NCBI GenBank assembly: GCA_020437395.1 | Contig: JAGQWJ010000009.1 | Span: forward strand, 1-64,000 | DNA from: Ignavibacteriota bacterium | Lineage (GTDB): Bacteria > Bacteroidota > Ignavibacteria > Kapaibacteriales > UBA2268 | Length of the DNA stretch: 64,000 bases | Direction of reading: 5' to 3' | Part shown: positions 1 through 64,000 of the stretch, piece by piece | Position numbering within the stretch: the stretch's first letter is position 1 | Layout: each line of letters starts with the position of its first letter | The notes under the pieces: generated by a model | What the model was told of the DNA's origin: nothing | What the model saw: only the letters and a program-made list of their open reading frames with translations | Database searches by the model: none | Position numbers and translations under genes: made by a program

Positions 1-14
1 TGAATTTTAAAACA

Positions 15-263
15 ATGATTGAAGAAAGAACAAATTATTATAATTCCATTATATTTAATCCAAAGAGTGTTAAAATGGACGATATTGAAAGTTCATTATT
101 TCTAAAATACTCAGATAATAATCATACTCCTGCCATTATTATTAAATCAAAAGAATATTATTTTTATCAAAACAAAAGTCTCTTTATTAAAGGAAATAAA
201 ATTGAACTAGATTCTTTTGGTATTGAATTACTACTTAAATTTAAAGGTTTATACTCTAAATAA
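15..263 (+). CDS. Unknown protein at the window edge, possibly 5'-truncated
   Basis: I do not recognise this protein. From the first ATG it gives 82 residues, rich in Asn, Lys, Tyr and Ile, with no signal peptide or membrane segment. The frame is open all the way to base 1 (codons for Asn-Phe-Lys-Thr precede the ATG), so this may be the C-terminal part of a longer gene that starts outside the window. Base composition resembles the neighbours. The alternating charged and aromatic pattern suggests a beta-rich domain, but that is only an impression. Confidence 0.5.
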   Translation: MIEERTNYYNSIIFNPKSVKMDDIESSLFLKYSDNNHTPAIIIKSKEYYFYQNKSLFIKGNKIELDSFGIELLLKFKGLYSK

Positions 264-265
264 CA

Positions 266-346
266 GTGTTTCACTACGTTGAAGTTAATTTAATCAACAA
301 TAAGCACGGCACAGAAGAGAAAGTAGTGAAAGTGGTGGTGGAGTAG
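266..346 (+). pseudogene. Possible gene remnant or micro-ORF (26 codons)
   Basis: A GTG-initiated frame encodes 26 residues ending KVVKVVVE before a TAG stop. It sits between two unrelated genes, and its second half (about 300-346) is clearly richer in G than the rest of the area. It also contains an inverted repeat, TTTCACTAC (269-277) with GTAGTGAAA (323-331). The amphipathic Lys/Val ending looks like a real protein C-terminus, so it may be the tail of a degraded gene; chance is an equally fair explanation. Confidence 0.2.
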
Positions 347-347
347 A

Positions 348-596
348 TTACCTCAGCAAATCAATCAGTATATAGCTTATTAAACAAGTAAAGCCAGTTA
401 TAATTGTTAAATCTATCACGAAGTTTAGCACTTTATTCTGGCTTTTTCTGAATACTGCCGACATAAAGTATCCTACTGATATAATTAGAAATATCAGAGC
501 TAGAAGATTATTACCAATATCTTTGAAGTATATAGATAGTGCTAATCCACCAATACAGAAACCGTAGATTATTATATTTTTGAATAGTTTATACAT
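348..596 (-). CDS. Small hydrophobic membrane protein
   Basis: An 82-residue protein with about three hydrophobic segments (roughly residues 7-24, 29-47 and 60-80) and a short basic loop (RKSQNK) near the middle, so a small inner-membrane protein. The family is not recognised. Its ATG overlaps the stop codon of the DUF5522 gene upstream by one base (TAATG), a layout that usually means translational coupling, so it is probably the last gene of the kbl transcript. It converges on the edge gene without an obvious terminator. Function unknown. Confidence 0.6.
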   Translation of the reverse strand: MYKLFKNIIIYGFCIGGLALSIYFKDIGNNLLALIFLIISVGYFMSAVFRKSQNKVLNFVIDLTIITGFTCLISYILIDLLR

Positions 597-751
597 TATT
601 GTTTTTTCTCATATCCATAGGGGCAATGTTTGCAGCCAGATTTGCAACACCAACCACGTTTTTTGTGATATTCTTCTGTGAATACGAAATAACCGCGATC
701 ATCTATATAGTAATCGCGGCCTTCCGTTAACTTTTTATCATTTGATGACAT
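596..751 (-). CDS. DUF5522-like small Cys-rich protein
   Basis: A 51-residue protein starting MSSNDKKL. It carries the block YFVFTEEYHKKRG followed by WCCKSGCKHCPYGY (residues 34-47). This arrangement, an aromatic FT-x-x-YH segment and then CC-x-x-GC-x-HCPYG, is what I know from the DUF5522 family of Bacteroidota and some Proteobacteria. Four of its cysteines (35, 36, 40, 43) and a histidine (42) could bind a metal; the biochemical role is not known. The ATG lies inside the 3' end of kbl (14-base overlap) and the stop overlaps the next ATG, so it is probably translated from the kbl transcript. The family match is from memory of the motif, not a search. Confidence 0.8.
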   Translation of the reverse strand: MSSNDKKLTEGRDYYIDDRGYFVFTEEYHKKRGWCCKSGCKHCPYGYEKKQ

Positions 752-1979
752 TCAGTTCTTTACCGACTTTTATAAATGCCTCTATAGCTTTAGTAACTTG
801 CTCATCTGTATGTCCAGCAGAGAGTTGTACTCGGATTCTATCCATTTTCTTCGGCACTACTGGGAATGAGAAGGCGATAACGTATATACCTTCTTCAAGC
901 ATTCTATCTGCAAACTTAACGGCTAGCTTAGCACTATCGTCGAAGTTACGGAACATAATCGGAACAATAGGGTGTATGCTCTCTATTATGTCGAATCCAG
1001 CAGCATTTAGGTCATCTCTAAATCTTTTAGTATTCTTTCTGATTTGGTCTAGCAATGCAGTTGATTCCGTTATCATATCGATTGCTTCTGAAGTAGCGCC
1101 AACTACAGCAGGAGCTAATGAGTTAGAGAATAGATATGGACGGCCTTTGTTACGTAGCCATTCTATCATTTCTTTACGACCTGAGATACATCCACCAGAA
1201 GCACCGCCTAGTGCCTTACCGAAAGTTGTAGTGATAATATCGACCCTGTCCATTACGTCAAAGTGTTCGTGAGTACCTCGACCAGTTTTACCCATAAATC
1301 CTGTAGCATGACTATCATCTACCATTACCAATGCGTCGTATTTATCTGCCAAATCACATATTTCTTTTAACTTGGCTATATCACCATCCATTGAGAAAGC
1401 ACCATCAGTTGCTATCACTTTGAATCGGCAATCTTTCGCTTCTTGTAAACATTTTTCCAATCCTTTAGCAGACTTACCTGTAGCTTGATCTAGCTCTTCA
1501 ACATCTCTCATGTCAGAGTGCTTATATATCCATCTTTGTGCTTTACTTAGTCTAATACCATCTATAATAGAAGCGTGATTAAGTGCATCTGTGATAATAG
1601 CGTCTTCTGGTCCAAAGAAAGGCTCAAAGAATGCACCATTGGCATCAAAACAAGAGCTGAAAAGTATTGTCGATTCAGTTCCTAGAAACTTAGATATCTT
1701 TTCTTCTAATGCTAGGTGACTATCTTGTGTACCACAAATAAATCTAACAGATGAAAGTCCATACCCTCTTTTATCCATCTCTTTGTGTGCTGCTTCAACT
1801 ATTCTTGGGTGAGAAGACAATCCAAGATAATTATTAGCACAGAAGTTCAGTACTTGCTTACCATTTACTGTTATTTCAGATGATTGGGCTGAATCTATTC
1901 GTCTTTCTGTTTTATAAAGTTTTTCTTCTTTTAGTGTTTCAATTTCAGATTTTAGATAATCTTTGATACTTCCGTACAT
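738..1979 (-). CDS. kbl: Glycine C-acetyltransferase (2-amino-3-ketobutyrate CoA ligase)
   Basis: A pyridoxal-phosphate enzyme of the alpha-oxoamine synthase family that interconverts glycine plus acetyl-CoA and 2-amino-3-oxobutyrate plus CoA, the second step of threonine breakdown to glycine. At 413 residues it is slightly longer than the E. coli enzyme. Visible features are NFCANNYLGLSSHP near residue 45, His138 in DALNHASIIDG (ring-stacking His), VDDSHATG at 220-227 (PLP-binding Asp and His), and TTTFGKALGGASGG with the Schiff-base lysine at about K255. The partner threonine dehydrogenase is not in the window. A DUF5522 gene overlaps its 3' end. The relatives BioF, HemA and Spt share the fold; the motif set and length favour Kbl. 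It starts at ATG within an 18-bp sequence repeated upstream of the next gene. Confidence 0.93.
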   Translation of the reverse strand: MYGSIKDYLKSEIETLKEEKLYKTERRIDSAQSSEITVNGKQVLNFCANNYLGLSSHPRIVEAAHKEMDKRGYGLSSVRFICGTQDSHLALEEKISKFLGTESTILFSSCFDANGAFFEPFFGPEDAIITDALNHASIIDGIRLSKAQRWIYKHSDMRDVEELDQATGKSAKGLEKCLQEAKDCRFKVIATDGAFSMDGDIAKLKEICDLADKYDALVMVDDSHATGFMGKTGRGTHEHFDVMDRVDIITTTFGKALGGASGGCISGRKEMIEWLRNKGRPYLFSNSLAPAVVGATSEAIDMITESTALLDQIRKNTKRFRDDLNAAGFDIIESIHPIVPIMFRNFDDSAKLAVKFADRMLEEGIYVIAFSFPVVPKKMDRIRVQLSAGHTDEQVTKAIEAFIKVGKELNVIK

Positions 1980-1993
1980 ATTCTGACCTATTT
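1976..1993 (-). repeat. 18-bp leader repeat, copy 1 (kbl start)
   Basis: On the minus strand this reads AAATAGGTCAGAATATGT and includes the kbl start codon. An exact second copy covers the start codon of the lipoprotein gene upstream (2642-2659). The repeat places the same upstream bases at the same distance from both ATGs, so it may carry a shared translation or promoter element, or be a trace of an insertion or duplication. Confidence 0.75.
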
Positions 1994-2000
1994 ATTATAA

Positions 2001-2645
2001 TTAATTATTTATTTCTTCTTTTATTACAAAGTCTTTTACATCAAATGTAAATAGATATTCTAAATATTTATTATCTACCGTAAAAGGTAAATTAACTCTT
2101 ATTTTTCTGTATTTATATTCGTTTTTATATTCTTTTATATCTTCTTCGTTAGAATGACTTGAAGGTAGAATGCTTGTACCTTCCCTCCATCCAAAATAAC
2201 GCTTTGCAAGAATGAATTGAACTTTATCATTTGGCTTAAATAATAAAGGTGTTCTAATTTCATTCGATTCAAAAAAATAGTGATTTGACCTCATAATATC
2301 AAATTCATCGTTATGTCTATCTACATGGAAAAGAAATTTCCAGTTTAAAGTCAAATTATTATCAGAGAGATTCTCTATAGAAACCAGTATATTTTCCTCT
2401 TTAAATTCCCAAGAAGTAGAAATTATTTCATCTGAATAAAGATTCAAAAATTCATTTCCAATATTATCAATTTCTATTCTTCCATCCGAATTAAAATTAT
2501 TATCGACTTTTGAAAGCACTATTGGATAATATCCAGGAATAGAACTACAACTAACCATTAAAGGCAAAGAAACTAGTATAAGAAATTTCTTTATAAATGT
2601 GGAATATTTATATTGAATGAATTTATCATCAATATTACTGAACAT
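2001..2645 (-). CDS. Predicted lipoprotein of unknown function
   Basis: A 214-residue protein with a hydrophobic stretch FLILVSLPLMVSC whose last residue, Cys33, follows a usable lipobox (L-M-V-S-C), so it is probably a lipoprotein anchored in an envelope membrane. The mature part is rich in Asn, Phe and charged residues and looks beta-rich; no family is recognised. The first ATG gives an unusually long 20-residue N-region before the hydrophobic core and there is no later Met before it, so I keep this start; it also coincides with the leader repeat shared with kbl. It lies 21 bases upstream of kbl and may be co-transcribed with it. Confidence 0.65.
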   Translation of the reverse strand: MFSNIDDKFIQYKYSTFIKKFLILVSLPLMVSCSSIPGYYPIVLSKVDNNFNSDGRIEIDNIGNEFLNLYSDEIISTSWEFKEENILVSIENLSDNNLTLNWKFLFHVDRHNDEFDIMRSNHYFFESNEIRTPLLFKPNDKVQFILAKRYFGWREGTSILPSSHSNEEDIKEYKNEYKYRKIRVNLPFTVDNKYLEYLFTFDVKDFVIKEEINN

Positions 2646-2659
2646 ATTCTGACCTATTT
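2642..2659 (-). repeat. 18-bp leader repeat, copy 2 (lipoprotein start)
   Basis: Exact copy of the 18-bp sequence found over the kbl start codon (1976-1993), again including the ATG of the gene it precedes. Beyond it the flanks diverge: A-T-T-A follows in the kbl copy and a run of T in this one (plus-strand reading). Confidence 0.75.
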
Positions 2660-2708
2660 TTTTTAATTTGGATTTCTATTTTGGTAAATATAACGATTAA
2701 GAGAACAA

Positions 2709-4232
2709 ATGAACAAAGAGATTCGATACTTTTATCCAGTATTAATAATAATAGTCGTATTTTTTACCAGATTTGCATTCTTTTTAGACTACAATGTTTT
2801 TCTATCAGATGATGATGCAGGTTTTGCACTTGCAGCTCAAGATTATAATATTGAAGAATCAAGACCACATTTACCAGGGTACTATGTCTTAGTCAAGACT
2901 ATAGCTTTTGTGAATATAGTTACTAAAGATTCTTTTATTTCTATGAAATTACTAGTTTTAGCATTCTCATCTCTATCCGCATTGATTATCTTCAAGCTTT
3001 TCTTATTCTATTTCAATGAAGAAAAATCGTTTTGGCTTGTGATACTATTATTCACTAATCCGCTTATATGGTTTTATCAATGTACTCCCGAATCCTATGT
3101 ATATGATCTTTTCTTTTCATCTTTGATTGCCTTACTTTTTTATAAACGAAGTACATATTTTTATTTTCTTCCACTTATCTCTGTTATGGGTGGTATTCGA
3201 ATGAGCTCAGCATTCTTTCTAATCCCGCTCTACTTCTATATAACTTATGTATATGCAAAAGAAGGTAGATTATCAATGAAAGTATTAGCACTGGCTAATT
3301 TATTCGGATTATTAGTAACAGCATTTTGGCTTTTACCTTTGCTTAGCTCAGTAGGTGGATTTGCTGCTTATCTTAAGTTGTATGACACCCATAGTCCAAT
3401 GCCACCAATCGGACCTGTTAAGAATATAGCTGGATTTGTGGCTTATGCTATCACTTTCTTAATACCAGTATTTGCAGTATTCACATATTTAGGAATCAAG
3501 CGCAAATTCACAAAAATTAAATTAAATAAGGGTATAGTATTTAATCTTTTTTGGACTGTTCCGGCATTACTATTCTTTATATTTGGACACTATTCTAAAG
3601 GTTATATATTTTTAATCTACACTTCTATTATTCTTATTCTAGGAATAATATATTTCAATAATATTAAAGGATTTAAACTACTTTATAGTGTTATATTATT
3701 TCAGATAGCGTTCTTTTTATTGTATCCTTATGATAATATAGATCCGAATACGAATTTCAGACGAGAGGCACGTGCGACATCTTTAGTTGAGGTTTATTGG
3801 GATAGATTGAACTCTGGATACTTACATAGTCGTTCTAGGTTAAACCATTATAATGAAGTAAACTCTAGTTTTGAAGAATGTATAAACTATCTCAAATATC
3901 ATATTAGTAATCCAGTGATTTTCGATGGAAAATCTTCAGAAATGACAATTAATGCAGAGTCTTATAAATATTCTGGACTTAGGTTTGTTACCCAGAAAAA
4001 TTTTGATAGGGAAGACGAGTATATTGAACAATATGGACTAAGTTTGAAGTATAAATATGGTTTAACGGATTTATACAAGAAAGTATATATACTTTGTGAT
4101 AATAGGATGTTGAGTTATTATGAAGGTTTAACTGATAAAATTTATCAGAATCAGAAACATGCAATAATAAAAGTTAAAGCTGGGAAAGAAGAGGAATTTA
4201 AAGATTTTTATAAAAACCTTTATGCAAAATAG
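2709..4232 (+). CDS. GT-C type membrane glycosyltransferase (ArnT/PMT-like)
   Basis: A 507-residue polytopic membrane protein with about ten hydrophobic segments up to residue 350 and a soluble C-terminal domain of about 150 residues. After the first segment comes an acidic motif, LSDDDAGFALAAQDY (residues 33-47), followed by HLPGYYVLVK. The acidic motif in the first periplasmic loop and the PGYY element are hallmarks of GT-C enzymes, which move a sugar from a polyprenyl-phosphate carrier to an acceptor outside the inner membrane. Donor and acceptor cannot be read from the sequence. It converges on asnB with a three-base gap. A module making polyprenyl-phospho-arabinose lies elsewhere in the window; a link is possible but not shown. 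Confidence 0.7.
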   Translation: MNKEIRYFYPVLIIIVVFFTRFAFFLDYNVFLSDDDAGFALAAQDYNIEESRPHLPGYYVLVKTIAFVNIVTKDSFISMKLLVLAFSSLSALIIFKLFLFYFNEEKSFWLVILLFTNPLIWFYQCTPESYVYDLFFSSLIALLFYKRSTYFYFLPLISVMGGIRMSSAFFLIPLYFYITYVYAKEGRLSMKVLALANLFGLLVTAFWLLPLLSSVGGFAAYLKLYDTHSPMPPIGPVKNIAGFVAYAITFLIPVFAVFTYLGIKRKFTKIKLNKGIVFNLFWTVPALLFFIFGHYSKGYIFLIYTSIILILGIIYFNNIKGFKLLYSVILFQIAFFLLYPYDNIDPNTNFRREARATSLVEVYWDRLNSGYLHSRSRLNHYNEVNSSFEECINYLKYHISNPVIFDGKSSEMTINAESYKYSGLRFVTQKNFDREDEYIEQYGLSLKYKYGLTDLYKKVYILCDNRMLSYYEGLTDKIYQNQKHAIIKVKAGKEEEFKDFYKNLYAK

Positions 4233-4235
4233 AGA

Positions 4236-6134
4236 CTAGAAATATCTTTCGTACCAAGCACTTAAAGCGACAAGGTTGTAAATGTGAGAACCACGTTTTT
4301 TACCGGAATTGTGTACTTTTATGAGGTTACGTTTGAATTCATCATTGATAATACCCGTTTTCGCAAATTTAGATTCGAATAGATGATAGTGAGCTAGTTT
4401 TTTCCAAGGACCACGGAACCAATCATGAACAGGAGCTGCAAATCCCATTTTCTCTCTATAAATAATATCATCAGGCAAAATACCTGAAATTGCTTTTTTT
4501 AGTAATGATTTGGGTTCATCTCTATTTGGGACTTTTATTCTATCCGGAAGCGATGTTGTGAATTCCACTAATCTATGGTCTAAGAATGGAACTCTGGCTT
4601 CTAAATGATGAGCCATACCTATTTTATCAACTCTCATAAGAAGAACTTCTGCTAATCTTTGCTGTTGTTCCACATACATTATCTTTTCGAAATACTCAGC
4701 ATCAGTTTTTATATTCCCAATCTCATTATACAGTGATTTTGCATATTGATAGGGGATAGTAGGGTCTAACCTATAATCATTTTTCATTTTTTCAAGTGAA
4801 AATTGACCGAACATAGGAACACCACTCCAGCTAAATTCCTCATCATAACTTGCTCTACGTAAATATTCGAAGGCTAGATCTTGATTAAGTATTGGATTGA
4901 ATTTAGTTGCTATATTGTACCCAATCTTACGTAATGCTTTGGGCAACATTTGGTAGTATTTCCAATAAGAATTTTGGAGATTATATCCTTGTAACATCCA
5001 ACTATAACCAACGAATTGCTCGTCGCTACCTTCGCCAACTTGTATTACGGTTGTTCCTGACTCGTGTGTCAATTTACTAAGATAATAAAGAGGCATACAA
5101 ACTGGATCGCCATTCGGTTCATCTGTGTGCCACGCAATTTTGTCTATAATTTCTTTACAATCATTATCATCAATAAGAATTTCTCTGTGATTGGTACCAA
5201 ACTGTTTAGCGACCTTTCTAGCATATTTAAGCTCATTGTATTGTTCTAATTCTTTGAAGCCAACAGTATATGTGTCTATTGGTCTATCCATCAACTCTGC
5301 CATTAATGCAACATTCAAACTGGAGTCAATACCACCACTTAGAAATACTCCAAAAGGAACATCTGATATCATTCTTGATTTGACAGCTTCTCTGAGTAAT
5401 CTAACTGTTTCTTGTCCGGCATCTTCAAAACTAATATTATTATTAATCTTTGTTAGGGGAGTCCAATACTTCCTCCAATCTATTCCACTTTTATTCAGAG
5501 TAATTAATGAACCAGATTCAAGTTTCTTTATTCCTGCGAACAGACTTTCTTTCTTGCTAGACATAGCATAAGTAAGATAGTTTGGTAACTCTTTATAGTT
5601 AGGTTCTCTGCTAACTTCAGGGTGAGTTAGGATCGATTTTATTTCAGATGCAAAGATAAAAAGACCATCTTGGTAATAATAATAAAATGGCTTAACACCA
5701 ATTCTGTCTCTACACACGAAAAGTTCATTCTTTTCGCTATCCCATATAGCAAAAGCCCACATTCCAACGAGCTTATCAATTATTTCTTTACCGTAATACT
5801 TATACCCCTCTATAAGTACTTCAGTATCTGACCCTGATATAAATCTCAAACCTTTGGACTCTAATTCGTCTTTGATTACTTGGAAGTTATATATCTCGCC
5901 ATTGAATACTATTGTGTATCGCCCATCTGAAGTGGACATAGGTTGGATTCCTGCATCGGAAAGATCAATTATAGAGAGTCTTCTATGACTAAAACCACAT
6001 TTTCTGTTCTCTGACATCCAAGTAGAACCAGCATCAGGTCCACGATGTATAATCTCATTACCCATTTTCTGAAGTATTTTTAAGGTAATACTACTTTTGG
6101 TTCTGAAATCTACAACGCCTGCTATTCCACACAT
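4236..6134 (-). CDS. asnB: Asparagine synthase (glutamine-hydrolysing)
   Basis: A 632-residue class II amidotransferase that makes asparagine from aspartate, ATP and glutamine. The mature protein would begin at Cys2 (MCGIAGVVD), the glutaminase nucleophile. The N-terminal Ntn domain (about 1-210) contains HRGPDAGS, SHRRLSIIDLS and the NGEIYNF loop. The synthetase domain (about 235-600) contains the ATP pyrophosphatase loop FLSGGIDSS and VGEGSDEQFVGY. Length and the C-terminal YLEARVPFLDH-like element (HHLEARVPFLDHRLVEF) fit the AsnB group often found in surface-polysaccharide loci, so it may amidate a precursor other than free aspartate. It follows pdxJ by 18 bases and probably ends that operon. 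Confidence 0.93.
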   Translation of the reverse strand: MCGIAGVVDFRTKSSITLKILQKMGNEIIHRGPDAGSTWMSENRKCGFSHRRLSIIDLSDAGIQPMSTSDGRYTIVFNGEIYNFQVIKDELESKGLRFISGSDTEVLIEGYKYYGKEIIDKLVGMWAFAIWDSEKNELFVCRDRIGVKPFYYYYQDGLFIFASEIKSILTHPEVSREPNYKELPNYLTYAMSSKKESLFAGIKKLESGSLITLNKSGIDWRKYWTPLTKINNNISFEDAGQETVRLLREAVKSRMISDVPFGVFLSGGIDSSLNVALMAELMDRPIDTYTVGFKELEQYNELKYARKVAKQFGTNHREILIDDNDCKEIIDKIAWHTDEPNGDPVCMPLYYLSKLTHESGTTVIQVGEGSDEQFVGYSWMLQGYNLQNSYWKYYQMLPKALRKIGYNIATKFNPILNQDLAFEYLRRASYDEEFSWSGVPMFGQFSLEKMKNDYRLDPTIPYQYAKSLYNEIGNIKTDAEYFEKIMYVEQQQRLAEVLLMRVDKIGMAHHLEARVPFLDHRLVEFTTSLPDRIKVPNRDEPKSLLKKAISGILPDDIIYREKMGFAAPVHDWFRGPWKKLAHYHLFESKFAKTGIINDEFKRNLIKVHNSGKKRGSHIYNLVALSAWYERYF

Positions 6135-6152
6135 ACAATAACTTGATTTACT

Positions 6153-6872
6153 TTAGTTGGCTTCTATAATTGAAATGAATTTTTTGACAGTAGCTTCCAA
6201 TCCATATTTCAATGAATTAGATATGATAGAGTGACCAATACTAAGTTCATCGATTTCTCTTATCTTAGCTACTGCAGCGGTGTTATCAAGGTTCAAACCA
6301 TGACCAGCTGCAACTCTTAATCCTAAAGATTTAGCAAATAGTGTTGCTTCATTGATTCTAATTAATTCACCATTCTGTCGTGATGTCTCATCAGAAAGAT
6401 TTGCATAAGTTCCAGTATGTAATTCTACCATATCTGCGCCAACACTTTTTGCAATCTCAACTGCTGTTTTATCGGGTTCTATAAACAAGCTAACTTTTAT
6501 CCCCTTATCATGCATTTTTTTGCAAAGTGTAATCAACTCATGTTGAACAGCTAACACATTCAATCCACCTTCTGTAGTAAGTTCCAGTCTTCCTTCGGGG
6601 ACTATAGTAACAACGTGTGGAACAACGTCTAATGCTAATGCAATAATATCATCGTACATAGCCATTTCAAAATTGAGTAGAGTAGAAATATTATTCTTTA
6701 ATAAATAAACATCGGCATCTTTTATGTGTCTCCTGTCTTCTCGCAGATGACATACAATACCTTTTGCACCAGCAGCTTCTGCTATAAGTGCAGCTTCCAA
6801 AACATCTGGCTCTTTCTCGCCTCTTGCATTTCGGAGTGTTGCTACATGGTCTATATTCACATTAAGTATCAT
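6153..6872 (-). CDS. pdxJ: Pyridoxine 5'-phosphate synthase
   Basis: Closes the pyridine ring of vitamin B6 in the DXP-dependent pathway, joining 1-deoxyxylulose 5-phosphate with 3-amino-2-oxopropyl phosphate. At 239 residues it has the family length. Recognisable blocks are NVNIDHVATLRNARG at the N-terminus, CHLREDRRHIKD (residues 41-52, the catalytic loop), VTIVPEGRLELTTEGG, ELHTGTYA and the glycine-rich AAGHGLN. Its ATG overlaps the stop of the upstream OmpA-like gene by four bases, so the two are translationally coupled. The other DXP-pathway genes (pdxA, pdxB) are not in the window. Confidence 0.95.
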   Translation of the reverse strand: MILNVNIDHVATLRNARGEKEPDVLEAALIAEAAGAKGIVCHLREDRRHIKDADVYLLKNNISTLLNFEMAMYDDIIALALDVVPHVVTIVPEGRLELTTEGGLNVLAVQHELITLCKKMHDKGIKVSLFIEPDKTAVEIAKSVGADMVELHTGTYANLSDETSRQNGELIRINEATLFAKSLGLRVAAGHGLNLDNTAAVAKIREIDELSIGHSIISNSLKYGLEATVKKFISIIEAN

Positions 6873-8854
6873 TTACTATCCCTTATTATTTTGAATTCGA
6901 CTTTTCTACTTTCTTCTAATTTACCATTTTTATTTGACTTTAACTCACCTTTACCTTCGTATTTTAATCTATCTTGACTTATTCCATTTTTTATAAGAAA
7001 CTCATATACTGATTTTGCTCTAGATTCGGATAACTTCATATTATTTGATTCACTTCCTATCTCATCAGTATATCCGAGAATCAATATGTTTAAGTTCTCA
7101 TATCGTTTTAGAAATTTTACTAATCTTAATAGTTCACTATTCGAATTCTCATCTAATCGACTTTTTCCGAACTCGAAAAAAATATTAACTAACTCATAAC
7201 TTTCGCCAATTTGCACAGGTTTTAATGATAAATTCAGATTTAAATTTGAGTCGTTGCTACTAACAACGAATATTGTTTTACTTTCAGAATAATATCCATC
7301 AGAAATGGCACTTACTCCATAATCTGACCCCTGAGGAATTGTAATCTGATAGTTCCCATTAACAGAATCACTATTTGTTATCCCTACTAATTTATTGTTG
7401 TTCAAATTACGAAATTCTAAAATTGAACCAATTGGTTTTTTCGTACCATATTCCGTAACCTGTCCTTTAACAATTAGAGAATTATCAGGTCTTATATTAC
7501 TTGGTAGTTTAATCCTAAATATATCTTCGTTACCAATTGAATTATTCGATGATACAAAATAAGCATAATCATCTACCGAAGAAATTGTGAAATAAGCTTC
7601 CCAACCCTTAGAATTTATTTTATCCCCCAAATTCTTAGGGCTCTGCCAACTATTATAACCATCTTCAGATTTTGTAACAAATAAGTCCATACTCCCATAA
7701 CCTGGTCTCCCATTTGTAGCAAAATATAGAGTTTTGTTATCATTTGAAATATAAGGTGCTATCTCATCTCCAGCTGTATTAATATGTGGACCTAAGTTCT
7801 TAAGTTCACTCCATCCACTATCGGTCAATGATGAAAAATACAAATCTAATCCACCGTACGAATCATCTCTTTCCATTGATATAAACATAACATTCATACT
7901 TTGAGATAGTGAGTAGTTTACAAAATTTGTTTTATTACCTATCTCAATAAATTGAAATGTTTTTAATTCAGACCAACCTTTATTCTCATATTTGAAATAT
8001 GACAGTGAACTCAATTCATTGGATTTGTTACTTCTACCCATAAGCAACATTGTACCATCTGAATTAGTGGAAAATGCAAAATTATTATTCTTATTATTTA
8101 CTGGTTCATATAAATTTCTAGATTTTGAAAATCTACCATCTTCTTCTAAATCACTAAACCAAACATCTTGTTTCTTTTCAAGTCCAATATTCTCAGGATG
8201 ATTGTCACGAGTAAAGAAAAGTTTTTTGCCATCTGCGGAAATAATAGGAGCTAATTCAGAATAAGGTGAATTTATTCTATCACCCATATTTTCAGGTGAA
8301 GAAGTAAAAAGATTTATATCAGCCACATCTATAGTCCTAATATTCGATGTATCATTACCGACTCCAACAGCATCTAATAACACTTCTGATTTACTATTAA
8401 TTACATCAAAATAAAGTTTTATATTTTGGATAGTAACAGGAATCGGTAGTTCTATGATAATTCTTCCATTTTCATTAAAAATTATATTTTTCTCTATGTA
8501 AATACTAGATTCTTGACTATCCGTATTTACAATATTCACTATTTCAAGGGATTGACTTCCCATAGGCATATTGATAATTACATATTTAGATTTTGTGTTA
8601 TTTTCAAATCCTAATGATATACTCTCATATTTTTCTTTTGTACTAATTTTTGGCATCCATGAAGTGGGAAGTTTCTCATTAGAATAAGAGCTTGGCTGCC
8701 CCAGAGCTTGGTTCGCAGAATATTGAATTTCGCCTATTTGACTTGTAAAAGATATAACTTTATCTGCCCAATGAACTTGAGAATTGAGTATTAATGTTGA
8801 GACAAAAAAAAGTAAAACTACAATTCTATTAGCTGTACCATTCATTTTTTGCAT
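6869..8854 (-). CDS. PorE-like OmpA-family protein with PD40 propeller
   Basis: A 661-residue envelope protein. In order: signal peptide (hydrophobic to about residue 24, ending NSQ); a domain beginning HWADKVISFTSQ with ANQALGQPS; repeated PD40/WD40-like blades from about 195 (APIISADGKKLFFTRD, IAPYISNDNKTLYFATNG); a carboxypeptidase-regulatory-like beta-sandwich near 465-535 (VKGQVTEYGTKKPIGS); and an OmpA peptidoglycan-binding domain from about 548 (FFEFGKSRLDENS, GYTDEIGSESNNMKLSESRA). Propeller, regulatory domain and OmpA in this order, and the length, match PorE, the T9SS component that ties the machine to peptidoglycan, except that the N-terminus is not an obvious TPR. It overlaps gpsA by 26 bases; a Met at position 4 could be the true start. 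Confidence 0.8.
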   Translation of the reverse strand: MQKMNGTANRIVVLLFFVSTLILNSQVHWADKVISFTSQIGEIQYSANQALGQPSSYSNEKLPTSWMPKISTKEKYESISLGFENNTKSKYVIINMPMGSQSLEIVNIVNTDSQESSIYIEKNIIFNENGRIIIELPIPVTIQNIKLYFDVINSKSEVLLDAVGVGNDTSNIRTIDVADINLFTSSPENMGDRINSPYSELAPIISADGKKLFFTRDNHPENIGLEKKQDVWFSDLEEDGRFSKSRNLYEPVNNKNNNFAFSTNSDGTMLLMGRSNKSNELSSLSYFKYENKGWSELKTFQFIEIGNKTNFVNYSLSQSMNVMFISMERDDSYGGLDLYFSSLTDSGWSELKNLGPHINTAGDEIAPYISNDNKTLYFATNGRPGYGSMDLFVTKSEDGYNSWQSPKNLGDKINSKGWEAYFTISSVDDYAYFVSSNNSIGNEDIFRIKLPSNIRPDNSLIVKGQVTEYGTKKPIGSILEFRNLNNNKLVGITNSDSVNGNYQITIPQGSDYGVSAISDGYYSESKTIFVVSSNDSNLNLNLSLKPVQIGESYELVNIFFEFGKSRLDENSNSELLRLVKFLKRYENLNILILGYTDEIGSESNNMKLSESRAKSVYEFLIKNGISQDRLKYEGKGELKSNKNGKLEESRKVEFKIIRDSK

Positions 8855-9845
8855 CCCTTTTCATTAACTCATCAATAGCTTTTCTAGGATCTTTATTTTC
8901 GAATATGGTCTTATAAACTTCGGTAGTAATAGGCATCTCTATATTATATTTCTGACTCAAATTGTAAGCCGATTTTGATGTAAATACTCCTTCGGCTATA
9001 GTTTTAGAATTTGCTAATATTGTAGAGACATTCTCACCATTCCCAATTCTTTCTCCAATGCTTCTGTTTCTACTATGTTTACTATTGCAAGTAACAAATA
9101 GGTCACCTAACCCTGAGAGACCTGAAAAAGTTTGATGTTTAGCACCCATTGCTTCACCTAAACGAGCAATTTCTGCTAAACCTCTTGTAAGCAATGCAGC
9201 TTTCGTGTTATCTCCTAATCCCATTCCATCTACTATACCTGCCGCAATTGCAATTATATTCTTTAAAGAACCTCCTATTTCACAGCCAATAACATCATCG
9301 GAGGTATAGACTCTAAAATAGTTGGTAAAAAAAATCTCTTGTACTTTTTTGGCAAATTCAGTTGAATCTGATGCCACTACTACAGTGGTGGGTACTTTCA
9401 AAATTACTTCTTCTGCATGGCTTGGACCTGTAAGAACAGCAAAATGATTACTGTCAATACTGTAAACTTCCTCGAAAATTCCAGATATAGTTTTATTTGA
9501 ATTATTTTCGACCCCTTTTGAGGAATTAATAATATACTTGTCTTTTAGATTGATATTATATTTCTGATAATATTCTCTGATATATTGTGTTGGCACAGAA
9601 TTTACTAAAAATTTAATATCCTTTATATCATCAGGATTAGTTGTTGCTACAACGTTCGATGGAATTTTATTTACGGTTAGATATTTACTATTTGTCCTTT
9701 TAAGATTAATCTCATCTGCTTGGTCTTCATTTCTGGTCCAAACAATGACACTATCAAAGTTTTCACTAAGCACCATTGCCAAAGCAGTACCCCAGCCACC
9801 TGCTCCAACAACTGCTATATTTTTATTATCTTTTTGATTAATCAA
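8829..9845 (-). CDS. gpsA: Glycerol-3-phosphate dehydrogenase [NAD(P)+]
   Basis: Cytosolic enzyme that reduces dihydroxyacetone phosphate to sn-glycerol 3-phosphate for phospholipid synthesis. At 338 residues it has the usual length. The Rossmann motif VVGAGGWGTALA lies at residues 12-23. Family blocks NSSKGVE, LTGPSHAEEV, GCEIGGSLKNIIAIAAG (with the catalytic lysine) and GLSGLGDLFVTC are all present. It sits directly after plsY, which uses its product, with a 13-base gap, and before the PorE-like gene it overlaps. The plsY-gpsA pairing is common and supports the assignment. Confidence 0.97.
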   Translation of the reverse strand: MINQKDNKNIAVVGAGGWGTALAMVLSENFDSVIVWTRNEDQADEINLKRTNSKYLTVNKIPSNVVATTNPDDIKDIKFLVNSVPTQYIREYYQKYNINLKDKYIINSSKGVENNSNKTISGIFEEVYSIDSNHFAVLTGPSHAEEVILKVPTTVVVASDSTEFAKKVQEIFFTNYFRVYTSDDVIGCEIGGSLKNIIAIAAGIVDGMGLGDNTKAALLTRGLAEIARLGEAMGAKHQTFSGLSGLGDLFVTCNSKHSRNRSIGERIGNGENVSTILANSKTIAEGVFTSKSAYNLSQKYNIEMPITTEVYKTIFENKDPRKAIDELMKRDAKNEWYS

Positions 9846-9858
9846 TTCAATTACTCAG

Positions 9859-10542
9859 TTATCCAGATCTTTTGAATATTTGTAATTTTGGGAAACGATT
9901 TTCAGTCCCTTCTAAAAGTCGTTTTATATTTGACCTATGCGTATAGATTATAAGTAGAAATAACCCAAGAAAGAAATATACAATTGTTCCATAACCCGGT
10001 ATGGAATCATGCAATACATTATACCTGAAAATAAGAGAAGAAGGAAGAGTAAAAGCCGCTAATAAAGAACCCAAGGAAATGTAGCCAGATAGAGTAACAG
10101 CAATTAGGAAGAAAACAACAGCCACCCCTGCATCAATAGGTGCAATCCCTATCAACATACCAGTTGCTGTATTGATACCTTTTCCACCTTTGAAATTAAC
10201 AAACGCAGAAAAGATATGACCAAGTACCGCAAAAATACCTGCCATTAACTTTATCAAAGTAAAGTCTTCAAAACTTGTCATATTTGGTATTGCAAGCTCT
10301 GAACCTAAAACCCCAGCAATAACAATTACCGCAAAAGCACCTTTTGCTATATCTAATAGCTGGACTAATATCCCCACTTTCCATCCCATCACTCTAAAAG
10401 CATTAGTACTTCCCATATTACCACTGCCTTTGTCTCGGATATCAAAGCCGTATAATTTCTTACTCACAATTACTGCTATTGGAATAGAACCAACGAGATA
10501 GCTCAGTGCTGCTATAATTATTAATGCTAAAGTTGTACTCAT
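9859..10542 (-). CDS. plsY: Acyl-phosphate:glycerol-3-phosphate acyltransferase
   Basis: Membrane enzyme that moves a fatty acyl group from acyl-phosphate to glycerol 3-phosphate, the first committed step of phospholipid synthesis. The 227-residue protein has about five to six membrane segments and the PlsY signatures: YLVGSIPIAVIVSK near the start, DIRDKGSGNMGSTNAFRVMG (residues 35-54), and FVNFKGGKGINTATG near 115. It is the second gene of the minus-strand run, 38 bases after the rRNA/tRNA methyltransferase and 13 before gpsA, which supplies its substrate. The acyl-phosphate maker plsX is not in the window. Confidence 0.96.
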   Translation of the reverse strand: MSTTLALIIIAALSYLVGSIPIAVIVSKKLYGFDIRDKGSGNMGSTNAFRVMGWKVGILVQLLDIAKGAFAVIVIAGVLGSELAIPNMTSFEDFTLIKLMAGIFAVLGHIFSAFVNFKGGKGINTATGMLIGIAPIDAGVAVVFFLIAVTLSGYISLGSLLAAFTLPSSLIFRYNVLHDSIPGYGTIVYFFLGLFLLIIYTHRSNIKRLLEGTENRFPKLQIFKRSG

Positions 10543-10580
10543 TTCTGTAGTAATTATTGTTTATATTTCACAATATATAA

Positions 10581-11354
10581 TTATTTGCCATTCTTTGCAA
10601 AATAATGTAGAGAAATACCTGCTGAAACTGCCACATTTAACGATTCAGAACTGCCATTTCCTTCTAAAATAAATTTGTCTGTTATTAATTCTTCTATTTC
10701 ATCACTTATCCCATGAGATTCACTCCCAAAGACAATGCCATATTTACCATTATGCTTCAATTTTTCCACAGGAGTTTTTGCATTGCTGTCTGCTGCAAAA
10801 ATATCTATGTCACTGAAGTTTTCCTTCAAAAATTGTGATAAATCTTCTTTATAAAGGACTTTTAATCTGAAAATAGACCCCATAGAAGATCGAACTACTT
10901 TTGGACCAAATTGGTCTGCACTTTCAGAACCAAGAAACACTTGTTTGATTCCATACCAGTCAGCTGTTCTGATAATAGTTCCTACGTTGCCTGGATCAGA
11001 AACGCCATCTAATGCAATAAATGATTCATTTGGTAAAAAATCTAATTCCTTTAGTCCTACTACTGCAATAATCCCCTCGGGTGAAGATTGCTTAACTAGT
11101 TGTCTGAACTTATGTTTAGGTGCAGTATAAATCGGAACTCCGATATTATTATACTCATCTGCTAGTTCGATAATCTTTTGTGATGGTGATTCTCTTACGA
11201 TAACTTGGATTACATCATACTCACTATCAAGCAACTCTTCACACAACTTTATACCTTCTGCAATGAATAAGTCATGCTCTTGGCGTTTATCCTTTCTGTA
11301 AAGTGATTTTATTAATTTTCTTTGACCTTGACTAATTGGGATTGTATAGTGCAT
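10581..11354 (-). CDS. TrmH/SpoU-family RNA 2'-O-methyltransferase
   Basis: A 257-residue SPOUT methyltransferase. The N-terminal part (1-100) has the substrate-binding layout of this family (QRKLIKSLYRKDKRQEHDLFIAEGIKL). The knotted SAM-binding domain follows with the three usual blocks: DGVSDPGNVGTIIRTADWYG (about 117-136), GKYGIVFGSESHGIS, and GSSESLNVAVSAGISLHYFA at the C-terminus. Family members methylate a ribose in rRNA or tRNA using SAM; the target nucleotide cannot be told. It is the first gene of the run to plsY and gpsA and is divergent from the epimerase gene, with 94 bases between them. Confidence 0.9.
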   Translation of the reverse strand: MHYTIPISQGQRKLIKSLYRKDKRQEHDLFIAEGIKLCEELLDSEYDVIQVIVRESPSQKIIELADEYNNIGVPIYTAPKHKFRQLVKQSSPEGIIAVVGLKELDFLPNESFIALDGVSDPGNVGTIIRTADWYGIKQVFLGSESADQFGPKVVRSSMGSIFRLKVLYKEDLSQFLKENFSDIDIFAADSNAKTPVEKLKHNGKYGIVFGSESHGISDEIEELITDKFILEGNGSSESLNVAVSAGISLHYFAKNGK

Positions 11355-11448
11355 ATTAATTATTTATGGTTAAATTAGTATTCTAAAAAAAATAACTCTT
11401 ACAAAAAGACGTATAAATTCAAATTTTCGTACATTATATATACTATTT

Positions 11449-12372
11449 ATGAACATATTAGTTACAGGTGGAGCGGGTTTCATTGGCTCCCATATCGTAG
11501 ATAAATACCTTGCACTCGGTCATAGCGTTACTATTGTAGATAATTTATCTACTGGAAAAAAAGAAAATATTAATCCAGATGCAAAGTTTATTGAAATGGA
11601 TATCAAAGATGAATCAATTTCAAAAGTGTTTGAAGATGGAAAATTTGATTTGCTTTCGCATCAAGCAGCCCAAATGGATGTTCGTGTTTCAGTTAATGAT
11701 CCAAAATTTGATGCACAAAACAATATTATTGGTTCACTCAATCTGTATGAAAATTGTAGAGAGTACAAAGTAAAGAAAATAATTTTCGCTTCATCAGGAG
11801 GCACGGTTTATGGTGAACAAAATGAATTCCCTTGCGATGAGACTCATCCTACTAATCCAGTTTCGCCTTATGGAATTGGCAAATTAACTAACGAATATTA
11901 TTTGTATTATTATAAACAAGTATATGGAATCGATTACGTTGCTTTGAGATATGGAAATGTCTTTGGCCCAAGACAAAACCCAAATGGCGAAGCAGGTGTT
12001 ATCGCAATATTTGCAAATAGATTTATCAATAATGTACAACCCATTATAAATGGTGATGGTTTGATTACCCGTGATTATATTTTCATTTCTGATGTCGTGG
12101 AAGCTAATGTACGCTCGATTGAAGATGAAGTAAATGGTATTTATAATGTGACGACTGGAATTGAAACAAACGTAAATCATATATTTCAAGTTTTAAAAGA
12201 CAAAACAAGCAGCACATTGGAAGAAACTCACGGCCCAGCAAAAAAAGGAGAACAAAGAAGAAGTGTTTGTTCATTCGAAAAATTTAAAACTAAACATAAC
12301 TGGTTTCCTAAAGTCTCATTTATTGACGGAATAGACAAAACAGTTGATTTCTTTAAAAAATCAAACGGTTAG
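11449..12372 (+). CDS. NAD-dependent sugar-nucleotide epimerase/dehydratase (GalE-like)
   Basis: A 307-residue extended short-chain dehydrogenase, probably a UDP-glucose/UDP-N-acetylglucosamine 4-epimerase. The N-terminal NAD motif TGGAGFIGSH is followed by DNLSTGK; the active site shows FASSGGTVYGE (catalytic Ser/Thr) and the YGIGK Tyr-x-x-x-Lys pair at about residues 144-148, then RYGNVFGPRQNPNGEAGVI. This pattern fits the GalE/WbpP group better than dTDP-glucose dehydratases, but the exact sugar cannot be fixed. If it makes UDP-galactose it could feed the galactopyranose mutase (59439-60560). A phosphatidyltransferase gene follows within two bases. Confidence 0.85.
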   Translation: MNILVTGGAGFIGSHIVDKYLALGHSVTIVDNLSTGKKENINPDAKFIEMDIKDESISKVFEDGKFDLLSHQAAQMDVRVSVNDPKFDAQNNIIGSLNLYENCREYKVKKIIFASSGGTVYGEQNEFPCDETHPTNPVSPYGIGKLTNEYYLYYYKQVYGIDYVALRYGNVFGPRQNPNGEAGVIAIFANRFINNVQPIINGDGLITRDYIFISDVVEANVRSIEDEVNGIYNVTTGIETNVNHIFQVLKDKTSSTLEETHGPAKKGEQRRSVCSFEKFKTKHNWFPKVSFIDGIDKTVDFFKKSNG

Positions 12373-12373
12373 T

Positions 12374-12898
12374 TTGAGATTAGTATTTAATATATCGAAC
12401 AATATAAGTATAGTTAGAATTTTTTTATCTATTCCCCTAGCTTGCTATTTGCTGACTTCGGATATAACTATGACATTAGTAATTGGAGCTCTAGCTATAG
12501 TTTCTGACTATTTGGATGGTTATTTTGCGAGAAGTAGAAATGATATTACTGAATTAGGAAAAATCCTTGATCCACTAGCAGATAAAATATTTTTTGGAAC
12601 CGCAGCAATTATAATGATAATTCAAGGTCTAATACCTTTATATCTTGCCTTCGTCATAGTTGCTAGGGATATATTAATTTTCCTAGGTGGTATGTATATA
12701 AAATATAAAAAAGGTATAGTAGTTGCCTCGAATATGACAGGTAAAATAGCAGTTAATATTGCTGCTGTTGTATTAATTGGAATTCTACTTGGTTGGAATG
12801 GCTTCTTCACCTATGGTTCAGCAATAACTGCCTTATTTTTTATATATTCTTTTGTAATTTACGTACTTAAAGCGTACAAAATTCTAAAATCAAATTAA
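12374..12898 (+). CDS. pgsA: CDP-alcohol phosphatidyltransferase (PgsA-like)
   Basis: A polytopic membrane enzyme of about 174 residues that condenses CDP-diacylglycerol with an alcohol; glycerol 3-phosphate, giving phosphatidylglycerophosphate, is the likeliest. The whole metal-binding signature is present: D-Y-L-D-G-Y-F-A-R, eight residues, then G-K-I-L-D-P-L-A-D. The N-terminus NISNNISIVRIFLSIPLA matches the usual PgsA opening (NIPNxLTxxRI). There is no ATG. The TTG at 12374, one base after the epimerase stop, gives the family-length N-terminus; another TTG at 12344 would add ten residues inside the upstream gene. It precedes ftsY by nine bases. Confidence 0.85.
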   Translation: MRLVFNISNNISIVRIFLSIPLACYLLTSDITMTLVIGALAIVSDYLDGYFARSRNDITELGKILDPLADKIFFGTAAIIMIIQGLIPLYLAFVIVARDILIFLGGMYIKYKKGIVVASNMTGKIAVNIAAVVLIGILLGWNGFFTYGSAITALFFIYSFVIYVLKAYKILKSN

Positions 12899-12907
12899 GA
12901 CTTCATT

Positions 12908-13927
12908 ATGGGATTCTTCGATAAGTTTAAGAAAAAAATAGTTGATACGGTAGAGAAAACCTCGGAAGCCGTTGGGTTTAATAGATTAAAAGAAGGTTTA
13001 GAAAAGACGAGAAAGTCTTTTTCTGATAGACTTTCAAATCTATTGAAAGGTAGAAAAATTGATCAGGATTTACTTGATGAAGTTGAAGAAATATTAATTA
13101 CTTCAGATGTTGGGGTTTCTACTTCCGAGAAATTAATTGAAAAATTAAAAGAAAGAGTAAAAAAAGAAAACTTTGAAAGTGCAGAAGAATTATATAAAAT
13201 TCTAAAGGAAGAAATTCTTAAGCTGATAATAAAATCTAATAGTGAAGATGCTGATAAAAATTACACTGTGGAAGAATCAAAGAAACCGCATTCGATTATG
13301 GTAATTGGCGTGAATGGAGCAGGTAAAACGACAACCATTGGAAAGCTTGCATACAACTATAAAAACGCTGGTAAAAGTGTGATAATTGGTGCAGCAGATA
13401 CTTTCAGAGCTGCTGCTAATGAGCAATTGGAAGTTTGGTCCCAGAGAGCAGGTGTTGATATAGTTCAAAAATCTCAAGGCTCTGATCCTTCATCAGTAGC
13501 CTTCGAAACTATGGCAACTGCAATCAAAAATGGAAATGATGTAGTTATAATTGATACTGCTGGGAGACTTCATAACAAAGTGAATCTAATGAATGAGTTA
13601 GAGAAAATGGGTCGGGTTATGAAAAAGCATAGAGATGATGCTCCAAATGAAGTCTATCTAGTTTTAGATGGTACAACTGGACAAAATGCTCTGCAACAAG
13701 CTAAAGAATTTTCAAAAGTTGCAAATATAACTGGTATTGTTTTAACTAAATTAGACGGTACTGCCAAAGGAGGGATAGTAATAGCAATTGCAGATGAATT
13801 AAAAATCCCAGTTAGATATATTGGAGTTGGGGAGAGGATAACTGACTTACAGCCATTTGATGCAGTTAATTATGTTGAAGCTCTTTTTGGTTCCGAATCC
13901 GGTGAAGAAACATTTATACAAGAATAA
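12908..13927 (+). CDS. ftsY: Signal recognition particle receptor FtsY
   Basis: SRP-receptor GTPase that docks ribosome-nascent-chain complexes carrying SRP at the inner membrane. At 339 residues it is the short form lacking the long acidic A domain. The N domain is helical (about 30-100, LDEVEEILITSDVG). The G domain contains GVNGAGKTTTIGKLA (P-loop, about 137-151), AADTFRAAANEQLEVW, IDTAGRLHNKVNLMNEL, LTKLDGTAKGG and a C-terminal GVGERITDLQPFD. The amphipathic first 15 residues (GFFDKFKKKIVDTVEKT) would serve as the membrane-targeting helix. It converges with a glycosyltransferase gene one base away. Confidence 0.97.
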   Translation: MGFFDKFKKKIVDTVEKTSEAVGFNRLKEGLEKTRKSFSDRLSNLLKGRKIDQDLLDEVEEILITSDVGVSTSEKLIEKLKERVKKENFESAEELYKILKEEILKLIIKSNSEDADKNYTVEESKKPHSIMVIGVNGAGKTTTIGKLAYNYKNAGKSVIIGAADTFRAAANEQLEVWSQRAGVDIVQKSQGSDPSSVAFETMATAIKNGNDVVIIDTAGRLHNKVNLMNELEKMGRVMKKHRDDAPNEVYLVLDGTTGQNALQQAKEFSKVANITGIVLTKLDGTAKGGIVIAIADELKIPVRYIGVGERITDLQPFDAVNYVEALFGSESGEETFIQE

Positions 13928-13928
13928 A

Positions 13929-15122
13929 TTATTCTTTTTTCTTGATTAAAGTAGCTAAACCGTAAGCAGCGATTGGTATCAAAACTATTTTCATCATATT
14001 CTGATATCGAAGAAGCGGGATGAAAACTACAGAAAGTAAAGTATGATAGATAATTATCGATAAAAAGATTGCTGGTATTTTTTTATTCATTGATAATCCA
14101 AATATACTCAATGAAAGCATTGTAAACCAAGGAATGATATATATTATATTCAATGCTTTTTCCTCATTTGGGTTTATAAACCAAAAAAAGAAAAATTTCT
14201 TTACAATATTTATCGTAGATGTTGAATAATCAGTAGTTATATAATTAATTGCTTCTTCTATATACATCTTATCTAAAAATATCTCGATTTTACTCGTATC
14301 CCCATTGAACTTATTCAACTTCTCTAATGTATTAAAATTATGCCAACCGCCAATCATAATTTCATTATTACCTCTGTAAAGATTCAAACCACCAGTAGTA
14401 GAAAAAGGAATAAATTGATTAAATTCTTGATAATTACGTATTATCCAAGGAGTTAAAAATAAACTAGGAATAATCAATAATAAAACTGTTTTGGAATATT
14501 GTTTTTTTATTAATGTTAGTGTTGCGATTATTAGAAGCAATAAGAAAAGTTCGAATCTAAATAGTATTGCAACCCCAAATATAGCAGGTAAAACATATTT
14601 ATTTTCGGACTCAAGGAAATAATAAATGATTAAAGCTAAAAATAAATGATATATTTGCGTAGTTCCGATAGAGTAACTTGTATAGATAAATTCAGGAACG
14701 ACTGAATAAATAATCAATGCTATTAATGAGACTCTTACTCCAAAGAATCTATTTGTTATTTTAAACAAATAAAGCATAGTAGCAATGAAGAAAATAATAT
14801 TGAAACCAAAAATAATATAATTTTCAAGTAGTGGGCTAGAAATGTACTTTATTGCTACAAGTAAAAAAACGTATCCCGGTGCCATATAAGCAGAGGGAGA
14901 AGGATTAGAATCTTCTTTAATTTCATGTGTTAACTTCCCATCATCAAAATAGTAAAATGAATACCCTTTATTATCAGTAATATTCTGTGCAATTGTACCA
15001 TATTCCCATTCAGATTGATTATTAGTCCCTAAAAATAAAAACAATATAATCCTTAAAACAATTCCAAGGAACACTATACTGATAAAATTTTTCTTATATT
15101 CGTTTTTTTTCCAATCAATCAT
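13929..15122 (-). CDS. GT-C type membrane glycosyltransferase (family 39-like)
   Basis: A polytopic membrane protein of 397 residues from the chosen start. The first loop after the leading membrane segment contains SEWEYGTIAQNITDNKGYS and then PSAYMAPGYVFLLVA, the E-Y-x-x-I-A ... P-S-A-Y-x-x-P-G-Y pattern of bacterial family-39-like enzymes that use polyprenyl-phosphate sugars. About ten further hydrophobic segments follow. A longer frame reaches 15227 but would overlap radA on the other strand by 85 bases; the ATG at 15122 (MIDWKKNEYKKN) leaves a 20-base gap and a normal N-terminus. Sugar and acceptor are unknown. Confidence 0.75.
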   Translation of the reverse strand: MIDWKKNEYKKNFISIVFLGIVLRIILFLFLGTNNQSEWEYGTIAQNITDNKGYSFYYFDDGKLTHEIKEDSNPSPSAYMAPGYVFLLVAIKYISSPLLENYIIFGFNIIFFIATMLYLFKITNRFFGVRVSLIALIIYSVVPEFIYTSYSIGTTQIYHLFLALIIYYFLESENKYVLPAIFGVAILFRFELFLLLLIIATLTLIKKQYSKTVLLLIIPSLFLTPWIIRNYQEFNQFIPFSTTGGLNLYRGNNEIMIGGWHNFNTLEKLNKFNGDTSKIEIFLDKMYIEEAINYITTDYSTSTINIVKKFFFFWFINPNEEKALNIIYIIPWFTMLSLSIFGLSMNKKIPAIFLSIIIYHTLLSVVFIPLLRYQNMMKIVLIPIAAYGLATLIKKKE

Positions 15123-15142
15123 AACAGCATACAATTTACAAA

Positions 15143-16495
15143 ATGAAAACGAAATACAAATATATTTGTTCAAACTGCGGATATGAATCAGCCAAATGGA
15201 TGGGTAGATGCACAACTTGCGAATCATGGGATTCGTTTGAGGAAGTGCAAATAGAAGGGAAACACTCCAAGAAACTCAATTTGGAAAAACGTGGTAATAT
15301 AAAGGTTCATAAACTCTCCGAAATTGAGACAGGTGACGAATATAGGTTTAAAACAGGAATTAGCGAATTCGATAGGGTTTTAGGAGGTGGAATAATTCCT
15401 GGTTCTTTTGTTTTGATTGCTGGAGACCCTGGAATTGGTAAATCTACAATAACTTTACAGATGACGAGAAGTTTGATAGACAAAAAACCTCTTTACATAA
15501 CAGGGGAAGAGTCATTGTCTCAGATAAAACACAGGGCAGATAGGCTCTCGAATATACCTGGTGATTTGAATATTATAGCTGAAACTGAATTGAATAAAAT
15601 TATAGATGCTATAAATAGTGACGAATGCGGAATAGCTATTGTTGATTCTATACAATCCGTATATTTGAGCGAGTTAGACTCAACACCAGGTAGTTTTGTT
15701 CAGGTAAGAGAATGTACATCAAAGTTGATGCAATTAGCAAAGAGATTAAATAAACCAATATTCACAATTGGCCACATCAATAAAGAAGGTTCAATTGCAG
15801 GCCCCAAAATATTGGAGCACATGGTTGATACTGTTTTACAGTTCGAAGGTAGCAAAGGTCAGAATTATAGAATATTAAGAACAATAAAAAACAGGTATGG
15901 TTCAACTAATGAAATTGGGATTTTCGAAATGTCAGAAAAAGGATTGGAAGAAGTGTCTAATCCATCTGAATACTTTTTATCAAATTCTATAGACAATGAA
16001 CCTGGGACAATTACAGTAGCATCGACTGAGGGAAATAGACCACTTTTAATTGAAGTTCAAACCTTAGTTTCTCCTACAGGTTTCTCAGTCCCACAAAGGA
16101 CGGCAACTGGATTTGATAACAGGAGGTTGCAGATGATTATTGCTGTGCTCGAAAAAAAAATAGGTGCTATGTTCTATAAATATGACGTATTTTTGAATAT
16201 TGCAGGTGGCCTAAAAGTAAATGATACTTCAACGGATTTAGGAATTGCAATGTCTTTAGTTAGTAGTTTAAACAATCAACCACTAAGCAAAAATACAATA
16301 GTAATAGGTGAAATAGGTCTAACAGGTGAGGTTAGACCAGTTTCGGGTTTGGTCGAAAAGATTAAAGAAGCAGAAAAATTAGGTTTTAAAAAAGCAATTG
16401 TACCTAACGTTAAGAAATTTAGTTACAGAAGTAGCAAAATAGATCTGATAAAAGTTAATAGAATAGAAGAAGCATTAAAAAAATTAGAATTATGA
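15143..16495 (+). CDS. radA: DNA repair protein RadA
   Basis: RecA-related, DnaB-like branch-migration ATPase used in recombinational repair. The 450-residue protein shows a four-Cys zinc finger at the N-terminus (CSNCGYESAKWMGRCTTC), Walker A GDPGIGKST near 95, the RadA-specific KNRYGSTNEIGIF (KNRFG motif, about 250), and a C-terminal Lon-protease-like domain (GGLKVNDTSTDLGIAMSLVSS, GEIGLTGEVRPV) without a protease Ser-Lys dyad role. Its stop overlaps the obg start by four bases (ATGA), so the two genes are coupled. It is divergent from a GT-C gene 20 bases away, leaving very little room for separate promoters. Confidence 0.97.
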   Translation: MKTKYKYICSNCGYESAKWMGRCTTCESWDSFEEVQIEGKHSKKLNLEKRGNIKVHKLSEIETGDEYRFKTGISEFDRVLGGGIIPGSFVLIAGDPGIGKSTITLQMTRSLIDKKPLYITGEESLSQIKHRADRLSNIPGDLNIIAETELNKIIDAINSDECGIAIVDSIQSVYLSELDSTPGSFVQVRECTSKLMQLAKRLNKPIFTIGHINKEGSIAGPKILEHMVDTVLQFEGSKGQNYRILRTIKNRYGSTNEIGIFEMSEKGLEEVSNPSEYFLSNSIDNEPGTITVASTEGNRPLLIEVQTLVSPTGFSVPQRTATGFDNRRLQMIIAVLEKKIGAMFYKYDVFLNIAGGLKVNDTSTDLGIAMSLVSSLNNQPLSKNTIVIGEIGLTGEVRPVSGLVEKIKEAEKLGFKKAIVPNVKKFSYRSSKIDLIKVNRIEEALKKLEL

Positions 16496-17484
16496 AATTT
16501 ATAGATATCGCGAATATTGAAGTTAAATCTGGAAATGGCGGCAAGGGTCATATTAGCTTCAGAAGAGAAAAGTTTGTTGCCAAAGGTGGTCCAGACGGTG
16601 GAAATGGTGGAAAAGGTGGTGATTTAATTATTAAAGGTGATAATCATTTAAGTACTTTGTTGGATTTTAAATATTCTAAAGTCTATGAGGCAGAAAACGG
16701 GGTAGATGGCGGTAAAAATCTTTGTACTGGACGCAATGGAAAAGACAGAATAATTAAAGTTCCTGTTGGGACATTAGTAAAAAATACTGAAACAGGCGAG
16801 GTAATTGCGGATATTATTGAAGCTGGTCAAATGGAGATAATTGCTAAAGGTGGTTCGGGAGGAAAAGGAAATGCAGAATTTAAAAATTCTATTAACCAAG
16901 CTCCTAGATATGCTCAACCTGGTATTCCAGGTGTTGAAATGAAAATAACTCTAGAACTAAAGCTTTTAGCTGACGTAGGGCTGGTTGGATTTCCTAATGT
17001 AGGTAAATCTACTCTAATTTCTGTAGTTTCTGCCGCTAAACCCAAAATCGCTGATTATCATTTTACTACTTTAGTTCCTAACTTAGGTGTAGTAAAGATA
17101 GCTGAATCAAAGAGTTTTGTTATTGCAGATATACCTGGACTTATAGAAGGTGCGAGTGATGGTAAAGGGCTAGGACATCAGTTTCTGAGGCATGTTGAAC
17201 GAACAAAATTGCTTGTTTTTATACTGGAAGCATTTAGTGAGGATATTGTTTCGGAATACGAAGTTCTTAAAAATGAGTTATATAAATACAATCCTGATAT
17301 GGAGTATAAAAAAAGAATTATTTGTATAAATAAAACTGATGCTATTGATGAGGACAAAAGAAAAGAACTTGAAGATTTAGTGTTTGAAGATTCAATTAAA
17401 CCTATGTTAATATCAGCAGTTTCACATTTGAATATTGAAAACTTGAAAAATCGAATTTGGAATTTATTAACACCTACCGATTAA
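16492..17484 (+). CDS. obg: Obg/CgtA GTPase
   Basis: Essential ribosome-associated GTPase that acts in 50S maturation and growth control. Residues 1-158 form the glycine-rich Obg fold (GNGGKGHISFRREKFVAKGG, GGNGGKGGDL, GGSGGKGN). The G domain follows with GFPNVGKSTLISVVS (G1, about 165), TTLVPNLG (G2), DIPGLIEGASDGKGLGHQFL (G3) and INKTDA (G4). At 330 residues it is the short version without the variable C-terminal extension. It overlaps radA by four bases. The next gene, on the other strand, ends nine bases away. Confidence 0.97.
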   Translation: MKFIDIANIEVKSGNGGKGHISFRREKFVAKGGPDGGNGGKGGDLIIKGDNHLSTLLDFKYSKVYEAENGVDGGKNLCTGRNGKDRIIKVPVGTLVKNTETGEVIADIIEAGQMEIIAKGGSGGKGNAEFKNSINQAPRYAQPGIPGVEMKITLELKLLADVGLVGFPNVGKSTLISVVSAAKPKIADYHFTTLVPNLGVVKIAESKSFVIADIPGLIEGASDGKGLGHQFLRHVERTKLLVFILEAFSEDIVSEYEVLKNELYKYNPDMEYKKRIICINKTDAIDEDKRKELEDLVFEDSIKPMLISAVSHLNIENLKNRIWNLLTPTD

Positions 17485-17493
17485 ATAATCATA

Positions 17494-18096
17494 TTAAGTG
17501 TTGTTCCCGAATGGATTTCTTTTAGGTTCAAAAAAGGCGAATTGCATAAGGATAAATAAAATTGGGAATAAAAAATTTATACTGGATCCCGTCGTGTTTA
17601 TAAATAAATTAGAATAATAGATAAACTGCTTTACTGGAAAAGCAAATTCGGATAATTGAAAATCAGAATAATTATAGTTGTCGAATATTAATACAAGAAT
17701 TTTGATAGTTAAAAAATATAGACTACCAATCAATGAAATGAATAGAAATAAATATTTTGATTTGAAATAAAAAAATGTGCAAAAAGAGAGAGATAAAACT
17801 ATAGAAAATGGCAACACTAATTCTAAAAATATATCAATCTTCATATTTCTCTTAATATCACCACTTTCGGTACCAAAAAATATGCAATCAACATTTAGAT
17901 TGTTATTTTCTCCAATGAAGGCAACAGCTTCTTTTTCGAATATATATTTCTCATTAACGAATTTTTCTAAAAAAAAATTACTTGTGGTTTCAATATATGA
18001 GCTACTCAAATCGATAACTATCGGCTTTATTGATAATAGCAATATCAAACTAAAAATGAAAATTATTAATGATTTTACAATATCATTTTTTTGCAT
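17494..18096 (-). CDS. Membrane protein, candidate exosortase partner
   Basis: Not recognised as a named family. From the ATG at 18096 it has 200 residues: a membrane segment near the N-terminus (residues 9-25), an extracytoplasmic domain of about 70 residues containing the two cysteine-flanked segment NVDCIFFGTESGD, then four hydrophobic segments. The topology suggests an inner-membrane protein with one outer loop. A longer frame starts at 18162, but that would overlap the exosortase gene by 80 bases; the chosen start overlaps by 14. Position directly after the exosortase suggests that it serves the same sorting or glycan-linking step; this is inference from neighbourhood only. Confidence 0.6.
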   Translation of the reverse strand: MQKNDIVKSLIIFIFSLILLLSIKPIVIDLSSSYIETTSNFFLEKFVNEKYIFEKEAVAFIGENNNLNVDCIFFGTESGDIKRNMKIDIFLELVLPFSIVLSLSFCTFFYFKSKYLFLFISLIGSLYFLTIKILVLIFDNYNYSDFQLSEFAFPVKQFIYYSNLFINTTGSSINFLFPILFILMQFAFFEPKRNPFGNNT

Positions 18097-18568
18097 AATT
18101 AATCCAAAGTAAAAGCATAAAGACAGCAATAACGATAAGTATAATCTGCAAATAAACATCATGTAGTGCAGAAAATAGGGCTAAATCTTTACTTCCAACG
18201 AAAAAAAGTATTACAATTCTGAATAAATTCAGAATATATAAAGTTATAATTCCTAATGATATTCCAATTAGTTTCTTTTTTTTGGATGTTTCAAAAGCTA
18301 TAACTCCTGCAAGAAATAATATTATTGGTTCTGTTCCTTCACATCCAAAAGAAATTTGAACAGAAAAATCATTACCAACGATTACGTCACCAATCTGGCT
18401 CACATTTCCAGAAAACCAATTAATAATAATTGATGAAAAAAAAGCAGTACTTTTTAAGTACTGCTCAAGTAAAAAATTATTAGGTATAAGAATTATAAGG
18501 TAATACGAAACTATTACGGCAATATATTTTAACAAGAATAAATTATATTTCTTATTAAAATTATACAA
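18083..18568 (-). CDS. Exosortase/archaeosortase family protein
   Basis: A 161-residue polytopic membrane protein. It has the three catalytic positions of the exosortase family in order and in the right context: Cys76 in FGCEGTEPIILFLAG, Arg117 in LNLFRIVILF, and His136 in SALHDVYLQ. Family members cleave and transfer proteins that carry a C-terminal sorting signal, in Gram-negative bacteria with surface-polysaccharide loci. This is the minimal, single-domain form; the subfamily cannot be assigned, and no protein in the window has a clear PEP-CTERM-like tail. The gene lies between a receiver gene and a membrane protein with overlapping ends. Codons 35-45 form a perfect hairpin followed by eight T, like an intrinsic terminator. 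Confidence 0.85.
   Translation of the reverse strand: MYNFNKKYNLFLLKYIAVIVSYYLIILIPNNFLLEQYLKSTAFFSSIIINWFSGNVSQIGDVIVGNDFSVQISFGCEGTEPIILFLAGVIAFETSKKKKLIGISLGIITLYILNLFRIVILFFVGSKDLALFSALHDVYLQIILIVIAVFMLLLWINYAKK
18436..18465 (-). terminator. Terminator-like hairpin inside the exosortase gene
   Basis: On the minus strand, AGCAGTACTT pairs exactly with AAGTACTGCT (10 bp, three-base loop) and is followed at once by eight T. It lies within codons 35-45 of the exosortase reading frame. The form is that of a Rho-independent terminator in the direction of transcription. The stem has four G-C pairs, so it would be moderately stable. Whether it acts as an attenuator, a slippage site or nothing is not known. 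Confidence 0.5.
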
Positions 18569-18932
18569 AAAATTTCTCTTTTACCATATTCTTTAAGTTT
18601 TCGGGGAACCTGTCATTTTTTGGAAAAAATATCCATTTCTTTGATTCTATATGTTCCAAATCACTTTTTGATATATTCATAGCACTGCAAAAAATAACAG
18701 TTGCAGAGCGTTTATTATCGATTACGTTTTCTATCGTATTCATCAATGTTGAAGAGTAAGGAAGAAATAAATCACTGATAATCAAGTCATAATCTTTGTC
18801 TTTCATAAAACTGATAGCGTCATTCAATTTTAAAGCATTGTCAACAGCTACATCTTTATCAAGAGCATACTTGAGTGCCATCTTGATAGTATGAAAGTGT
18901 GCGTAATCGTCTTCTATAACTAATATTCTCAT
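18561..18932 (-). CDS. Single-domain response regulator (CheY-like receiver)
   Basis: From the ATG at 18932 the protein has 123 residues and consists only of a receiver domain. It opens MRILVIEDDY with the acidic pair (Glu7, Asp8/9), has the phospho-acceptor Asp54 in DLIISDLFLP, a Ser in place of the conserved Thr (FCSAM, Ser83) and the conserved Lys105 in FFPKN. There is no output domain, so it should act by protein contact or phosphotransfer. An upstream ATG at 18953 would overlap the head-GIN gene; the chosen start leaves a four-base gap. The stop overlaps the exosortase start by eight bases. No histidine kinase is adjacent. Confidence 0.85.
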   Translation of the reverse strand: MRILVIEDDYAHFHTIKMALKYALDKDVAVDNALKLNDAISFMKDKDYDLIISDLFLPYSSTLMNTIENVIDNKRSATVIFCSAMNISKSDLEHIESKKWIFFPKNDRFPENLKNMVKEKFFV

Positions 18933-18936
18933 AAAA

Positions 18937-19638
18937 TTATTTCGTTTGTTCAACTATACCATTTCCATCTTTCTCTATAGATAATTCTTTTGGTTTATTT
19001 TTATAGAGAATTTTTCCATTTCCATTCAGATTTGCTTTGAGCGAATTAACAGGATGAATCGTAATCACTCCATTTCCATTAAGGTCAACTTCTATATCAT
19101 CAGCAATTACTTTGCCAGCATCTAGACTGCCACTACCATCCATACTTATGCTTAAATCTTCAGCTTTTCCTTTTAGATTGACTGTACCTGAACCCTCGAA
19201 ATCAATTTCTATATCCTCGGCTTCTACAGCAAAATCAATTTCAGCTGAACCATTCACTTCTAATTCAAAGTCCTCTGTCTTGAATGTACCAGTAGAAGTT
19301 ACCTTAGTATTTTTATTTAGAGTAATTGAGTTTATTGTTTTCAAAGAAATGAAAATAGTTAAATTTTTCGGACACAAGTCTTGTCTCCCCGATATTTTCA
19401 GTTCACCATCATCATAATAAAATATAAGATTTTTTAGTATATCTTCATTTGTTTTAACTAAAATACTTTCTTCTTGACTTGGTGACAAGACTATATTCAT
19501 TGGAACATTTATTATCAATGATTTTACATCAGGTACATAGATTCTGTCTTCTATTATACTTCCAGTACCAACCATACAATCTGAATAACTGGATTGCGAA
19601 AGTAATAAAAATGTTATTAGTAAAATTATCTTTTTCAT
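18937..19638 (-). CDS. Head-GIN / DUF2807 domain protein, exported
   Basis: A 233-residue protein with a signal peptide (KKIILLITFLLLSQSSYS) and a repetitive right-handed beta-structure. From about residue 40 it follows the DUF2807 (putative auto-transporter adhesin, head GIN) pattern: VKTNEDILKNLIFYYDDGELKI, then runs of short alternating units with a Gly-Ser/Asn-Gly rhythm (NGSAEIDF, EGSGTVNL, DGSGSLDA, NGNGVITI, NGNGKI). These proteins are thought to lie at the cell surface or periplasm; no enzymatic role is known. It is the first gene of the group with the receiver and exosortase and may be made by the same promoter. The C-terminus is soluble, so it does not look like an exosortase substrate. 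Confidence 0.8.
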   Translation of the reverse strand: MKKIILLITFLLLSQSSYSDCMVGTGSIIEDRIYVPDVKSLIINVPMNIVLSPSQEESILVKTNEDILKNLIFYYDDGELKISGRQDLCPKNLTIFISLKTINSITLNKNTKVTSTGTFKTEDFELEVNGSAEIDFAVEAEDIEIDFEGSGTVNLKGKAEDLSISMDGSGSLDAGKVIADDIEVDLNGNGVITIHPVNSLKANLNGNGKILYKNKPKELSIEKDGNGIVEQTK

Positions 19639-19983
19639 ACGATACTCTTTATTTTATTAATTAAATTTAAACCTCAATTCAATTTTTTTAATGATAAAAA
19701 AAATCGAACAAATAGAAATAATACTATCACGTGTTTCGGAGAGATTTTTGTCAAAACTTATATTTACGAATTGTGATCAAACTAAGTCAAAGTATGTAAT
19801 CTTAATTTGTACAATATATGGACTTTCATCCTTATTAACCTTAGTACAACTAGTTTTACAGTTCATTCATAATATTTGATTTATCACTTAAATGTAAATA
19901 TATGAAATATTGGAATAAATTAATAACTTTCTCAATACTTAGCCGTAATTTAGTAAATAATTTTAACCACACAAACGTAAAAA
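19639..19983. other. 345-base divergent intergenic region
   Basis: Lies between the head-GIN gene (minus) and a TPR gene (plus) and should hold promoters for both. It is strongly AT-rich. Apart from a possible 62-codon frame at 19691-19879 I see no convincing structure, RNA gene or operator. Confidence 0.5.
19691..19879 (+). CDS. Possible small single-span membrane protein
   Basis: A 62-residue frame beginning MIKKIEQIEIILSRVSER and ending in a hydrophobic helix (about residues 35-58) with the last residues FIHNI, so it could be a tail-anchored peptide. The family is unknown and there is no ribosome-binding sequence. It lies in the intergenic region upstream of the TPR gene, in a composition equal to the background, so it may be a chance frame. 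Confidence 0.3.
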   Translation: MIKKIEQIEIILSRVSERFLSKLIFTNCDQTKSKYVILICTIYGLSSLLTLVQLVLQFIHNI

Positions 19984-21273
19984 ATGAAAATTTATTTAAT
20001 TACTCTAATACTATTTGCAAATATATCTATTGGGCTAAGTCAGAATTCCCAAGCCTTCAAAGATGCAGAGAAATTTTTTAAAGAAGGTAAGTACGAAAAA
20101 TCAATTGATTTATATAAGAAAAGTCTAAAGGAAAATTCTAAAAACTCTTATATCTATGGTCAATTAGCATTTGCTCAGTTATTTTTGAGTCAATATGAAG
20201 AGTCTCAAATGAACTTTACGGAAGCAATTCAACTCGATTCGTCAGTTTCGGACTATTATAATGGGAGAGGGCTTTCTAAAGCTTATGTTGGAGATGTACA
20301 CGGTGCAATTGACGATTTCACTAAATCAATAGAACTAGACCCTAATTTTTCACACGCATACTTGAACAGAGGTAGTGCCTATACATCAATTGAAAAGATT
20401 GATAAGGCGATAGATGATCTAAATGTGGCATTAGAACTTGATAAACAAAACCCTGATATCAATTTCCAACTAGCCAGATTGCTTTATAAAAACAAAAAAC
20501 TCAATGAATCTATCGAACAATACAACAAAGCAGAGAAAAAAGGATTAAATTCGGAAGATTTATATTTGAGTAGAGCTTCTGTTTATTATAAGTTGAAGGA
20601 TTATGACAACGCAATAAAGGATTACTCGACAATAATTAAAAAAAATCCGAAACAAACCGATGCTCTCAATAACAGAGCTGTACTCTATGATGAGATAGGT
20701 AAAAAAGATTTGGCTGAGAAAGACAGACAAACACTTTACAAAATTACTGGTGTGACTTTTAAAGACCCAAAAGAATATAAATACGAGAGAATTAACTCAA
20801 AAAATGGTTACTATAGTATTGAAATACCAACACATTGGGAAATTGCTATGGAGTCAACTAATAGTGAAGATAAGATTAATATAACTGTACCTCAAAAAGA
20901 TGCTAATGAAAGATTTCAAACAGTTGTAATTACCTTATCTTATAACTATGATATGTCTTCTAATTATGGTGTGGGTAATGAAGATGAATTGATAAATTTT
21001 TGGCAACAAAGTCAGCTAAAAAATACAGATGGCTATAAAACCTATGATTTGATTTCACAAAAGCAATTTATGCTAAACGGTTGGAAAGCATTGAATTTCT
21101 TAACTAAATCACAAAGAAATGATAATACTTATGAACTTCTGATGTATGAACTTGTTACTGCGAAGCAAGATCAACTTTTCTATGGTTATTTTCAATCAGC
21201 ATCTCAAGATTTCAAATATTATCAACCTATATTTGATAGAATTATGAAAAGTTTAATTATCAAAGGTAAATAA
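19984..21273 (+). CDS. Exported TPR protein with PsbP-like C-terminal domain
   Basis: A 429-residue protein with a signal peptide (MKIYLITLILFANISIGLSQ). About six to seven tetratricopeptide repeats cover residues 22-260; typical units read YIYGQLAFAQLFLSQYEES and YNGRGLSKAYVGDVHGAIDD, with the A-Y-x-N-R-G-S-A form common in Bacteroidota. The C-terminal 150 residues (from YYSIEIPTHWEIAME) resemble the PsbP/DUF1795-like fold that begins with a P-x-x-W-E motif. TPRs mean a scaffold for protein contact, probably in the periplasm; no partner is indicated. It ends base-to-base against the convergent glycosyltransferase gene. Confidence 0.75.
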   Translation: MKIYLITLILFANISIGLSQNSQAFKDAEKFFKEGKYEKSIDLYKKSLKENSKNSYIYGQLAFAQLFLSQYEESQMNFTEAIQLDSSVSDYYNGRGLSKAYVGDVHGAIDDFTKSIELDPNFSHAYLNRGSAYTSIEKIDKAIDDLNVALELDKQNPDINFQLARLLYKNKKLNESIEQYNKAEKKGLNSEDLYLSRASVYYKLKDYDNAIKDYSTIIKKNPKQTDALNNRAVLYDEIGKKDLAEKDRQTLYKITGVTFKDPKEYKYERINSKNGYYSIEIPTHWEIAMESTNSEDKINITVPQKDANERFQTVVITLSYNYDMSSNYGVGNEDELINFWQQSQLKNTDGYKTYDLISQKQFMLNGWKALNFLTKSQRNDNTYELLMYELVTAKQDQLFYGYFQSASQDFKYYQPIFDRIMKSLIIKGK

Positions 21274-22380
21274 TCATTTAAAAACTTGACCTTTCCATTC
21301 AACCTTTTTGTTGATAATTAAGAATGGGAGTATGAGTTCTACAATAATAAAAAGAAAATTTGACGGTAATAAATAGGGGAGTAAGCCCTTTTCTTTTACG
21401 GTAAAAATTGTTGGCAATACAAGTATAGCATCTGTGATTATTTTAAGTAACATAATTATAACACTCAAATAATAATGTCCTTCTATCAAACTGACAATTG
21501 CTGAAATCCAAATTAATAATGAGGCCAAAACGAAAAGAGTAGCTTTCCACCCAAGTTTTTTTCCTCCAATTGCCCATCTTTTTCTTTGTTTGAGATAGTC
21601 ACTGAATTTGTCCAATGGCAAAGTCTTAACTGTACTGTCCCTGTGGCAAACGTAATTTATTTTTCCACCATTTTTGTGAACGGATTGAAGCAATGCTAAA
21701 TCTTCAGTGACTGAAAATTCAATGCCACCATAGCCGCCTAATTGTGTGTAAACTGATTTCTTAAAAGCCATATTGTTACCAAAACATCCTAATGGAAAGT
21801 TCAATCCCATACCACCAGAAGCCATTGTATGCATTAATATCCATTCAATTGCTTGGAATTTATCAAAGAAATTATTGTGTTTTACTAATGTGAAAGCAGC
21901 AACCAAATCTGAGTCCTTCTCTATAAATGTTTTTACTATACTCGATATCCATTTCCTATTTACTTTGCAATCGGCGTCAGTAAGAAGAATATAATCGCCT
22001 TTAGAATTCTTAATTCCAAAATCTAAGGCCCCCGGTTTACCTGCTACTACTTTTTGACTATCATCACTGATATTAAGCACTCTTATGTTGGAATGTGATT
22101 GAGCAAATTTTTCGGCTAATTCTAAAGTGGAATCATCTGACCTGTCATTAACTACAATAATTTCATATTTACTACGAGGGTAATCAGAGTCAACAATTGA
22201 CTCTAAGCACATAATTATATTATGTTCTTCGTTTCGAGCGGGAACAATAATGCTAACAAAAGGGTAATTGTTGATGATAATTTCTTTAAATTTTATTCTG
22301 CCTTTTTTTGAACCGATAACAAAAAATAGTGCTCTAGCGAAATAAAAGCTAAATGAAACAATAAAAAGTACTTCAGTCAT
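21274..22380 (-). CDS. Family 2 glycosyltransferase, membrane-bound
   Basis: A 368-residue GT2 enzyme with one N-terminal and three to four C-terminal membrane segments. The catalytic domain shows VSIIVPARNEEHNI, VVNDRSDDST, the DxD-type LLTDADCKV, ED in FSVTEDLALL (catalytic base region) and QRKRWAIGGK, the Q-x-x-R-W motif of processive and polyprenol-linked members. It is therefore likely to polymerise or transfer a nucleotide-activated sugar at the inner face of the inner membrane. The sugar is not known. There are no other glycan genes next to it; the 270-base region upstream separates it from a divergent Rossmann protein. Confidence 0.85.
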   Translation of the reverse strand: MTEVLFIVSFSFYFARALFFVIGSKKGRIKFKEIIINNYPFVSIIVPARNEEHNIIMCLESIVDSDYPRSKYEIIVVNDRSDDSTLELAEKFAQSHSNIRVLNISDDSQKVVAGKPGALDFGIKNSKGDYILLTDADCKVNRKWISSIVKTFIEKDSDLVAAFTLVKHNNFFDKFQAIEWILMHTMASGGMGLNFPLGCFGNNMAFKKSVYTQLGGYGGIEFSVTEDLALLQSVHKNGGKINYVCHRDSTVKTLPLDKFSDYLKQRKRWAIGGKKLGWKATLFVLASLLIWISAIVSLIEGHYYLSVIIMLLKIITDAILVLPTIFTVKEKGLLPYLLPSNFLFIIVELILPFLIINKKVEWKGQVFK

Positions 22381-22650
22381 AAAAAAAAATATAATTACTT
22401 AATTCGTTCAAATATAAGGGAATATTGAAATTTAGACCTCAATTGTGGATAAAAACGATAAAAAAAGTTCACTTTTCTTGAGACGTTTTTGCTGTTCATG
22501 TGTCTATATAGATAGTTAATGTGACAAGTTCTTTGAAACTTTTTAAATAATGCAACTTTTAATACTGTTTGTTATTCTTATTTGTTTCATAATTAACTAT
22601 TTTTTAATTTACGTGAATGTCATAATTCGGAAATCAATAAAAAATAGAAA
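22381..22650. other. 270-base divergent intergenic region with a DnaA-box-like site
   Basis: Separates the glycosyltransferase (minus) from the Rossmann-fold gene (plus). It is very AT-rich. TGTGGATAA at 22444-22452 is the exact complement of the classical DnaA box TTATCCACA. I see only one copy and no dnaA, dnaN or parAB nearby, so I do not call an origin. A 36-codon hydrophobic frame occupies its right end. Confidence 0.4.
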
Positions 22651-22660
22651 ATGCAAATAA
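22550..22660 (+). CDS. Possible 36-residue single-span membrane peptide
   Basis: ATG-initiated frame with a strongly hydrophobic first half (MQLLILFVILICFIINYFL) and a basic tail (RKSIKNRKCK). Its stop lies ten bases inside the next gene, a spacing compatible with translational coupling. There is no family, and AT-rich DNA often gives such hydrophobic frames by chance. Confidence 0.22.
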   Translation: MQLLILFVILICFIINYFLIYVNVIIRKSIKNRKCK

Positions 22661-24336
22661 ATAATTCAAAAATACTTATTTTAGGTGGCTGGGGACTAGT
22701 TGGTAATGCAATTTGTAAAAAGCTGATGAAGTACAACCCATCGGAACTTATAGTAACTTCATTGAAAGAAGTTGAAGCAAAAGATGCAGTATCTAAGCTT
22801 GAAGAAGAGTTCAATGGTTCTGGTTGTAAATTTACTCCTTTGTGGGGTAATGTTTTCACAAGAGCAGAGTGGAAGGATATAAATCCTGCTGAACTTTTCA
22901 ACAACGATGAATCAAGACATGGTTTTATAAATGATGTTTTTTCAGAATTAGATAATGAAATTTTACAAAATTCAGCTCTGAATAGCTTTATCGCACAATC
23001 AAAACCAGATATTATTATTGATTGTATAAATACTGCTACTGCAATTGCATACTTAAATGTTTATAGTCAATCTAATAATGTATTGAACGATATTAAAACA
23101 GATAGCTTAAATAGTCTTAATGTAGAAAAACTTATAGCTAGTTCATATATACCTCAGTTAATAAGACACATACAGATTCTTAATAAATCTATGACTGATA
23201 ATAGTACTGGGATGTATGTGAAAATAGGAACAACAGGAACAGGTGGTATGGGTATGAATATTCCATATACCCATAGTGAAGAAAGACCATCTAGAGTGTT
23301 GCTTTCTAAAACAGCAGTAGCTGGAGCACACTCAATGCTAATGTTCTTGTTAGCTAGAACACCGGATAGTACTATCGTTAAGGAAATTAAACCTGCTGCT
23401 ACCATAGCTTGGAAAAAAATCACCTATGGAGAAATAAAAAAATCAGGTAAGAAAATAGAACTTTTTGATATGAATCCTGATAACGCTATTAATTCTGAAG
23501 GTACATTTAAGTTTGACAACAAAAGTAATGTTATAGCAACTAATGAATATTTGAAATCAGTATATATTGATACTGGTGAAAATGGAATATTCTCAAAGGG
23601 TGAATTTGAAGCTATTAGTGCCTTAGGGCAAATGGAAATAGTCACTCCTGAAGAAATTGCTGAATACACAGTATTCGAAATCAGAGGTGGAAATACTGGA
23701 AAAGATATAATGCAAGGTTTAGACGCATTTAGCTTAGGACCAACTTACAGAGGCGGATATCTAAGAAACGAAGCAGTTAAAAGATTGAACCACCTTGAAA
23801 AAGAAAACGGATTAAAAAGCGTTGCATTTGAACTTTTAGGACCTCCAAGATTGTCGAAGTTATTACATGAGGCAAACTTGCTAAGGTTGGTAAGTGAGAA
23901 CTTTGAAGAAGTTTTAACTTATTCGGAAGAAGAATTAGCAAATAAAACAACAGAAATTATAAGTACAAATTCTGAATTAAGAAAAGAAATTTTATCAATA
24001 GGTCTTCCAATCTTGCTAAAAGATGGTAGATATTTAAGAGGTGATTTTGTTAAAATTCCTGTTAGAAGGAATCAAGACGAAATAGAGTTTACTGAAGACA
24101 ATTTGAATCAGTTCTGCTACGATGGTTGGATTGATTTGAGAAAAGAAAATTTAGAAAAATGGAAACAACGATTAAGCAATATAATGACAGAAGCTAAAAG
24201 TGTTTCCAACAATGATACAAGTTCTAGTTTTGTATATGACGAAGAGTATTGGAATTTTTTCAAGACAATAGAACCTGGGAAAATAGCTGGCTGGATCTTC
24301 GAAAATGAAGATAATGGCTGGAGATTTAAGAGATAA
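22651..24336 (+). CDS. Rossmann-fold SDR-like protein of unknown function
   Basis: A 561-residue cytosolic protein. It opens with a clear dinucleotide motif, ILILGGWGLVGNAICKKL (residues 8-25), like extended short-chain dehydrogenases, but it is much longer than usual. Internal landmarks are PDIIIDCINTATAIAY (about 115-130), YVKIGTTGTGGMGMNIPYTH (about 190-210), followed by KTAVAGAHSMLMFLLART, and a long charged C-terminal half with no domain I know. No YxxxK active site in the normal position can be pointed to; the GTGGMG loop may be the substrate site. Substrate and pathway are not known. It lies directly upstream of the giant secreted protein but is not obviously connected with it. Confidence 0.6.
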   Translation: MQINNSKILILGGWGLVGNAICKKLMKYNPSELIVTSLKEVEAKDAVSKLEEEFNGSGCKFTPLWGNVFTRAEWKDINPAELFNNDESRHGFINDVFSELDNEILQNSALNSFIAQSKPDIIIDCINTATAIAYLNVYSQSNNVLNDIKTDSLNSLNVEKLIASSYIPQLIRHIQILNKSMTDNSTGMYVKIGTTGTGGMGMNIPYTHSEERPSRVLLSKTAVAGAHSMLMFLLARTPDSTIVKEIKPAATIAWKKITYGEIKKSGKKIELFDMNPDNAINSEGTFKFDNKSNVIATNEYLKSVYIDTGENGIFSKGEFEAISALGQMEIVTPEEIAEYTVFEIRGGNTGKDIMQGLDAFSLGPTYRGGYLRNEAVKRLNHLEKENGLKSVAFELLGPPRLSKLLHEANLLRLVSENFEEVLTYSEEELANKTTEIISTNSELRKEILSIGLPILLKDGRYLRGDFVKIPVRRNQDEIEFTEDNLNQFCYDGWIDLRKENLEKWKQRLSNIMTEAKSVSNNDTSSSFVYDEEYWNFFKTIEPGKIAGWIFENEDNGWRFKR

Positions 24337-24365
24337 TTAACAATTTATTTTTTTTTAACAATTTT

Positions 24366-24370
24366 AGGAG
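24366..24370 (+). promoter_or_regulatory. Strong Shine-Dalgarno sequence before the giant T9SS protein
   Basis: AGGAG lies eight bases upstream of the ATG at 24379. Most other starts in the window have no such element, so this one suggests strong initiation. Just upstream the sequence TTAACAATTT occurs twice, at 24337-24346 and 24355-24364, separated by a run of T. Confidence 0.65.
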
Positions 24371-24378
24371 ATTTTAAA

Positions 24379-27300
24379 ATGAGAAGAATATACGCTATAT
24401 TCCTCATTTCTCTTTTCGCTGCAGCAACATTGACTGTAAGTGCACAAGTTACGGTTGAGCGTGTTGACGATGAAGTCAACGTTCAAACAGACAATGGTAC
24501 TTCGGAAGATATGTTGAGTAGCAAAAGCAATGAGATACAAAGGAAAAGTTTCTACCAGCTAGGAACAGCTCCTTTGCCGTTCGACCTCGTGAACAATGCT
24601 CACGACCGAATCGCAGTATCTACTGGATATTATGTAGTAGATTTTGCTGATGACGCTCCAGCTTACTGGAAACCTTCTGAAACTATTTATAGTTTAGATG
24701 AAAATCCAGAAAGATGGGTCTCTATACTTCCTGGTCCAAGAGTAGTAGAGAAAACTTATTGGGACAATAATAAAGAAGAGGGTCTAAGATTCTTTAGAAA
24801 CCCTGCTTACCCTGTTCAAAACAATAGGGACTTTTTTGAGCATAATGAATATTTCCAAGATACTACTGACAACGCATTTGCTGGCCCAATGCCATTAAAA
24901 TTAGTTGGTGGTTTCTACTTCAATGGTATTCGTTATGACTCATTCTATGTGACTACTAATGGTTTGATTGCCCTAACTAATAGAAGATACTTCTATGATG
25001 AATTTGGAAATAAATATATTCCATCTGGTGAGCAATCAGCTTACGACCCTAATTCAATGGATTATTTCGTTGGCTATATTGGTGGTGATAATAGAAATAG
25101 ATCAGGTAACGGTTTAAGTGACAATGTAACTGATGATTTTGGTTATAAATGGTCAATTATAGGTGGCAATGAAGCTGATCCTAATGGTGGTATTAGAGGT
25201 GACCAAGCGAATAGAGGTAACTTATCGAATCCACACGGAATGAATGACATTACATCTGCTTCTTACAAGCCAGCTTTAATTGGATTTATGTATGGTGATT
25301 ATGAGTTATCTCAATTCGCACGTACTCAAAATAAAGTTGATAATCATGGTAGAGTTCACTATTTCAGAACAATTGCTAATGATAAACTTGTAATTTACTA
25401 CGAGAATTTAGCTGTACCAGCTAGTACAAAGAGTACATTAGGATGGAATATAACTTGGAACGCATCTGACTCAAGACCAAGTGACGACGGCTATACTGCA
25501 GTTTCTGGTCAAACTATATTAAACAGAAACGATAGTAGTATCACAATCATCTATGAAAGATTTATGGGTGGAGTAACTGCTGGTAGAACTGTTATCCAAG
25601 CAAAAGATATTTTCAGAGGTAACTCTGCTGTTGGTGTTTATGGTTTTGGAAGACATGCAAACTACAACGTAACTGGTGGTCCAGACCAAAATAGTTCTGA
25701 CTTCCCTTGGGTAAGAGAATACGAGCAATATACTCACTATTTCTCTTATGTCAGAAACGCTGCTAGTTACCCACAAACATTTACTTCTTTGAAGTTCAAA
25801 CAACACCAAAATACTTTGAGAGTTGTTGATATTCAATACAGAGTTCGTAAGCAAGATCCAAATGCTTCTTTAGCGTTCTCTGAGAAAGTAAATTCAAGAG
25901 ATGTGAACAATTATGAATTATTAGCTGGTAATGATCACTTAGGTGCAATTCAACCAGTTGCTATTATTCAAAACGTATCTAATGACATACAAGCTCCAAC
26001 TGGTGTAAACTTCGTTCCTCAAGATTTGAATTTCTATGCTCGTTTCAGAGTTATGAACAAAGCTACTGGAAGATTAGTTTATAACAGAGCTGTACCAGTT
26101 GATAACAAATGTTTATCAACTCCAGATGATAATTTAGCTAATTGTGAAGGTAATCCTGACGTAAGAGTTAGATTAGTTACAGTAACAATAGACAAAGATG
26201 GTAACTACCAAGCTGAAGTAGCTAACTATCCAGGAACAAACCCTTGGAATGGTAAAACTAGAACAGGTATCCCACCTTATGGTTATGTAGAAGTTAAATT
26301 CCCTCCTTTCGAGCCAAATGAATTTGCAAGAGATGAGAATAATAAACTTTACCAAATTGGTAGAATGGCAGCTTTCGTAGTTGCAGATGCGACTAACCCT
26401 AATACAAATAAGAAATTAGGTGATGCTTGGCCATTTGATGATACTGCAGGCGTTGATCTACACGTAATGAGATTACACACTTTCTTTAGTGATGATGCAA
26501 GAGAATATCACATTATCGATGGTGTTCCGATTCCTTCAGTACAAAAATGGGTAAGTATTGATGCTGAGGTTGTAAGTGGTGATGTACTTTCTAGACACCC
26601 ACTTCCACCAAGAGGTAGATTTACTGCTGATAACAATGAGAATTTCTTCTTAAGTTCTCCAGTAATCAAAATGAACAGAGTAACTACAGGTGGTCAAGAT
26701 AATACACCTGGTGACGAATTGAGATCACATCCAATCGACATGAGAGGTAGATTTGGTTCTGTTATCTCATTATCAGTACAAAGAACTTTAGACAAAGAAT
26801 TCTGGGATAGAGGTTATGGAGACAACTTATTAGTTGGACCAGAGCCAAGAGCAGTATTAAACAGAGATCCTTTCACTGTATTCAGTACTGGCGTTGCTGT
26901 ATCTTCTAATCCAGATATGTTAGCTTTAGAAATTATGCAACCATCAGACAATGGAGTTGCTAACATTACTAACGTAAAAGACAACAGATGGAGAAATCAC
27001 CCTCGTAGAGGAGGCGAAGATGCTGAAACTAAAGTTCCTGCATTAGGAATCTATGGTGCTGGTGGATATTTAACTGGTTTCTTGGAAACCGATAGAGATT
27101 CATCTTTAGCATTGCCAAATGCTGGTACTAGAGAAGAGAATTCTTTAAGAGCTGACATTTATGATGATGGATTTGATTTCATTTACAAAAAGTATTTTGT
27201 TCCAATTCCTGATACATTTATCAGACATCAAAATGATGGTGCAAAACATTTCAGATTTAGATTGAAGATGTTTGCATCTAACGATAAGAAATGTCCTCAA

Positions 27301-29190
27301 TGTACAAATGATGACGATGATAACTTCTTGATTGACAATATAAGTGTATTGTTCAAATCTAAGGAAACAACTGATATTGAAGTAAGTGCTGTATCTATAA
27401 GCTGGCCTTATACTGAAGCACCTGCAACTCAAGCTTCTAAAATTCCGATTGAGGTTACAGCTACTAACAATACTGCAAACAACGCTCCTTTCTACCATAT
27501 CAAAGTTAAGATATTTAGAGGAACGAACGTAAATGATACAAATAACTTAGTTTATTGTAATACAAGAACAGTTACTTATCACGATCCTAACAATGAAATT
27601 GTTAAAGCATTCCCTGACTTCGAAGCTCGTAAATTTGGCGAAGGTGAGTATAGAGCTCAAGCAATCATAGTTGTTCCGGGTGGTGACTTAGAAGAACTTA
27701 ACGACACAACTTACACAGACTTTACAATTAAATTTGGTTCTACATTTGCTTATGATCCAGTAGATAGTCCTAAGAACGATATCGGTGGTGGTGCATTCCC
27801 TGTTGGTAGAGGTCTGAACATCGAAGCTTATGCTTATGGTGGTAGAGGTAATGCTAACAATCAATCTGGTGGATATGATGAACTTCAATTTGGTTCAGGT
27901 TACATAGGTGGTAGTATTTCTGGTCAATTGGCTATGAAATTTGAACTATTACAAGCGGATACTGTTTATGGTTACGATGCACTATTCGGAACTATTAACC
28001 AATCTCCTGACCATATTGCGTTATCAATCTACAAAGGTCAAGCAGACTCTGATATCCCTTCTGAAGAAATTGCTTCTTCTAGATTAGATAGACAAAGAGG
28101 TAGAGATGACAGAACTGACAAATTGGTTTATGGTGAGTATGTAAGATACTTATTGAAAAAAGGTATTGTACTTCCGAAAGGTACTTACTGGATAGCAATT
28201 GCTCAATTGGGTGAAACTGGTCTAGAGTTAGGTGGTTCAAAACAAAGAACTGGTCTAAGAACTATGTCAGTTTACGTTCCGCCTCCAGTAAACTTCACGA
28301 GTGCAGTCGGTGGTTCAGGTGTATCTCTTAACATTCATAAAGAATTCAGAAAGAGAGCTGTTAGTGGAAATCTATTAAACAACAGTTACTTTGCATTCGA
28401 GAATACAAGAGGATCTGGACAATGGGTACCATTTACTCCAAGTATTGGTAACGTAGGTTATGCTCATTTACACCACTTTGGTTGGGTTCCTGCTGAAGGT
28501 ACTACTTTAACATTAACTAACGGTACATGGATTCCATTGATTAGACCATTCTTAGGTGCTAAAGCATCTGATAATGTTCAAAGAGTTGATGATTGTGATG
28601 TTCCTATTAACCTCGTTAGCTTCGAAGGTGAACAAAGAAGTTCTGCTATAGATCTTTCTTGGACAACTGCTACTGAAGAAAATAACAAAGGTTTCTACAT
28701 AGAGAAAAGATCAAAAGTTAACAATGAGTATAATGAATGGGAGCAAATCACATTCGTTAATGGTAACGGTAATACTAAAACTACTAGCTATTATTCTTAC
28801 TCAGATAAGAACGTAAAAGCTGGTACTACTTATCAATATAAATTAAGACAAGTTGATTTTGATGGAACTCAGAACTGTCACGAAACTGATATCGTAACTG
28901 TTCAGTTCGGCAATCCTAATTTAGTAATTAGTAACTGGCCGAATCCTGTTAAAGAATCAACTAAGATCGAATACACTACTAACGAAAACGGTAATGTTAA
29001 GATTGAGGTTCTTGATTTATTAGGTAATGTTGTTAAAACATTATTGAATGATGAGGTAAATGCTGGTACTTACGAATTGAAGTATGACGCAACTGACGCT
29101 GTAGGAAACAGATTAACTTCTGGTACTTACATCTATAGAATTACTGCTAATGGTCAAACTCAATCTGCTAAGATGAGTATTGTTCAATAG
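24379..29190 (+). CDS. Giant secreted protein with T9SS type A sorting domain
   Basis: A 1603-residue exported protein. It has a signal peptide (MRRIYAIFLISLFAAATLTVSAQ), a long beta-rich body with no named domain I recognise, a fibronectin-like module near 1410-1510 (LSWTTATEENNKGFYIEKRS, YQYKLRQVDFDGTQNC) and a C-terminal sorting domain at about 1513-1603 (ISNWPNPVKESTKIEY, VLDLLGNVVKTL, LTSGTYIYRITANGQ). The tail is removed by the T9SS and the protein is attached to or released at the surface. Codons differ from the rest of the window (more GGT, GCT, AAC, TTC), and with the strong Shine-Dalgarno and terminator this indicates high expression. It may be a major surface or S-layer-like protein; this is inference. 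Confidence 0.9.
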   Translation: MRRIYAIFLISLFAAATLTVSAQVTVERVDDEVNVQTDNGTSEDMLSSKSNEIQRKSFYQLGTAPLPFDLVNNAHDRIAVSTGYYVVDFADDAPAYWKPSETIYSLDENPERWVSILPGPRVVEKTYWDNNKEEGLRFFRNPAYPVQNNRDFFEHNEYFQDTTDNAFAGPMPLKLVGGFYFNGIRYDSFYVTTNGLIALTNRRYFYDEFGNKYIPSGEQSAYDPNSMDYFVGYIGGDNRNRSGNGLSDNVTDDFGYKWSIIGGNEADPNGGIRGDQANRGNLSNPHGMNDITSASYKPALIGFMYGDYELSQFARTQNKVDNHGRVHYFRTIANDKLVIYYENLAVPASTKSTLGWNITWNASDSRPSDDGYTAVSGQTILNRNDSSITIIYERFMGGVTAGRTVIQAKDIFRGNSAVGVYGFGRHANYNVTGGPDQNSSDFPWVREYEQYTHYFSYVRNAASYPQTFTSLKFKQHQNTLRVVDIQYRVRKQDPNASLAFSEKVNSRDVNNYELLAGNDHLGAIQPVAIIQNVSNDIQAPTGVNFVPQDLNFYARFRVMNKATGRLVYNRAVPVDNKCLSTPDDNLANCEGNPDVRVRLVTVTIDKDGNYQAEVANYPGTNPWNGKTRTGIPPYGYVEVKFPPFEPNEFARDENNKLYQIGRMAAFVVADATNPNTNKKLGDAWPFDDTAGVDLHVMRLHTFFSDDAREYHIIDGVPIPSVQKWVSIDAEVVSGDVLSRHPLPPRGRFTADNNENFFLSSPVIKMNRVTTGGQDNTPGDELRSHPIDMRGRFGSVISLSVQRTLDKEFWDRGYGDNLLVGPEPRAVLNRDPFTVFSTGVAVSSNPDMLALEIMQPSDNGVANITNVKDNRWRNHPRRGGEDAETKVPALGIYGAGGYLTGFLETDRDSSLALPNAGTREENSLRADIYDDGFDFIYKKYFVPIPDTFIRHQNDGAKHFRFRLKMFASNDKKCPQCTNDDDDNFLIDNISVLFKSKETTDIEVSAVSISWPYTEAPATQASKIPIEVTATNNTANNAPFYHIKVKIFRGTNVNDTNNLVYCNTRTVTYHDPNNEIVKAFPDFEARKFGEGEYRAQAIIVVPGGDLEELNDTTYTDFTIKFGSTFAYDPVDSPKNDIGGGAFPVGRGLNIEAYAYGGRGNANNQSGGYDELQFGSGYIGGSISGQLAMKFELLQADTVYGYDALFGTINQSPDHIALSIYKGQADSDIPSEEIASSRLDRQRGRDDRTDKLVYGEYVRYLLKKGIVLPKGTYWIAIAQLGETGLELGGSKQRTGLRTMSVYVPPPVNFTSAVGGSGVSLNIHKEFRKRAVSGNLLNNSYFAFENTRGSGQWVPFTPSIGNVGYAHLHHFGWVPAEGTTLTLTNGTWIPLIRPFLGAKASDNVQRVDDCDVPINLVSFEGEQRSSAIDLSWTTATEENNKGFYIEKRSKVNNEYNEWEQITFVNGNGNTKTTSYYSYSDKNVKAGTTYQYKLRQVDFDGTQNCHETDIVTVQFGNPNLVISNWPNPVKESTKIEYTTNENGNVKIEVLDLLGNVVKTLLNDEVNAGTYELKYDATDAVGNRLTSGTYIYRITANGQTQSAKMSIVQ

Positions 29191-29225
29191 TAATTAGTTA
29201 AAAATTATTTTAACTAAATAGAATT

Positions 29226-29264
29226 AAAACCCTCGTTATTTATATTATAACGAGGGTTTTTCTT
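29226..29264 (+). terminator. Rho-independent terminator after the T9SS protein
   Basis: Perfect 14-bp stem (AAAACCCTCGTTAT with ATAACGAGGGTTTT), a seven-base loop and a T-rich tail, 35 bases after the stop codon. The strongest hairpin seen in the window. It separates the highly expressed gene from the HIT hydrolase gene. Confidence 0.93.
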
Positions 29265-29288
29265 ATTTTATAAAAAATGAGGTTTGAT

Positions 29289-29633
29289 ATGAAAGAAACA
29301 ATATTTGATAAAATAATTAGAAAGGAAATTCCGGCTTCAATTGTCTATGAAGATGAGGAAATTTTGGCATTCAAAGATATTAATCCCCAAGCTCCTATTC
29401 ATATTTTAGTAATTCCTAAAACTCAGTTTAAAACTATTAATGATATAGAGCAGAAAGACATAGAGTTGACAGGTAAACTTATATATAGAGCAAGTCAGAT
29501 AGCAAAAGAATTGGGAGTTGCAGAAGATGGTTACAGATTAGTATTTAATTGCAATAAAGATGGGGGACAAGAGGTTTATCATATCCATCTACACTTGTTA
29601 GCAGGCAGAAAGATGACTTGGCCACCAGGTTAA
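29289..29633 (+). CDS. HIT family hydrolase (HINT type)
   Basis: A 114-residue histidine-triad protein that probably cleaves purine nucleoside phosphoramidates or adenylated substrates. The signature HIHLHLLAG (H-x-H-x-H-x-x) lies near the C-terminus, after EDEEILAFKDINPQAPIHIL. The family usually begins with a residue or two before ETIFDKI, so I take the ATG at 29289 (MKETIFDKIIRKEIP) over the one at 29277, which would add MRFD. The gene starts just beyond the strong terminator and is followed by kdsD after 34 bases. Confidence 0.93.
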   Translation: MKETIFDKIIRKEIPASIVYEDEEILAFKDINPQAPIHILVIPKTQFKTINDIEQKDIELTGKLIYRASQIAKELGVAEDGYRLVFNCNKDGGQEVYHIHLHLLAGRKMTWPPG

Positions 29634-29667
29634 ATAAATTATTCTTAATTTGCAGTAAAAAAAGAAT

Positions 29668-30624
29668 ATGAATATTATAAAAGAAGCGCAAAGAGTACTT
29701 TCCGCTGAATCTAAGGCATTGGAAACATTATCGCAATCACTTGATAATAATTTTGTGGAAGCATGTGAGAAGATTAGAAAAGCAAATAAAGTAGTTGTAT
29801 CTGGTGTTGGTAAATCGGGAATAGTTGGTAAAAAAATAGCAGCTACTTTTTCTAGTGTTGGAATACCTTCTATTTTTTTACATCCAACTGAAGCATTACA
29901 CGGTGATTTGGGAATAGTAAATGAAGGAGACGTTTCAATTTTAATTTCTAAAAGCGGAACAACAGATGAGCTCCTTGTACTCTTCCCATATTTGAAGAAA
30001 AGAACTTGTATTATCTCTATTACTTCAAATAGTAATTCTTTACTTTCAAAAAAATCTGACATACATTTATTGATTCCATTAGATAAAGAAGCATGTCCTA
30101 TTGAATTGGCTCCAACAACAAGTACAACTATGACGATGGCTCTGGGAGATGCTATTGCCGCATCAATTATGAGGTTGAATAAATTTGAAGAAAAAGATTT
30201 TGCAATGAATCATCCATTAGGGCAATTAGGTAAGAACTTAAGTACTACAGTCGGAGATGTTATGCATACGGGGATAAACATACCAATTATTGACATAAGT
30301 CGCTCATTTAAAGATGCATTAATAGTTATGACAGATAAACCGTTAGGTTGCCTTTGTGTAGTAGATAATAATAAGTTAGTGGGTATAATCACAGATGGTG
30401 ATACTAGAAGAGCTTTAAACAATTTTGATTTGATTTCAGATATTAAAATTGTAGATGTTATGACTTCAAATCCAATTACAGTTAAAGAAGATACCCTAGT
30501 CGGTAGAGCTCTTTCTGTAATGGAAAATAGAAAAAGTCAAATTAATGTATTACCTGTTGTTGATGATAACAACACTTGTATAGGAATAGTACGAATACAT
30601 GATTTGATAAAAAGTGGACTTTAG
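29668..30624 (+). CDS. kdsD: Arabinose-5-phosphate isomerase (KdsD/KpsF)
   Basis: Converts ribulose 5-phosphate to arabinose 5-phosphate, the first step to Kdo for lipopolysaccharide. The 318-residue protein has an SIS domain (about 35-170: VVSGVGKSGIVGKK, HPTEALHGDLG, ISKSGTTDE) followed by two CBS domains (about 205-318, DVMHTGINIPI and DVMTSNPITVKEDT). The usual His and Lys of the active site are in NHPLGQLGK. It fits the lipid A genes elsewhere in the window. It ends five bases from the convergent RodZ-like gene. Arabinose 5-phosphate could also feed other pentose glycans, but the polyprenyl-arabinose route starts from PRPP. Confidence 0.93.
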   Translation: MNIIKEAQRVLSAESKALETLSQSLDNNFVEACEKIRKANKVVVSGVGKSGIVGKKIAATFSSVGIPSIFLHPTEALHGDLGIVNEGDVSILISKSGTTDELLVLFPYLKKRTCIISITSNSNSLLSKKSDIHLLIPLDKEACPIELAPTTSTTMTMALGDAIAASIMRLNKFEEKDFAMNHPLGQLGKNLSTTVGDVMHTGINIPIIDISRSFKDALIVMTDKPLGCLCVVDNNKLVGIITDGDTRRALNNFDLISDIKIVDVMTSNPITVKEDTLVGRALSVMENRKSQINVLPVVDDNNTCIGIVRIHDLIKSGL

Positions 30625-30629
30625 CTTTA

Positions 30630-31421
30630 TTACTTGCTAACTTCATCTTTAGTGATTTTTACATTGTTGACCACATTACCTCTGGCACCCAATGGGTCTA
30701 AAGGTTGTCCATTTCTCTTTAGTTGTACACCACCAGCGTTACCAGCAGTGATTGTAAAGAATTTTTCTGCTTTCCATACTTTCTTTGCCCCAGGTTTTAA
30801 TAATACTTCATCGTTTACTTTTCCATCTATGGTTACGCTCATCCAAGAAGTATCCAGAGCAAATGCCTCGAGTACAAGACTATCAGAACTTTCGAAGTAA
30901 TTTAGTAAGCTCTCTTCGTCTTGACTATTGTCAAACTCGTCTCCTATTTCAACATTATTAACTATTGAAGTCTCATTTTTACTTTCACTCGAAAAGAATA
31001 CAAAATACACAATCGAAATTAAAACTAGTCCTAAACCTAAATACATTAGTGATGAAATAAGTCTTTTGTCAGCAAGTAAATCTTTATAATTTTGAGTTTT
31101 TAATACAGATATTAAATTTCTATCACTTGGGTCAATAATATTTGCTGATTCATTAGTAATTGGTTTGTGTGTTAATTGCTCTTGAGCTAATTTGTCGTCT
31201 AATAGCTGTAGTAAATCTGAGTATGAGTTACTTGTCAGCCCCAAAAAATTGGCATACTTTTTAATAAAAGAACGTAGATAAACCACTGGTAACTCAGGCA
31301 TATCACCCGATTCGATTGCCACTAATACAGATTGCCTTATCCCCGTTTTCCGAGAAACTTCAGCTAAATCTAATCCTTTTTTTATTCTAGTATCGACCAG
31401 AATTTTGACTTGTTCTTTCAT
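30630..31421 (-). CDS. RodZ-like helix-turn-helix membrane protein
   Basis: A 263-residue protein with a cytoplasmic HTH domain (residues 1-75: KKGLDLAEVSRKTGIRQSVLVAIESGD, broken here only by text limits), a linker, one membrane segment at about 122-144 (MYLGLGLVLISIVYFVFF) and a C-terminal DUF4115-like beta domain (about 180-260, LEAFALDTSWMSVTIDGK, LKPGAKKVWKAEKFF). RodZ joins MreB to the cell-wall elongation machinery. The order is that of RodZ, but the same design also occurs in regulators. It is divergent from the DUF2279 gene with a 60-base gap containing a palindrome-like sequence. Confidence 0.85.
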   Translation of the reverse strand: MKEQVKILVDTRIKKGLDLAEVSRKTGIRQSVLVAIESGDMPELPVVYLRSFIKKYANFLGLTSNSYSDLLQLLDDKLAQEQLTHKPITNESANIIDPSDRNLISVLKTQNYKDLLADKRLISSLMYLGLGLVLISIVYFVFFSSESKNETSIVNNVEIGDEFDNSQDEESLLNYFESSDSLVLEAFALDTSWMSVTIDGKVNDEVLLKPGAKKVWKAEKFFTITAGNAGGVQLKRNGQPLDPLGARGNVVNNVKITKDEVSK

Positions 31422-31430
31422 TAGATAAAA

Positions 31431-31453
31431 TGTAATAATTGTATTATATTACA
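31431..31453. promoter_or_regulatory. Inverted repeat in the divergent rodZ-like/DUF2279 promoter region
   Basis: TGTAATA (31431-31437) and TATTACA (31447-31453) form a perfect 7-bp inverted repeat with nine bases between. Position between two divergent genes fits an operator. AT-rich content makes a chance match possible. Confidence 0.3.
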
Positions 31454-31481
31454 AATATAACAATAATCAAGCCAAAAATAA

Positions 31482-32477
31482 ATGATTAAATCTTCATTTG
31501 TAATCTTCATACTTTTAATTTATATCTGCACAAGTAGTTTATTTTCAAAAGAAATAGAAAATATCAAAAAGATAGATTCAACCGAGTTTTACTATGCAAA
31601 TACTAAAAGATATTCTTTAAGTGGTGAACTACCAAATCTAGAAACTAAAATTAATGTCCCTTATTTCATTGGTATTACTGCTACAACAGCAGCTTTTATG
31701 GTTTCACAACATATTTATCAATCGAATACTATTTGGAAAGACAAAGCTGAGTTCAAAATAATTGAAGATGGACAGTATGCTCTGTATGCTGATAAGGCGG
31801 GGCATATATTTGGAAGCTATATTATGTCCTATGCTTATACTGAATTTCTCTCTTCAGCTGGGATTAGTTGGGAACTTTCAAATATTCTTGGTGCATCAAT
31901 AGGATTGACTTACCAAACATATATAGAAGTACTTGATGGATATGGTAGTAATTTTGGATTTTCGCCATCAGATTTCTATGCTGATATATTTGGTGCAAGC
32001 TTTTTTCTAGCACAACATTATGTACCATTTCTTCAGAACTTCACTCCAAAATTTATGTATATTCCAGCTGATGCTCATGGTGAAAGAAAAAGAAGACCGC
32101 ATTTCGCATTCATAGATGATTATAGCTCTCATACAATGTGGATGTCGGTGAACGTTCACAATATCTTAGGAGAAGAATACAATCAGTATTGGCCAAAATG
32201 GCTTCAACTATCCTTCGGATATGCAGTTAGAAACTTATGTGACCCAAATGACCCTAACTTTGATTGTACTGATTCGTATGCTGTGAATGGAATTGTACAC
32301 GGCGATAGAAAATTTATTATTGCATTAGATTACAATTTAGCTGAGTTGATACCTGAAGTAGGAGCACCTTTTGATTGGTTTGTACAATCGTTAAATTATG
32401 TTAAATTTCCTTCGCCAGCTATTGAATTTGGAGAAGAAACTAAGTTTATGTTAGTATATCCATTCGTAGAGTTTTAG
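31482..32477 (+). CDS. DUF2279 family exported protein
   Basis: A 331-residue protein with an N-terminal hydrophobic signal (KSSFVIFILLIYICTSSLF). The part from about 100 to 180 follows the DUF2279 (YfiM-like) pattern: YADKAGHIFGSYIMS, Asp-Lys-x-x-His, then GASIGLTYQTYIEVLDGYG and FSPSDFYADIFGASFF. The Asp/His/Glu residues could form a hydrolytic or metal site as in related lipid phosphatase folds, but no function is established. It probably lies in the periplasm or outer membrane. Divergent from the RodZ-like gene. Confidence 0.8.
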   Translation: MIKSSFVIFILLIYICTSSLFSKEIENIKKIDSTEFYYANTKRYSLSGELPNLETKINVPYFIGITATTAAFMVSQHIYQSNTIWKDKAEFKIIEDGQYALYADKAGHIFGSYIMSYAYTEFLSSAGISWELSNILGASIGLTYQTYIEVLDGYGSNFGFSPSDFYADIFGASFFLAQHYVPFLQNFTPKFMYIPADAHGERKRRPHFAFIDDYSSHTMWMSVNVHNILGEEYNQYWPKWLQLSFGYAVRNLCDPNDPNFDCTDSYAVNGIVHGDRKFIIALDYNLAELIPEVGAPFDWFVQSLNYVKFPSPAIEFGEETKFMLVYPFVEF

Positions 32478-32534
32478 ATAATTTGATAAATTTGTAGCAA
32501 TTAAATTTACAAGAGTAAAAAAATCGAAAGTAAT

Positions 32535-33269
32535 ATTAAGATAAGTATAATAATTCCAGTTTATAAGGAAGAAAAGATTATTTGTGATACTTTATTGAAT
32601 TATCCGATTGAACTTAAAGAAAAGTACAATTTGGAATTGATAGTCAGTGATGGTGGAAGTAATGACGGTACTCTTGAGAAAATAAATGGTAATGTCGATA
32701 AAATAGTACATCATAGAGGTAATTATAGACAGACTATTGCGGAAGGCAGGAATAAAGGAGCAGAAGTTGCAACTGGAGATATATTAATGTTTATCAATGC
32801 TGATACTTTTCCAAAAGATATAGAGTTTATTCTTCAAGAATTAGTCAATTGGGAGAACAATCCCAAATTGAAAAATGTAGATGCAATTGCTTCTAAAGTT
32901 CTGCCATTTGAAAATGAGACAGAAAGAAAAGATAAAATATTTTATTTCCTCATGAATAAGTATTTTAAATTCCTTAATTATATTGGGATAGGCATGGGTA
33001 GGGGAGAATGCCAGATTATAAAACGATCTACTTTTTTAAATGTGAATGGTTATAACGAAAAAATTGTTGCTGGTGAAGACTTTGATTTATATCGTCGAAT
33101 TGCGAAGTTTGGTAGAATCAAATTTTTAGATGAATTCGTTGTCTTTGAATCTCCAAGAAGATTTAGACAAGAAGGATACGCAAGCACTTTAACTAAATGG
33201 TTTTTAAATTCAGTTTCTGTACTTTTATTAGGAAAATCCTATTCAAAAGAATGGAAACCAATTAGATAG
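32535..33269 (+). CDS. Family 2 glycosyltransferase with a non-canonical start codon
   Basis: A soluble GT2 enzyme. The first ordinary start codon in frame is TTG at 32595, but coding similarity to the family continues upstream: the frame reads KISIIIPVYKEEKIICDTLL from 32538, which is the conserved nucleotide-sugar-binding beta strand of GT2 proteins. No ATG, GTG or TTG exists between the in-frame stop at 32502 and 32595. The family normally begins MKISIIIPVYNE, so the ATT at 32535 is probably the start (244 residues). Further features are VSDGGSNDGT, the DxD-like FINADTFP and GEDFDLYRRI. The gene ends seven bases before purM. Sugar unknown. Confidence 0.8.
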   Translation: MKISIIIPVYKEEKIICDTLLNYPIELKEKYNLELIVSDGGSNDGTLEKINGNVDKIVHHRGNYRQTIAEGRNKGAEVATGDILMFINADTFPKDIEFILQELVNWENNPKLKNVDAIASKVLPFENETERKDKIFYFLMNKYFKFLNYIGIGMGRGECQIIKRSTFLNVNGYNEKIVAGEDFDLYRRIAKFGRIKFLDEFVVFESPRRFRQEGYASTLTKWFLNSVSVLLLGKSYSKEWKPIR

Positions 33270-33276
33270 GTTATTT

Positions 33277-34266
33277 ATGTCAGAAACATATAAATCTGCA
33301 GGTGTAGATATAGAGGCAGGCGAGAAAACGGTTGAAAGTATCAAGCCCTATATAAAACAAACAATGAATAAGAATGTTTTATCGGAAGTTGGTCTATTCG
33401 GGGGCTTCTATGATGCTTCATTTCCAGATTACGAACATCCAGTTTTAGTCTCATCAACAGATGGAGTTGGAACAAAACTTAAAGTTGCATTCATGACAGA
33501 TAAACATGATACAGTTGGTCAGTGCTTAGTCAATCATTGTACTAATGATATTTTAGCTGGCGGAGCAACACCTTTGTTTTTTTTAGACTACTTTGCGACT
33601 GGAAAATTGATTCCAGAAGTTGCTTCTGATGTTATTAAAGGATTTGCTATAGCGTGTAAGGAAAATGATTGTGTTTTAATAGGTGGCGAAACTGCCGAAA
33701 TGCCAGGTTTTTACAACGAAAATGAATATGACATGTCTGGAACTATCGTAGGTGTTGTCGATAAGAAAAATATTATTAATGGTTCTGAGATAAGAAAAGG
33801 GGATTTGTTAATAGGTTTAAAATCTACCGGTTTACACACGAATGGTTATTCATTGGCAAGGAAAGTACTTTTCCCAAAATTTGATATAAATGATACACCA
33901 GACGGAATGAACGAAACAATAGGTGGTGCATTACTCCAAATTCATAAATCTTATTTAAAAAATGTTAAACCATTGATTGAAAATCAATTATTGACAGGCA
34001 TATCCCATATTACCGGTGGTGGGATAATTGGAAATACTTCACGTATTTTACCTAAGGAATGTCAACTTGAAATTGACTGGAACTCATGGGAAACATTGCC
34101 TATTTTTGACTTAATTCAAAAAACAGGAAATATAAGTGATGATGAGATGAGAAAAGCATTTAATCTTGGAATTGGGATGATTTTAATATCCAGACCCGAA
34201 AACGTAGATAAAATTATGTCTAATTGTGAATCGGATAACCCATTAATTATAGGAAAGGTAGTCTAG
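33277..34266 (+). CDS. purM: Phosphoribosylformylglycinamidine cyclo-ligase
   Basis: Fifth step of purine synthesis, ATP-dependent ring closure to aminoimidazole ribotide. The 329-residue protein has YKSAGVDIEAGEKTVE at the start, SSTDGVGTKLKVA (residues 62-74), NHCTNDILAGGATPLFFLDY, GGETAEMPGFY and HITGGGIIGNTSR, the full set of PurM motifs. Other pur genes are not in the window. The stop codon lies inside the hairpin of a terminator. Confidence 0.97.
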   Translation: MSETYKSAGVDIEAGEKTVESIKPYIKQTMNKNVLSEVGLFGGFYDASFPDYEHPVLVSSTDGVGTKLKVAFMTDKHDTVGQCLVNHCTNDILAGGATPLFFLDYFATGKLIPEVASDVIKGFAIACKENDCVLIGGETAEMPGFYNENEYDMSGTIVGVVDKKNIINGSEIRKGDLLIGLKSTGLHTNGYSLARKVLFPKFDINDTPDGMNETIGGALLQIHKSYLKNVKPLIENQLLTGISHITGGGIIGNTSRILPKECQLEIDWNSWETLPIFDLIQKTGNISDDEMRKAFNLGIGMILISRPENVDKIMSNCESDNPLIIGKVV

Positions 34267-34283
34267 TTAGACTACCTTTTTTT
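34254..34283. terminator. Bidirectional terminator between purM and the DUF4835 gene
   Basis: AAAGGTAGTCTA (34254-34265) pairs with TAGACTACCTTT (34268-34279), a near-perfect stem around a very short loop, followed by T on the plus strand and preceded by A, so it would work on both strands. It contains the purM stop codon and adjoins the stop codon of the convergent gene. Confidence 0.85.
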
Positions 34284-35175
34284 ATTTGTTTTCGTGTCTT
34301 TCGTAAAGTGTAGTATTACTAGGATCTATATATTTCAAATCTTTAAACACAGATTGATCCTTATACCCTTCAAAAGTTGCACCTAACTCAAAAGCCTTAG
34401 AGTCTGTGAAGACTTGCAATAATACGCTCGGACCAGTCATCTTATTCTGTTTGTAGTCAACTATGTCACCGATTATTTTACGAAGATTTTCTAAACCCTT
34501 ATCCTTGTCCTCGGCCATCATATCTAATCCATCTACATAGTATTCAAAGAATAAAATTCTTAAATCTTCATATCTTAAATCTGTTAATTCTGAAATCAAT
34601 GCATATTTTGTAAATTCACCAGGTTGAATAAAAGTTTTGAAACCAGGTATATCTTCAGTTGACGCAATTCCTGCAATTCTACGGGCAATATTGAACGCAG
34701 AATTACCTCCCAGCGTTTCATAAGTGTCCATATCGAACCCAATGACGGTTAACATATAGAAGTCAATTAATGAGGAAAATTCATTGTATCTTGTGGTATT
34801 ATAATCAAAATAGGCACCTTGTGCATATTCGAAACTCCATTCATTATCTGCAATTTTTAATACAACTGAAGTACCTTCTTCTTGACCATATAAATATCTT
34901 TTAGAGGCAATAAATAATTTTGCGTTGTATCTGTTGTTGTATCCACCCGTGAGTGCAATAGATATATCCACAGGTATCTTTTTACCTTCCCATTCAATAT
35001 CAGTGAATCTAGTTGAATTTATATATCTTTCTAAATCATTTTCCATTGTAGAAACACTTATTCTCTTATCCTGATCAAGCATTTCAACATTGACAGTGAC
35101 ATCGGCTTCAATTTCCTGAGCAAAAATATTCATTCCGAATACTAAAAAAACAAGTGTAAATAATAATTTTCTCAT
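34282..35175 (-). CDS. DUF4835 family exported protein
   Basis: A 297-residue protein with a signal peptide (MRKLLFTLVFLVFGMNIFAQ) followed by a beta-rich N-terminal half (ADVTVNVEMLDQDKRISVST, DVSIALTGG-like ISIALTGGYN) and a helical second half. The pattern EIEADVTVN...IPVDISI with later DFYMLTVIGFDMDTYE is that of the Bacteroidota DUF4835 family, whose function is unknown. In other genomes I recall it near coaBC and DNA repair genes, but here it is convergent with purM and divergent from an outer-membrane protein. Confidence 0.8.
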   Translation of the reverse strand: MRKLLFTLVFLVFGMNIFAQEIEADVTVNVEMLDQDKRISVSTMENDLERYINSTRFTDIEWEGKKIPVDISIALTGGYNNRYNAKLFIASKRYLYGQEEGTSVVLKIADNEWSFEYAQGAYFDYNTTRYNEFSSLIDFYMLTVIGFDMDTYETLGGNSAFNIARRIAGIASTEDIPGFKTFIQPGEFTKYALISELTDLRYEDLRILFFEYYVDGLDMMAEDKDKGLENLRKIIGDIVDYKQNKMTGPSVLLQVFTDSKAFELGATFEGYKDQSVFKDLKYIDPSNTTLYERHENK

Positions 35176-35220
35176 ATTTTCATAATTTCTTTATATTGTA
35201 CTTAAAACAAAGATAACATA

Positions 35221-36024
35221 ATGATTAGAATTATCATATTTTGCTTCGTATTTTTATTTTATATTCTACCGAACCTAGAAGCACAAATTTTAGATTTAAC
35301 GCCATTTATTAGTTTCCCAGTTTCTTCAGTTTCTATCAATGATGTTAGTGATAATCCTGCTAAACTTATGAATATAGAACGTAATTCAATAGCAACTAGT
35401 TACAGCCCATCAGTATTTGGACTTAATGAATTAAGTAATCATAGTCTAATCGCATCGTTTAAACACGATAGTTTAGTTCACTTTATGAATATAAATGGTA
35501 TTTTTCAACAACTTTATTCATACACAAGTTTTGGATATGGAATAACTTATCGAATCTTTGATAATTTTACTCCATCACTTTTACTAAATTACAACTCATT
35601 GAGAATAAGAGATTATAATAGCTTAAGTAATTTTACATTTGACATTGGAGGAATATTAGAGTTAAATAAAGGTTTTAATTTTGGTTTTTCAGTAACTAAT
35701 ATATTTAACTCTAGTTTAGAAGAAAGGAATGATATAAAAAAACAAACTGCTAGATTTGGATTAGAATATGAACTTTATGATGATTTTAAAGTACAATTAG
35801 GAACTGAAGTAAGAATTGAAAATAGTTCTGGTGTTTTAATTAGTTTTATAAAAGAAATTGATAGTCTTGGGATTGCAGCAATATCTTATGCTTCTGAACC
35901 TCAAATGATACAGCTTGATATAAATTTGAATACTATCGATGATTTTTTCTTACTGTATTTGTTAAACTATCACAATTATCTTGGTGTATCACATAACTTT
36001 GGTGTAGGATATTCATTTGACTAG
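35221..36024 (+). CDS. Outer-membrane beta-barrel protein (PorQ/PorV-like)
   Basis: A 267-residue protein with a signal peptide (ending EAQ) and a run of alternating hydrophobic beta strands to the end (FGYGITYRIFDNFTPSLLLN, FTFDIGGILELNKGFNFGFS), finishing with an aromatic C-terminus (VGYSFD). The early segment INDVSDNPAKLMNI resembles the N-P-A motif at the start of PorV/PorQ-type barrels linked to T9SS. The assignment to PorQ is a guess from size and this motif. It overlaps the next gene by eight bases, so the two are surely expressed together. Confidence 0.6.
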   Translation: MIRIIIFCFVFLFYILPNLEAQILDLTPFISFPVSSVSINDVSDNPAKLMNIERNSIATSYSPSVFGLNELSNHSLIASFKHDSLVHFMNINGIFQQLYSYTSFGYGITYRIFDNFTPSLLLNYNSLRIRDYNSLSNFTFDIGGILELNKGFNFGFSVTNIFNSSLEERNDIKKQTARFGLEYELYDDFKVQLGTEVRIENSSGVLISFIKEIDSLGIAAISYASEPQMIQLDINLNTIDDFFLLYLLNYHNYLGVSHNFGVGYSFD

Positions 36025-37975
36025 AATTGTCATATTGATTTCTTTTCTTTTACTTTCACTAAAAATTAGTGCACAGGATTTTGAGACATTATTAGAAAAT
36101 TATTTTGGAAATAGAACCCCGGTCGCACAAGATTACCTTGATTTATCACAAATTCAAGACGTTTTCGAGTATTATAGAACAAATCCAATCAATATAAATA
36201 GTGCTAGTAAGAAAGAATTAAGAGAGCTACCATTTGTAAGTGATTGGGTTATTGATGAGTTAAAATCGAAAAGCCCATTTAGTAATAGATTCGAATTACA
36301 AAATACAATTGACAACTTATCATCTGACGAAATAGTCATTTTTATACTCAAAGAATGTTTAACTATTTCGAATTTAAAATCGAAAAAATTTAATTGTAAC
36401 TATACTGTTAGATATAGAAATAACTTAGAGCCAACAAAAGGGTTTGAAAAAAATAAGTATTTGGGTTCTGAATTAAATTTTTATCAAAAATTAAGAACAG
36501 AGTATAAAAATTATGAACTTAATGCTATAATTGATAAAGACGATGGTGAAGTAGAAATAGCTGATTTCAATTCGATTGGTTTGAAGTATGAAATTGACAA
36601 TTTTAAATTTATCTTGGGTGATTATAATCTTTCTTATGGTTTAGGAAACTTATATGACCAAAGTTTCCTAAGTCTAAAAAACTCAGATTTTATAAACACT
36701 TCTTCTGAATTTGGGCAAGGTGCAACTTTAAATCGTTCAACAATTGATTTTAACTTCTTCCGTGGCGGATTTGTTGACAAAGTGTTCTATCTTAATAGTT
36801 CATCAAATCTAAGGTTTGCCACTTTCTACGCAAATACTAATAGGGCTGCAACACTTGACACATCTAGAGATATTATTACTTCTGTTTACAAGTCAGGTTA
36901 TTTTCGTACAGAAACAGAGATAAGAAAGAAAAATCAATTAAGTGAAATTCTATATGGCTTAAATTTAGAATATGAGTCAGAAGGATTTAGTCTGGGAATT
37001 TTGGGAACTCAAATGGAGTATAATAAATTTATTGAATCTAACTCTTTTTCTAGTTTCTATGGGAAACGGGGTAATTTGAATACAATTTATGGAAGAATAG
37101 GAAGCACTGATGAAATTTTTAAATTCGAGCTGTGTAATGATGTAAATTATAATTTATCTATTCGTACTAATTATCTACTTGAATTATATGAGAATTTAAT
37201 ATTTCTGACTGATATAAGATTTTCTGAACCTAACTATAGAGCTCCTTACTCTATGAATTTTGGTGAGCAATCATTTGTAGCAAATGAAAAAGGCATATTA
37301 TCCGGCATTTCGTATAAGTTTGATAATATAAATGTTGCCTTTTTCTCTGATTTTTATAATTCCGAACTTAAAACATTTACTACAACTAAACCAATTAGAG
37401 GTATTGAATATTATTTAGATGTTATTTTAAAATCAGGTGCCACGAAGTATAACTTCAGAATAAACTACGAAAGAAAGTCCGATACATTCAAATCAGATTC
37501 ACTTTTAACAAAATTTACAATACCAAATTCCAAAATAAGTACAAGATTCGAATTAAATAGTAACTTAGGTTCAGATTATACATTTAGAGGAAGATCGGAA
37601 ATTGCATTTAGAATTAATGATTTTGAAGAAATACAAACAGGTAGTTTATTAATGCTAGAAATTAAGAAGAAAGGTAATAAAGAAGATTTACACTATGGTT
37701 TTAGTTTTATTACTTTTAACACTCCTAATTTTGAAACAGTCATCTATACATATTTATACCAAGTGCCAGGTTTTGCTTATGTTTACCCTTTCTATCAATC
37801 TGGGAATAATTTCAATTTATTCTTGAAATATAGTATTATTGAAGAAATAGATATTTGGTTAAGAGCAAATTACTTATTTAAAAATGGAGTCGATAAAATT
37901 GGAACTGGAAATGAAGAAATAGACGGTAATGAGAGGACACAGCTCGTATTTCAAATAGTCTATAATTTACGTTAA
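36017..37975 (+). CDS. Helix-hairpin-helix / outer-membrane beta-barrel fusion protein
   Basis: A 652-residue exported protein. After a signal peptide (RIVILISFLLLSLKISAQ) comes a helical region with a ComEA-like helix-hairpin-helix motif (PININSASKKELRELPFVSD, about residues 58-77), and then about 500 residues of beta strands like a large barrel (LKYEIDNFKFILGDYNLSYG). The combination of HhH at the N-terminus with a barrel occurs in Bacteroidota proteins of this size. It begins at TTG eight bases inside the preceding barrel gene. HhH usually binds DNA, so a role in DNA uptake is conceivable but not shown. Ends four bases into the convergent gene. Confidence 0.75.
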   Translation: MTRIVILISFLLLSLKISAQDFETLLENYFGNRTPVAQDYLDLSQIQDVFEYYRTNPININSASKKELRELPFVSDWVIDELKSKSPFSNRFELQNTIDNLSSDEIVIFILKECLTISNLKSKKFNCNYTVRYRNNLEPTKGFEKNKYLGSELNFYQKLRTEYKNYELNAIIDKDDGEVEIADFNSIGLKYEIDNFKFILGDYNLSYGLGNLYDQSFLSLKNSDFINTSSEFGQGATLNRSTIDFNFFRGGFVDKVFYLNSSSNLRFATFYANTNRAATLDTSRDIITSVYKSGYFRTETEIRKKNQLSEILYGLNLEYESEGFSLGILGTQMEYNKFIESNSFSSFYGKRGNLNTIYGRIGSTDEIFKFELCNDVNYNLSIRTNYLLELYENLIFLTDIRFSEPNYRAPYSMNFGEQSFVANEKGILSGISYKFDNINVAFFSDFYNSELKTFTTTKPIRGIEYYLDVILKSGATKYNFRINYERKSDTFKSDSLLTKFTIPNSKISTRFELNSNLGSDYTFRGRSEIAFRINDFEEIQTGSLLMLEIKKKGNKEDLHYGFSFITFNTPNFETVIYTYLYQVPGFAYVYPFYQSGNNFNLFLKYSIIEEIDIWLRANYLFKNGVDKIGTGNEEIDGNERTQLVFQIVYNLR

Positions 37976-38520
37976 ATCTGAGTTTCTTTTGTTAATCCAG
38001 ATAAATATAGATTGGGATTTATAATTGATTGAGGCTTTTGTTCACCTAAATAATTTCCGTAACTATACGGTCTTATTTCCATAATAGGTGATTTGAAAAT
38101 CTCAAGGTGTAGGAAGCTGGTTTGATTCGAATGTGCAATATCTCTTAAATAAAACGGGTCGGAAGACTTAACTCTTTCTTTTATAATTACATTGCCTATT
38201 TTTCCTAATAAATCACCTTTTTCTACATTTTGACCAAGATGTAAATTGATTTCTTCAAGAAAAGAATATTTGTACATAACGGAATTACATTTAATAACGC
38301 ATTGCATTGTCGATTCGAAGCAACTGAATTCACTCCTCTCAGTACATTGACTGATATTAAGTACAGTTCCTGATTCAATTACAAATACATTGGAGTCTTG
38401 CGGACAGAAAATATCAACACCACAATTGAAACCTATATGTCTATCTTCCCAATAAGATCCTCTATCACCTTCAGTCGGTAGTGATTCCAAGAAGCTATTC
38501 GGAATTGGCCAACACTTCAT
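37972..38520 (-). CDS. Degenerate M23/LytM-like domain protein
   Basis: A 182-residue protein that follows the M23 (lysostaphin-like) fold: FNCGVDIFCPQDSNVF, VIESGTV, LHLGQNVEKGDLLGKIGN and SFLHLEIF. In active enzymes the first zinc site reads H-x-G-x-D and the last H-L-H-F-E-I. Here the first His is Asn (NCGVD) and the first His of the last motif is Phe (FLHLEI); only Asp and one His remain. It is therefore probably not an active peptidase but might bind cell wall or regulate an amidase like EnvC/NlpD. There is no signal peptide at this start. Its start overlaps the C26 gene by four bases. Confidence 0.7.
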   Translation of the reverse strand: MKCWPIPNSFLESLPTEGDRGSYWEDRHIGFNCGVDIFCPQDSNVFVIESGTVLNISQCTERSEFSCFESTMQCVIKCNSVMYKYSFLEEINLHLGQNVEKGDLLGKIGNVIIKERVKSSDPFYLRDIAHSNQTSFLHLEIFKSPIMEIRPYSYGNYLGEQKPQSIINPNLYLSGLTKETQI

Positions 38521-39299
38521 TCTTTACTTTTCAATTTCTTTTTATACTTTTTAGCTGCTTCTATAAACTCTTTTGCTATTGGTCCTGAAAGAGGATGATC
38601 TTCTTCCAATCTTTCAGGATGCCACTGGACTGCTAACAACCAACTTTTGAATGATACATCTTTCCATTCAAACGATTCTATTATTCCGTCTCTTGTGTAA
38701 CCAGAAGGCCTTAATTCTTTGGATAATTTGTCAATAGCTTGGTGATGATTGCTATTCACTAAACCACTATCTACACCTGCAATTTCTTTCAAATAAGTAC
38801 CTTCTTCTAAGAAAAGTCTGTGGTTGGCATCGCCATCTTCTATCTGATGGACAACTGGATTTGTTAAATCACTCGGTATATCTATTATCAAATTCCCGCC
38901 AAGTGCAACATTTATTAATTGTTGACCTCTACAAATTCCTAGAATAGGCATTTTTACTAATAATGCATTTCTTAATAACTCAAATTCTAATGTGTCTCTA
39001 AACTCATCTATAGAACATCGATCTGATTCGTATGGCTTATCAAATCTCCCCGGATGAACATCTGGACCACCCGTAAGTACCAGAGCATCACAATCTAGTA
39101 AATCTTTCAGGGGGTCATTAGATGAATAAATGTCAATTATTTCAACGTCATACCCATAATTTTCTAGCCATTTAGAATAATTCTTGTATGACTTTCCTCC
39201 ACTGCCTTTAGACAAACCTATTCTAACTTTTTCGTCAGAACAAGATATCAATAAAAATATTGCAAGTACAGTAAGACTAATTTGTTGTATTCTTTTCAT
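38517..39299 (-). CDS. Class C26 gamma-glutamyl hydrolase-like lipoprotein
   Basis: A 260-residue class I amidotransferase-like hydrolase of the gamma-glutamyl-GABA hydrolase (PuuD) group. LTGGPDVHPGRF, the nucleophile elbow GICRGQQ and VQWHPERLE give a full Cys-His-Glu triad. It begins with a lipoprotein signal, MKRIQQISLTVLAIFLLISC, with the lipidation Cys at 20, so it works in the envelope, unlike the cytosolic PuuD. It overlaps lpxK by 23 bases. A substrate could be a gamma-glutamyl bond in peptidoglycan or small peptides; not shown. Confidence 0.85.
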   Translation of the reverse strand: MKRIQQISLTVLAIFLLISCSDEKVRIGLSKGSGGKSYKNYSKWLENYGYDVEIIDIYSSNDPLKDLLDCDALVLTGGPDVHPGRFDKPYESDRCSIDEFRDTLEFELLRNALLVKMPILGICRGQQLINVALGGNLIIDIPSDLTNPVVHQIEDGDANHRLFLEEGTYLKEIAGVDSGLVNSNHHQAIDKLSKELRPSGYTRDGIIESFEWKDVSFKSWLLAVQWHPERLEEDHPLSGPIAKEFIEAAKKYKKKLKSKE

Positions 39300-40248
39300 T
39301 TAATTTAAACTCTATGTAATTTTTAAACATTGAATCATTGTCAAATAAAATCTCTAACTCTATTGTTATTAATGCAATGTTGAAGTCTGAAAAATTTTGA
39401 TTGTAACTTTCAAGCTTTACATAATCTTTTTCAGTTGTATAAATAAACTCAATTTTATTGCTAATACAATATTCAATTATTTCATCTATTTCAATTTTGG
39501 AAAAGAAATGATGATCTTTGAATGAAAATACCTTTTCTATTATTGCATTTTTATCCTGTAAAAATTTAACAAAAATAGATGGATTTGCAATAGCTGTTAC
39601 AACAATTGCATTATTTTCTACTAAGTTCTCAATTTTAATGTTAGTTAAAAAATTAAAATTATCTTTATTATTAACAATTTCAACTCGTCTATTAGTATCT
39701 CGGTACAGTAGTACATCTGCTCTTGCTAAATTCTTAATCTCTTCTCTCAAATATCCAGCAGGAATTAAAAACTCCTCTTCAATCGTTTTTTCATTAACAA
39801 TAACTATATCCAAATTACGATAGATTTTCCTATGTTGAAATCCGTCATCAACAAGTATAATATCGTTATCAAATAATCTATCCATCTCTTTTAATGCCAG
39901 ATACTTTTTATTATGAATTAGTAGTGGACATGACAATTTTTTTGCTAATAAATATGCTTCATCTCCAGCTTTTTCCACGTTTGTTAACAATTTGTCAACA
40001 TCGTGAACAATTAGTAGTCCTTTACTTTTTCTGCGGTAACCACCCGCTATGATTCCGACACTATAGTTTTTGCTTTGTAAAAATTGAGCTAAATAAAATA
40101 TAATTGGAGTCTTACCAGTTCCACCAGCTATAATATTTCCAATAGAAATTACGTAAGATTTGGATCTATATGGTTTAATAATATTAGAATTGTAAAGAAA
40201 ATTTCTAAATCGAATAATTAATAAATATATGTATGATAATATTTTCAA
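39277..40248 (-). CDS. lpxK: Tetraacyldisaccharide 4'-kinase
   Basis: Phosphorylates the 4' position of lipid A disaccharide at the inner face of the inner membrane. The 323-residue protein has an N-terminal membrane helix and the Walker A sequence GNIIAGGTGKTPIIFYLA (residues 37-54), then AGDEAYLLAKKL and VDDGFQHRKIYRNLDIV, all typical of LpxK. It overlaps the DUF374 gene by four bases and stands in one operon with lpxB, confirming the role. Confidence 0.96.
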   Translation of the reverse strand: MKILSYIYLLIIRFRNFLYNSNIIKPYRSKSYVISIGNIIAGGTGKTPIIFYLAQFLQSKNYSVGIIAGGYRRKSKGLLIVHDVDKLLTNVEKAGDEAYLLAKKLSCPLLIHNKKYLALKEMDRLFDNDIILVDDGFQHRKIYRNLDIVIVNEKTIEEEFLIPAGYLREEIKNLARADVLLYRDTNRRVEIVNNKDNFNFLTNIKIENLVENNAIVVTAIANPSIFVKFLQDKNAIIEKVFSFKDHHFFSKIEIDEIIEYCISNKIEFIYTTEKDYVKLESYNQNFSDFNIALITIELEILFDNDSMFKNYIEFKLNEKNTTN

Positions 40249-40829
40249 CTAACATCGCTCATTATTTTTTCCAATGCAATTAATTGTCTTTGTACTTCTT
40301 CTCTATCATCTAGACTTTCGAACTCAAAAATTTCTGAGAATTGAAGATTTATTGTCGAGAAAGGCAAAGGAATTTCGAATTTGTCCCAACTATTAAGTTT
40401 TATACTCCAACCTATATCAACACTGCAAAGTTGCAAAGGTACATTCCCTCGGTGCGATATAAGAACAGCACCTATTTTCATCTTCTCATTAGGGCCTCTC
40501 GGGCCATCAGGAGTGATTAGAATTGTTACATCCTTTGCTTTACTTATAGCTTTTTCAATAACTTGTTTACCTCCTTTCGAAGAGGAACCGCGAATTAATT
40601 CATAGTTTAGGATTTTTAAATAGTCTGACAAAATTTGACCATCTTCACTGTTGCTAACAATACCAGCCTTTTTCTTAAGGTTTCTAAAATAGAACCAAAC
40701 AGGTAGCATTTTGCCATGCCAAAATGCAATCACTTTCGGTTTGTGATCCATAGTTCCTAAAGTATTATATCTCCACGTAAACGACATAAAATACATGAGA
40801 TATAGCCCTAATTTAATAAGTATTCTCAT
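40245..40829 (-). CDS. DUF374 lysophospholipid acyltransferase-like protein
   Basis: A 194-residue protein of the DUF374 family, related to the PlsC acyltransferases. It has one N-terminal membrane segment, FWHGKMLPVWF (the acyltransferase His, with Lys instead of the downstream Asp of the H-x4-D box), IRGSSSKGGKQ and ITPDGPRGPNEKMKIG. In many Bacteroidota and Chlorobi it lies beside lipid A genes, and it is thought to serve as a late acyltransferase in place of LpxL. Located between lpxB and lpxK with overlaps of 17 and four bases, it is probably the secondary acyltransferase of this pathway. Confidence 0.85.
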   Translation of the reverse strand: MRILIKLGLYLMYFMSFTWRYNTLGTMDHKPKVIAFWHGKMLPVWFYFRNLKKKAGIVSNSEDGQILSDYLKILNYELIRGSSSKGGKQVIEKAISKAKDVTILITPDGPRGPNEKMKIGAVLISHRGNVPLQLCSVDIGWSIKLNSWDKFEIPLPFSTINLQFSEIFEFESLDDREEVQRQLIALEKIMSDVS

Positions 40830-41934
40830 CTAAAAACTCTTTATATATAATGCTTGATGCTGTTTTACTTGCTGAAAGTTTTCCTAATTTATAACGTATT
40901 TCGACGAAATCTTTTCTGATTTTATCTAATAAATCACTATTATTCATGAATCTGTCTAATTCCTTAACAATTTTTGTAGCAGTTGCATCTTGCTGTATCA
41001 ATTCACTAACAACTTGTTTATTTAATAATATATTTGGCATTGCTAGATATTCTATATTAACTAAAAATCTACCAATTAAATAAGTTGTAATAGATGTTTT
41101 ATAAATCATTATAAAAGGCAAGTTAAGAAGTGTTGCTTCAAGTGTTGATGTCCCTGTCTTAACAATTCCAAAAATGCTAGATTTCATTGCATCTCTGCTA
41201 TTCTCATATATAATAACATCTGGGTTTGTATTTATAAAGGACTCATAAACTCTAGGATCAACACTCGGGGATTTTGATAATGCAAATTTATACTTTCCTT
41301 GAGTTTTTCTGATTATATCATCGAACAGTAATAGATGTGATTTTACCTCCTGGCTTCTACTGCCAGGTATCAAACAAACTTGATTATCAATTCTTGTACT
41401 ATTATCATCTAATTCGAATACTTCTAAGTCTAATGAGGGATGACCAACAAACTGAACATCCATATCAAACTGTTTGAAAAATTCTTCTTCAAATGGAAAA
41501 GCTACCAATAACTTATCCACTGAATTTGATAATTTTTTTGCTCTTTTCTTACCCCAAGCCCAAAGTTGTGGTGCAATATAGTAACATACTTTTTTATTAA
41601 TCGATTTTGCATAATCTGCAAGTCTCATATTTAACCCAGGATAATCAATAAGAATTACTAAATCAATATTACTATCTTGTATAATATTCTTTGATTTCGC
41701 TTCTAAGTGCTTAAAAAATCGGTATTTTTTTGCTACTTCCCAAAACCCTACTACGTTGATTTCACTAAAATTTACTATTGGTGTTAATCCTAATTCTTGC
41801 ATTTTCGGACCACCAATCCCAACAAACTTAAGATTATTGTCCAAAGATAATAATTCTCGCATCAGATTCGCTGCATGAATGTCGCCAGAGGGGTCACCAG
41901 CTGAAATAAATATTTGTTTTCTTTGTTTTACCAT
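40813..41934 (-). CDS. lpxB: Lipid A disaccharide synthase
   Basis: Joins UDP-2,3-diacylglucosamine and lipid X to the lipid A disaccharide. The 373-residue GT19 enzyme opens with ISAGDPSGDIHAANLM, then has FVGIGGPKMQELG, IDYPGLNMRLA, YYIAPQLWAWGKKRAKKL and LPGSRSQEVKSH, the complete LpxB pattern. It is the first gene of the lipid A operon with a DUF374 protein and lpxK, and it is divergent from dnaE with 93 bases between. Confidence 0.97.
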   Translation of the reverse strand: MVKQRKQIFISAGDPSGDIHAANLMRELLSLDNNLKFVGIGGPKMQELGLTPIVNFSEINVVGFWEVAKKYRFFKHLEAKSKNIIQDSNIDLVILIDYPGLNMRLADYAKSINKKVCYYIAPQLWAWGKKRAKKLSNSVDKLLVAFPFEEEFFKQFDMDVQFVGHPSLDLEVFELDDNSTRIDNQVCLIPGSRSQEVKSHLLLFDDIIRKTQGKYKFALSKSPSVDPRVYESFINTNPDVIIYENSRDAMKSSIFGIVKTGTSTLEATLLNLPFIMIYKTSITTYLIGRFLVNIEYLAMPNILLNKQVVSELIQQDATATKIVKELDRFMNNSDLLDKIRKDFVEIRYKLGKLSASKTASSIIYKEFLDENTY

Positions 41935-42027
41935 TTACTGTTAATAAGATTTTAAAACTAAGTTTTTATCTCATTCTGTTAAATCATATTTTGAATAATA
42001 TCAAATTTAAGACTTTAATAATAAAAT

Positions 42028-45000
42028 ATGTCAAAATTTATACATTTACAAAATCATACTGACTTTTCGTTACTTGATGCAATAACCACAACGAATGAGT
42101 TAGTGAAATCGGCTCTTGACTTTGAACAGCCAGGAGTGGCTATTACAGATAATGGGGTTTTATATGGTGCGTTCAACTTTCAAGAGCTTGCTAATCGCTC
42201 TGGAATAAAACCAATTATTGGAGTAGATTCTTATATTGCTCCAGATAGTCGATTTGAAAAATCGACTAATAAACAACGTTACCATAGACTTGTTCTGTTA
42301 GCAAAACATCGCGATGGTTATAAGAATCTAATTAAACTTTGTTCAAGAGCTTTTGTAGAGGGGTTTTACTATAAGCCACGAATAGATTTGGAGTTACTCA
42401 AAGAATATTCCGATGGTCTAATATGTCTTTCAGGTAGTAGAGGGAGCGAAATAGCAAGATCTATTGTTAATTCTAATATGCAAGATGCAGAATCTATTAC
42501 AAAAACATACCACGAAATTTTTGGTGATGACTTCTATTTACAAATTCAGAATCATAGCATACAGTTCGATGATAAAGTTTGCGAAGTTATACCTAAAATA
42601 GCGTCAAAGTTTAACATAAAAGTTGTAGCTACTAATGATACTCACTACAGATATAAAGAACATGCTGTAGCTCACAATATTCATCTCTATATTAAAGATG
42701 GTGGCAAATCAGAGGTAGATGTTACTAACCTTAGATTCGGTTCACCTGAGTTCTATATCAAATCTCCTGATCAAATGGTAGAATTGTTTAAGGAGAACCC
42801 AGATGCGATTGAAAACACTTACGAAATATTTGAAAAATGTGATGTAGATTTCAAAAGTAAAATTTACATGCCCAAATTTCCGATTCCTGAGACCTCTAAT
42901 TCATCTACTCTGGCAGAGTATTTAAGTGAGTTAGTTTACAAGGGATTGGAAGAAAGATATGATGTGATTACTGATGAAATAAGAGATAGAACTGCTTTTG
43001 AATTGAAAGTAATAAACGATATGGATTTCCCTGGATATTTCTTAGTTGTTTGGGACTTTATTAGGGCAGCAAGAGAGATGGGAATTAGAGTAGGTCCTGG
43101 AAGAGGCTCGGCTGCTGGTTCGATTGTAGCTTTTGCATTAAAAATTACTAACGTAGATCCACTAAAATATGATTTGCTTTTTGAGAGGTTCTTGAATCCA
43201 GATAGAAACTCTATGCCCGATATAGATATAGATTTTGCAGATGACAAAAGAGAAAAAGTTATCGAATATGTCAAAGATAGATATGGCGAAGAAGCTGTTG
43301 CTATGATTATTACTTTTGGAACCCTTTCTACTCGTGCTGTTTTGTCTGATGTTGGTAGGGTATTACAAGTTCCATTTAACAATGTCAAGGAGATAACCTC
43401 AAAAATTCCTGTTGTCAGAGGAGAAGTAACTAAACTTAAAGAAGCATTGGAACTTTCAGAACTTAGTCACATTAAGGAAAAAATAAAAAATCCAAAAGAT
43501 GACGAAAGTAAAAAGATTAAACAATTAATTGAATATTGTTTGATATTGGAAGATAGAAAAAGAAATGATTCTATACATGCAGCAGGCGTTATAATAGCAC
43601 CAAGTGATGTAACAGATTATATTCCAGTTAATGTACCGAAGAAAGCGCAGACCTCAAGCATAAAAACTGCTACACAATTTACAATGAAAGAAGTAGAATC
43701 AGCAGGCTTATTAAAGATGGACTTCCTAGGTCTCCGTACACTTTCAATAATTGAAAACACGCTTTCATCAATAAAGCGCAACTATGGAATTGAAATCGAC
43801 TTAGATGAGATTCCTCTTGATGATGAAAAGACTTATGAAATATTCTCAGATTATAAGGCAAATGCTATTTTTCAATTTGAAAGTCAGGGAATGCAAGAGT
43901 GGCTCAGGAAGTTAAAACCCAAATCTATTGAAGAATTAACAGCAATGAATGCACTCTATAGACCGGGACCAATGGATAATATTGGTGAATTCATTGATAG
44001 AAAATACGGTAAAAAAGAAATAACTTATCTACATCCATTGCTTGAAAAATCATTAAGCAATACTTATGGTATTATTGTTTACCAAGAACAAGTGATGCGT
44101 ATTACACAAGATATTGGCGGGTTTACTCTTGCTCAAGCAGATATTGCTCGTAAAGCTATGGGTAAGAAAGATAAGAAGACAATGCATAGTTTAATGAGCA
44201 AATTTGTTGATGGAGCGGCAAAAAATAATATTGATAAGAAATTAGCCACAGAAATTTGGGAATTGATTCTGAAGTTTGCTGAGTACGGGTTTAACAAATC
44301 CCACTCTGTTGCTTATTCACTATTGGCATATCAGACTGCATATTTAAAAGCATATTATCCAGCTGAATTTTTAGCTGCTAACATGACTGCTGAATTGAAC
44401 GACCAAAATAAATTAGTTAAGTTAATTGATGATGCAAATAACTTAGGAATAGTCGTTCATCCACCGAATATTAATAAATCTTCCATTTTGTTCGACGCGA
44501 AAGACAATGAAATTTACTTTGGTTTAGCTGGAATTAAAGGTGTTGGAGTTAATGTCTTAGAGAAAATAATTGAGGCGAGAGATTTAAAAGAATTTGAATC
44601 ATTTGCTGATTTCTGCGAAAGAGTGGATGACAAAGTGATTAATAAAAAAACGCTCGAATCACTAGTTTGTTCAGGAACATTTGATTCCATTGAAAATGGT
44701 CTTCGTGCTGCTTTATTTGAATCTATTGATATGGCAATAGACTTTTCTAAATCGTTTAGTAATAAGGAAACAGAAAACATTGATTCGCTTTTCTTAGGTG
44801 TAGAAGAAGAGGAGGTTGAAAAATTTAGATTGGCTAATGTTGAAGAGTGGGACGATAAAACAAAACTTATTAAGGAAAAAGAAGTTCTAAATTTCTATAT
44901 TTCTGGTCATCCTTTGCGTGAATATGATGTATTAGTTAAGTCATTCAACAAAATCAGTTTTGACCAATCACCATCGGAATTAAAAGCTCAAGAAATTACT

Positions 45001-45522
45001 GTTTGTGCTTATGTTTCAAATATGGTGGTCAAGTTGAATAAAAAGGGAGATCCTTTTGCTATTTTGACAATTGAAGACTATTACTCTAAAGCAGAATGCA
45101 TTGTTTGGGTGAAAGAGTACAGTGAGTTTGGTGAAAAGCTCTCTAAAGATAAGGCATTATTGATAGAGGGCACAATAAAAGAGGGTGAGGAGTCACTTAA
45201 AATCTTTGTTTCTAATGTATTGGATATTAATGAAGCTATAGATAAATATGGTGATGGCTATAAAATATGGATAGATTTGCATGATTCGGAGGCAAATACC
45301 AAATTAGATGTACTTAAAAATGATTTTTTTGATAGTAAAAGCACACCTAAACAAATTTATTTTAATATATTTGATAATGAATCTGGGTATAAAAACTGTT
45401 TTAAAACTGAAACTTTCAATATACCATTGAATTTGGAAATTATGAGCAAATTACAAGATCTATTTGATTCACGTGTTTCACTAATTATGAAAGGAACAAA
45501 TGGCACAAAAAGGTACTCTTAA
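42028..45522 (+). CDS. dnaE: DNA polymerase III subunit alpha
   Basis: The replicative polymerase, here 1164 residues, the normal DnaE length. It has an N-terminal PHP domain (1-270), the polymerase core with GPGRGSAAGSIVAFAL (palm) and MPDIDIDFADDKRE (two catalytic Asp, near residue 395), RPGPMDNIGEFIDRK, QEQVMRITQDIGGF, FNKSHSVAYSLLAYQTAYLKA, a helix-hairpin-helix segment and an OB domain near 985-1065. The PHP site is degraded: the His-x-His motif reads L-Q-N-H and the T-D-H motif reads ITDNG, so intrinsic proofreading is unlikely and an external epsilon (DnaQ) would be needed. Begins the longest plus-strand run in the window. Confidence 0.97.
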   Translation: MSKFIHLQNHTDFSLLDAITTTNELVKSALDFEQPGVAITDNGVLYGAFNFQELANRSGIKPIIGVDSYIAPDSRFEKSTNKQRYHRLVLLAKHRDGYKNLIKLCSRAFVEGFYYKPRIDLELLKEYSDGLICLSGSRGSEIARSIVNSNMQDAESITKTYHEIFGDDFYLQIQNHSIQFDDKVCEVIPKIASKFNIKVVATNDTHYRYKEHAVAHNIHLYIKDGGKSEVDVTNLRFGSPEFYIKSPDQMVELFKENPDAIENTYEIFEKCDVDFKSKIYMPKFPIPETSNSSTLAEYLSELVYKGLEERYDVITDEIRDRTAFELKVINDMDFPGYFLVVWDFIRAAREMGIRVGPGRGSAAGSIVAFALKITNVDPLKYDLLFERFLNPDRNSMPDIDIDFADDKREKVIEYVKDRYGEEAVAMIITFGTLSTRAVLSDVGRVLQVPFNNVKEITSKIPVVRGEVTKLKEALELSELSHIKEKIKNPKDDESKKIKQLIEYCLILEDRKRNDSIHAAGVIIAPSDVTDYIPVNVPKKAQTSSIKTATQFTMKEVESAGLLKMDFLGLRTLSIIENTLSSIKRNYGIEIDLDEIPLDDEKTYEIFSDYKANAIFQFESQGMQEWLRKLKPKSIEELTAMNALYRPGPMDNIGEFIDRKYGKKEITYLHPLLEKSLSNTYGIIVYQEQVMRITQDIGGFTLAQADIARKAMGKKDKKTMHSLMSKFVDGAAKNNIDKKLATEIWELILKFAEYGFNKSHSVAYSLLAYQTAYLKAYYPAEFLAANMTAELNDQNKLVKLIDDANNLGIVVHPPNINKSSILFDAKDNEIYFGLAGIKGVGVNVLEKIIEARDLKEFESFADFCERVDDKVINKKTLESLVCSGTFDSIENGLRAALFESIDMAIDFSKSFSNKETENIDSLFLGVEEEEVEKFRLANVEEWDDKTKLIKEKEVLNFYISGHPLREYDVLVKSFNKISFDQSPSELKAQEITVCAYVSNMVVKLNKKGDPFAILTIEDYYSKAECIVWVKEYSEFGEKLSKDKALLIEGTIKEGEESLKIFVSNVLDINEAIDKYGDGYKIWIDLHDSEANTKLDVLKNDFFDSKSTPKQIYFNIFDNESGYKNCFKTETFNIPLNLEIMSKLQDLFDSRVSLIMKGTNGTKRYS

Positions 45523-45694
45523 ATCAATATTATCCGCAGTAATAGCAATACTAATTGCTTATTTGTTGATAAAATTATTATTCGCAATTATTGGATTCGT
45601 TTTTAAAGGAATTCTTTTTCTATTATTTATAATTGCAATAGCTATTTTAGCACTCCCGATTTATACTATTTTAAAAAAGAAGGTTTTCAAATAA
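45500..45694 (+). CDS. Small two-span membrane protein
   Basis: A 64-residue protein starting MAQKGTLKSILSAVIAILIA, with two long hydrophobic stretches and a basic end (KKKVFK). The start lies 23 bases inside the dnaE 3' end and the stop overlaps the next start by one base (TAATG), so it is locked between the two genes in a coupled arrangement, which supports it as a real gene. No family known. Confidence 0.6.
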   Translation: MAQKGTLKSILSAVIAILIAYLLIKLLFAIIGFVFKGILFLLFIIAIAILALPIYTILKKKVFK

Positions 45695-46950
45695 TGAAAA
45701 AATTAATAATTATAGTTTTTTTTCTTTTTGCAATAAAGTTGTACTCGCAAGAAAATGTTATTAATGAATCTGCTGTAGAATTATCAAGGGTGCTTGGAAA
45801 AGAAATTTTTGAACTTAACGGAGTTCCATTTTCCCAACCAATAGTAACTGCTACAAATGCTACTGCTAACTCTGGTTTTTTTAATACAGCATTTATTCCG
45901 AGAAAAGATTCTCTTTACTTTAAAGTATCTGTAAACTATATGAATGGCTTTGTACCTGAGGCAGATAAAAGCTATTCACCTTCTTTTCCAACTGAAAAAT
46001 TCAATCTTTTTGAGGCCTCTAAATATGTGTCTTTTGGCGGTGGAGAGTTTAACGTAACTGATACAGTTGGACTATATACTTATCTTCTGAAAACCTTGTT
46101 ATATGACGGAATTGCAGACGGATCAATAGTAGTACCAGAAAGGACTGCTACTTTATTAGGTAAGGATAATAAGAATATTGAAATTACAAAAGGTTCTTTT
46201 AGAAAAAATGCAGAAAAAAGAATTTCAGTATTAGAAGCTTTAACAAATTCTAAACTTTCACAAGAACTAAAAGATGAAATTTATAAAACACTTGATGGCC
46301 TCCCGGGTTCATTTGATTTACCTAAAGGGTCTGGAATGAATACAATGCAATTCGCAGTACCTCAAATTGAAATAGGTTCGTATATGGGGACTGAATTACT
46401 TTTAAGATTCATCCCTAAAATCAATTATGGTGAAACTATTGGTGATTTCGGATTTTTTGGGGTAGGTTTAAAACATTCTATTTCTCAATATTTCTTTGAT
46501 TTTGATCAGGAAAGAACATTCGACCTTGCGGTTCAATTTGCATATCAAAAATCTACACTTGATAATATATTTGGTGAAACGAACGCACAACTAACTTCAA
46601 ATGCGAATATCTTGAATTTTAATATACAAGGTAGTAAAAATATAGAAGATATAGTTGATGTTTATACAGGTATCTCATTTGAGCAAATAGACATAGTAGC
46701 AGATTTCGTATATACTTTACCAATAGTAACCCAAATAGAGTTGGGATTAGTTGACGAGAATAAACAAGTTGATCCGGCAAGAGGTTATCCTGGTGATACT
46801 AAACCTCAAACTACATCGTTAACCGTTGATGATTTTAATATAAAATGGGTAATTGGTGTTAAAAAGGATTTTGGTCCTGTGGCAATTTTTGCTAGTTATA
46901 ACGTAAGTAAATTCGATATTTTCAATGGTGGACTGCTTTACAGTTTTTAG
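45694..46950 (+). CDS. DUF6588-like outer-membrane beta-barrel protein
   Basis: A 418-residue exported protein with a signal peptide (KKLIIIVFFLFAIKLYSQ). It contains SGFFNTAFIPRKDSLYFKVS near 50 and, later, MQFAVPQIEIGSYMGTELLL with RFIPKINYGETIGDFGFFG, a pattern of the DUF6588 family (pan-Bacteroidota proteins of unknown function with a C-terminal membrane barrel). The second half is made of alternating strands and ends in F (LLYSF), as outer-membrane barrels do. Preceded by a one-base overlap with the small membrane protein and followed three bases later by folD. Confidence 0.7.
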   Translation: MKKLIIIVFFLFAIKLYSQENVINESAVELSRVLGKEIFELNGVPFSQPIVTATNATANSGFFNTAFIPRKDSLYFKVSVNYMNGFVPEADKSYSPSFPTEKFNLFEASKYVSFGGGEFNVTDTVGLYTYLLKTLLYDGIADGSIVVPERTATLLGKDNKNIEITKGSFRKNAEKRISVLEALTNSKLSQELKDEIYKTLDGLPGSFDLPKGSGMNTMQFAVPQIEIGSYMGTELLLRFIPKINYGETIGDFGFFGVGLKHSISQYFFDFDQERTFDLAVQFAYQKSTLDNIFGETNAQLTSNANILNFNIQGSKNIEDIVDVYTGISFEQIDIVADFVYTLPIVTQIELGLVDENKQVDPARGYPGDTKPQTTSLTVDDFNIKWVIGVKKDFGPVAIFASYNVSKFDIFNGGLLYSF

Positions 46951-46953
46951 ATT

Positions 46954-47826
46954 ATGATGACAAAAATTATAGATGGCAAACAAATAGCCAATAAGATTAA
47001 AGAAGAAGTAAGAGAAAATACAGCAAAGCTTTACAAAGATAAAGGTATTAAACCTGGTTTAGCAATTCTATTAGTTGGTAACGACCCTGCATCCGAATCG
47101 TATGTTAGAAGCAAAGAACGTAATTCTGAGAATATGGATTTTCATTTTGTAATGGAGAGACGTGATTCTAACATCGCAGAAGACGAAGTATTAAATCTAA
47201 TTGATCAATGGAACAATGATGATGAAATACATGGTATTCTTATTCAACTTCCTTTACCTAAGCATATAGACGAGAATAAAGTATTATTGAAAATTAATCC
47301 TGATAAAGATGTTGATGGCTTTCATCCAGTCAATCTTGGTCGATTAGTCATTGGCTTAGAAGGATTAGTTCCTTGTACACCTGCTGGAATTGTTGAACTT
47401 CTTAAAAGAAGTGACATAGAAACGAAAGGTAAACATGTAGTTGTGCTTGGTAGAAGCAATATTGTAGGAAAGCCAGTTGCTAATCTACTGTATCAAAAGA
47501 AGGAAGGTGCCAATGCAATAGTAACAATCTGTCATTCGGCTGCCGATGATGTTTTCCAATATACTAAACAAGCAGATATACTTATTGTTGCAATTGGTAG
47601 TGCAAACTTCATAAAAGATGAACATATTAAAGAAGGTTGTGCTATTATAGATGTTGGTATTAATAGAATAGATGCTGACAATGAAAAAGGATATGAGATA
47701 GTTGGTGATGTTGATTTCAATAGTGTTATAGGAAAAGCATCAGCAATTACACCAGTACCAGGTGGAGTTGGACCAATGACAATTGCAATGTTAATGAATA
47801 ATACTTACAAATCTGCTTCGCAATAA
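46954..47826 (+). CDS. folD: Methylenetetrahydrofolate dehydrogenase/cyclohydrolase
   Basis: Bifunctional enzyme of one-carbon metabolism that interconverts 5,10-methylene- and 10-formyl-tetrahydrofolate. The 290-residue protein shows DPASESYVRSKERN (catalytic Tyr and Lys), HGILIQLPLPKHI, KDVDGFHPVNLGRL, CTPAGIVELL, VLGRSNIVGKPVANLL (NADP loop) and TPVPGGVGPMTIAMLM. The stop overlaps the start of the pseudouridine synthase gene by one base. FolD supplies formyl-folate for purine synthesis (purM is in this window) and for initiator tRNA. Confidence 0.97.
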   Translation: MMTKIIDGKQIANKIKEEVRENTAKLYKDKGIKPGLAILLVGNDPASESYVRSKERNSENMDFHFVMERRDSNIAEDEVLNLIDQWNNDDEIHGILIQLPLPKHIDENKVLLKINPDKDVDGFHPVNLGRLVIGLEGLVPCTPAGIVELLKRSDIETKGKHVVVLGRSNIVGKPVANLLYQKKEGANAIVTICHSAADDVFQYTKQADILIVAIGSANFIKDEHIKEGCAIIDVGINRIDADNEKGYEIVGDVDFNSVIGKASAITPVPGGVGPMTIAMLMNNTYKSASQ

Positions 47827-48566
47827 TGAGTAAAAATAATTTACCTTATGATATTATCTATGAAGATGAGTTTATTGTTGCGGTTAATAAACTCGCTGGA
47901 GTGCTCTCTGTTCCAGATAGATATAATCCTAATTTGATTAACCTTAAACAACTTTTAAAAGAGGAATATGGAGAGATTTTTGTAGTCCATCGTTTAGATA
48001 AAGGTACTAGTGGTATTATGATTTATGCGAAGGATGCCAAAACTCATAAGCTTTTTAATGAGATGTTTGAAAATCAAACTATAGAGAAAATCTACCATGT
48101 CTTAGTTAGAGGAATATTTCCTAAAAATGAAATTGATATTGATATTCCTATTATGCCTAGTCAAGGAAAAAAAGGGATGTCAATTCCTTCTGCAAGAGGT
48201 AAATACTCTTTAACTAAAGTCAAAGTTTTAGATAGATTTGATAGAGCAACTTTGTTAGAATGTAATTTGGTAACAGGGCGTTCACACCAAATTAGGGTTC
48301 ATTTATCAACTCTTGGGTTCCCACTCTACGTAGATAATGACTACGGTGGATTTGAATCATTCAAAATTTCTGATTTTAAGAAGAGGTTCAATTTGAAAAA
48401 GAATACTGAAGAAAGGCCTATACTAGACAGACTTTCTATGCATGCTTATTCAATTAAATTTGAACATCCAATAACGAAAGAAACAATATATTTAACTGCA
48501 GATTATCATCGTGATTTTGCTGCAATGCTGCAATTATTGCAAAAATACAATAAGATTTATCAATAA
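47826..48566 (+). CDS. RluA-family RNA pseudouridine synthase
   Basis: A 246-residue enzyme that isomerises uridine in rRNA or tRNA. The catalytic Asp lies in VVHRLDKGTSGIMIYAKD (about residue 56-73), preceded by VNKLAGVLSVP; other blocks are TGRSHQIRVHLSTLG and LYVDNDYGG. There is no N-terminal S4 domain, so it resembles RluA/TruC more than RluD. The modified position is not known. It overlaps folD by one base, and tilS follows 12 bases later. Confidence 0.92.
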   Translation: MSKNNLPYDIIYEDEFIVAVNKLAGVLSVPDRYNPNLINLKQLLKEEYGEIFVVHRLDKGTSGIMIYAKDAKTHKLFNEMFENQTIEKIYHVLVRGIFPKNEIDIDIPIMPSQGKKGMSIPSARGKYSLTKVKVLDRFDRATLLECNLVTGRSHQIRVHLSTLGFPLYVDNDYGGFESFKISDFKKRFNLKKNTEERPILDRLSMHAYSIKFEHPITKETIYLTADYHRDFAAMLQLLQKYNKIYQ

Positions 48567-48578
48567 TAGAACAAGAAT

Positions 48579-50060
48579 TTGAATACAAAAAATAAAAAAC
48601 ATAAGAAGTTTAAATACCCCGAGCTACTAACTAGTTTAGAAAGAAAGTCAAAAAAATATTTTGACTTTTTTAGTAAAGTTAAGCGAACATTGGAAGTAGA
48701 ACTTTATGTTGAGAAAAAATCTAAGATAATACTTGCTGTTAGCGGTGGTGTTGATTCTATTACTTTACTTGATATTTTCATAAACCTAAAAGCTGAAATG
48801 AATTTTGAGTTAGCAGTAATTCACTTCAATCATAAATTGAGAGAAAAAGAATCGGACAGGGACCAAAGATTTGTAGAAAAAGTTTGTAAAGCTAACGAGA
48901 TTAAATTCTTTAAGTCCTCAGCAAATGTTGAAAAATATGCTTCAGACAAATCTATGTCAATAGAAGAAGCTGCAAGAGTCAAACGATACCAATATTTTGA
49001 GAAAGTTTGTATAAAATATAAATATGAGTATTTAGCTACTGCTCACACTAAAAATGATTTGGCAGAGACATTTTTACTAAATCTTTTCAGAGGTAGTGGA
49101 CTCCATGGCTTGACTTCAATTCCGACCAGAAGAAGATTAACAAAAAATTCATTTGTAGTTCGTCCACTTATTAACTTAACAAAAGATGAGTTAATTGAAT
49201 ATGCGAATGCTCGAGATTTACAATGGGTAGAAGACAAGACTAATGATGAACTAATATACACTAGAAATAAAATCAGAAATCTCTTAATTCCTGAGATAGA
49301 AGAAAATTACAATCCTAATTTTGTTAATACTATTGAGAGAACTGCGTCAATAATAAAAAGTGCAAATCAGTTTGTAAGTGATTACACCGAGGCAAACTTC
49401 AAAAAAATATTTATAACGGCAATACAGGGGAAAGTTGAAATAAACTCACAATTCCTTGATTCTTATGCCGAAATTATACAAAACGAAATGGTTCGCAAAA
49501 CTCTTTCAAGATATTTTTCATTTCATCATGCACCTTATGAGATAACGGAAAGAATAGCAGAACTAACTAGCAAAAATGTAAATACGAAAGTTGAAATTTC
49601 CAATAATTTAATAGCACTAAAAGAAAGGGGAAAAATATTAATTCAGAAAGTAGTTGAAGAAAAGGTTGAAACTATAAATCAAATTATTGAGCCCAAAGGA
49701 TTAGTCAAAATAGGTGGTTATGAAATAAAGTTCTCTTTAGTTGAGCGGAAAGATGTGAATTTTGTCAAAGATAACAATGTGGAGTACTTTGATACAGAAT
49801 TTATGCCAAATAAACTTTTAATTAGAAATTGGATAAATGGTGATAAACTTACACCTTTCGGATTTGATGGTACAATTAAAGTCTCAGATTTATTGAACAA
49901 TAAAAAGCTAAGCAATAGTAGTAAAGAAAGTTTATTAGTTTTAACTGATAAAATAGATATTATTTGGGTTCTGGGCATAAGAATGAGTAACAAATACGCA
50001 GTTAAAAAAGATTCTAAACAAATTCTTAAAGCAGAAATACTTAAAAACCCTATAAATTAA
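48579..50060 (+). CDS. tilS: tRNA(Ile)-lysidine synthetase
   Basis: ATP-dependent ligase that adds lysine to C34 of tRNA(Ile2). The 493-residue protein has the P-loop ILAVSGGVDSIT (about 51-62), HFNHKLRE, EEAARVKRYQYF, ATAHTKNDLAETFLLNLFRGSG and RNKIRNLLIPEIE, then TilS substrate-binding and C-terminal domains (NWINGDKLTPFGFDG). There is an extra basic N-terminus of about 45 residues. The only start codon that covers it is TTG at 48579. tilS directly before ftsH is a common neighbourhood; the hpt gene often placed between is missing here. Confidence 0.95.
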   Translation: MNTKNKKHKKFKYPELLTSLERKSKKYFDFFSKVKRTLEVELYVEKKSKIILAVSGGVDSITLLDIFINLKAEMNFELAVIHFNHKLREKESDRDQRFVEKVCKANEIKFFKSSANVEKYASDKSMSIEEAARVKRYQYFEKVCIKYKYEYLATAHTKNDLAETFLLNLFRGSGLHGLTSIPTRRRLTKNSFVVRPLINLTKDELIEYANARDLQWVEDKTNDELIYTRNKIRNLLIPEIEENYNPNFVNTIERTASIIKSANQFVSDYTEANFKKIFITAIQGKVEINSQFLDSYAEIIQNEMVRKTLSRYFSFHHAPYEITERIAELTSKNVNTKVEISNNLIALKERGKILIQKVVEEKVETINQIIEPKGLVKIGGYEIKFSLVERKDVNFVKDNNVEYFDTEFMPNKLLIRNWINGDKLTPFGFDGTIKVSDLLNNKKLSNSSKESLLVLTDKIDIIWVLGIRMSNKYAVKKDSKQILKAEILKNPIN

Positions 50061-50133
50061 TAAATAAAAAATTTAAGTTTGGGTTTTGCGTCATACAAAA
50101 ACAAAATATTATACGAAATATAAGGCATATTAA

Positions 50134-52185
50134 ATGAACGGAACAGACAATAAGAACAATAATAGGACACCTAATCACAACAAGGATGATCAAAGTGGAA
50201 AAATGAGCAAAAACATGATGTTTTGGCTTTTTATTTCTTTGGGTGTGATTTCACTTTTACTATTTTTTCAAGATGGAAATAAAAGTGATGCTAGAGTATC
50301 CTATTCCCAATATAAAGAATTTTTAGATAAAGGATGGATATCAGAGGCAACCATAATTAAAACTCAGATGAATGATTTTGAATTTTATGGTAAGCTTAAC
50401 AGACCTGCAACAATAAAAGTTGATAATAAAAAGAAAGAGATTAGAACTTTTGTTACGAAACTTGGAGTACTTGATACAGAAACCGAAATGCTTTGGGAGT
50501 CAAAAGGGATAGAGCTAAAGTACGAACAAGGTGACGATTTTTTCTGGAGTACAATTATAACATTGCTACCTTTAGTCTTGTTATTTGTGCTTATGATTTT
50601 CTTATTCAGAAGAATGCAGGGCGGAAGTGGAGGCCAAAGAGGATTATTCAATTTTGGTAAAGCAAGAATTAAATTATTAGATGAAAGTCTAGTAAAAGTT
50701 ACATTCAAAGATGTTGCTGGAGTGGATGAAGCTAAATACGAGTTAGAAGAAGTAATAGAATTTCTAAAAGAACCATCAAAATTTAAAAAATTAGGTGGTA
50801 AAATACCAAAAGGAGTATTGTTGCTTGGTTCACCTGGTACAGGTAAAACTTTGTTAGCAAGAGCAGTGGCTGGAGAAGCAGGAGTTCCATTTTTCTCTAT
50901 GTCGGGTGCAGACTTTGTTGAAATGTTTGTTGGAGTTGGCGCAAGTAGAGTACGTGATTTATTTGAACAAGCAAAGAAAAGTAGTCCATGTTTAGTATTT
51001 ATTGACGAGATAGACGCTGTCGGAAGACAGAGAGGAGCAGGACTAGGTGGAGGGCATGATGAGAGGGAACAAACTTTGAATCAACTCCTAGTTGAAATGG
51101 ATGGTTTTGAGCAGAATAGTGGTATAATAATAATAGCTGCAACAAATAGACCTGATGTACTAGATCCGGCGTTGCTAAGACCGGGAAGGTTTGACCGTCA
51201 AGTAGTTGTTGATAAGCCAGATGTTGTAGGAAGAGAGGGTATATTTGAAGTTCACACAAAAAATATTCCGTTATCTGAAGATGTGGATTTGAAGATTCTT
51301 GCACGAGGTACACCAGGACTGTCAGGTGCCGATATAGCAAATGTAATAAATGAAGCTGCATTATTTGCTGCGAGAAGAAATAGTGATAAAGTCACTATGT
51401 ATGATTTTGAAAATGCGAAAGATAAAATATTAATGGGTATCGAAAGAAAGAGCTTAGTTATTTCAGATAAGGAAAAAGAAATGACGGCTTATCACGAAAT
51501 GGGGCATGTTCTAATTGGCAAATTAGTTCCCAAAAGTGATCCTGTTCATAAAGTAACAATAATACCACGCGGACGAGCATTAGGTGTTACTGCATCACTC
51601 CCAGAAGAAGATCTTCATTCTTATTCAAAAGAATATATAGAAGCGAAGATTGTAATGTTGATGGGGGGTAGGGCTGCAGAAAAATTAGTATTTGGAAATA
51701 CAACTTCTGGAGCTTCTAATGATATCAAAAGAGCTACTGATTTAGCAAGACGTATGGTATGTGATTGGGGGATGTCTGAAGTAATTGGTCCAATTAACTA
51801 CTCAACTAGTGAAGATGAATTATTTCTAGGAAGAGAAATAGCACATCAAAAAGAATTTTCTGAAAGTACTCAAGAGAAAATTGATTCGGAAGTGAAGAGT
51901 ATTTTGTTTGGAGCAAATGCAAAAGCTGAAGAAATACTCGAAGAGAATATCGAATTGCTTCATAAAACTTCTAAAATTCTCTTAGAAAGAGAGACACTTG
52001 ATGCAATAGAAATTGAGATGTTAATGAAAGGTGAGGAACTACCTCCAATAAATTTAAGTAAATTGAACGCAATCAAGTCAATGAAAATTAAAAACAATCA
52101 GAATGTTACTAATGATGACGAAAAAGTAACTATAAACTCTGACAATAATACAGATGATGTTTCTTCTGAAAACAAGAATAATTAA
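50134..52185 (+). CDS. ftsH: ATP-dependent zinc metalloprotease FtsH
   Basis: Membrane AAA+ protease that degrades misfolded membrane proteins and regulators. 683 residues: two membrane segments (about 30-50 and 135-160) with a small periplasmic domain, AAA domain with [20 protein letters not shown] (Walker A), pore loop [28 protein letters not shown] (Walker B), [20 protein letters not shown] (SRH), then the peptidase domain. The zinc motif reads YHEMGH at 453-458, where nearly all homologues have HEAGH; the two His and Glu are intact so activity is expected. The second zinc ligand Asp is in the ASNDIKRAT segment. Ends with a charged Asn/Asp-rich tail. Confidence 0.97.
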
Positions 52186-52206
52186 CCTATAAATTTGGTG
52201 TAATAT

Positions 52207-53715
52207 ATGACAGACTCAATGAATGAAAATAGAAATACTGATACAAATTCTGATAATTCGGATTTCAATCAAAATGCTGAAAATATCGAAAATGATGTGA
52301 ATAAGGATAAAGAAATAACTCAAGAATCAAACACAAATTTGGATAAACCCGAAACGGAACATATCGAACTGCAAGTCAACGAAGAAGCATTAAGAGAACA
52401 GACTCAGCAATTTGAATCTTTAATGAAGGAAGTTGACTCCTTAAATACAGAACTTAGCTCTATGGATGCTATAAAGCACGAAAGAAAGCTAATGGCTGAA
52501 CTTAAGGAAAAAATATTGTCATTGTTTTTAATTCCCAAATCAGATAGAGATAATTATATTGAAAAAATTCAAGAAAAATTTGAATTACTAAAAGTAACGA
52601 CTGAAAAACTAAAAGAAGAAAAGAACGCTAAATTAGACGAAAATTTAAAGATAATAGAGCCAAAAATCCATGAGGTTCTCAAAGAAGCAGAAAGTCCGGA
52701 GAATTTCACTGAGATTAGAAAAAAGTTAATTGATTTGCAGGCAGAAATTAAAGATTTTGAACTTCACCGAGATAGAAAAGATGATTTCTTTAGTCTTGTT
52801 CAAAAAGCCTTTGAATCATTGAATGAGAAACAAGATGCCGAAAGAGAAAAATATGAGATGGAAATATCAGAGAACTATTTGAATATAAAACCAGTAGTTG
52901 CTGAATCTATTAAGTTTGCTATTCAAACTGATAATTACAATAAGGCAAGAGAAAAGCTTATTGAATGTCAAAATGAACTAAAGAAATTGAAACTTAAGAA
53001 AGACCATCTTGATGAATTATTTGGTTTAATTAGAAAAGCGTTTGAGAATGTTAACGCGAAACAAGATGCTGAAAGAGAAGAACAAAAAGAAAAATCTATT
53101 GAGAATTATAATGCTATAAAGCCTTTAGTTTCAGAGGCAATAGTATTCGCAGATACAACCGACGACTATGAATCAGCAAGAAAAAGATTGATTGATACTC
53201 AGAAAGCGATTAAAGAAAAAACTCTTACTCGAAACCAAAGAGATGAACTTTATGGTGCAATCAGAGAAGTTTTTAACAGACTAAACGAAAAACAAGATGC
53301 TAACAGAGAGGAATTTCTCGAAGAATGTAATCAGAATTATGCCAAACTGGAAATCGCTGTGAACGAAGCTTGTGCTTATATTGACTTTACTAATAATCTA
53401 AATGATATAAGAGAAGGATTAATAGCAGTTCAGGATGAAGTAAAAATAGTAAAATTGACTAGATCACAAAGAAATGAACTTTTCAAGCGAATTAGAGTTG
53501 GGTTTAGTCAATTTGATGAAAAAAGAAATTCTTTTATCAAAAGTAGAAAAAAACAAAAAGAATCAGAGACTGAAGAAATACAATCAAATACAAAAGAAGA
53601 AACGACTAAGAGTGATGAAGTTTCCAATAGTGTTAGAATTCAAAAGGAAATAGAAGAAACCCAAGCAAAAATTGAAAATATAGATAATGAGCTCAATAAA
53701 TTAGATGAAAAGTAA
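52207..53715 (+). CDS. DUF349-like protein with tandem 76-77-residue repeats
   Basis: A 502-residue, highly charged soluble protein. After an acidic, Asn-rich N-terminus (1-60) and a helical segment, the repeat core AF-x-x-(L/V)N-x-KQDA(E/N)RE recurs near residues 202, 279 and 355, with weaker copies near 125 and 433, so the period is 76-77 residues. Each unit also has a R-x-K/R-L-I-x-x-Q segment about 27 residues before (KKLIDLQ, EKLIECQ, KRLIDTQ, EGLIAVQ). This order and length match DUF349 repeats, but the characteristic Trp residues of that family are missing. The end is coiled-coil (IQKEIEETQAKIENIDNELN). No function known; it follows ftsH by 22 bases. Confidence 0.7.
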   Translation: MTDSMNENRNTDTNSDNSDFNQNAENIENDVNKDKEITQESNTNLDKPETEHIELQVNEEALREQTQQFESLMKEVDSLNTELSSMDAIKHERKLMAELKEKILSLFLIPKSDRDNYIEKIQEKFELLKVTTEKLKEEKNAKLDENLKIIEPKIHEVLKEAESPENFTEIRKKLIDLQAEIKDFELHRDRKDDFFSLVQKAFESLNEKQDAEREKYEMEISENYLNIKPVVAESIKFAIQTDNYNKAREKLIECQNELKKLKLKKDHLDELFGLIRKAFENVNAKQDAEREEQKEKSIENYNAIKPLVSEAIVFADTTDDYESARKRLIDTQKAIKEKTLTRNQRDELYGAIREVFNRLNEKQDANREEFLEECNQNYAKLEIAVNEACAYIDFTNNLNDIREGLIAVQDEVKIVKLTRSQRNELFKRIRVGFSQFDEKRNSFIKSRKKQKESETEEIQSNTKEETTKSDEVSNSVRIQKEIEETQAKIENIDNELNKLDEK

Positions 53716-53764
53716 AACAATTTTGTAATTTTAAGATATTGTAAGTGTGATTTGCTTTTTTTAA

Positions 53765-55966
53765 TTGAGTGAAAATTTGCTAATTATTAGATATTTATTA
53801 TTGACTGCTGTATTTCTACCATTTATTTTGAATGCTGAAGTAGAAGAAAACTATCCTGTGCTTCTTGATAAAAATCAATCTATTCCTGGTGTGATTTATA
53901 ATCTATCGGGAGATAGATTTATATCAGTTAAGAATAATTGGCTTGATAAAACAACTACTCTTTCAATATTTAATAGTAACTTAGATAAAAGATCTCTAAT
54001 TTTAAATAAAACAGAAATTAGAGATTTGTATTCTGAGGATTCATTTAATGTTGCAATTGCAGCTTCTAATAATAGGGCATTTCTTACAATATTCTATCCT
54101 GATTTCTCCGTTAAAAAAATACATTTGTTAGATACTAATATTGGATTGAATGATAAATTTAAAATTTTATATTCAAAATCAAATAAATTTATTATCAGTA
54201 GGAATAACGTCCTTTTTTATTTTGATACAAAAAGCAAAATAAAACAAACTATTAGCACAAAATATGTAGAGAATAGTTTCATAATGTTAGAAAGTAACGA
54301 ATTCTACTATTTACGTGCTTCTGATAATGTAACCTACCTAATTGAGAATATTAATCATAAGTATGAAAAGGAATTATTAAGAGTAGAACCTGCAAACTCA
54401 TATACTACGTCAATAATAAACAACAAGATAGTAATCGAATGTCATTACGAAAAAAATTCCCACATATTTATTTACTCGAGAAAGCTAAAACTACTCAATG
54501 AATTTTGGGTAGATGTTGAGAGCAATAATTATTTAATAGAAGAAACAGAAAACAATAAACTTGGGCTTTACACTATTGATTATTCGGATAATCAATATAT
54601 TGTAAAGTTGAGTGATTTTAAAGATGAAGTCCTAAGGCAATTCGACTTGCCAAGCTATATTACATCTCCCTTAGGTATATTCTATAATCGAGATAATATT
54701 ACGGTTTTATTTCAAAATGCAATTTATAATTTTGACCTTAAACTTAATGTAAATTTCTACAAACCAATATCGATAACTACAAATGAATTGAATTCAAATA
54801 TAAGTGTGTTAGATAATGAAAAGTATTTTGCTTATTCAACTACAAACACACACATCTTTTCTAAGCAAAAGAATACATTCTGGCAGATTTATTCTTATTA
54901 CAACAGTTTCATTAACTACATCGTACCTTTGAGTTTATTTATTGTAATAATAATTATTTACTATTTATACTTAAAGAAAAAAGAATTAAATGAAACATTA
55001 CTCGAGCTTTCAGATAATGATTTTATTTTCGTTTTCAATAAAAAGGGTGATTTAGTAAATTTGAACAAAACAGCAATGAATTTGATTGAGATTGATTCTT
55101 CTGTGCCCTTGGGTAGATTTTATAAGTATTATTGTATCAGTGAACATACGAAAGAGCTTTTTGAAATTTTTCTTAAAATGAGAGAATTGAAAGAAAATTT
55201 CCAACAAAAAATACATATTTTTCAGAATAATGAGTTACACGAATATATTTGCAATGCTGTAACTAAAAGAAGGTCAACAGGTTCAATAGTGGGTTATCTG
55301 TTATCAGGCACGGATATAACAGAAGAGCTAAGACAGCAAAAGCTGAATAATTTTGCTCAATTAGCTCATGATATGCAAACAAATCTGAGTACTTTGAAAC
55401 TAAACGCTGAAGAGTTAGAAACACAGAATGAGGATTCTGCCTTAAAGAAACTCAAGATAATAAAGCAAATAAATATCTTAAATCAGAAAGTAAGAGATAT
55501 TGTTACAGTTGGAAGAAGTTCAAATGTCCACAAAGCAAAACATAATGCTAAAGATTTGATTTCTGATGTAATTGAAGAATTTGATTTAGAAATGTTTCCT
55601 AATATTACGTTTATAGACGAAGGAAATAGTTTTGAGCTTTATGTTGATAAACAAAAGCTCTCAAGGGCAATAAGAAATGCCACAGAGAATAGTTTAAAAT
55701 CAATGAATGATAGAATTGATGGAAAGTTAATATTGCGTTCTTATAAGAATTCTAAGTATGCATATTTCGAAGTAGAAGATAACGGAAGAGGTATGAGTAA
55801 GGAAGTGAAAGAAAATATGCTCAAACCATATTTTACCTCCGCTGGCGGAACTGGATTAGGTACTATGATAATGCGTAATGCTATAGAGCAACACGGTGGT
55901 GAGATAATAGTTGAATCCGAAGAGGGGAAAGGAACAAAAATTAGTTTCAAAATTCCTCTAACTTAG
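53765..55966 (+). CDS. Membrane sensor histidine kinase with PAS domain
   Basis: A 733-residue kinase. The N-terminus is a signal or membrane anchor (LLIIRYLLLTAVFLPFILNA), followed by about 350 extracytoplasmic residues made of beta strands, propeller-like. One membrane segment lies at about 380-400 (IVPLSLFIVIIIIYYLYL). Then come PAS (about 410-520, FIFVFNKKGDLVNLN, LLSGTDITEE), the H-box FAQLAHDMQTNLSTLKLN with the phospho-His near 535, and the ATPase domain with N-box (RAIRNATENSLKSM), DNGRGMS and GGTGLGTMIMRN. Only TTG starts cover the signal, at 53765 or 53777. No response regulator adjoins it; the target is unknown. Confidence 0.9.
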   Translation: MSENLLIIRYLLLTAVFLPFILNAEVEENYPVLLDKNQSIPGVIYNLSGDRFISVKNNWLDKTTTLSIFNSNLDKRSLILNKTEIRDLYSEDSFNVAIAASNNRAFLTIFYPDFSVKKIHLLDTNIGLNDKFKILYSKSNKFIISRNNVLFYFDTKSKIKQTISTKYVENSFIMLESNEFYYLRASDNVTYLIENINHKYEKELLRVEPANSYTTSIINNKIVIECHYEKNSHIFIYSRKLKLLNEFWVDVESNNYLIEETENNKLGLYTIDYSDNQYIVKLSDFKDEVLRQFDLPSYITSPLGIFYNRDNITVLFQNAIYNFDLKLNVNFYKPISITTNELNSNISVLDNEKYFAYSTTNTHIFSKQKNTFWQIYSYYNSFINYIVPLSLFIVIIIIYYLYLKKKELNETLLELSDNDFIFVFNKKGDLVNLNKTAMNLIEIDSSVPLGRFYKYYCISEHTKELFEIFLKMRELKENFQQKIHIFQNNELHEYICNAVTKRRSTGSIVGYLLSGTDITEELRQQKLNNFAQLAHDMQTNLSTLKLNAEELETQNEDSALKKLKIIKQINILNQKVRDIVTVGRSSNVHKAKHNAKDLISDVIEEFDLEMFPNITFIDEGNSFELYVDKQKLSRAIRNATENSLKSMNDRIDGKLILRSYKNSKYAYFEVEDNGRGMSKEVKENMLKPYFTSAGGTGLGTMIMRNAIEQHGGEIIVESEEGKGTKISFKIPLT

Positions 55967-56703
55967 AGTTTTAGCTTTTTGAAAATACTCTCTGGTATTG
56001 ATTTAATTATTCCCATAATTATTTTCCAATATCCTGGTACATACATTACATCACGACCGATTTTTATACCTTTATAAATCTCTTTACCAACTCTTGATGG
56101 GCTAGCAAATAAAAGTCCTTTTTTGAAATCTTTAGTCATAGGAGTATCTACCATTCCCGGTTTAATTGTAATTACTTTTATTCCCTTTTCAAACAATCGA
56201 TTTCTTAAGCCCTCTAGATATTTAGTTACTCCACCCTTTGCTGAACCATATATAAAATTACTTTGTCTTCCTCTTTCGCCAGCAACAGATGAGATTACAG
56301 CAATTGTTCCTTTACCTTTTTTCTCAAAATAGTCCGATGCAACTGTACAAAGAGATATTATACTTGTGCAGTTTATGTTAAATTCTTCTATTACTTTCAT
56401 CTGATTATTTCGAATATCTTCATTAACTGGTAAAGTCCCATGAGCTATGAATATTAAATCCAGTTGCCCTATGCTATTATCTGCCTTATCAACAGTAGCA
56501 GGGTGTTTTTCCCAATCAAGTGCATTGCAAGTTTCTAATTCTACTTTATTCGCACCTCTTGCCAATAAATCTTTACTAACGATTCCTAGTTTATCTATAT
56601 CTCTACCAACTAAATAGAAATTAGCACTCTCTTTTGCGAAATGTTTTATTGTTTCTTCTGCAATCTTACTTGTTGCTCCAAATACATATATATTTCTTAT
56701 CAT
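55963..56703 (-). CDS. SDR family ketoreductase, DprE2-like
   Basis: A 246-residue short-chain dehydrogenase with an NAD(P) motif IYVFGATSKIAEETIKHFA, NTS-like IAHGTLP, an active site with SSVAGERGRQSNFIYGSAKGG (Ser, Tyr-x-x-x-Lys) and the downstream IKPGMVDTPMT. By order it follows a DprE1-like oxidase (four-base overlap) and a UbiA-type transferase, so it probably is the reductase that turns the 2-keto intermediate of polyprenyl-phospho-ribose into polyprenyl-phospho-arabinose. The family alone would not tell this; context does. The end overlaps the convergent kinase gene by four bases. Confidence 0.85.
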   Translation of the reverse strand: MIRNIYVFGATSKIAEETIKHFAKESANFYLVGRDIDKLGIVSKDLLARGANKVELETCNALDWEKHPATVDKADNSIGQLDLIFIAHGTLPVNEDIRNNQMKVIEEFNINCTSIISLCTVASDYFEKKGKGTIAVISSVAGERGRQSNFIYGSAKGGVTKYLEGLRNRLFEKGIKVITIKPGMVDTPMTKDFKKGLLFASPSRVGKEIYKGIKIGRDVMYVPGYWKIIMGIIKSIPESIFKKLKL

Positions 56704-58007
56704 TTTATTCTTCTGTAAAAGCTTGATGAAAAGTTTGAATCCTTATAGCTCTGGAATTCTCCAAAATTAGGATAAAATTGATGAAAATGTTCTCTACTCA
56801 TTCTTGCATCTTTACCAGGATATAATCGCCCATTATTTTTTGATACTAATTTATCTATTTTATTAAGAAGTTCAAGAGTCTTATTACCCTCCATTCTATA
56901 ATCAATAGCTAATGTTATCCCTTTTTTAGGAAAAGAAAGCATTCCTGGAGATTTAGCATCACCAAAAGATTTAAGTACTGTTAGAAATGAAGACATTCCG
57001 GAATTTACTATTATCTCAAATATCTGCTGCATATTTTTCTTACAATTGTCATAAGGGAGGACAAATTGGTGTTGTAAAAATCCATTCTTACCATAAGCTT
57101 TTTCCCAACCATTTATCATATCCAAAGGATAGAAATATGGTTCAAATGGTACAATCTGAGTTGAAATTTTGCTAAGTTGTTTACTATAATAAAGTTTGTT
57201 AAATGTCTTAACAGTAAAGTTATTAATAAATCGTGCTTCGATTGGGAATGGGATTGCACCTTCTTTCATCTCGAATGATTTATTTACTTCTGATTTAGTG
57301 GCGTGCCTACCTCTCATATAGATTCCTCTTCCCATCTTTTTGCCTTTGGTGGTGCAATCTACCCAAGAAACGGTATAGGGGAATAATTTCTCAGACTCTT
57401 CGTTCAAATCAAAAAAAGCATCAAGATTGTCAAATTTGATATTTTCTACATACATAAATGGAGTTTCAATAGGTATTAATCCAAATTCAACTGATTTTAT
57501 TAAGCCAGTTAGTCCTAAACCGCCAATTGTAGCACAAAACAATTCTCTATTTTCATTTTTAGTGCATTTATAAGTGATGTTGTCTGATCTAAGTAATTCA
57601 ATTTCTGTTACATGAGAGCCGAATGTACCAGCTGTATGATGATTTTTACCATGTACATCATTCGCTACTGCACCACCGAGTGTAATGAATTTAGTTCCAG
57701 GAGTAACGGGTAAGAACCACCCTTTGGGCACCACAAACTCTAATATCTTATCTAGCGTAATACCTGCTTCACATTTGATAATTCCATTTTTCTCATCAAA
57801 ATCAATAATGTGATTAAGATTTGTAATATCAAAGATTGTTCCACCTTCATTCAAACAAACATCGCCATAACTCTTTCCCATACCATAGCATAGCGATAAT
57901 GGATTTATTCTTAAATTATCTAAATCAGTTAACCAACCTAGAGTAATTATACTCTGAGGATATAATTTGGGATATTTATTGAATGATAGATAATTTATAT
58001 TATTCAT
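56700..58007 (-). CDS. FAD-linked oxidase, DprE1-like
   Basis: A 435-residue vanillyl-alcohol-oxidase-type flavoprotein, homologous to decaprenyl-phosphoryl-ribose 2'-oxidase. It carries CYGMGKSYGDVCLN (FAD), TPGTKFITLGGAVANDVHGK and then NHHTAGTFGSHV (the His-rich loop that holds FAD in the mycobacterial protein), and LYPGKDARMSREHFHQFYPN at the end, with the catalytic Lys. The position equal to the benzothiazinone-reactive Cys387 of M. tuberculosis is Ala here (LAIDY), so that covalent inhibition would not be expected. It overlaps DprE2 by four bases and the UbiA gene by one. With both it forms the arabinofuranose-donor pathway. Confidence 0.9.
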   Translation of the reverse strand: MNNINYLSFNKYPKLYPQSIITLGWLTDLDNLRINPLSLCYGMGKSYGDVCLNEGGTIFDITNLNHIIDFDEKNGIIKCEAGITLDKILEFVVPKGWFLPVTPGTKFITLGGAVANDVHGKNHHTAGTFGSHVTEIELLRSDNITYKCTKNENRELFCATIGGLGLTGLIKSVEFGLIPIETPFMYVENIKFDNLDAFFDLNEESEKLFPYTVSWVDCTTKGKKMGRGIYMRGRHATKSEVNKSFEMKEGAIPFPIEARFINNFTVKTFNKLYYSKQLSKISTQIVPFEPYFYPLDMINGWEKAYGKNGFLQHQFVLPYDNCKKNMQQIFEIIVNSGMSSFLTVLKSFGDAKSPGMLSFPKKGITLAIDYRMEGNKTLELLNKIDKLVSKNNGRLYPGKDARMSREHFHQFYPNFGEFQSYKDSNFSSSFYRRIK

Positions 58008-59452
58008 TAAGATGCCAAAAATGCAATTATAAATATAATTAGACCAACAATATAGCTAACCTTATCTTTACCAGTGAAGACAATAGGGTCATCTGTCATA
58101 TTTCCCCTTACGCTCAAATGCCAGATTCTACTTATCCAATATAAAAAGACAGGTGCTATTAACCAAAGTACTAAAGGTTCGGAATAAAGTCCTGTGGCTT
58201 GACTACTATCAATATAAAGCACAAAGACTAGTACTGAAAGAAAACCAGCAGCAGGGCCAATACTGAGCAATAATCCCATATCTTCTATATGATATCCTCG
58301 TCCTACGGCTTTTATTTGTTTGTTCTTTTTCATTACTAATAGTTCAGTGTATCTTTTCAATACAGCTAAGTTCATAAAAAAGAACATTGAAAAAGCTAAA
58401 ATCCACATAGAGAGATAGACATTTGCGGCAAATGCGCCTGCGACTATTCTGCTTGTAAACAAAGTTGCCAGTATTATAATATCTAATATAGGAATTTTTT
58501 TCAAGCTGAATGAATAAGCTGTTGTAATTAGAATATATGCTAATAGTATAAGTTGAAATTTGAAGTTAAGTAATAATGACAGTCCAACTCCTATTATAAA
58601 TAAAATTGGCACTAAGGCAATTCCTATTTGAATAGGTAAATCTCCTGATGCTAGTGGTCTATTCTTTTTACGAGGATGATTTCTATCAGAATCTAAATCC
58701 AATAGATCATTTAAAACATAGACAAAACTAGCTGATATGCTAAATGAGAAGAAGCCAATTAATACATTCGTTAAATCTGTAATGTTATCGATAGTGTGAG
58801 CTAGTACTATCGGTAAGAATAATAAGATATTCTTAACCCATTGATATACTCTTATTTCTTTTAATATGCTTTTAAATAAATTTGATTTATTATAGAATTC
58901 TTTTTCAATATTAAATTTATCTCTTACATCATCTATAAATGAAGATTTATTCGAAACAACAATAGCCGCAGCGGAATCTTTCCAAATATTAAAATCTACT
59001 TTTGCATCACCAGCATAAACATAATTCCCTTTACCAAATTCCTGGTTCAAAATTTTTGCTTTTTTGTTAGACTTTAAGTTATAACCATCTTTTGTAGCAT
59101 ATACTCCATCAAAAAAATTAAGATGCTCAGCCACTTTTTGAGCAATAGATATGTGGCTAGCAGTCGCTAAATAAATTTTTCTACCATTTGATTTTTCACT
59201 GATCGCATAGTCAATTAAACCTTGATTATAGGGTAAATACTTTGCATTAAAATCAATTCTTTTATTTATCTCTTCTTTCAAATTTGGTTTACCTTTTAAT
59301 AACCAAATTGGTACTAATAGTAATAGAAATGGATTGACTTTTGCCATTTGAAATATAGATTCAAACAGTGCATCACTTCGAATTAAAGTACCATCTAAAT
59401 CTAAACATAATGCAGTATTTTTGAAGTCTTTATTTTTATTAGTTTTTTGCAA
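58007..59452 (-). CDS. HAD phosphatase-UbiA prenyltransferase fusion (DPPR synthase-like)
   Basis: A 481-residue two-domain protein. Residues 14-190 are HAD-type (LCLDLDGTLIRSDALFES, LATASHIS, YVYAGDAKVDFNIW); 205-480 form a UbiA-type membrane domain with NDLLDLDSDRNHPRKKNRPL and YSFSLKKIPILDI. The UbiA domain resembles mycobacterial Rv3806c, which joins phosphoribose from PRPP to polyprenyl phosphate. The HAD domain can supply the following dephosphorylation, so the fusion may do both steps. Followed (one base overlap) by dprE1 and dprE2, which finish arabinose formation. Other UbiA substrates are possible, but the neighbours make this the best reading. Confidence 0.87.
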   Translation of the reverse strand: MQKTNKNKDFKNTALCLDLDGTLIRSDALFESIFQMAKVNPFLLLLVPIWLLKGKPNLKEEINKRIDFNAKYLPYNQGLIDYAISEKSNGRKIYLATASHISIAQKVAEHLNFFDGVYATKDGYNLKSNKKAKILNQEFGKGNYVYAGDAKVDFNIWKDSAAAIVVSNKSSFIDDVRDKFNIEKEFYNKSNLFKSILKEIRVYQWVKNILLFLPIVLAHTIDNITDLTNVLIGFFSFSISASFVYVLNDLLDLDSDRNHPRKKNRPLASGDLPIQIGIALVPILFIIGVGLSLLLNFKFQLILLAYILITTAYSFSLKKIPILDIIILATLFTSRIVAGAFAANVYLSMWILAFSMFFFMNLAVLKRYTELLVMKKNKQIKAVGRGYHIEDMGLLLSIGPAAGFLSVLVFVLYIDSSQATGLYSEPLVLWLIAPVFLYWISRIWHLSVRGNMTDDPIVFTGKDKVSYIVGLIIFIIAFLAS

Positions 59453-60560
59453 TTTTTTTCTCGAATAATTGTAATGCTACACCAACAGTTTGATCCATAT
59501 TGTAATATTTGTAATCTGCGAGTCTTCCAACAAAATAAACATTCTTTTCATTATCTGCTAAGTCTTTATATCTCTCATATAGCTCTAAGTTAGCCTTTTT
59601 TGGTATTGGATAATATGGATCATTCTTTCCAAATTTATATTCTTCAGGATATTCATAAGCTATTGTAGTTTTGCTATGTTCCTGTTTTGTTAAGTGTTTG
59701 AACTCTGTTATTCTCGTATATTCATGATTATTTGGATAATTTATCTGTGCACCAGATTGAAAAAATTCTTGATTGATTGTTTGCATATCAAAATTTAAGG
59801 TTCGATAGGGAAGATGTCCTAATTTAAAATCAAAGTAATAATCTATATGCCCTGTATAAATTAATTTCTCATAATTAAGATGATTTATAATGTCCTTATA
59901 ATCAGTTTGTAGCATTACTTTGATATTTTTATTGTTTATCATTTTCTGAAACATTTTCGTGTACCCGTATTTAGGTATTGCCTGATATGTGTCTTGGAAA
60001 TATCTATCATCTCTACTTAAAAAGACTGGTACTCTCCCAGAAACTGAAGGATCTAACTCCTCTGGTTTCATTCCCCATTGTTTTAAGTTATAACCCAAAA
60101 AAACCTTTTCATAAATAAAGTCGGCCAATTGTTTCAGATCTTCATTGCTTGTTTCTTTAAGCTTCAGAATCGGGATTTTAACTCCCATACCATAAGTTGA
60201 GATTAATAAATCCTCCAAATCTTGAGCTTTCTTTTTATCAAAAACTTTGTGAATTGAATTAAAATTAAATGGCACTGGAACTTCAATCCCATCGATAATT
60301 GCATTTACTTTATGTTCGTAAGGAATCCAATCGGTAAATTCAGAAAGATAGTTCCATACTTTTTTCATCTGAGTGTGGAAAATATGAGGTCCATATTTAT
60401 GAACTAAGACACCACTATCGTCATAGTAATCAAAGCAATTACCACCAATGTGATTTCTTTTCTCAATTATTAAGCACTTCTTATCTAGCTGCGTAGCTAT
60501 TCGTTCAGCTAAAACGCAACCAGAAAATCCAGCTCCTACAATTACAAAGTCAAATTTCAT
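59439..60560 (-). CDS. glf: UDP-galactopyranose mutase
   Basis: Flavoenzyme that turns UDP-galactopyranose into UDP-galactofuranose, the donor of Galf. The 373-residue protein has FVIVGAGFSGCVLAERIA at the N-terminus (FAD), EKRNHIGGNCFDYYDD, GPHIFHT, GRVPVFLSRDDRYFQDTYQA and TRITEFKHLT, and a C-terminal GRLADYKYYNMDQTVGVAL, the complete Glf pattern. It overlaps both neighbours, the flippase by four bases and the UbiA-HAD gene by 14, so all five genes form one operon. Galf and arabinofuranose together recall the mycobacterial arabinogalactan pathway. Confidence 0.97.
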   Translation of the reverse strand: MKFDFVIVGAGFSGCVLAERIATQLDKKCLIIEKRNHIGGNCFDYYDDSGVLVHKYGPHIFHTQMKKVWNYLSEFTDWIPYEHKVNAIIDGIEVPVPFNFNSIHKVFDKKKAQDLEDLLISTYGMGVKIPILKLKETSNEDLKQLADFIYEKVFLGYNLKQWGMKPEELDPSVSGRVPVFLSRDDRYFQDTYQAIPKYGYTKMFQKMINNKNIKVMLQTDYKDIINHLNYEKLIYTGHIDYYFDFKLGHLPYRTLNFDMQTINQEFFQSGAQINYPNNHEYTRITEFKHLTKQEHSKTTIAYEYPEEYKFGKNDPYYPIPKKANLELYERYKDLADNEKNVYFVGRLADYKYYNMDQTVGVALQLFEKKIAKN

Positions 60561-61972
60561 GTTCTGAGTATCTTTTTAATATCTAAAATTCTAAAAAAGC
60601 CTGAGTAATGAGTTATTAAAATGAATAGTATAACGGTTGAAATAATACCTACTAATTGTCCATAATTATCATTTATCAAAAACAAAGAAGGTATTATTGC
60701 CACTGCTCCAATAATGACTACAATTAAAATATTTGTGAAATATATCTTTCTAGTTACCTTGAATAAATTAATTGATAGTGCTATTAAGAGTGTAAATTCA
60801 GCTAATATTGTAGCTATTGTTGCTCCATAAGCACCATAAATAGGTATTAGCAGAATATCAATTAATATATTCATAATAACTGCATAAATAGTAGCATAGA
60901 CTACTAATTTCTCCATTTTCCACGCAACAAGTGTTGATGATAGTGATACATTTATAAACACTATAAAAATTGAGAAAGCAAACAGTTTCATTAAAACGAT
61001 TGATCCTTGGTAATCAGAATTTAACAGTGTACTAATTAGAAAATCTGAATAAAAATAAGTGATATATGCAGTCAAAGCACCAATAACATGGATTGCTTTA
61101 CTATATTTACCAAAAAGATTTACTCTGTTTTCTAAACCTTCTGCTCTCGATAGCTGAGGAAAAAAAGCGTTCTGAATTATTATTGAAGGAACAATTGCTA
61201 AGAAAACAATTTTATAAGCTGCATTATAAATACCTGCTTCATATTTAAAATCAGTTAAAAGAATTCCTATCAATGATAAATCAATATTATTCATTATAGA
61301 GACCATTACTGAAAATAAACCTATTGGAATTGATCCTTTTGCAATTCTTTTCCAATTTTCAGAATTATAGCTTAGCTTAATCTTACCAATCTTTTTCAAA
61401 TAATACACTGTCATCAGAATACTATTTATAAGTAGCGAAAAAGATAAAATACCAAATGCTAATAAGGTATCATCTGAGCTTTTAACAAATAAAACAACTA
61501 ATGTTAAGCTGAGACCAGAAACAAAAATTGTTCTAACAGCTATAATACCCATTTTCTCTAAACCCTGAAAAACCCAGCTAAGCAAGATTGCATTTGAGAA
61601 AATATTTATACCAAGTATTAAAATTGCATATTGAACTATTAATTCATCAATAAAGAAATATACGATTGCAATTAGTATTACGTAAGCAATTACCGACAGT
61701 AATAATCTTAAAGAAAGTATATTACTAACATTTATCTCGACATTGTCTTTATTTGTGGCTACTTCTCTTGAGCCATAGACATCCATCCCAAAGCTAACAA
61801 AAAGTATAAAATATGATATAATAGAAGTAGCAAACCCAAAAACACCATAACCTTCAGTTCCCAAAACATTAGCAAGGTAAATGGTATAAATAGCTTGTAA
61901 TCCTTTCCCTGCAAATTCTGCAATACTTTGGAAAGATAAATTTTCTAACAGTTTGCGATTAGAAGATGACAT
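60557..61972 (-). CDS. Polysaccharide flippase (Wzx/MATE-like)
   Basis: A 471-residue membrane protein with about 12-14 hydrophobic segments. The opening, LLENLSFQSIAEFAGKGLQA with TIYLANVLGTEGYGVFGFA, is the polysaccharide-biosynthesis (RfbX/Wzx, MOP superfamily) pattern. It likely flips an undecaprenyl-linked oligosaccharide across the inner membrane. It is the first gene of the operon with glf, UbiA-HAD, dprE1 and dprE2, preceded by a 23-base gap after the DUF3467 gene. No Wzy-like polymerase is in the window. Confidence 0.9.
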   Translation of the reverse strand: MSSSNRKLLENLSFQSIAEFAGKGLQAIYTIYLANVLGTEGYGVFGFATSIISYFILFVSFGMDVYGSREVATNKDNVEINVSNILSLRLLLSVIAYVILIAIVYFFIDELIVQYAILILGINIFSNAILLSWVFQGLEKMGIIAVRTIFVSGLSLTLVVLFVKSSDDTLLAFGILSFSLLINSILMTVYYLKKIGKIKLSYNSENWKRIAKGSIPIGLFSVMVSIMNNIDLSLIGILLTDFKYEAGIYNAAYKIVFLAIVPSIIIQNAFFPQLSRAEGLENRVNLFGKYSKAIHVIGALTAYITYFYSDFLISTLLNSDYQGSIVLMKLFAFSIFIVFINVSLSSTLVAWKMEKLVVYATIYAVIMNILIDILLIPIYGAYGATIATILAEFTLLIALSINLFKVTRKIYFTNILIVVIIGAVAIIPSLFLINDNYGQLVGIISTVILFILITHYSGFFRILDIKKILRT

Positions 61973-61995
61973 CTATTTCGCTTTCCTGTGTTAAA

Positions 61996-62331
61996 CTAAT
62001 TAATTTTCGTATTCCCAGAGTCACCCTCGAAGCCAGGAAAATTATTTATATTTCCGCTACCTTCCACTCTTATCTCTCCATTGACTGACTCAAACTTGCT
62101 GATATTATCATTCAATGCTCTTGCTAACATCTTAGCATGTTGAGGCGTCATGATAATTCTCGAGTGAACCTTAGCCTTGGGTGTACCTGGCAAAACTCTA
62201 GTAAAGTCTATAACGAATTCTGCCTTACTGTGAGCAATAATGGCTAAGTTAGAATAAGTACCTTGTGAAATTTCATCAGTTATTTCAATATTTAAGCTGT
62301 TTTTATTGTCAGTGTTTTTTGGATCGTTCAT
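61996..62331 (-). CDS. DUF3467 family protein
   Basis: A 111-residue soluble protein. The central segment ISQGTYSNLAIIAHSKAEFV with DFTRVLPGTPKAKVHSRIIM and TPQHAKMLARALNDNISKFE is the DUF3467 pattern, a widespread small family of unknown function. The first 15 and the last 25 residues are Asn/Gly-rich and probably disordered. It lies between the TPR gene (eight bases upstream) and the flippase, without an evident functional tie. Confidence 0.85.
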   Translation of the reverse strand: MNDPKNTDNKNSLNIEITDEISQGTYSNLAIIAHSKAEFVIDFTRVLPGTPKAKVHSRIIMTPQHAKMLARALNDNISKFESVNGEIRVEGSGNINNFPGFEGDSGNTKIN

Positions 62332-62339
62332 TATTTCTC

Positions 62340-63854
62340 TTACTTTAAATTTTCTAATTTCTTTTGGATTAGTTGAGTTTTTGTCTCATTTTTCATAGTC
62401 GAATAAAGCTTAAGTAAATCTAAATAGAATGCTCTTTTCTCGTTTTGTTCTACCATAAATTCAACTTCATCTAATTTCTTTAATGTTTCATCTAGCTTTT
62501 CTTTATTTTCAATAACTTGATAAATATTTGCTAATTGAAGTAAAACATTGTGATTATCAGTAAACTGTTCAGTTTGAGATGTTCTTGTGTAATATTCGGC
62601 AGATTTTTCTAAATCAGGAAAGTAATTTTCAGTTTTAATCTGATATTTTGGGTCTTTCTCTAATTTTTCTTGTTCAATTTTTTGTAATGAACCAGCTTTA
62701 TTTTTGTATGCTGAAGCAATATTATATAATGCATAATCATAATTAGGATCTATTCGAAGAGCAGCTTCATATTTACTTATAGCTTCGTCATATTTTCCCA
62801 TACTTGATAGTAAATCACCAAATTGTAACCAATACCTTTTGTTCTCAGGTGAAATTTTTGTTGCTTCTTCTAATTCAGCAATTGCTTTATCAGTATTTCC
62901 AGTTTCTTGCAATATTTGAATTTTTAACCCACTAGCTTCTTTGTTTGATGGTTTTAAGGTTATTAAATAATTAAGGTTACGTATGGCATCATCATATTTT
63001 TTATTACTGTAGTACTTTTGTGCTAAAGCTGCATAAGGATCTATATTAATAGGGTTGTATTGAAATTTTTCAACACTTCTCCATTCCTCTGGTAAGTTTA
63101 ACCTCCATCCTGTCACTTTGTTACTTTCCGCACTTGATTCTTTTATAGAATGAAGATATATTTCATTACCATTATACATAACCCTGTCAGTTATTGTTGT
63201 TACCCCTTTAGTGCTGTCTAATATAGCTGTTTTTGATTCGGTTGGTTGCCCAATAATTGATAATGCTTCCTCTCTAAACATATCCAAATTCAGACTTGTT
63301 TCTTTTGCAAACTCATATTCATCATTATTTGCTTCTATGAAAGACTCGTATGATTCAATTGCTTTCGAATCATCATTTAACTCTTCATAAACCCTGCCTT
63401 TCAAGTTAAATAAATCAAATAATTGAGGTCTGAGTTTCAAACTCAAATCTGCCGCTTTTAAAGAGTTTTCCAAGTAATTCTTATCTTTATTTTGGAAATA
63501 CATCTGATAATTTCTGTATGCTGTTGAGTAAGCTGTCGATAATATCTGAGTCTCAATATATGCTGCTTGTTCTTTATTTTTTTTCGATTTAATATAATCT
63601 CTTGACTCAGCAATTACATTTGCAGCACCATCATAATCTCCTTTCTTGAACAGAATTTGTGCATGCAGTATGTGAGCATCTTCGTTTTTGGGATTTTTCT
63701 TTAACTCTTTTCTTATATTTTCTATAGCTTCATCAAATTTACCTTTTTGGTAATCCATCTTTGCACTATTCATTTCTTGAGATGCACATTGGAATCCTTG
63801 CAACAAGACTGCTCCAATGAACAAAAATAGGGATGCGACAACTAATCTTTTCAC
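62340..63854 (-). CDS. Exported TPR protein
   Basis: A 504-residue protein with an N-terminal signal (MKRLVVASLFLFIGAVLLQG). Cys23 (GFQCAS) might be a lipidation site, but the lipobox is poor, so normal cleavage is as likely. Tetratricopeptide repeats occupy about 30-200 and 270-400 (DAHILHAQILFKKGDYDGAA, YDDAIRNLNYLITLKPSN, RYWLQFGDLLSSMGKYDEAI). Between them is a region with no repeat (about 205-265). The repeats suggest an envelope scaffold. It is the promoter-proximal gene of the run towards DUF3467. Confidence 0.8.
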   Translation of the reverse strand: MKRLVVASLFLFIGAVLLQGFQCASQEMNSAKMDYQKGKFDEAIENIRKELKKNPKNEDAHILHAQILFKKGDYDGAANVIAESRDYIKSKKNKEQAAYIETQILSTAYSTAYRNYQMYFQNKDKNYLENSLKAADLSLKLRPQLFDLFNLKGRVYEELNDDSKAIESYESFIEANNDEYEFAKETSLNLDMFREEALSIIGQPTESKTAILDSTKGVTTITDRVMYNGNEIYLHSIKESSAESNKVTGWRLNLPEEWRSVEKFQYNPINIDPYAALAQKYYSNKKYDDAIRNLNYLITLKPSNKEASGLKIQILQETGNTDKAIAELEEATKISPENKRYWLQFGDLLSSMGKYDEAISKYEAALRIDPNYDYALYNIASAYKNKAGSLQKIEQEKLEKDPKYQIKTENYFPDLEKSAEYYTRTSQTEQFTDNHNVLLQLANIYQVIENKEKLDETLKKLDEVEFMVEQNEKRAFYLDLLKLYSTMKNETKTQLIQKKLENLK

Positions 63855-63921
63855 ATTATCTCCAAAAATATTTTCATTAAAATTTTACTAAATTAACAAA
63901 TTGAATCTGCTATAACAAGTT

Positions 63922-63949
63922 AAAAAAAAACAGCTCCGAAAAGCTGTTT
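63922..63949 (-). terminator. Rho-independent terminator of the gene entering from the right
   Basis: On the minus strand AAACAGCT pairs with AGCTGTTT (8 bp, six-base loop) and is followed by a run of T. It lies seven bases after the stop of the gene at the right edge, on the same strand. A T-run on the other side would also allow action on the plus strand. Confidence 0.8.
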
Positions 63950-63956
63950 AGATTTT

Positions 63957-64000
63957 TTACTTATTTGAAGCAATCTGTTCTTCATAAATAGTGGACTCAT
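63957..64000 (-). CDS. C-terminal end of an unidentified protein
   Basis: The frame read leftwards from the window edge gives ESTIYEEQIASNK and a TAA stop at 63959-63957. The sequence has the look of a normal charged C-terminus, and a terminator follows after seven bases, supporting it as the end of a minus-strand gene whose body lies beyond 64000. The protein cannot be named from 13 residues. Confidence 0.5.
   Translation of the reverse strand, partial: ESTIYEEQIASNK

Follow-up and report, generated by a model that had tools for sequence, protein, structure and literature searches.

A two-gene XrtH-like exosortase module in an Ignavibacteriota genome very likely sorts a single IPTL-CTERM protein

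We analyzed an exosortase locus in a 64,000-nucleotide stretch of Ignavibacteriota DNA (hereafter, the window). Our main finding is that the exosortase (XRT) and the membrane protein encoded directly after it (MEM) are very likely an XrtH-like sortase and its partner, sorting the only IPTL-CTERM protein of this genome. The original prediction had singled out the locus as the best candidate in the window for something not yet described. This is mostly wrong because the enzyme lies closest to exosortase H, a family whose signal, IPTL-CTERM, is known, even though its score is just below the family cut-off. The locus is better viewed as a divergent bacterial form of the exosortase H/IPTL-CTERM system, which is already known.

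The group occupies positions 17494-19638 and consists of four genes, all on the minus strand. In order, these encode an exported DUF2807 (head-GIN) protein of 233 aa (18937..19638), which comes first, a stand-alone CheY-like receiver of 123 aa (18561..18932), the 161-aa XrtH-like exosortase (18083..18568), and MEM, an exosortase-associated membrane protein of 200 aa (17494..18096). All four tightly packed genes of the original prediction are thus present, and the domain names it gave them were borne out by family searches: the head-GIN protein matches PF10988 (DUF2807) with 135.4 bits (cut-off 24.2) and the receiver matches PF00072 (Response_reg) with 30.2 bits (cut-off 30.2). Comparison with orthologs led us to correct two gene starts, placing that of the receiver at ATG 18932 (123 aa) rather than TTG 18953 and that of MEM at ATG 18096 (200 aa) rather than 18162. 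The exosortase starts with a TTG codon common to all three sister genomes of the genus. In the window, the head-GIN and receiver genes are separated by 4 nt, the receiver and XRT genes overlap by 8 nt, and the XRT and MEM genes overlap by 14 nt; in the three sister genomes, a 6-nt gap is followed by the same overlaps of 8 and 14 nt. This nearly identical spacing strongly suggests that the four genes form a single transcript. The source genome is 2.94 Mb, with a completeness of 100% and a contamination of 1%. Just upstream of the head-GIN gene, the three sisters have a gene for a 154-aa exported protein (L024:7514-7978, L025:9254-9718, and L026:7914-8378), which is missing in the window (19640-19983).

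Family scores above the curated cut-offs assign the window enzyme to the exosortase/archaeosortase superfamily, with 55.1 bits for TIGR04178 (exo_archaeo; cut-off 23) and 29.0 bits for PF09721 (Exosortase_EpsH; cut-off 25.7). Its predicted catalytic residues Cys76, Arg117, and His136 are found exactly where they had been placed and are invariant in an alignment of 10 sequences. The best family is TIGR04177 (exosort_XrtH), with 79.3 bits, 7 bits under the curated cut-off of 86. This model is matched by all 10 relatives tested, with a best E-value of 1.2e-23, and the relatives' best scores by E-value are also below the cut-off. We therefore call the enzyme XrtH-like rather than XrtH, and its mode of action is very probably that of XrtH. 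The 12 NCBIfam matches of the window exosortase do not include XrtA (TIGR03109). A PEP-CTERM/XrtA (EpsH) system with an EPS locus was consequently rejected, given also that the tail found in the genome is IPTL rather than PEP and that the near neighbors are obg, radA, and an ftsY-like gene. In the exosortase tree suggested by the original prediction, the window's family is a separate Kapabacterial clade: a group of 18 rows (96/95), almost all of them from this family, is set off from the enzymes of Bacteroidota and proteobacteria. A sequence search for a solved structure of an exosortase relative found none, and a literature search found no open paper linking exosortases with Kapabacteria. An exosortase locus on a contig labelled Desulfobulbaceae (L163, JAGXRP010000063.1) is, together with its neighbors, nearly the same as locus L034 in genome G027, from which we conclude that the contig has probably been misbinned in that MAG or else reflects a recent transfer.

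We compared gene order in 60 relatives, as the original prediction had proposed; close relatives with named records are MAGs of Ignavibacteriae, Ignavibacteriota, and "Candidatus Kapaibacterium". Conservation of the four-gene order held within the genus, where order and overlaps are kept in all four genomes, but not beyond it, where the order was found in none of the relatives and only XRT and MEM stay paired. This pair is stable in the 19 relative loci examined, where the MEM gene is directly downstream of the exosortase gene and mostly overlaps it. Judged by gene order, the locus has a sorting module of two genes, XRT plus MEM, as its core, and the receiver and head-GIN genes are additions at the genus level, inside a block that was already syntenic. 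Indeed, synteny among the four genomes extends across a whole block of 12 genes, which runs from ftsY up to the gene at 22651 (ftsY-like, a glycosyltransferase-like gene, radA, obg ... TPR, GT2), so that the shared order of the four genes argues only weakly that receiver and sortase are functionally linked.

MEM has four predicted transmembrane helices, the first transmembrane region being followed by a three-strand segment outside the cytoplasm. Its AlphaFold2 model (pLDDT 82.9) shows the transmembrane helices and a short extracytoplasmic beta segment, and gave no match in the PDB with E<=0.001. Homologs are detectable by blastp in 9 loci, and residues N48, E92, K132, D139, N140, and G170 are invariant. 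The original prediction had left this protein unnamed, and so it stays for the window copy, which matches nothing in Pfam or NCBIfam, XrtH_assoc (NF041730) included. Like XrtH_assoc, MEM follows the exosortase and has the same size and multiple transmembrane helices, and its homolog in genome G035 does match NF041730 weakly (E=1.6e-4 to 6e-4, 20.6 bits against a cut-off of 35). In hhalign comparisons of MEM with three near-identical gammaproteobacterial copies of XrtH_assoc, only one helix was matched, with a probability of 1%, which makes the comparison uninformative. At best, therefore, MEM would be a very distant XrtH_assoc. As a guess, it might present the tail or the acceptor.

The claim that the exosortase has no visible substrate holds locally, with no tail-bearing gene beside it in the window, but fails genome-wide. 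A profile search of the genome for C-terminal sorting tails identified exactly one IPTL-CTERM protein, of 228 aa, on another contig (genome G000, contig C114), scoring above both curated cut-offs: 21.0-23.6 bits for TIGR04174 (cut-off 20.5) and 26.1-28.8 bits for PF18203 (cut-off 20.8). With a tail profile that included the genus' own tails, this protein was found with E=7.6e-13, the next match having E>0.5. It is also matched, under the cut-off, by NF033207 ("midcut-by-XrtH"). The protein consists of an N-terminal signal sequence, an FN3-like stretch (a weak Pfam hint), and the tail TTPIPTLSEWALILLGITIPVIVYFKMKA, in which IPTLSEW is followed by a hydrophobic helix and a short lysine-containing end; its structure prediction has a mean pLDDT of 50.5. 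In each of the sister genomes, a single ortholog (82-96% identity) keeps the signal peptide, tail helix, and basic end, and the tail profile detected no second IPTL-CTERM candidate in these genomes. Further tailed proteins considered in the window's genome, on C49 (PF18203, E 0.81) and on C67 and C60 (tail profile, E 0.52 and 1.39), were rejected as chance-level matches.

Within the genus, the exosortase and its only candidate substrate are unlinked. At locus L027 in genome G006, which has the nearest enzyme outside the genus, three genes whose products end in IPTLGEWGMMAFVGLMA...RKRIV, of the IPTL-CTERM type, lie directly upstream of XRT-MEM, and gammaproteobacterial loci share the order IPTL-CTERM substrate, XrtH, membrane partner. 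Among the 60 relatives, 15 have both tail and exosortase, 2 have the enzyme only, none has the tail only, and 43 have neither (Fisher P of 2.6e-12 by genome and 2e-9 by genus). The two enzyme-only genomes, G019 and G030, both have another tail type (NIPIWD, see below). Phylogenetic-profile reasoning of this kind led to the first recognition of exosortase systems (PMC1569441). The window also encodes a protein with a T9SS sorting signal (24379-29190; TIGR04183, 37 bits, cut-off 23), in line with the statement that this organism has T9SS sorting as well. With a single IPTL-CTERM protein in the genome and tails that co-occur strictly with the exosortase, the idea of a dedicated sorting system separate from T9SS, with its substrate elsewhere, is supported.

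The surroundings of the tailed gene suggest where its product might act. The gene 10 bp downstream on C114 encodes an exported product whose N-terminus resembles the N-terminal domain of mosaic adhesive trimer (MAT) proteins. Since its score against NF053851 (31.0 bits, E 1.9e-7) is below the cut-off of 60, we label it MAT_N-like only. The 15 genomes with tails contain 38 IPTL-CTERM genes, and for 11 of these a MAT_N-like gene lies no more than 2 kb away on the same strand, compared with 0.066 expected under uniform random placement, a figure that would be higher if surface-protein genes cluster in general. When the window's genus is counted once, 8 cases in five genera remain. The gaps are often 10-40 bp, and such tight pairing was seen for IPTL-CTERM and also NIPIWD genes (L094:7825-9546, L104, L107, L109, L111, and L106). 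All MAT_N matches are under the curated cut-off, and MAT_N genes occur in exosortase-free genomes too. The MAT proteins of Bdellovibrio are trimeric surface fibers and have in common a beta-rich domain that directly follows the signal peptide (PMC10769870).

In the general exosortase scheme, proteins with a C-terminal motif, helix, and basic end are exported by Sec and processed at the membrane (PMC12188702). Our data show the family and residues of the enzyme, its linkage with MEM, a tailed protein that is the only one in the genome and whose tail type strictly co-occurs with the enzyme, and MAT_N-like genes linked to tailed ones; from these we infer the following route. The C114 protein would leave via Sec using its N-terminal signal peptide, and its tail would halt in the inner membrane. 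Together with MEM, the exosortase would then cleave at or near IPTLxEW through Cys76/Arg117/His136, and the cleaved protein would be either released or transferred to an acceptor in the envelope. The mature protein would act at the cell surface, probably together with the adhesive-fiber-like MAT_N-type protein encoded next to it.

The original prediction further suggested that sorting might be controlled by a signal, which would mean that the receiver, once phosphorylated, turns sorting on or off by binding to MEM or to the exosortase. The receiver's phosphorylation residues are intact (acceptor Asp54, plus Asp8, Asp9, Ser83, and Lys105), and its gene overlaps that of the exosortase by exactly 8 nt in 4/4 genomes. 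However, its orthologs (92-96% identity) are restricted to the genus, with no close matches elsewhere among the 60 relatives, although XRT-MEM is retained there, and the synteny of the entire block means that gene order adds little. The receiver is also the most conserved protein of the 12-gene block, above RadA or FtsY. Within the genus its identity compares with 92% for RadA, 81-82% for Obg, 70-75% for XRT, and 54-58% for MEM, a pattern more in keeping with a conserved partner elsewhere than with co-evolution with XRT and MEM. In addition, its nearest paralog is encoded next to a MeaB-like gene, among housekeeping genes of an unrelated cluster. This second stand-alone receiver (L143:6798-7175, L144:6216-6593, and L145:6909-7286), conserved in the genus upstream of the MeaB-like GTPase gene, is 34% identical to the window receiver in the window's own genome and 32-35% in the sisters, which indicates that lone receivers encoded among housekeeping genes form a small family in the genus. 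Judging from spacing, the receiver would share an operon with the sortase, but its role in sorting is not supported, and we consider signal control of the sortase unlikely. A PorX-like T9SS regulator was rejected as an identity for the receiver, since the PorX model matched only with E 0.0048, as for any receiver. More speculative still is a one-enzyme, one-cargo pathway in which the small FN3-like surface protein anchors or assembles a trimeric MAT-type fiber and the operon is switched by its own receiver, a scheme to which we assign a low probability.

Two further readings are the least probable. The first is that the module is a decaying remnant, whereby the genus inherited XRT-MEM, kept one substrate, and is losing the function. 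This would account for its single IPTL-CTERM protein, where relatives have up to seven, and for the fast evolution of MEM. Against it, the catalytic residues, partner gene, overlaps, and tail are intact in four species, and differences between XRT genes concentrate at third codon positions, pointing to selection acting on the protein; decay is thus highly improbable. We give equally little credence to the idea that the exosortase has the head-GIN protein as its true substrate or acceptor, which would build on the export of this protein, as judged by its N-terminal sequence, and on its place in the same operon in the genus. Its C-terminus (ending ...NKPKELSIEKDGNGIVEQTK) has no hydrophobic segment and no basic end, its homologs, present in 29 of the 60 relatives including many that lack an exosortase, lie next to the exosortase gene only in the window's genus, and a protein with the cognate tail is found elsewhere in the genome.

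The preferred reading, an XrtH-like sortase with one IPTL-CTERM cargo, can be compared with other known systems. With exosortase H/IPTL-CTERM (TIGR04177, TIGR04174, and PF18203), the system shares an enzyme of ~160 aa with a Cys/Arg/His triad and TIGR04177 as top family, the gene of a membrane partner immediately after it, and IPTLxEW tails that serve as the cognate signal and strictly co-occur with the enzyme. It differs in that the enzyme is below the XrtH cut-off and in its own Kapabacterial clade, the partner is barely related to XrtH_assoc, and the genus has one, unlinked substrate and an operon that holds receiver and DUF2807 genes. XrtF and its partner in Flavobacterium johnsoniae (Fjoh_1448/Fjoh_1449) are likewise a two-gene combination in a T9SS-bearing host, with substrates that are not adjacent, although the window enzyme reaches only 40.5 bits against the XrtF model (cut-off 90), compared with 79.3 for XrtH. 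The substrates of XrtF are unknown (PMC12188702). XrtF and its neighbor gene affect surface colonization, and mutants are reported to affect biofilm formation (PMC10936215), which by analogy supports a possible surface role for the window module. Finally, the IPTL-CTERM S-layer protein of Methylomirabilis lanthanidiphila offers a parallel to the C114 protein, as a lone secreted surface protein that begins with a signal peptide and ends with an IPTL-CTERM domain (PMC8671808). That protein is a proven S-layer protein from another phylum (PMC8671808), whereas nothing found here points to an S-layer.

The relatives also revealed a candidate for a new tail class with its own exosortase paralogs, NIPIWD-CTERM. 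Proteins ending in (T/S)xxNIP(I/V)WDxW, a helix, and basic residues are present in genomes G006 (~11 proteins), G030 (two), and G019 (one), encoded at L106:9624-10430, L106:10912-12792, and L147:9949-12834 and also at L190, L192, L193, and L186. In the proteins tested, the tail follows a choice-of-anchor U domain, and NCBIfam sorting-tail models gave no match in either of the two tested. These three genomes are exactly those with the divergent exosortases L032, L040, and L039, which fall in a tree group of five rows including L031 and L042 that has only moderate support (92.5/70). Both types of exosortase and both types of tail are present in G006, and at L040 a NIPIWD-tailed gene adjoins the exosortase pair. 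In G012, a GloVer-repeat protein (L042:8767-10101) ending in FPFYQPWLMWILVLTLIIPSLYFLRNIS, possibly a further tail class, is encoded beside a second, very divergent exosortase pair (exosortase at L042:10821-11456).

Taken together, these findings turn an apparently orphan exosortase into a set of enzyme, partner, and single cargo, which is about the simplest case for testing sortase specificity and cargo fate. In relatives with several IPTL-CTERM genes, the tight linkage of these to genes for a MAT-like N-terminal domain offers a concrete hypothesis for the use of XrtH-type sorting in this group, and the candidate second exosortase/tail pair, NIPIWD-CTERM, makes a testable prediction on how sorting specificity may diverge after duplication.
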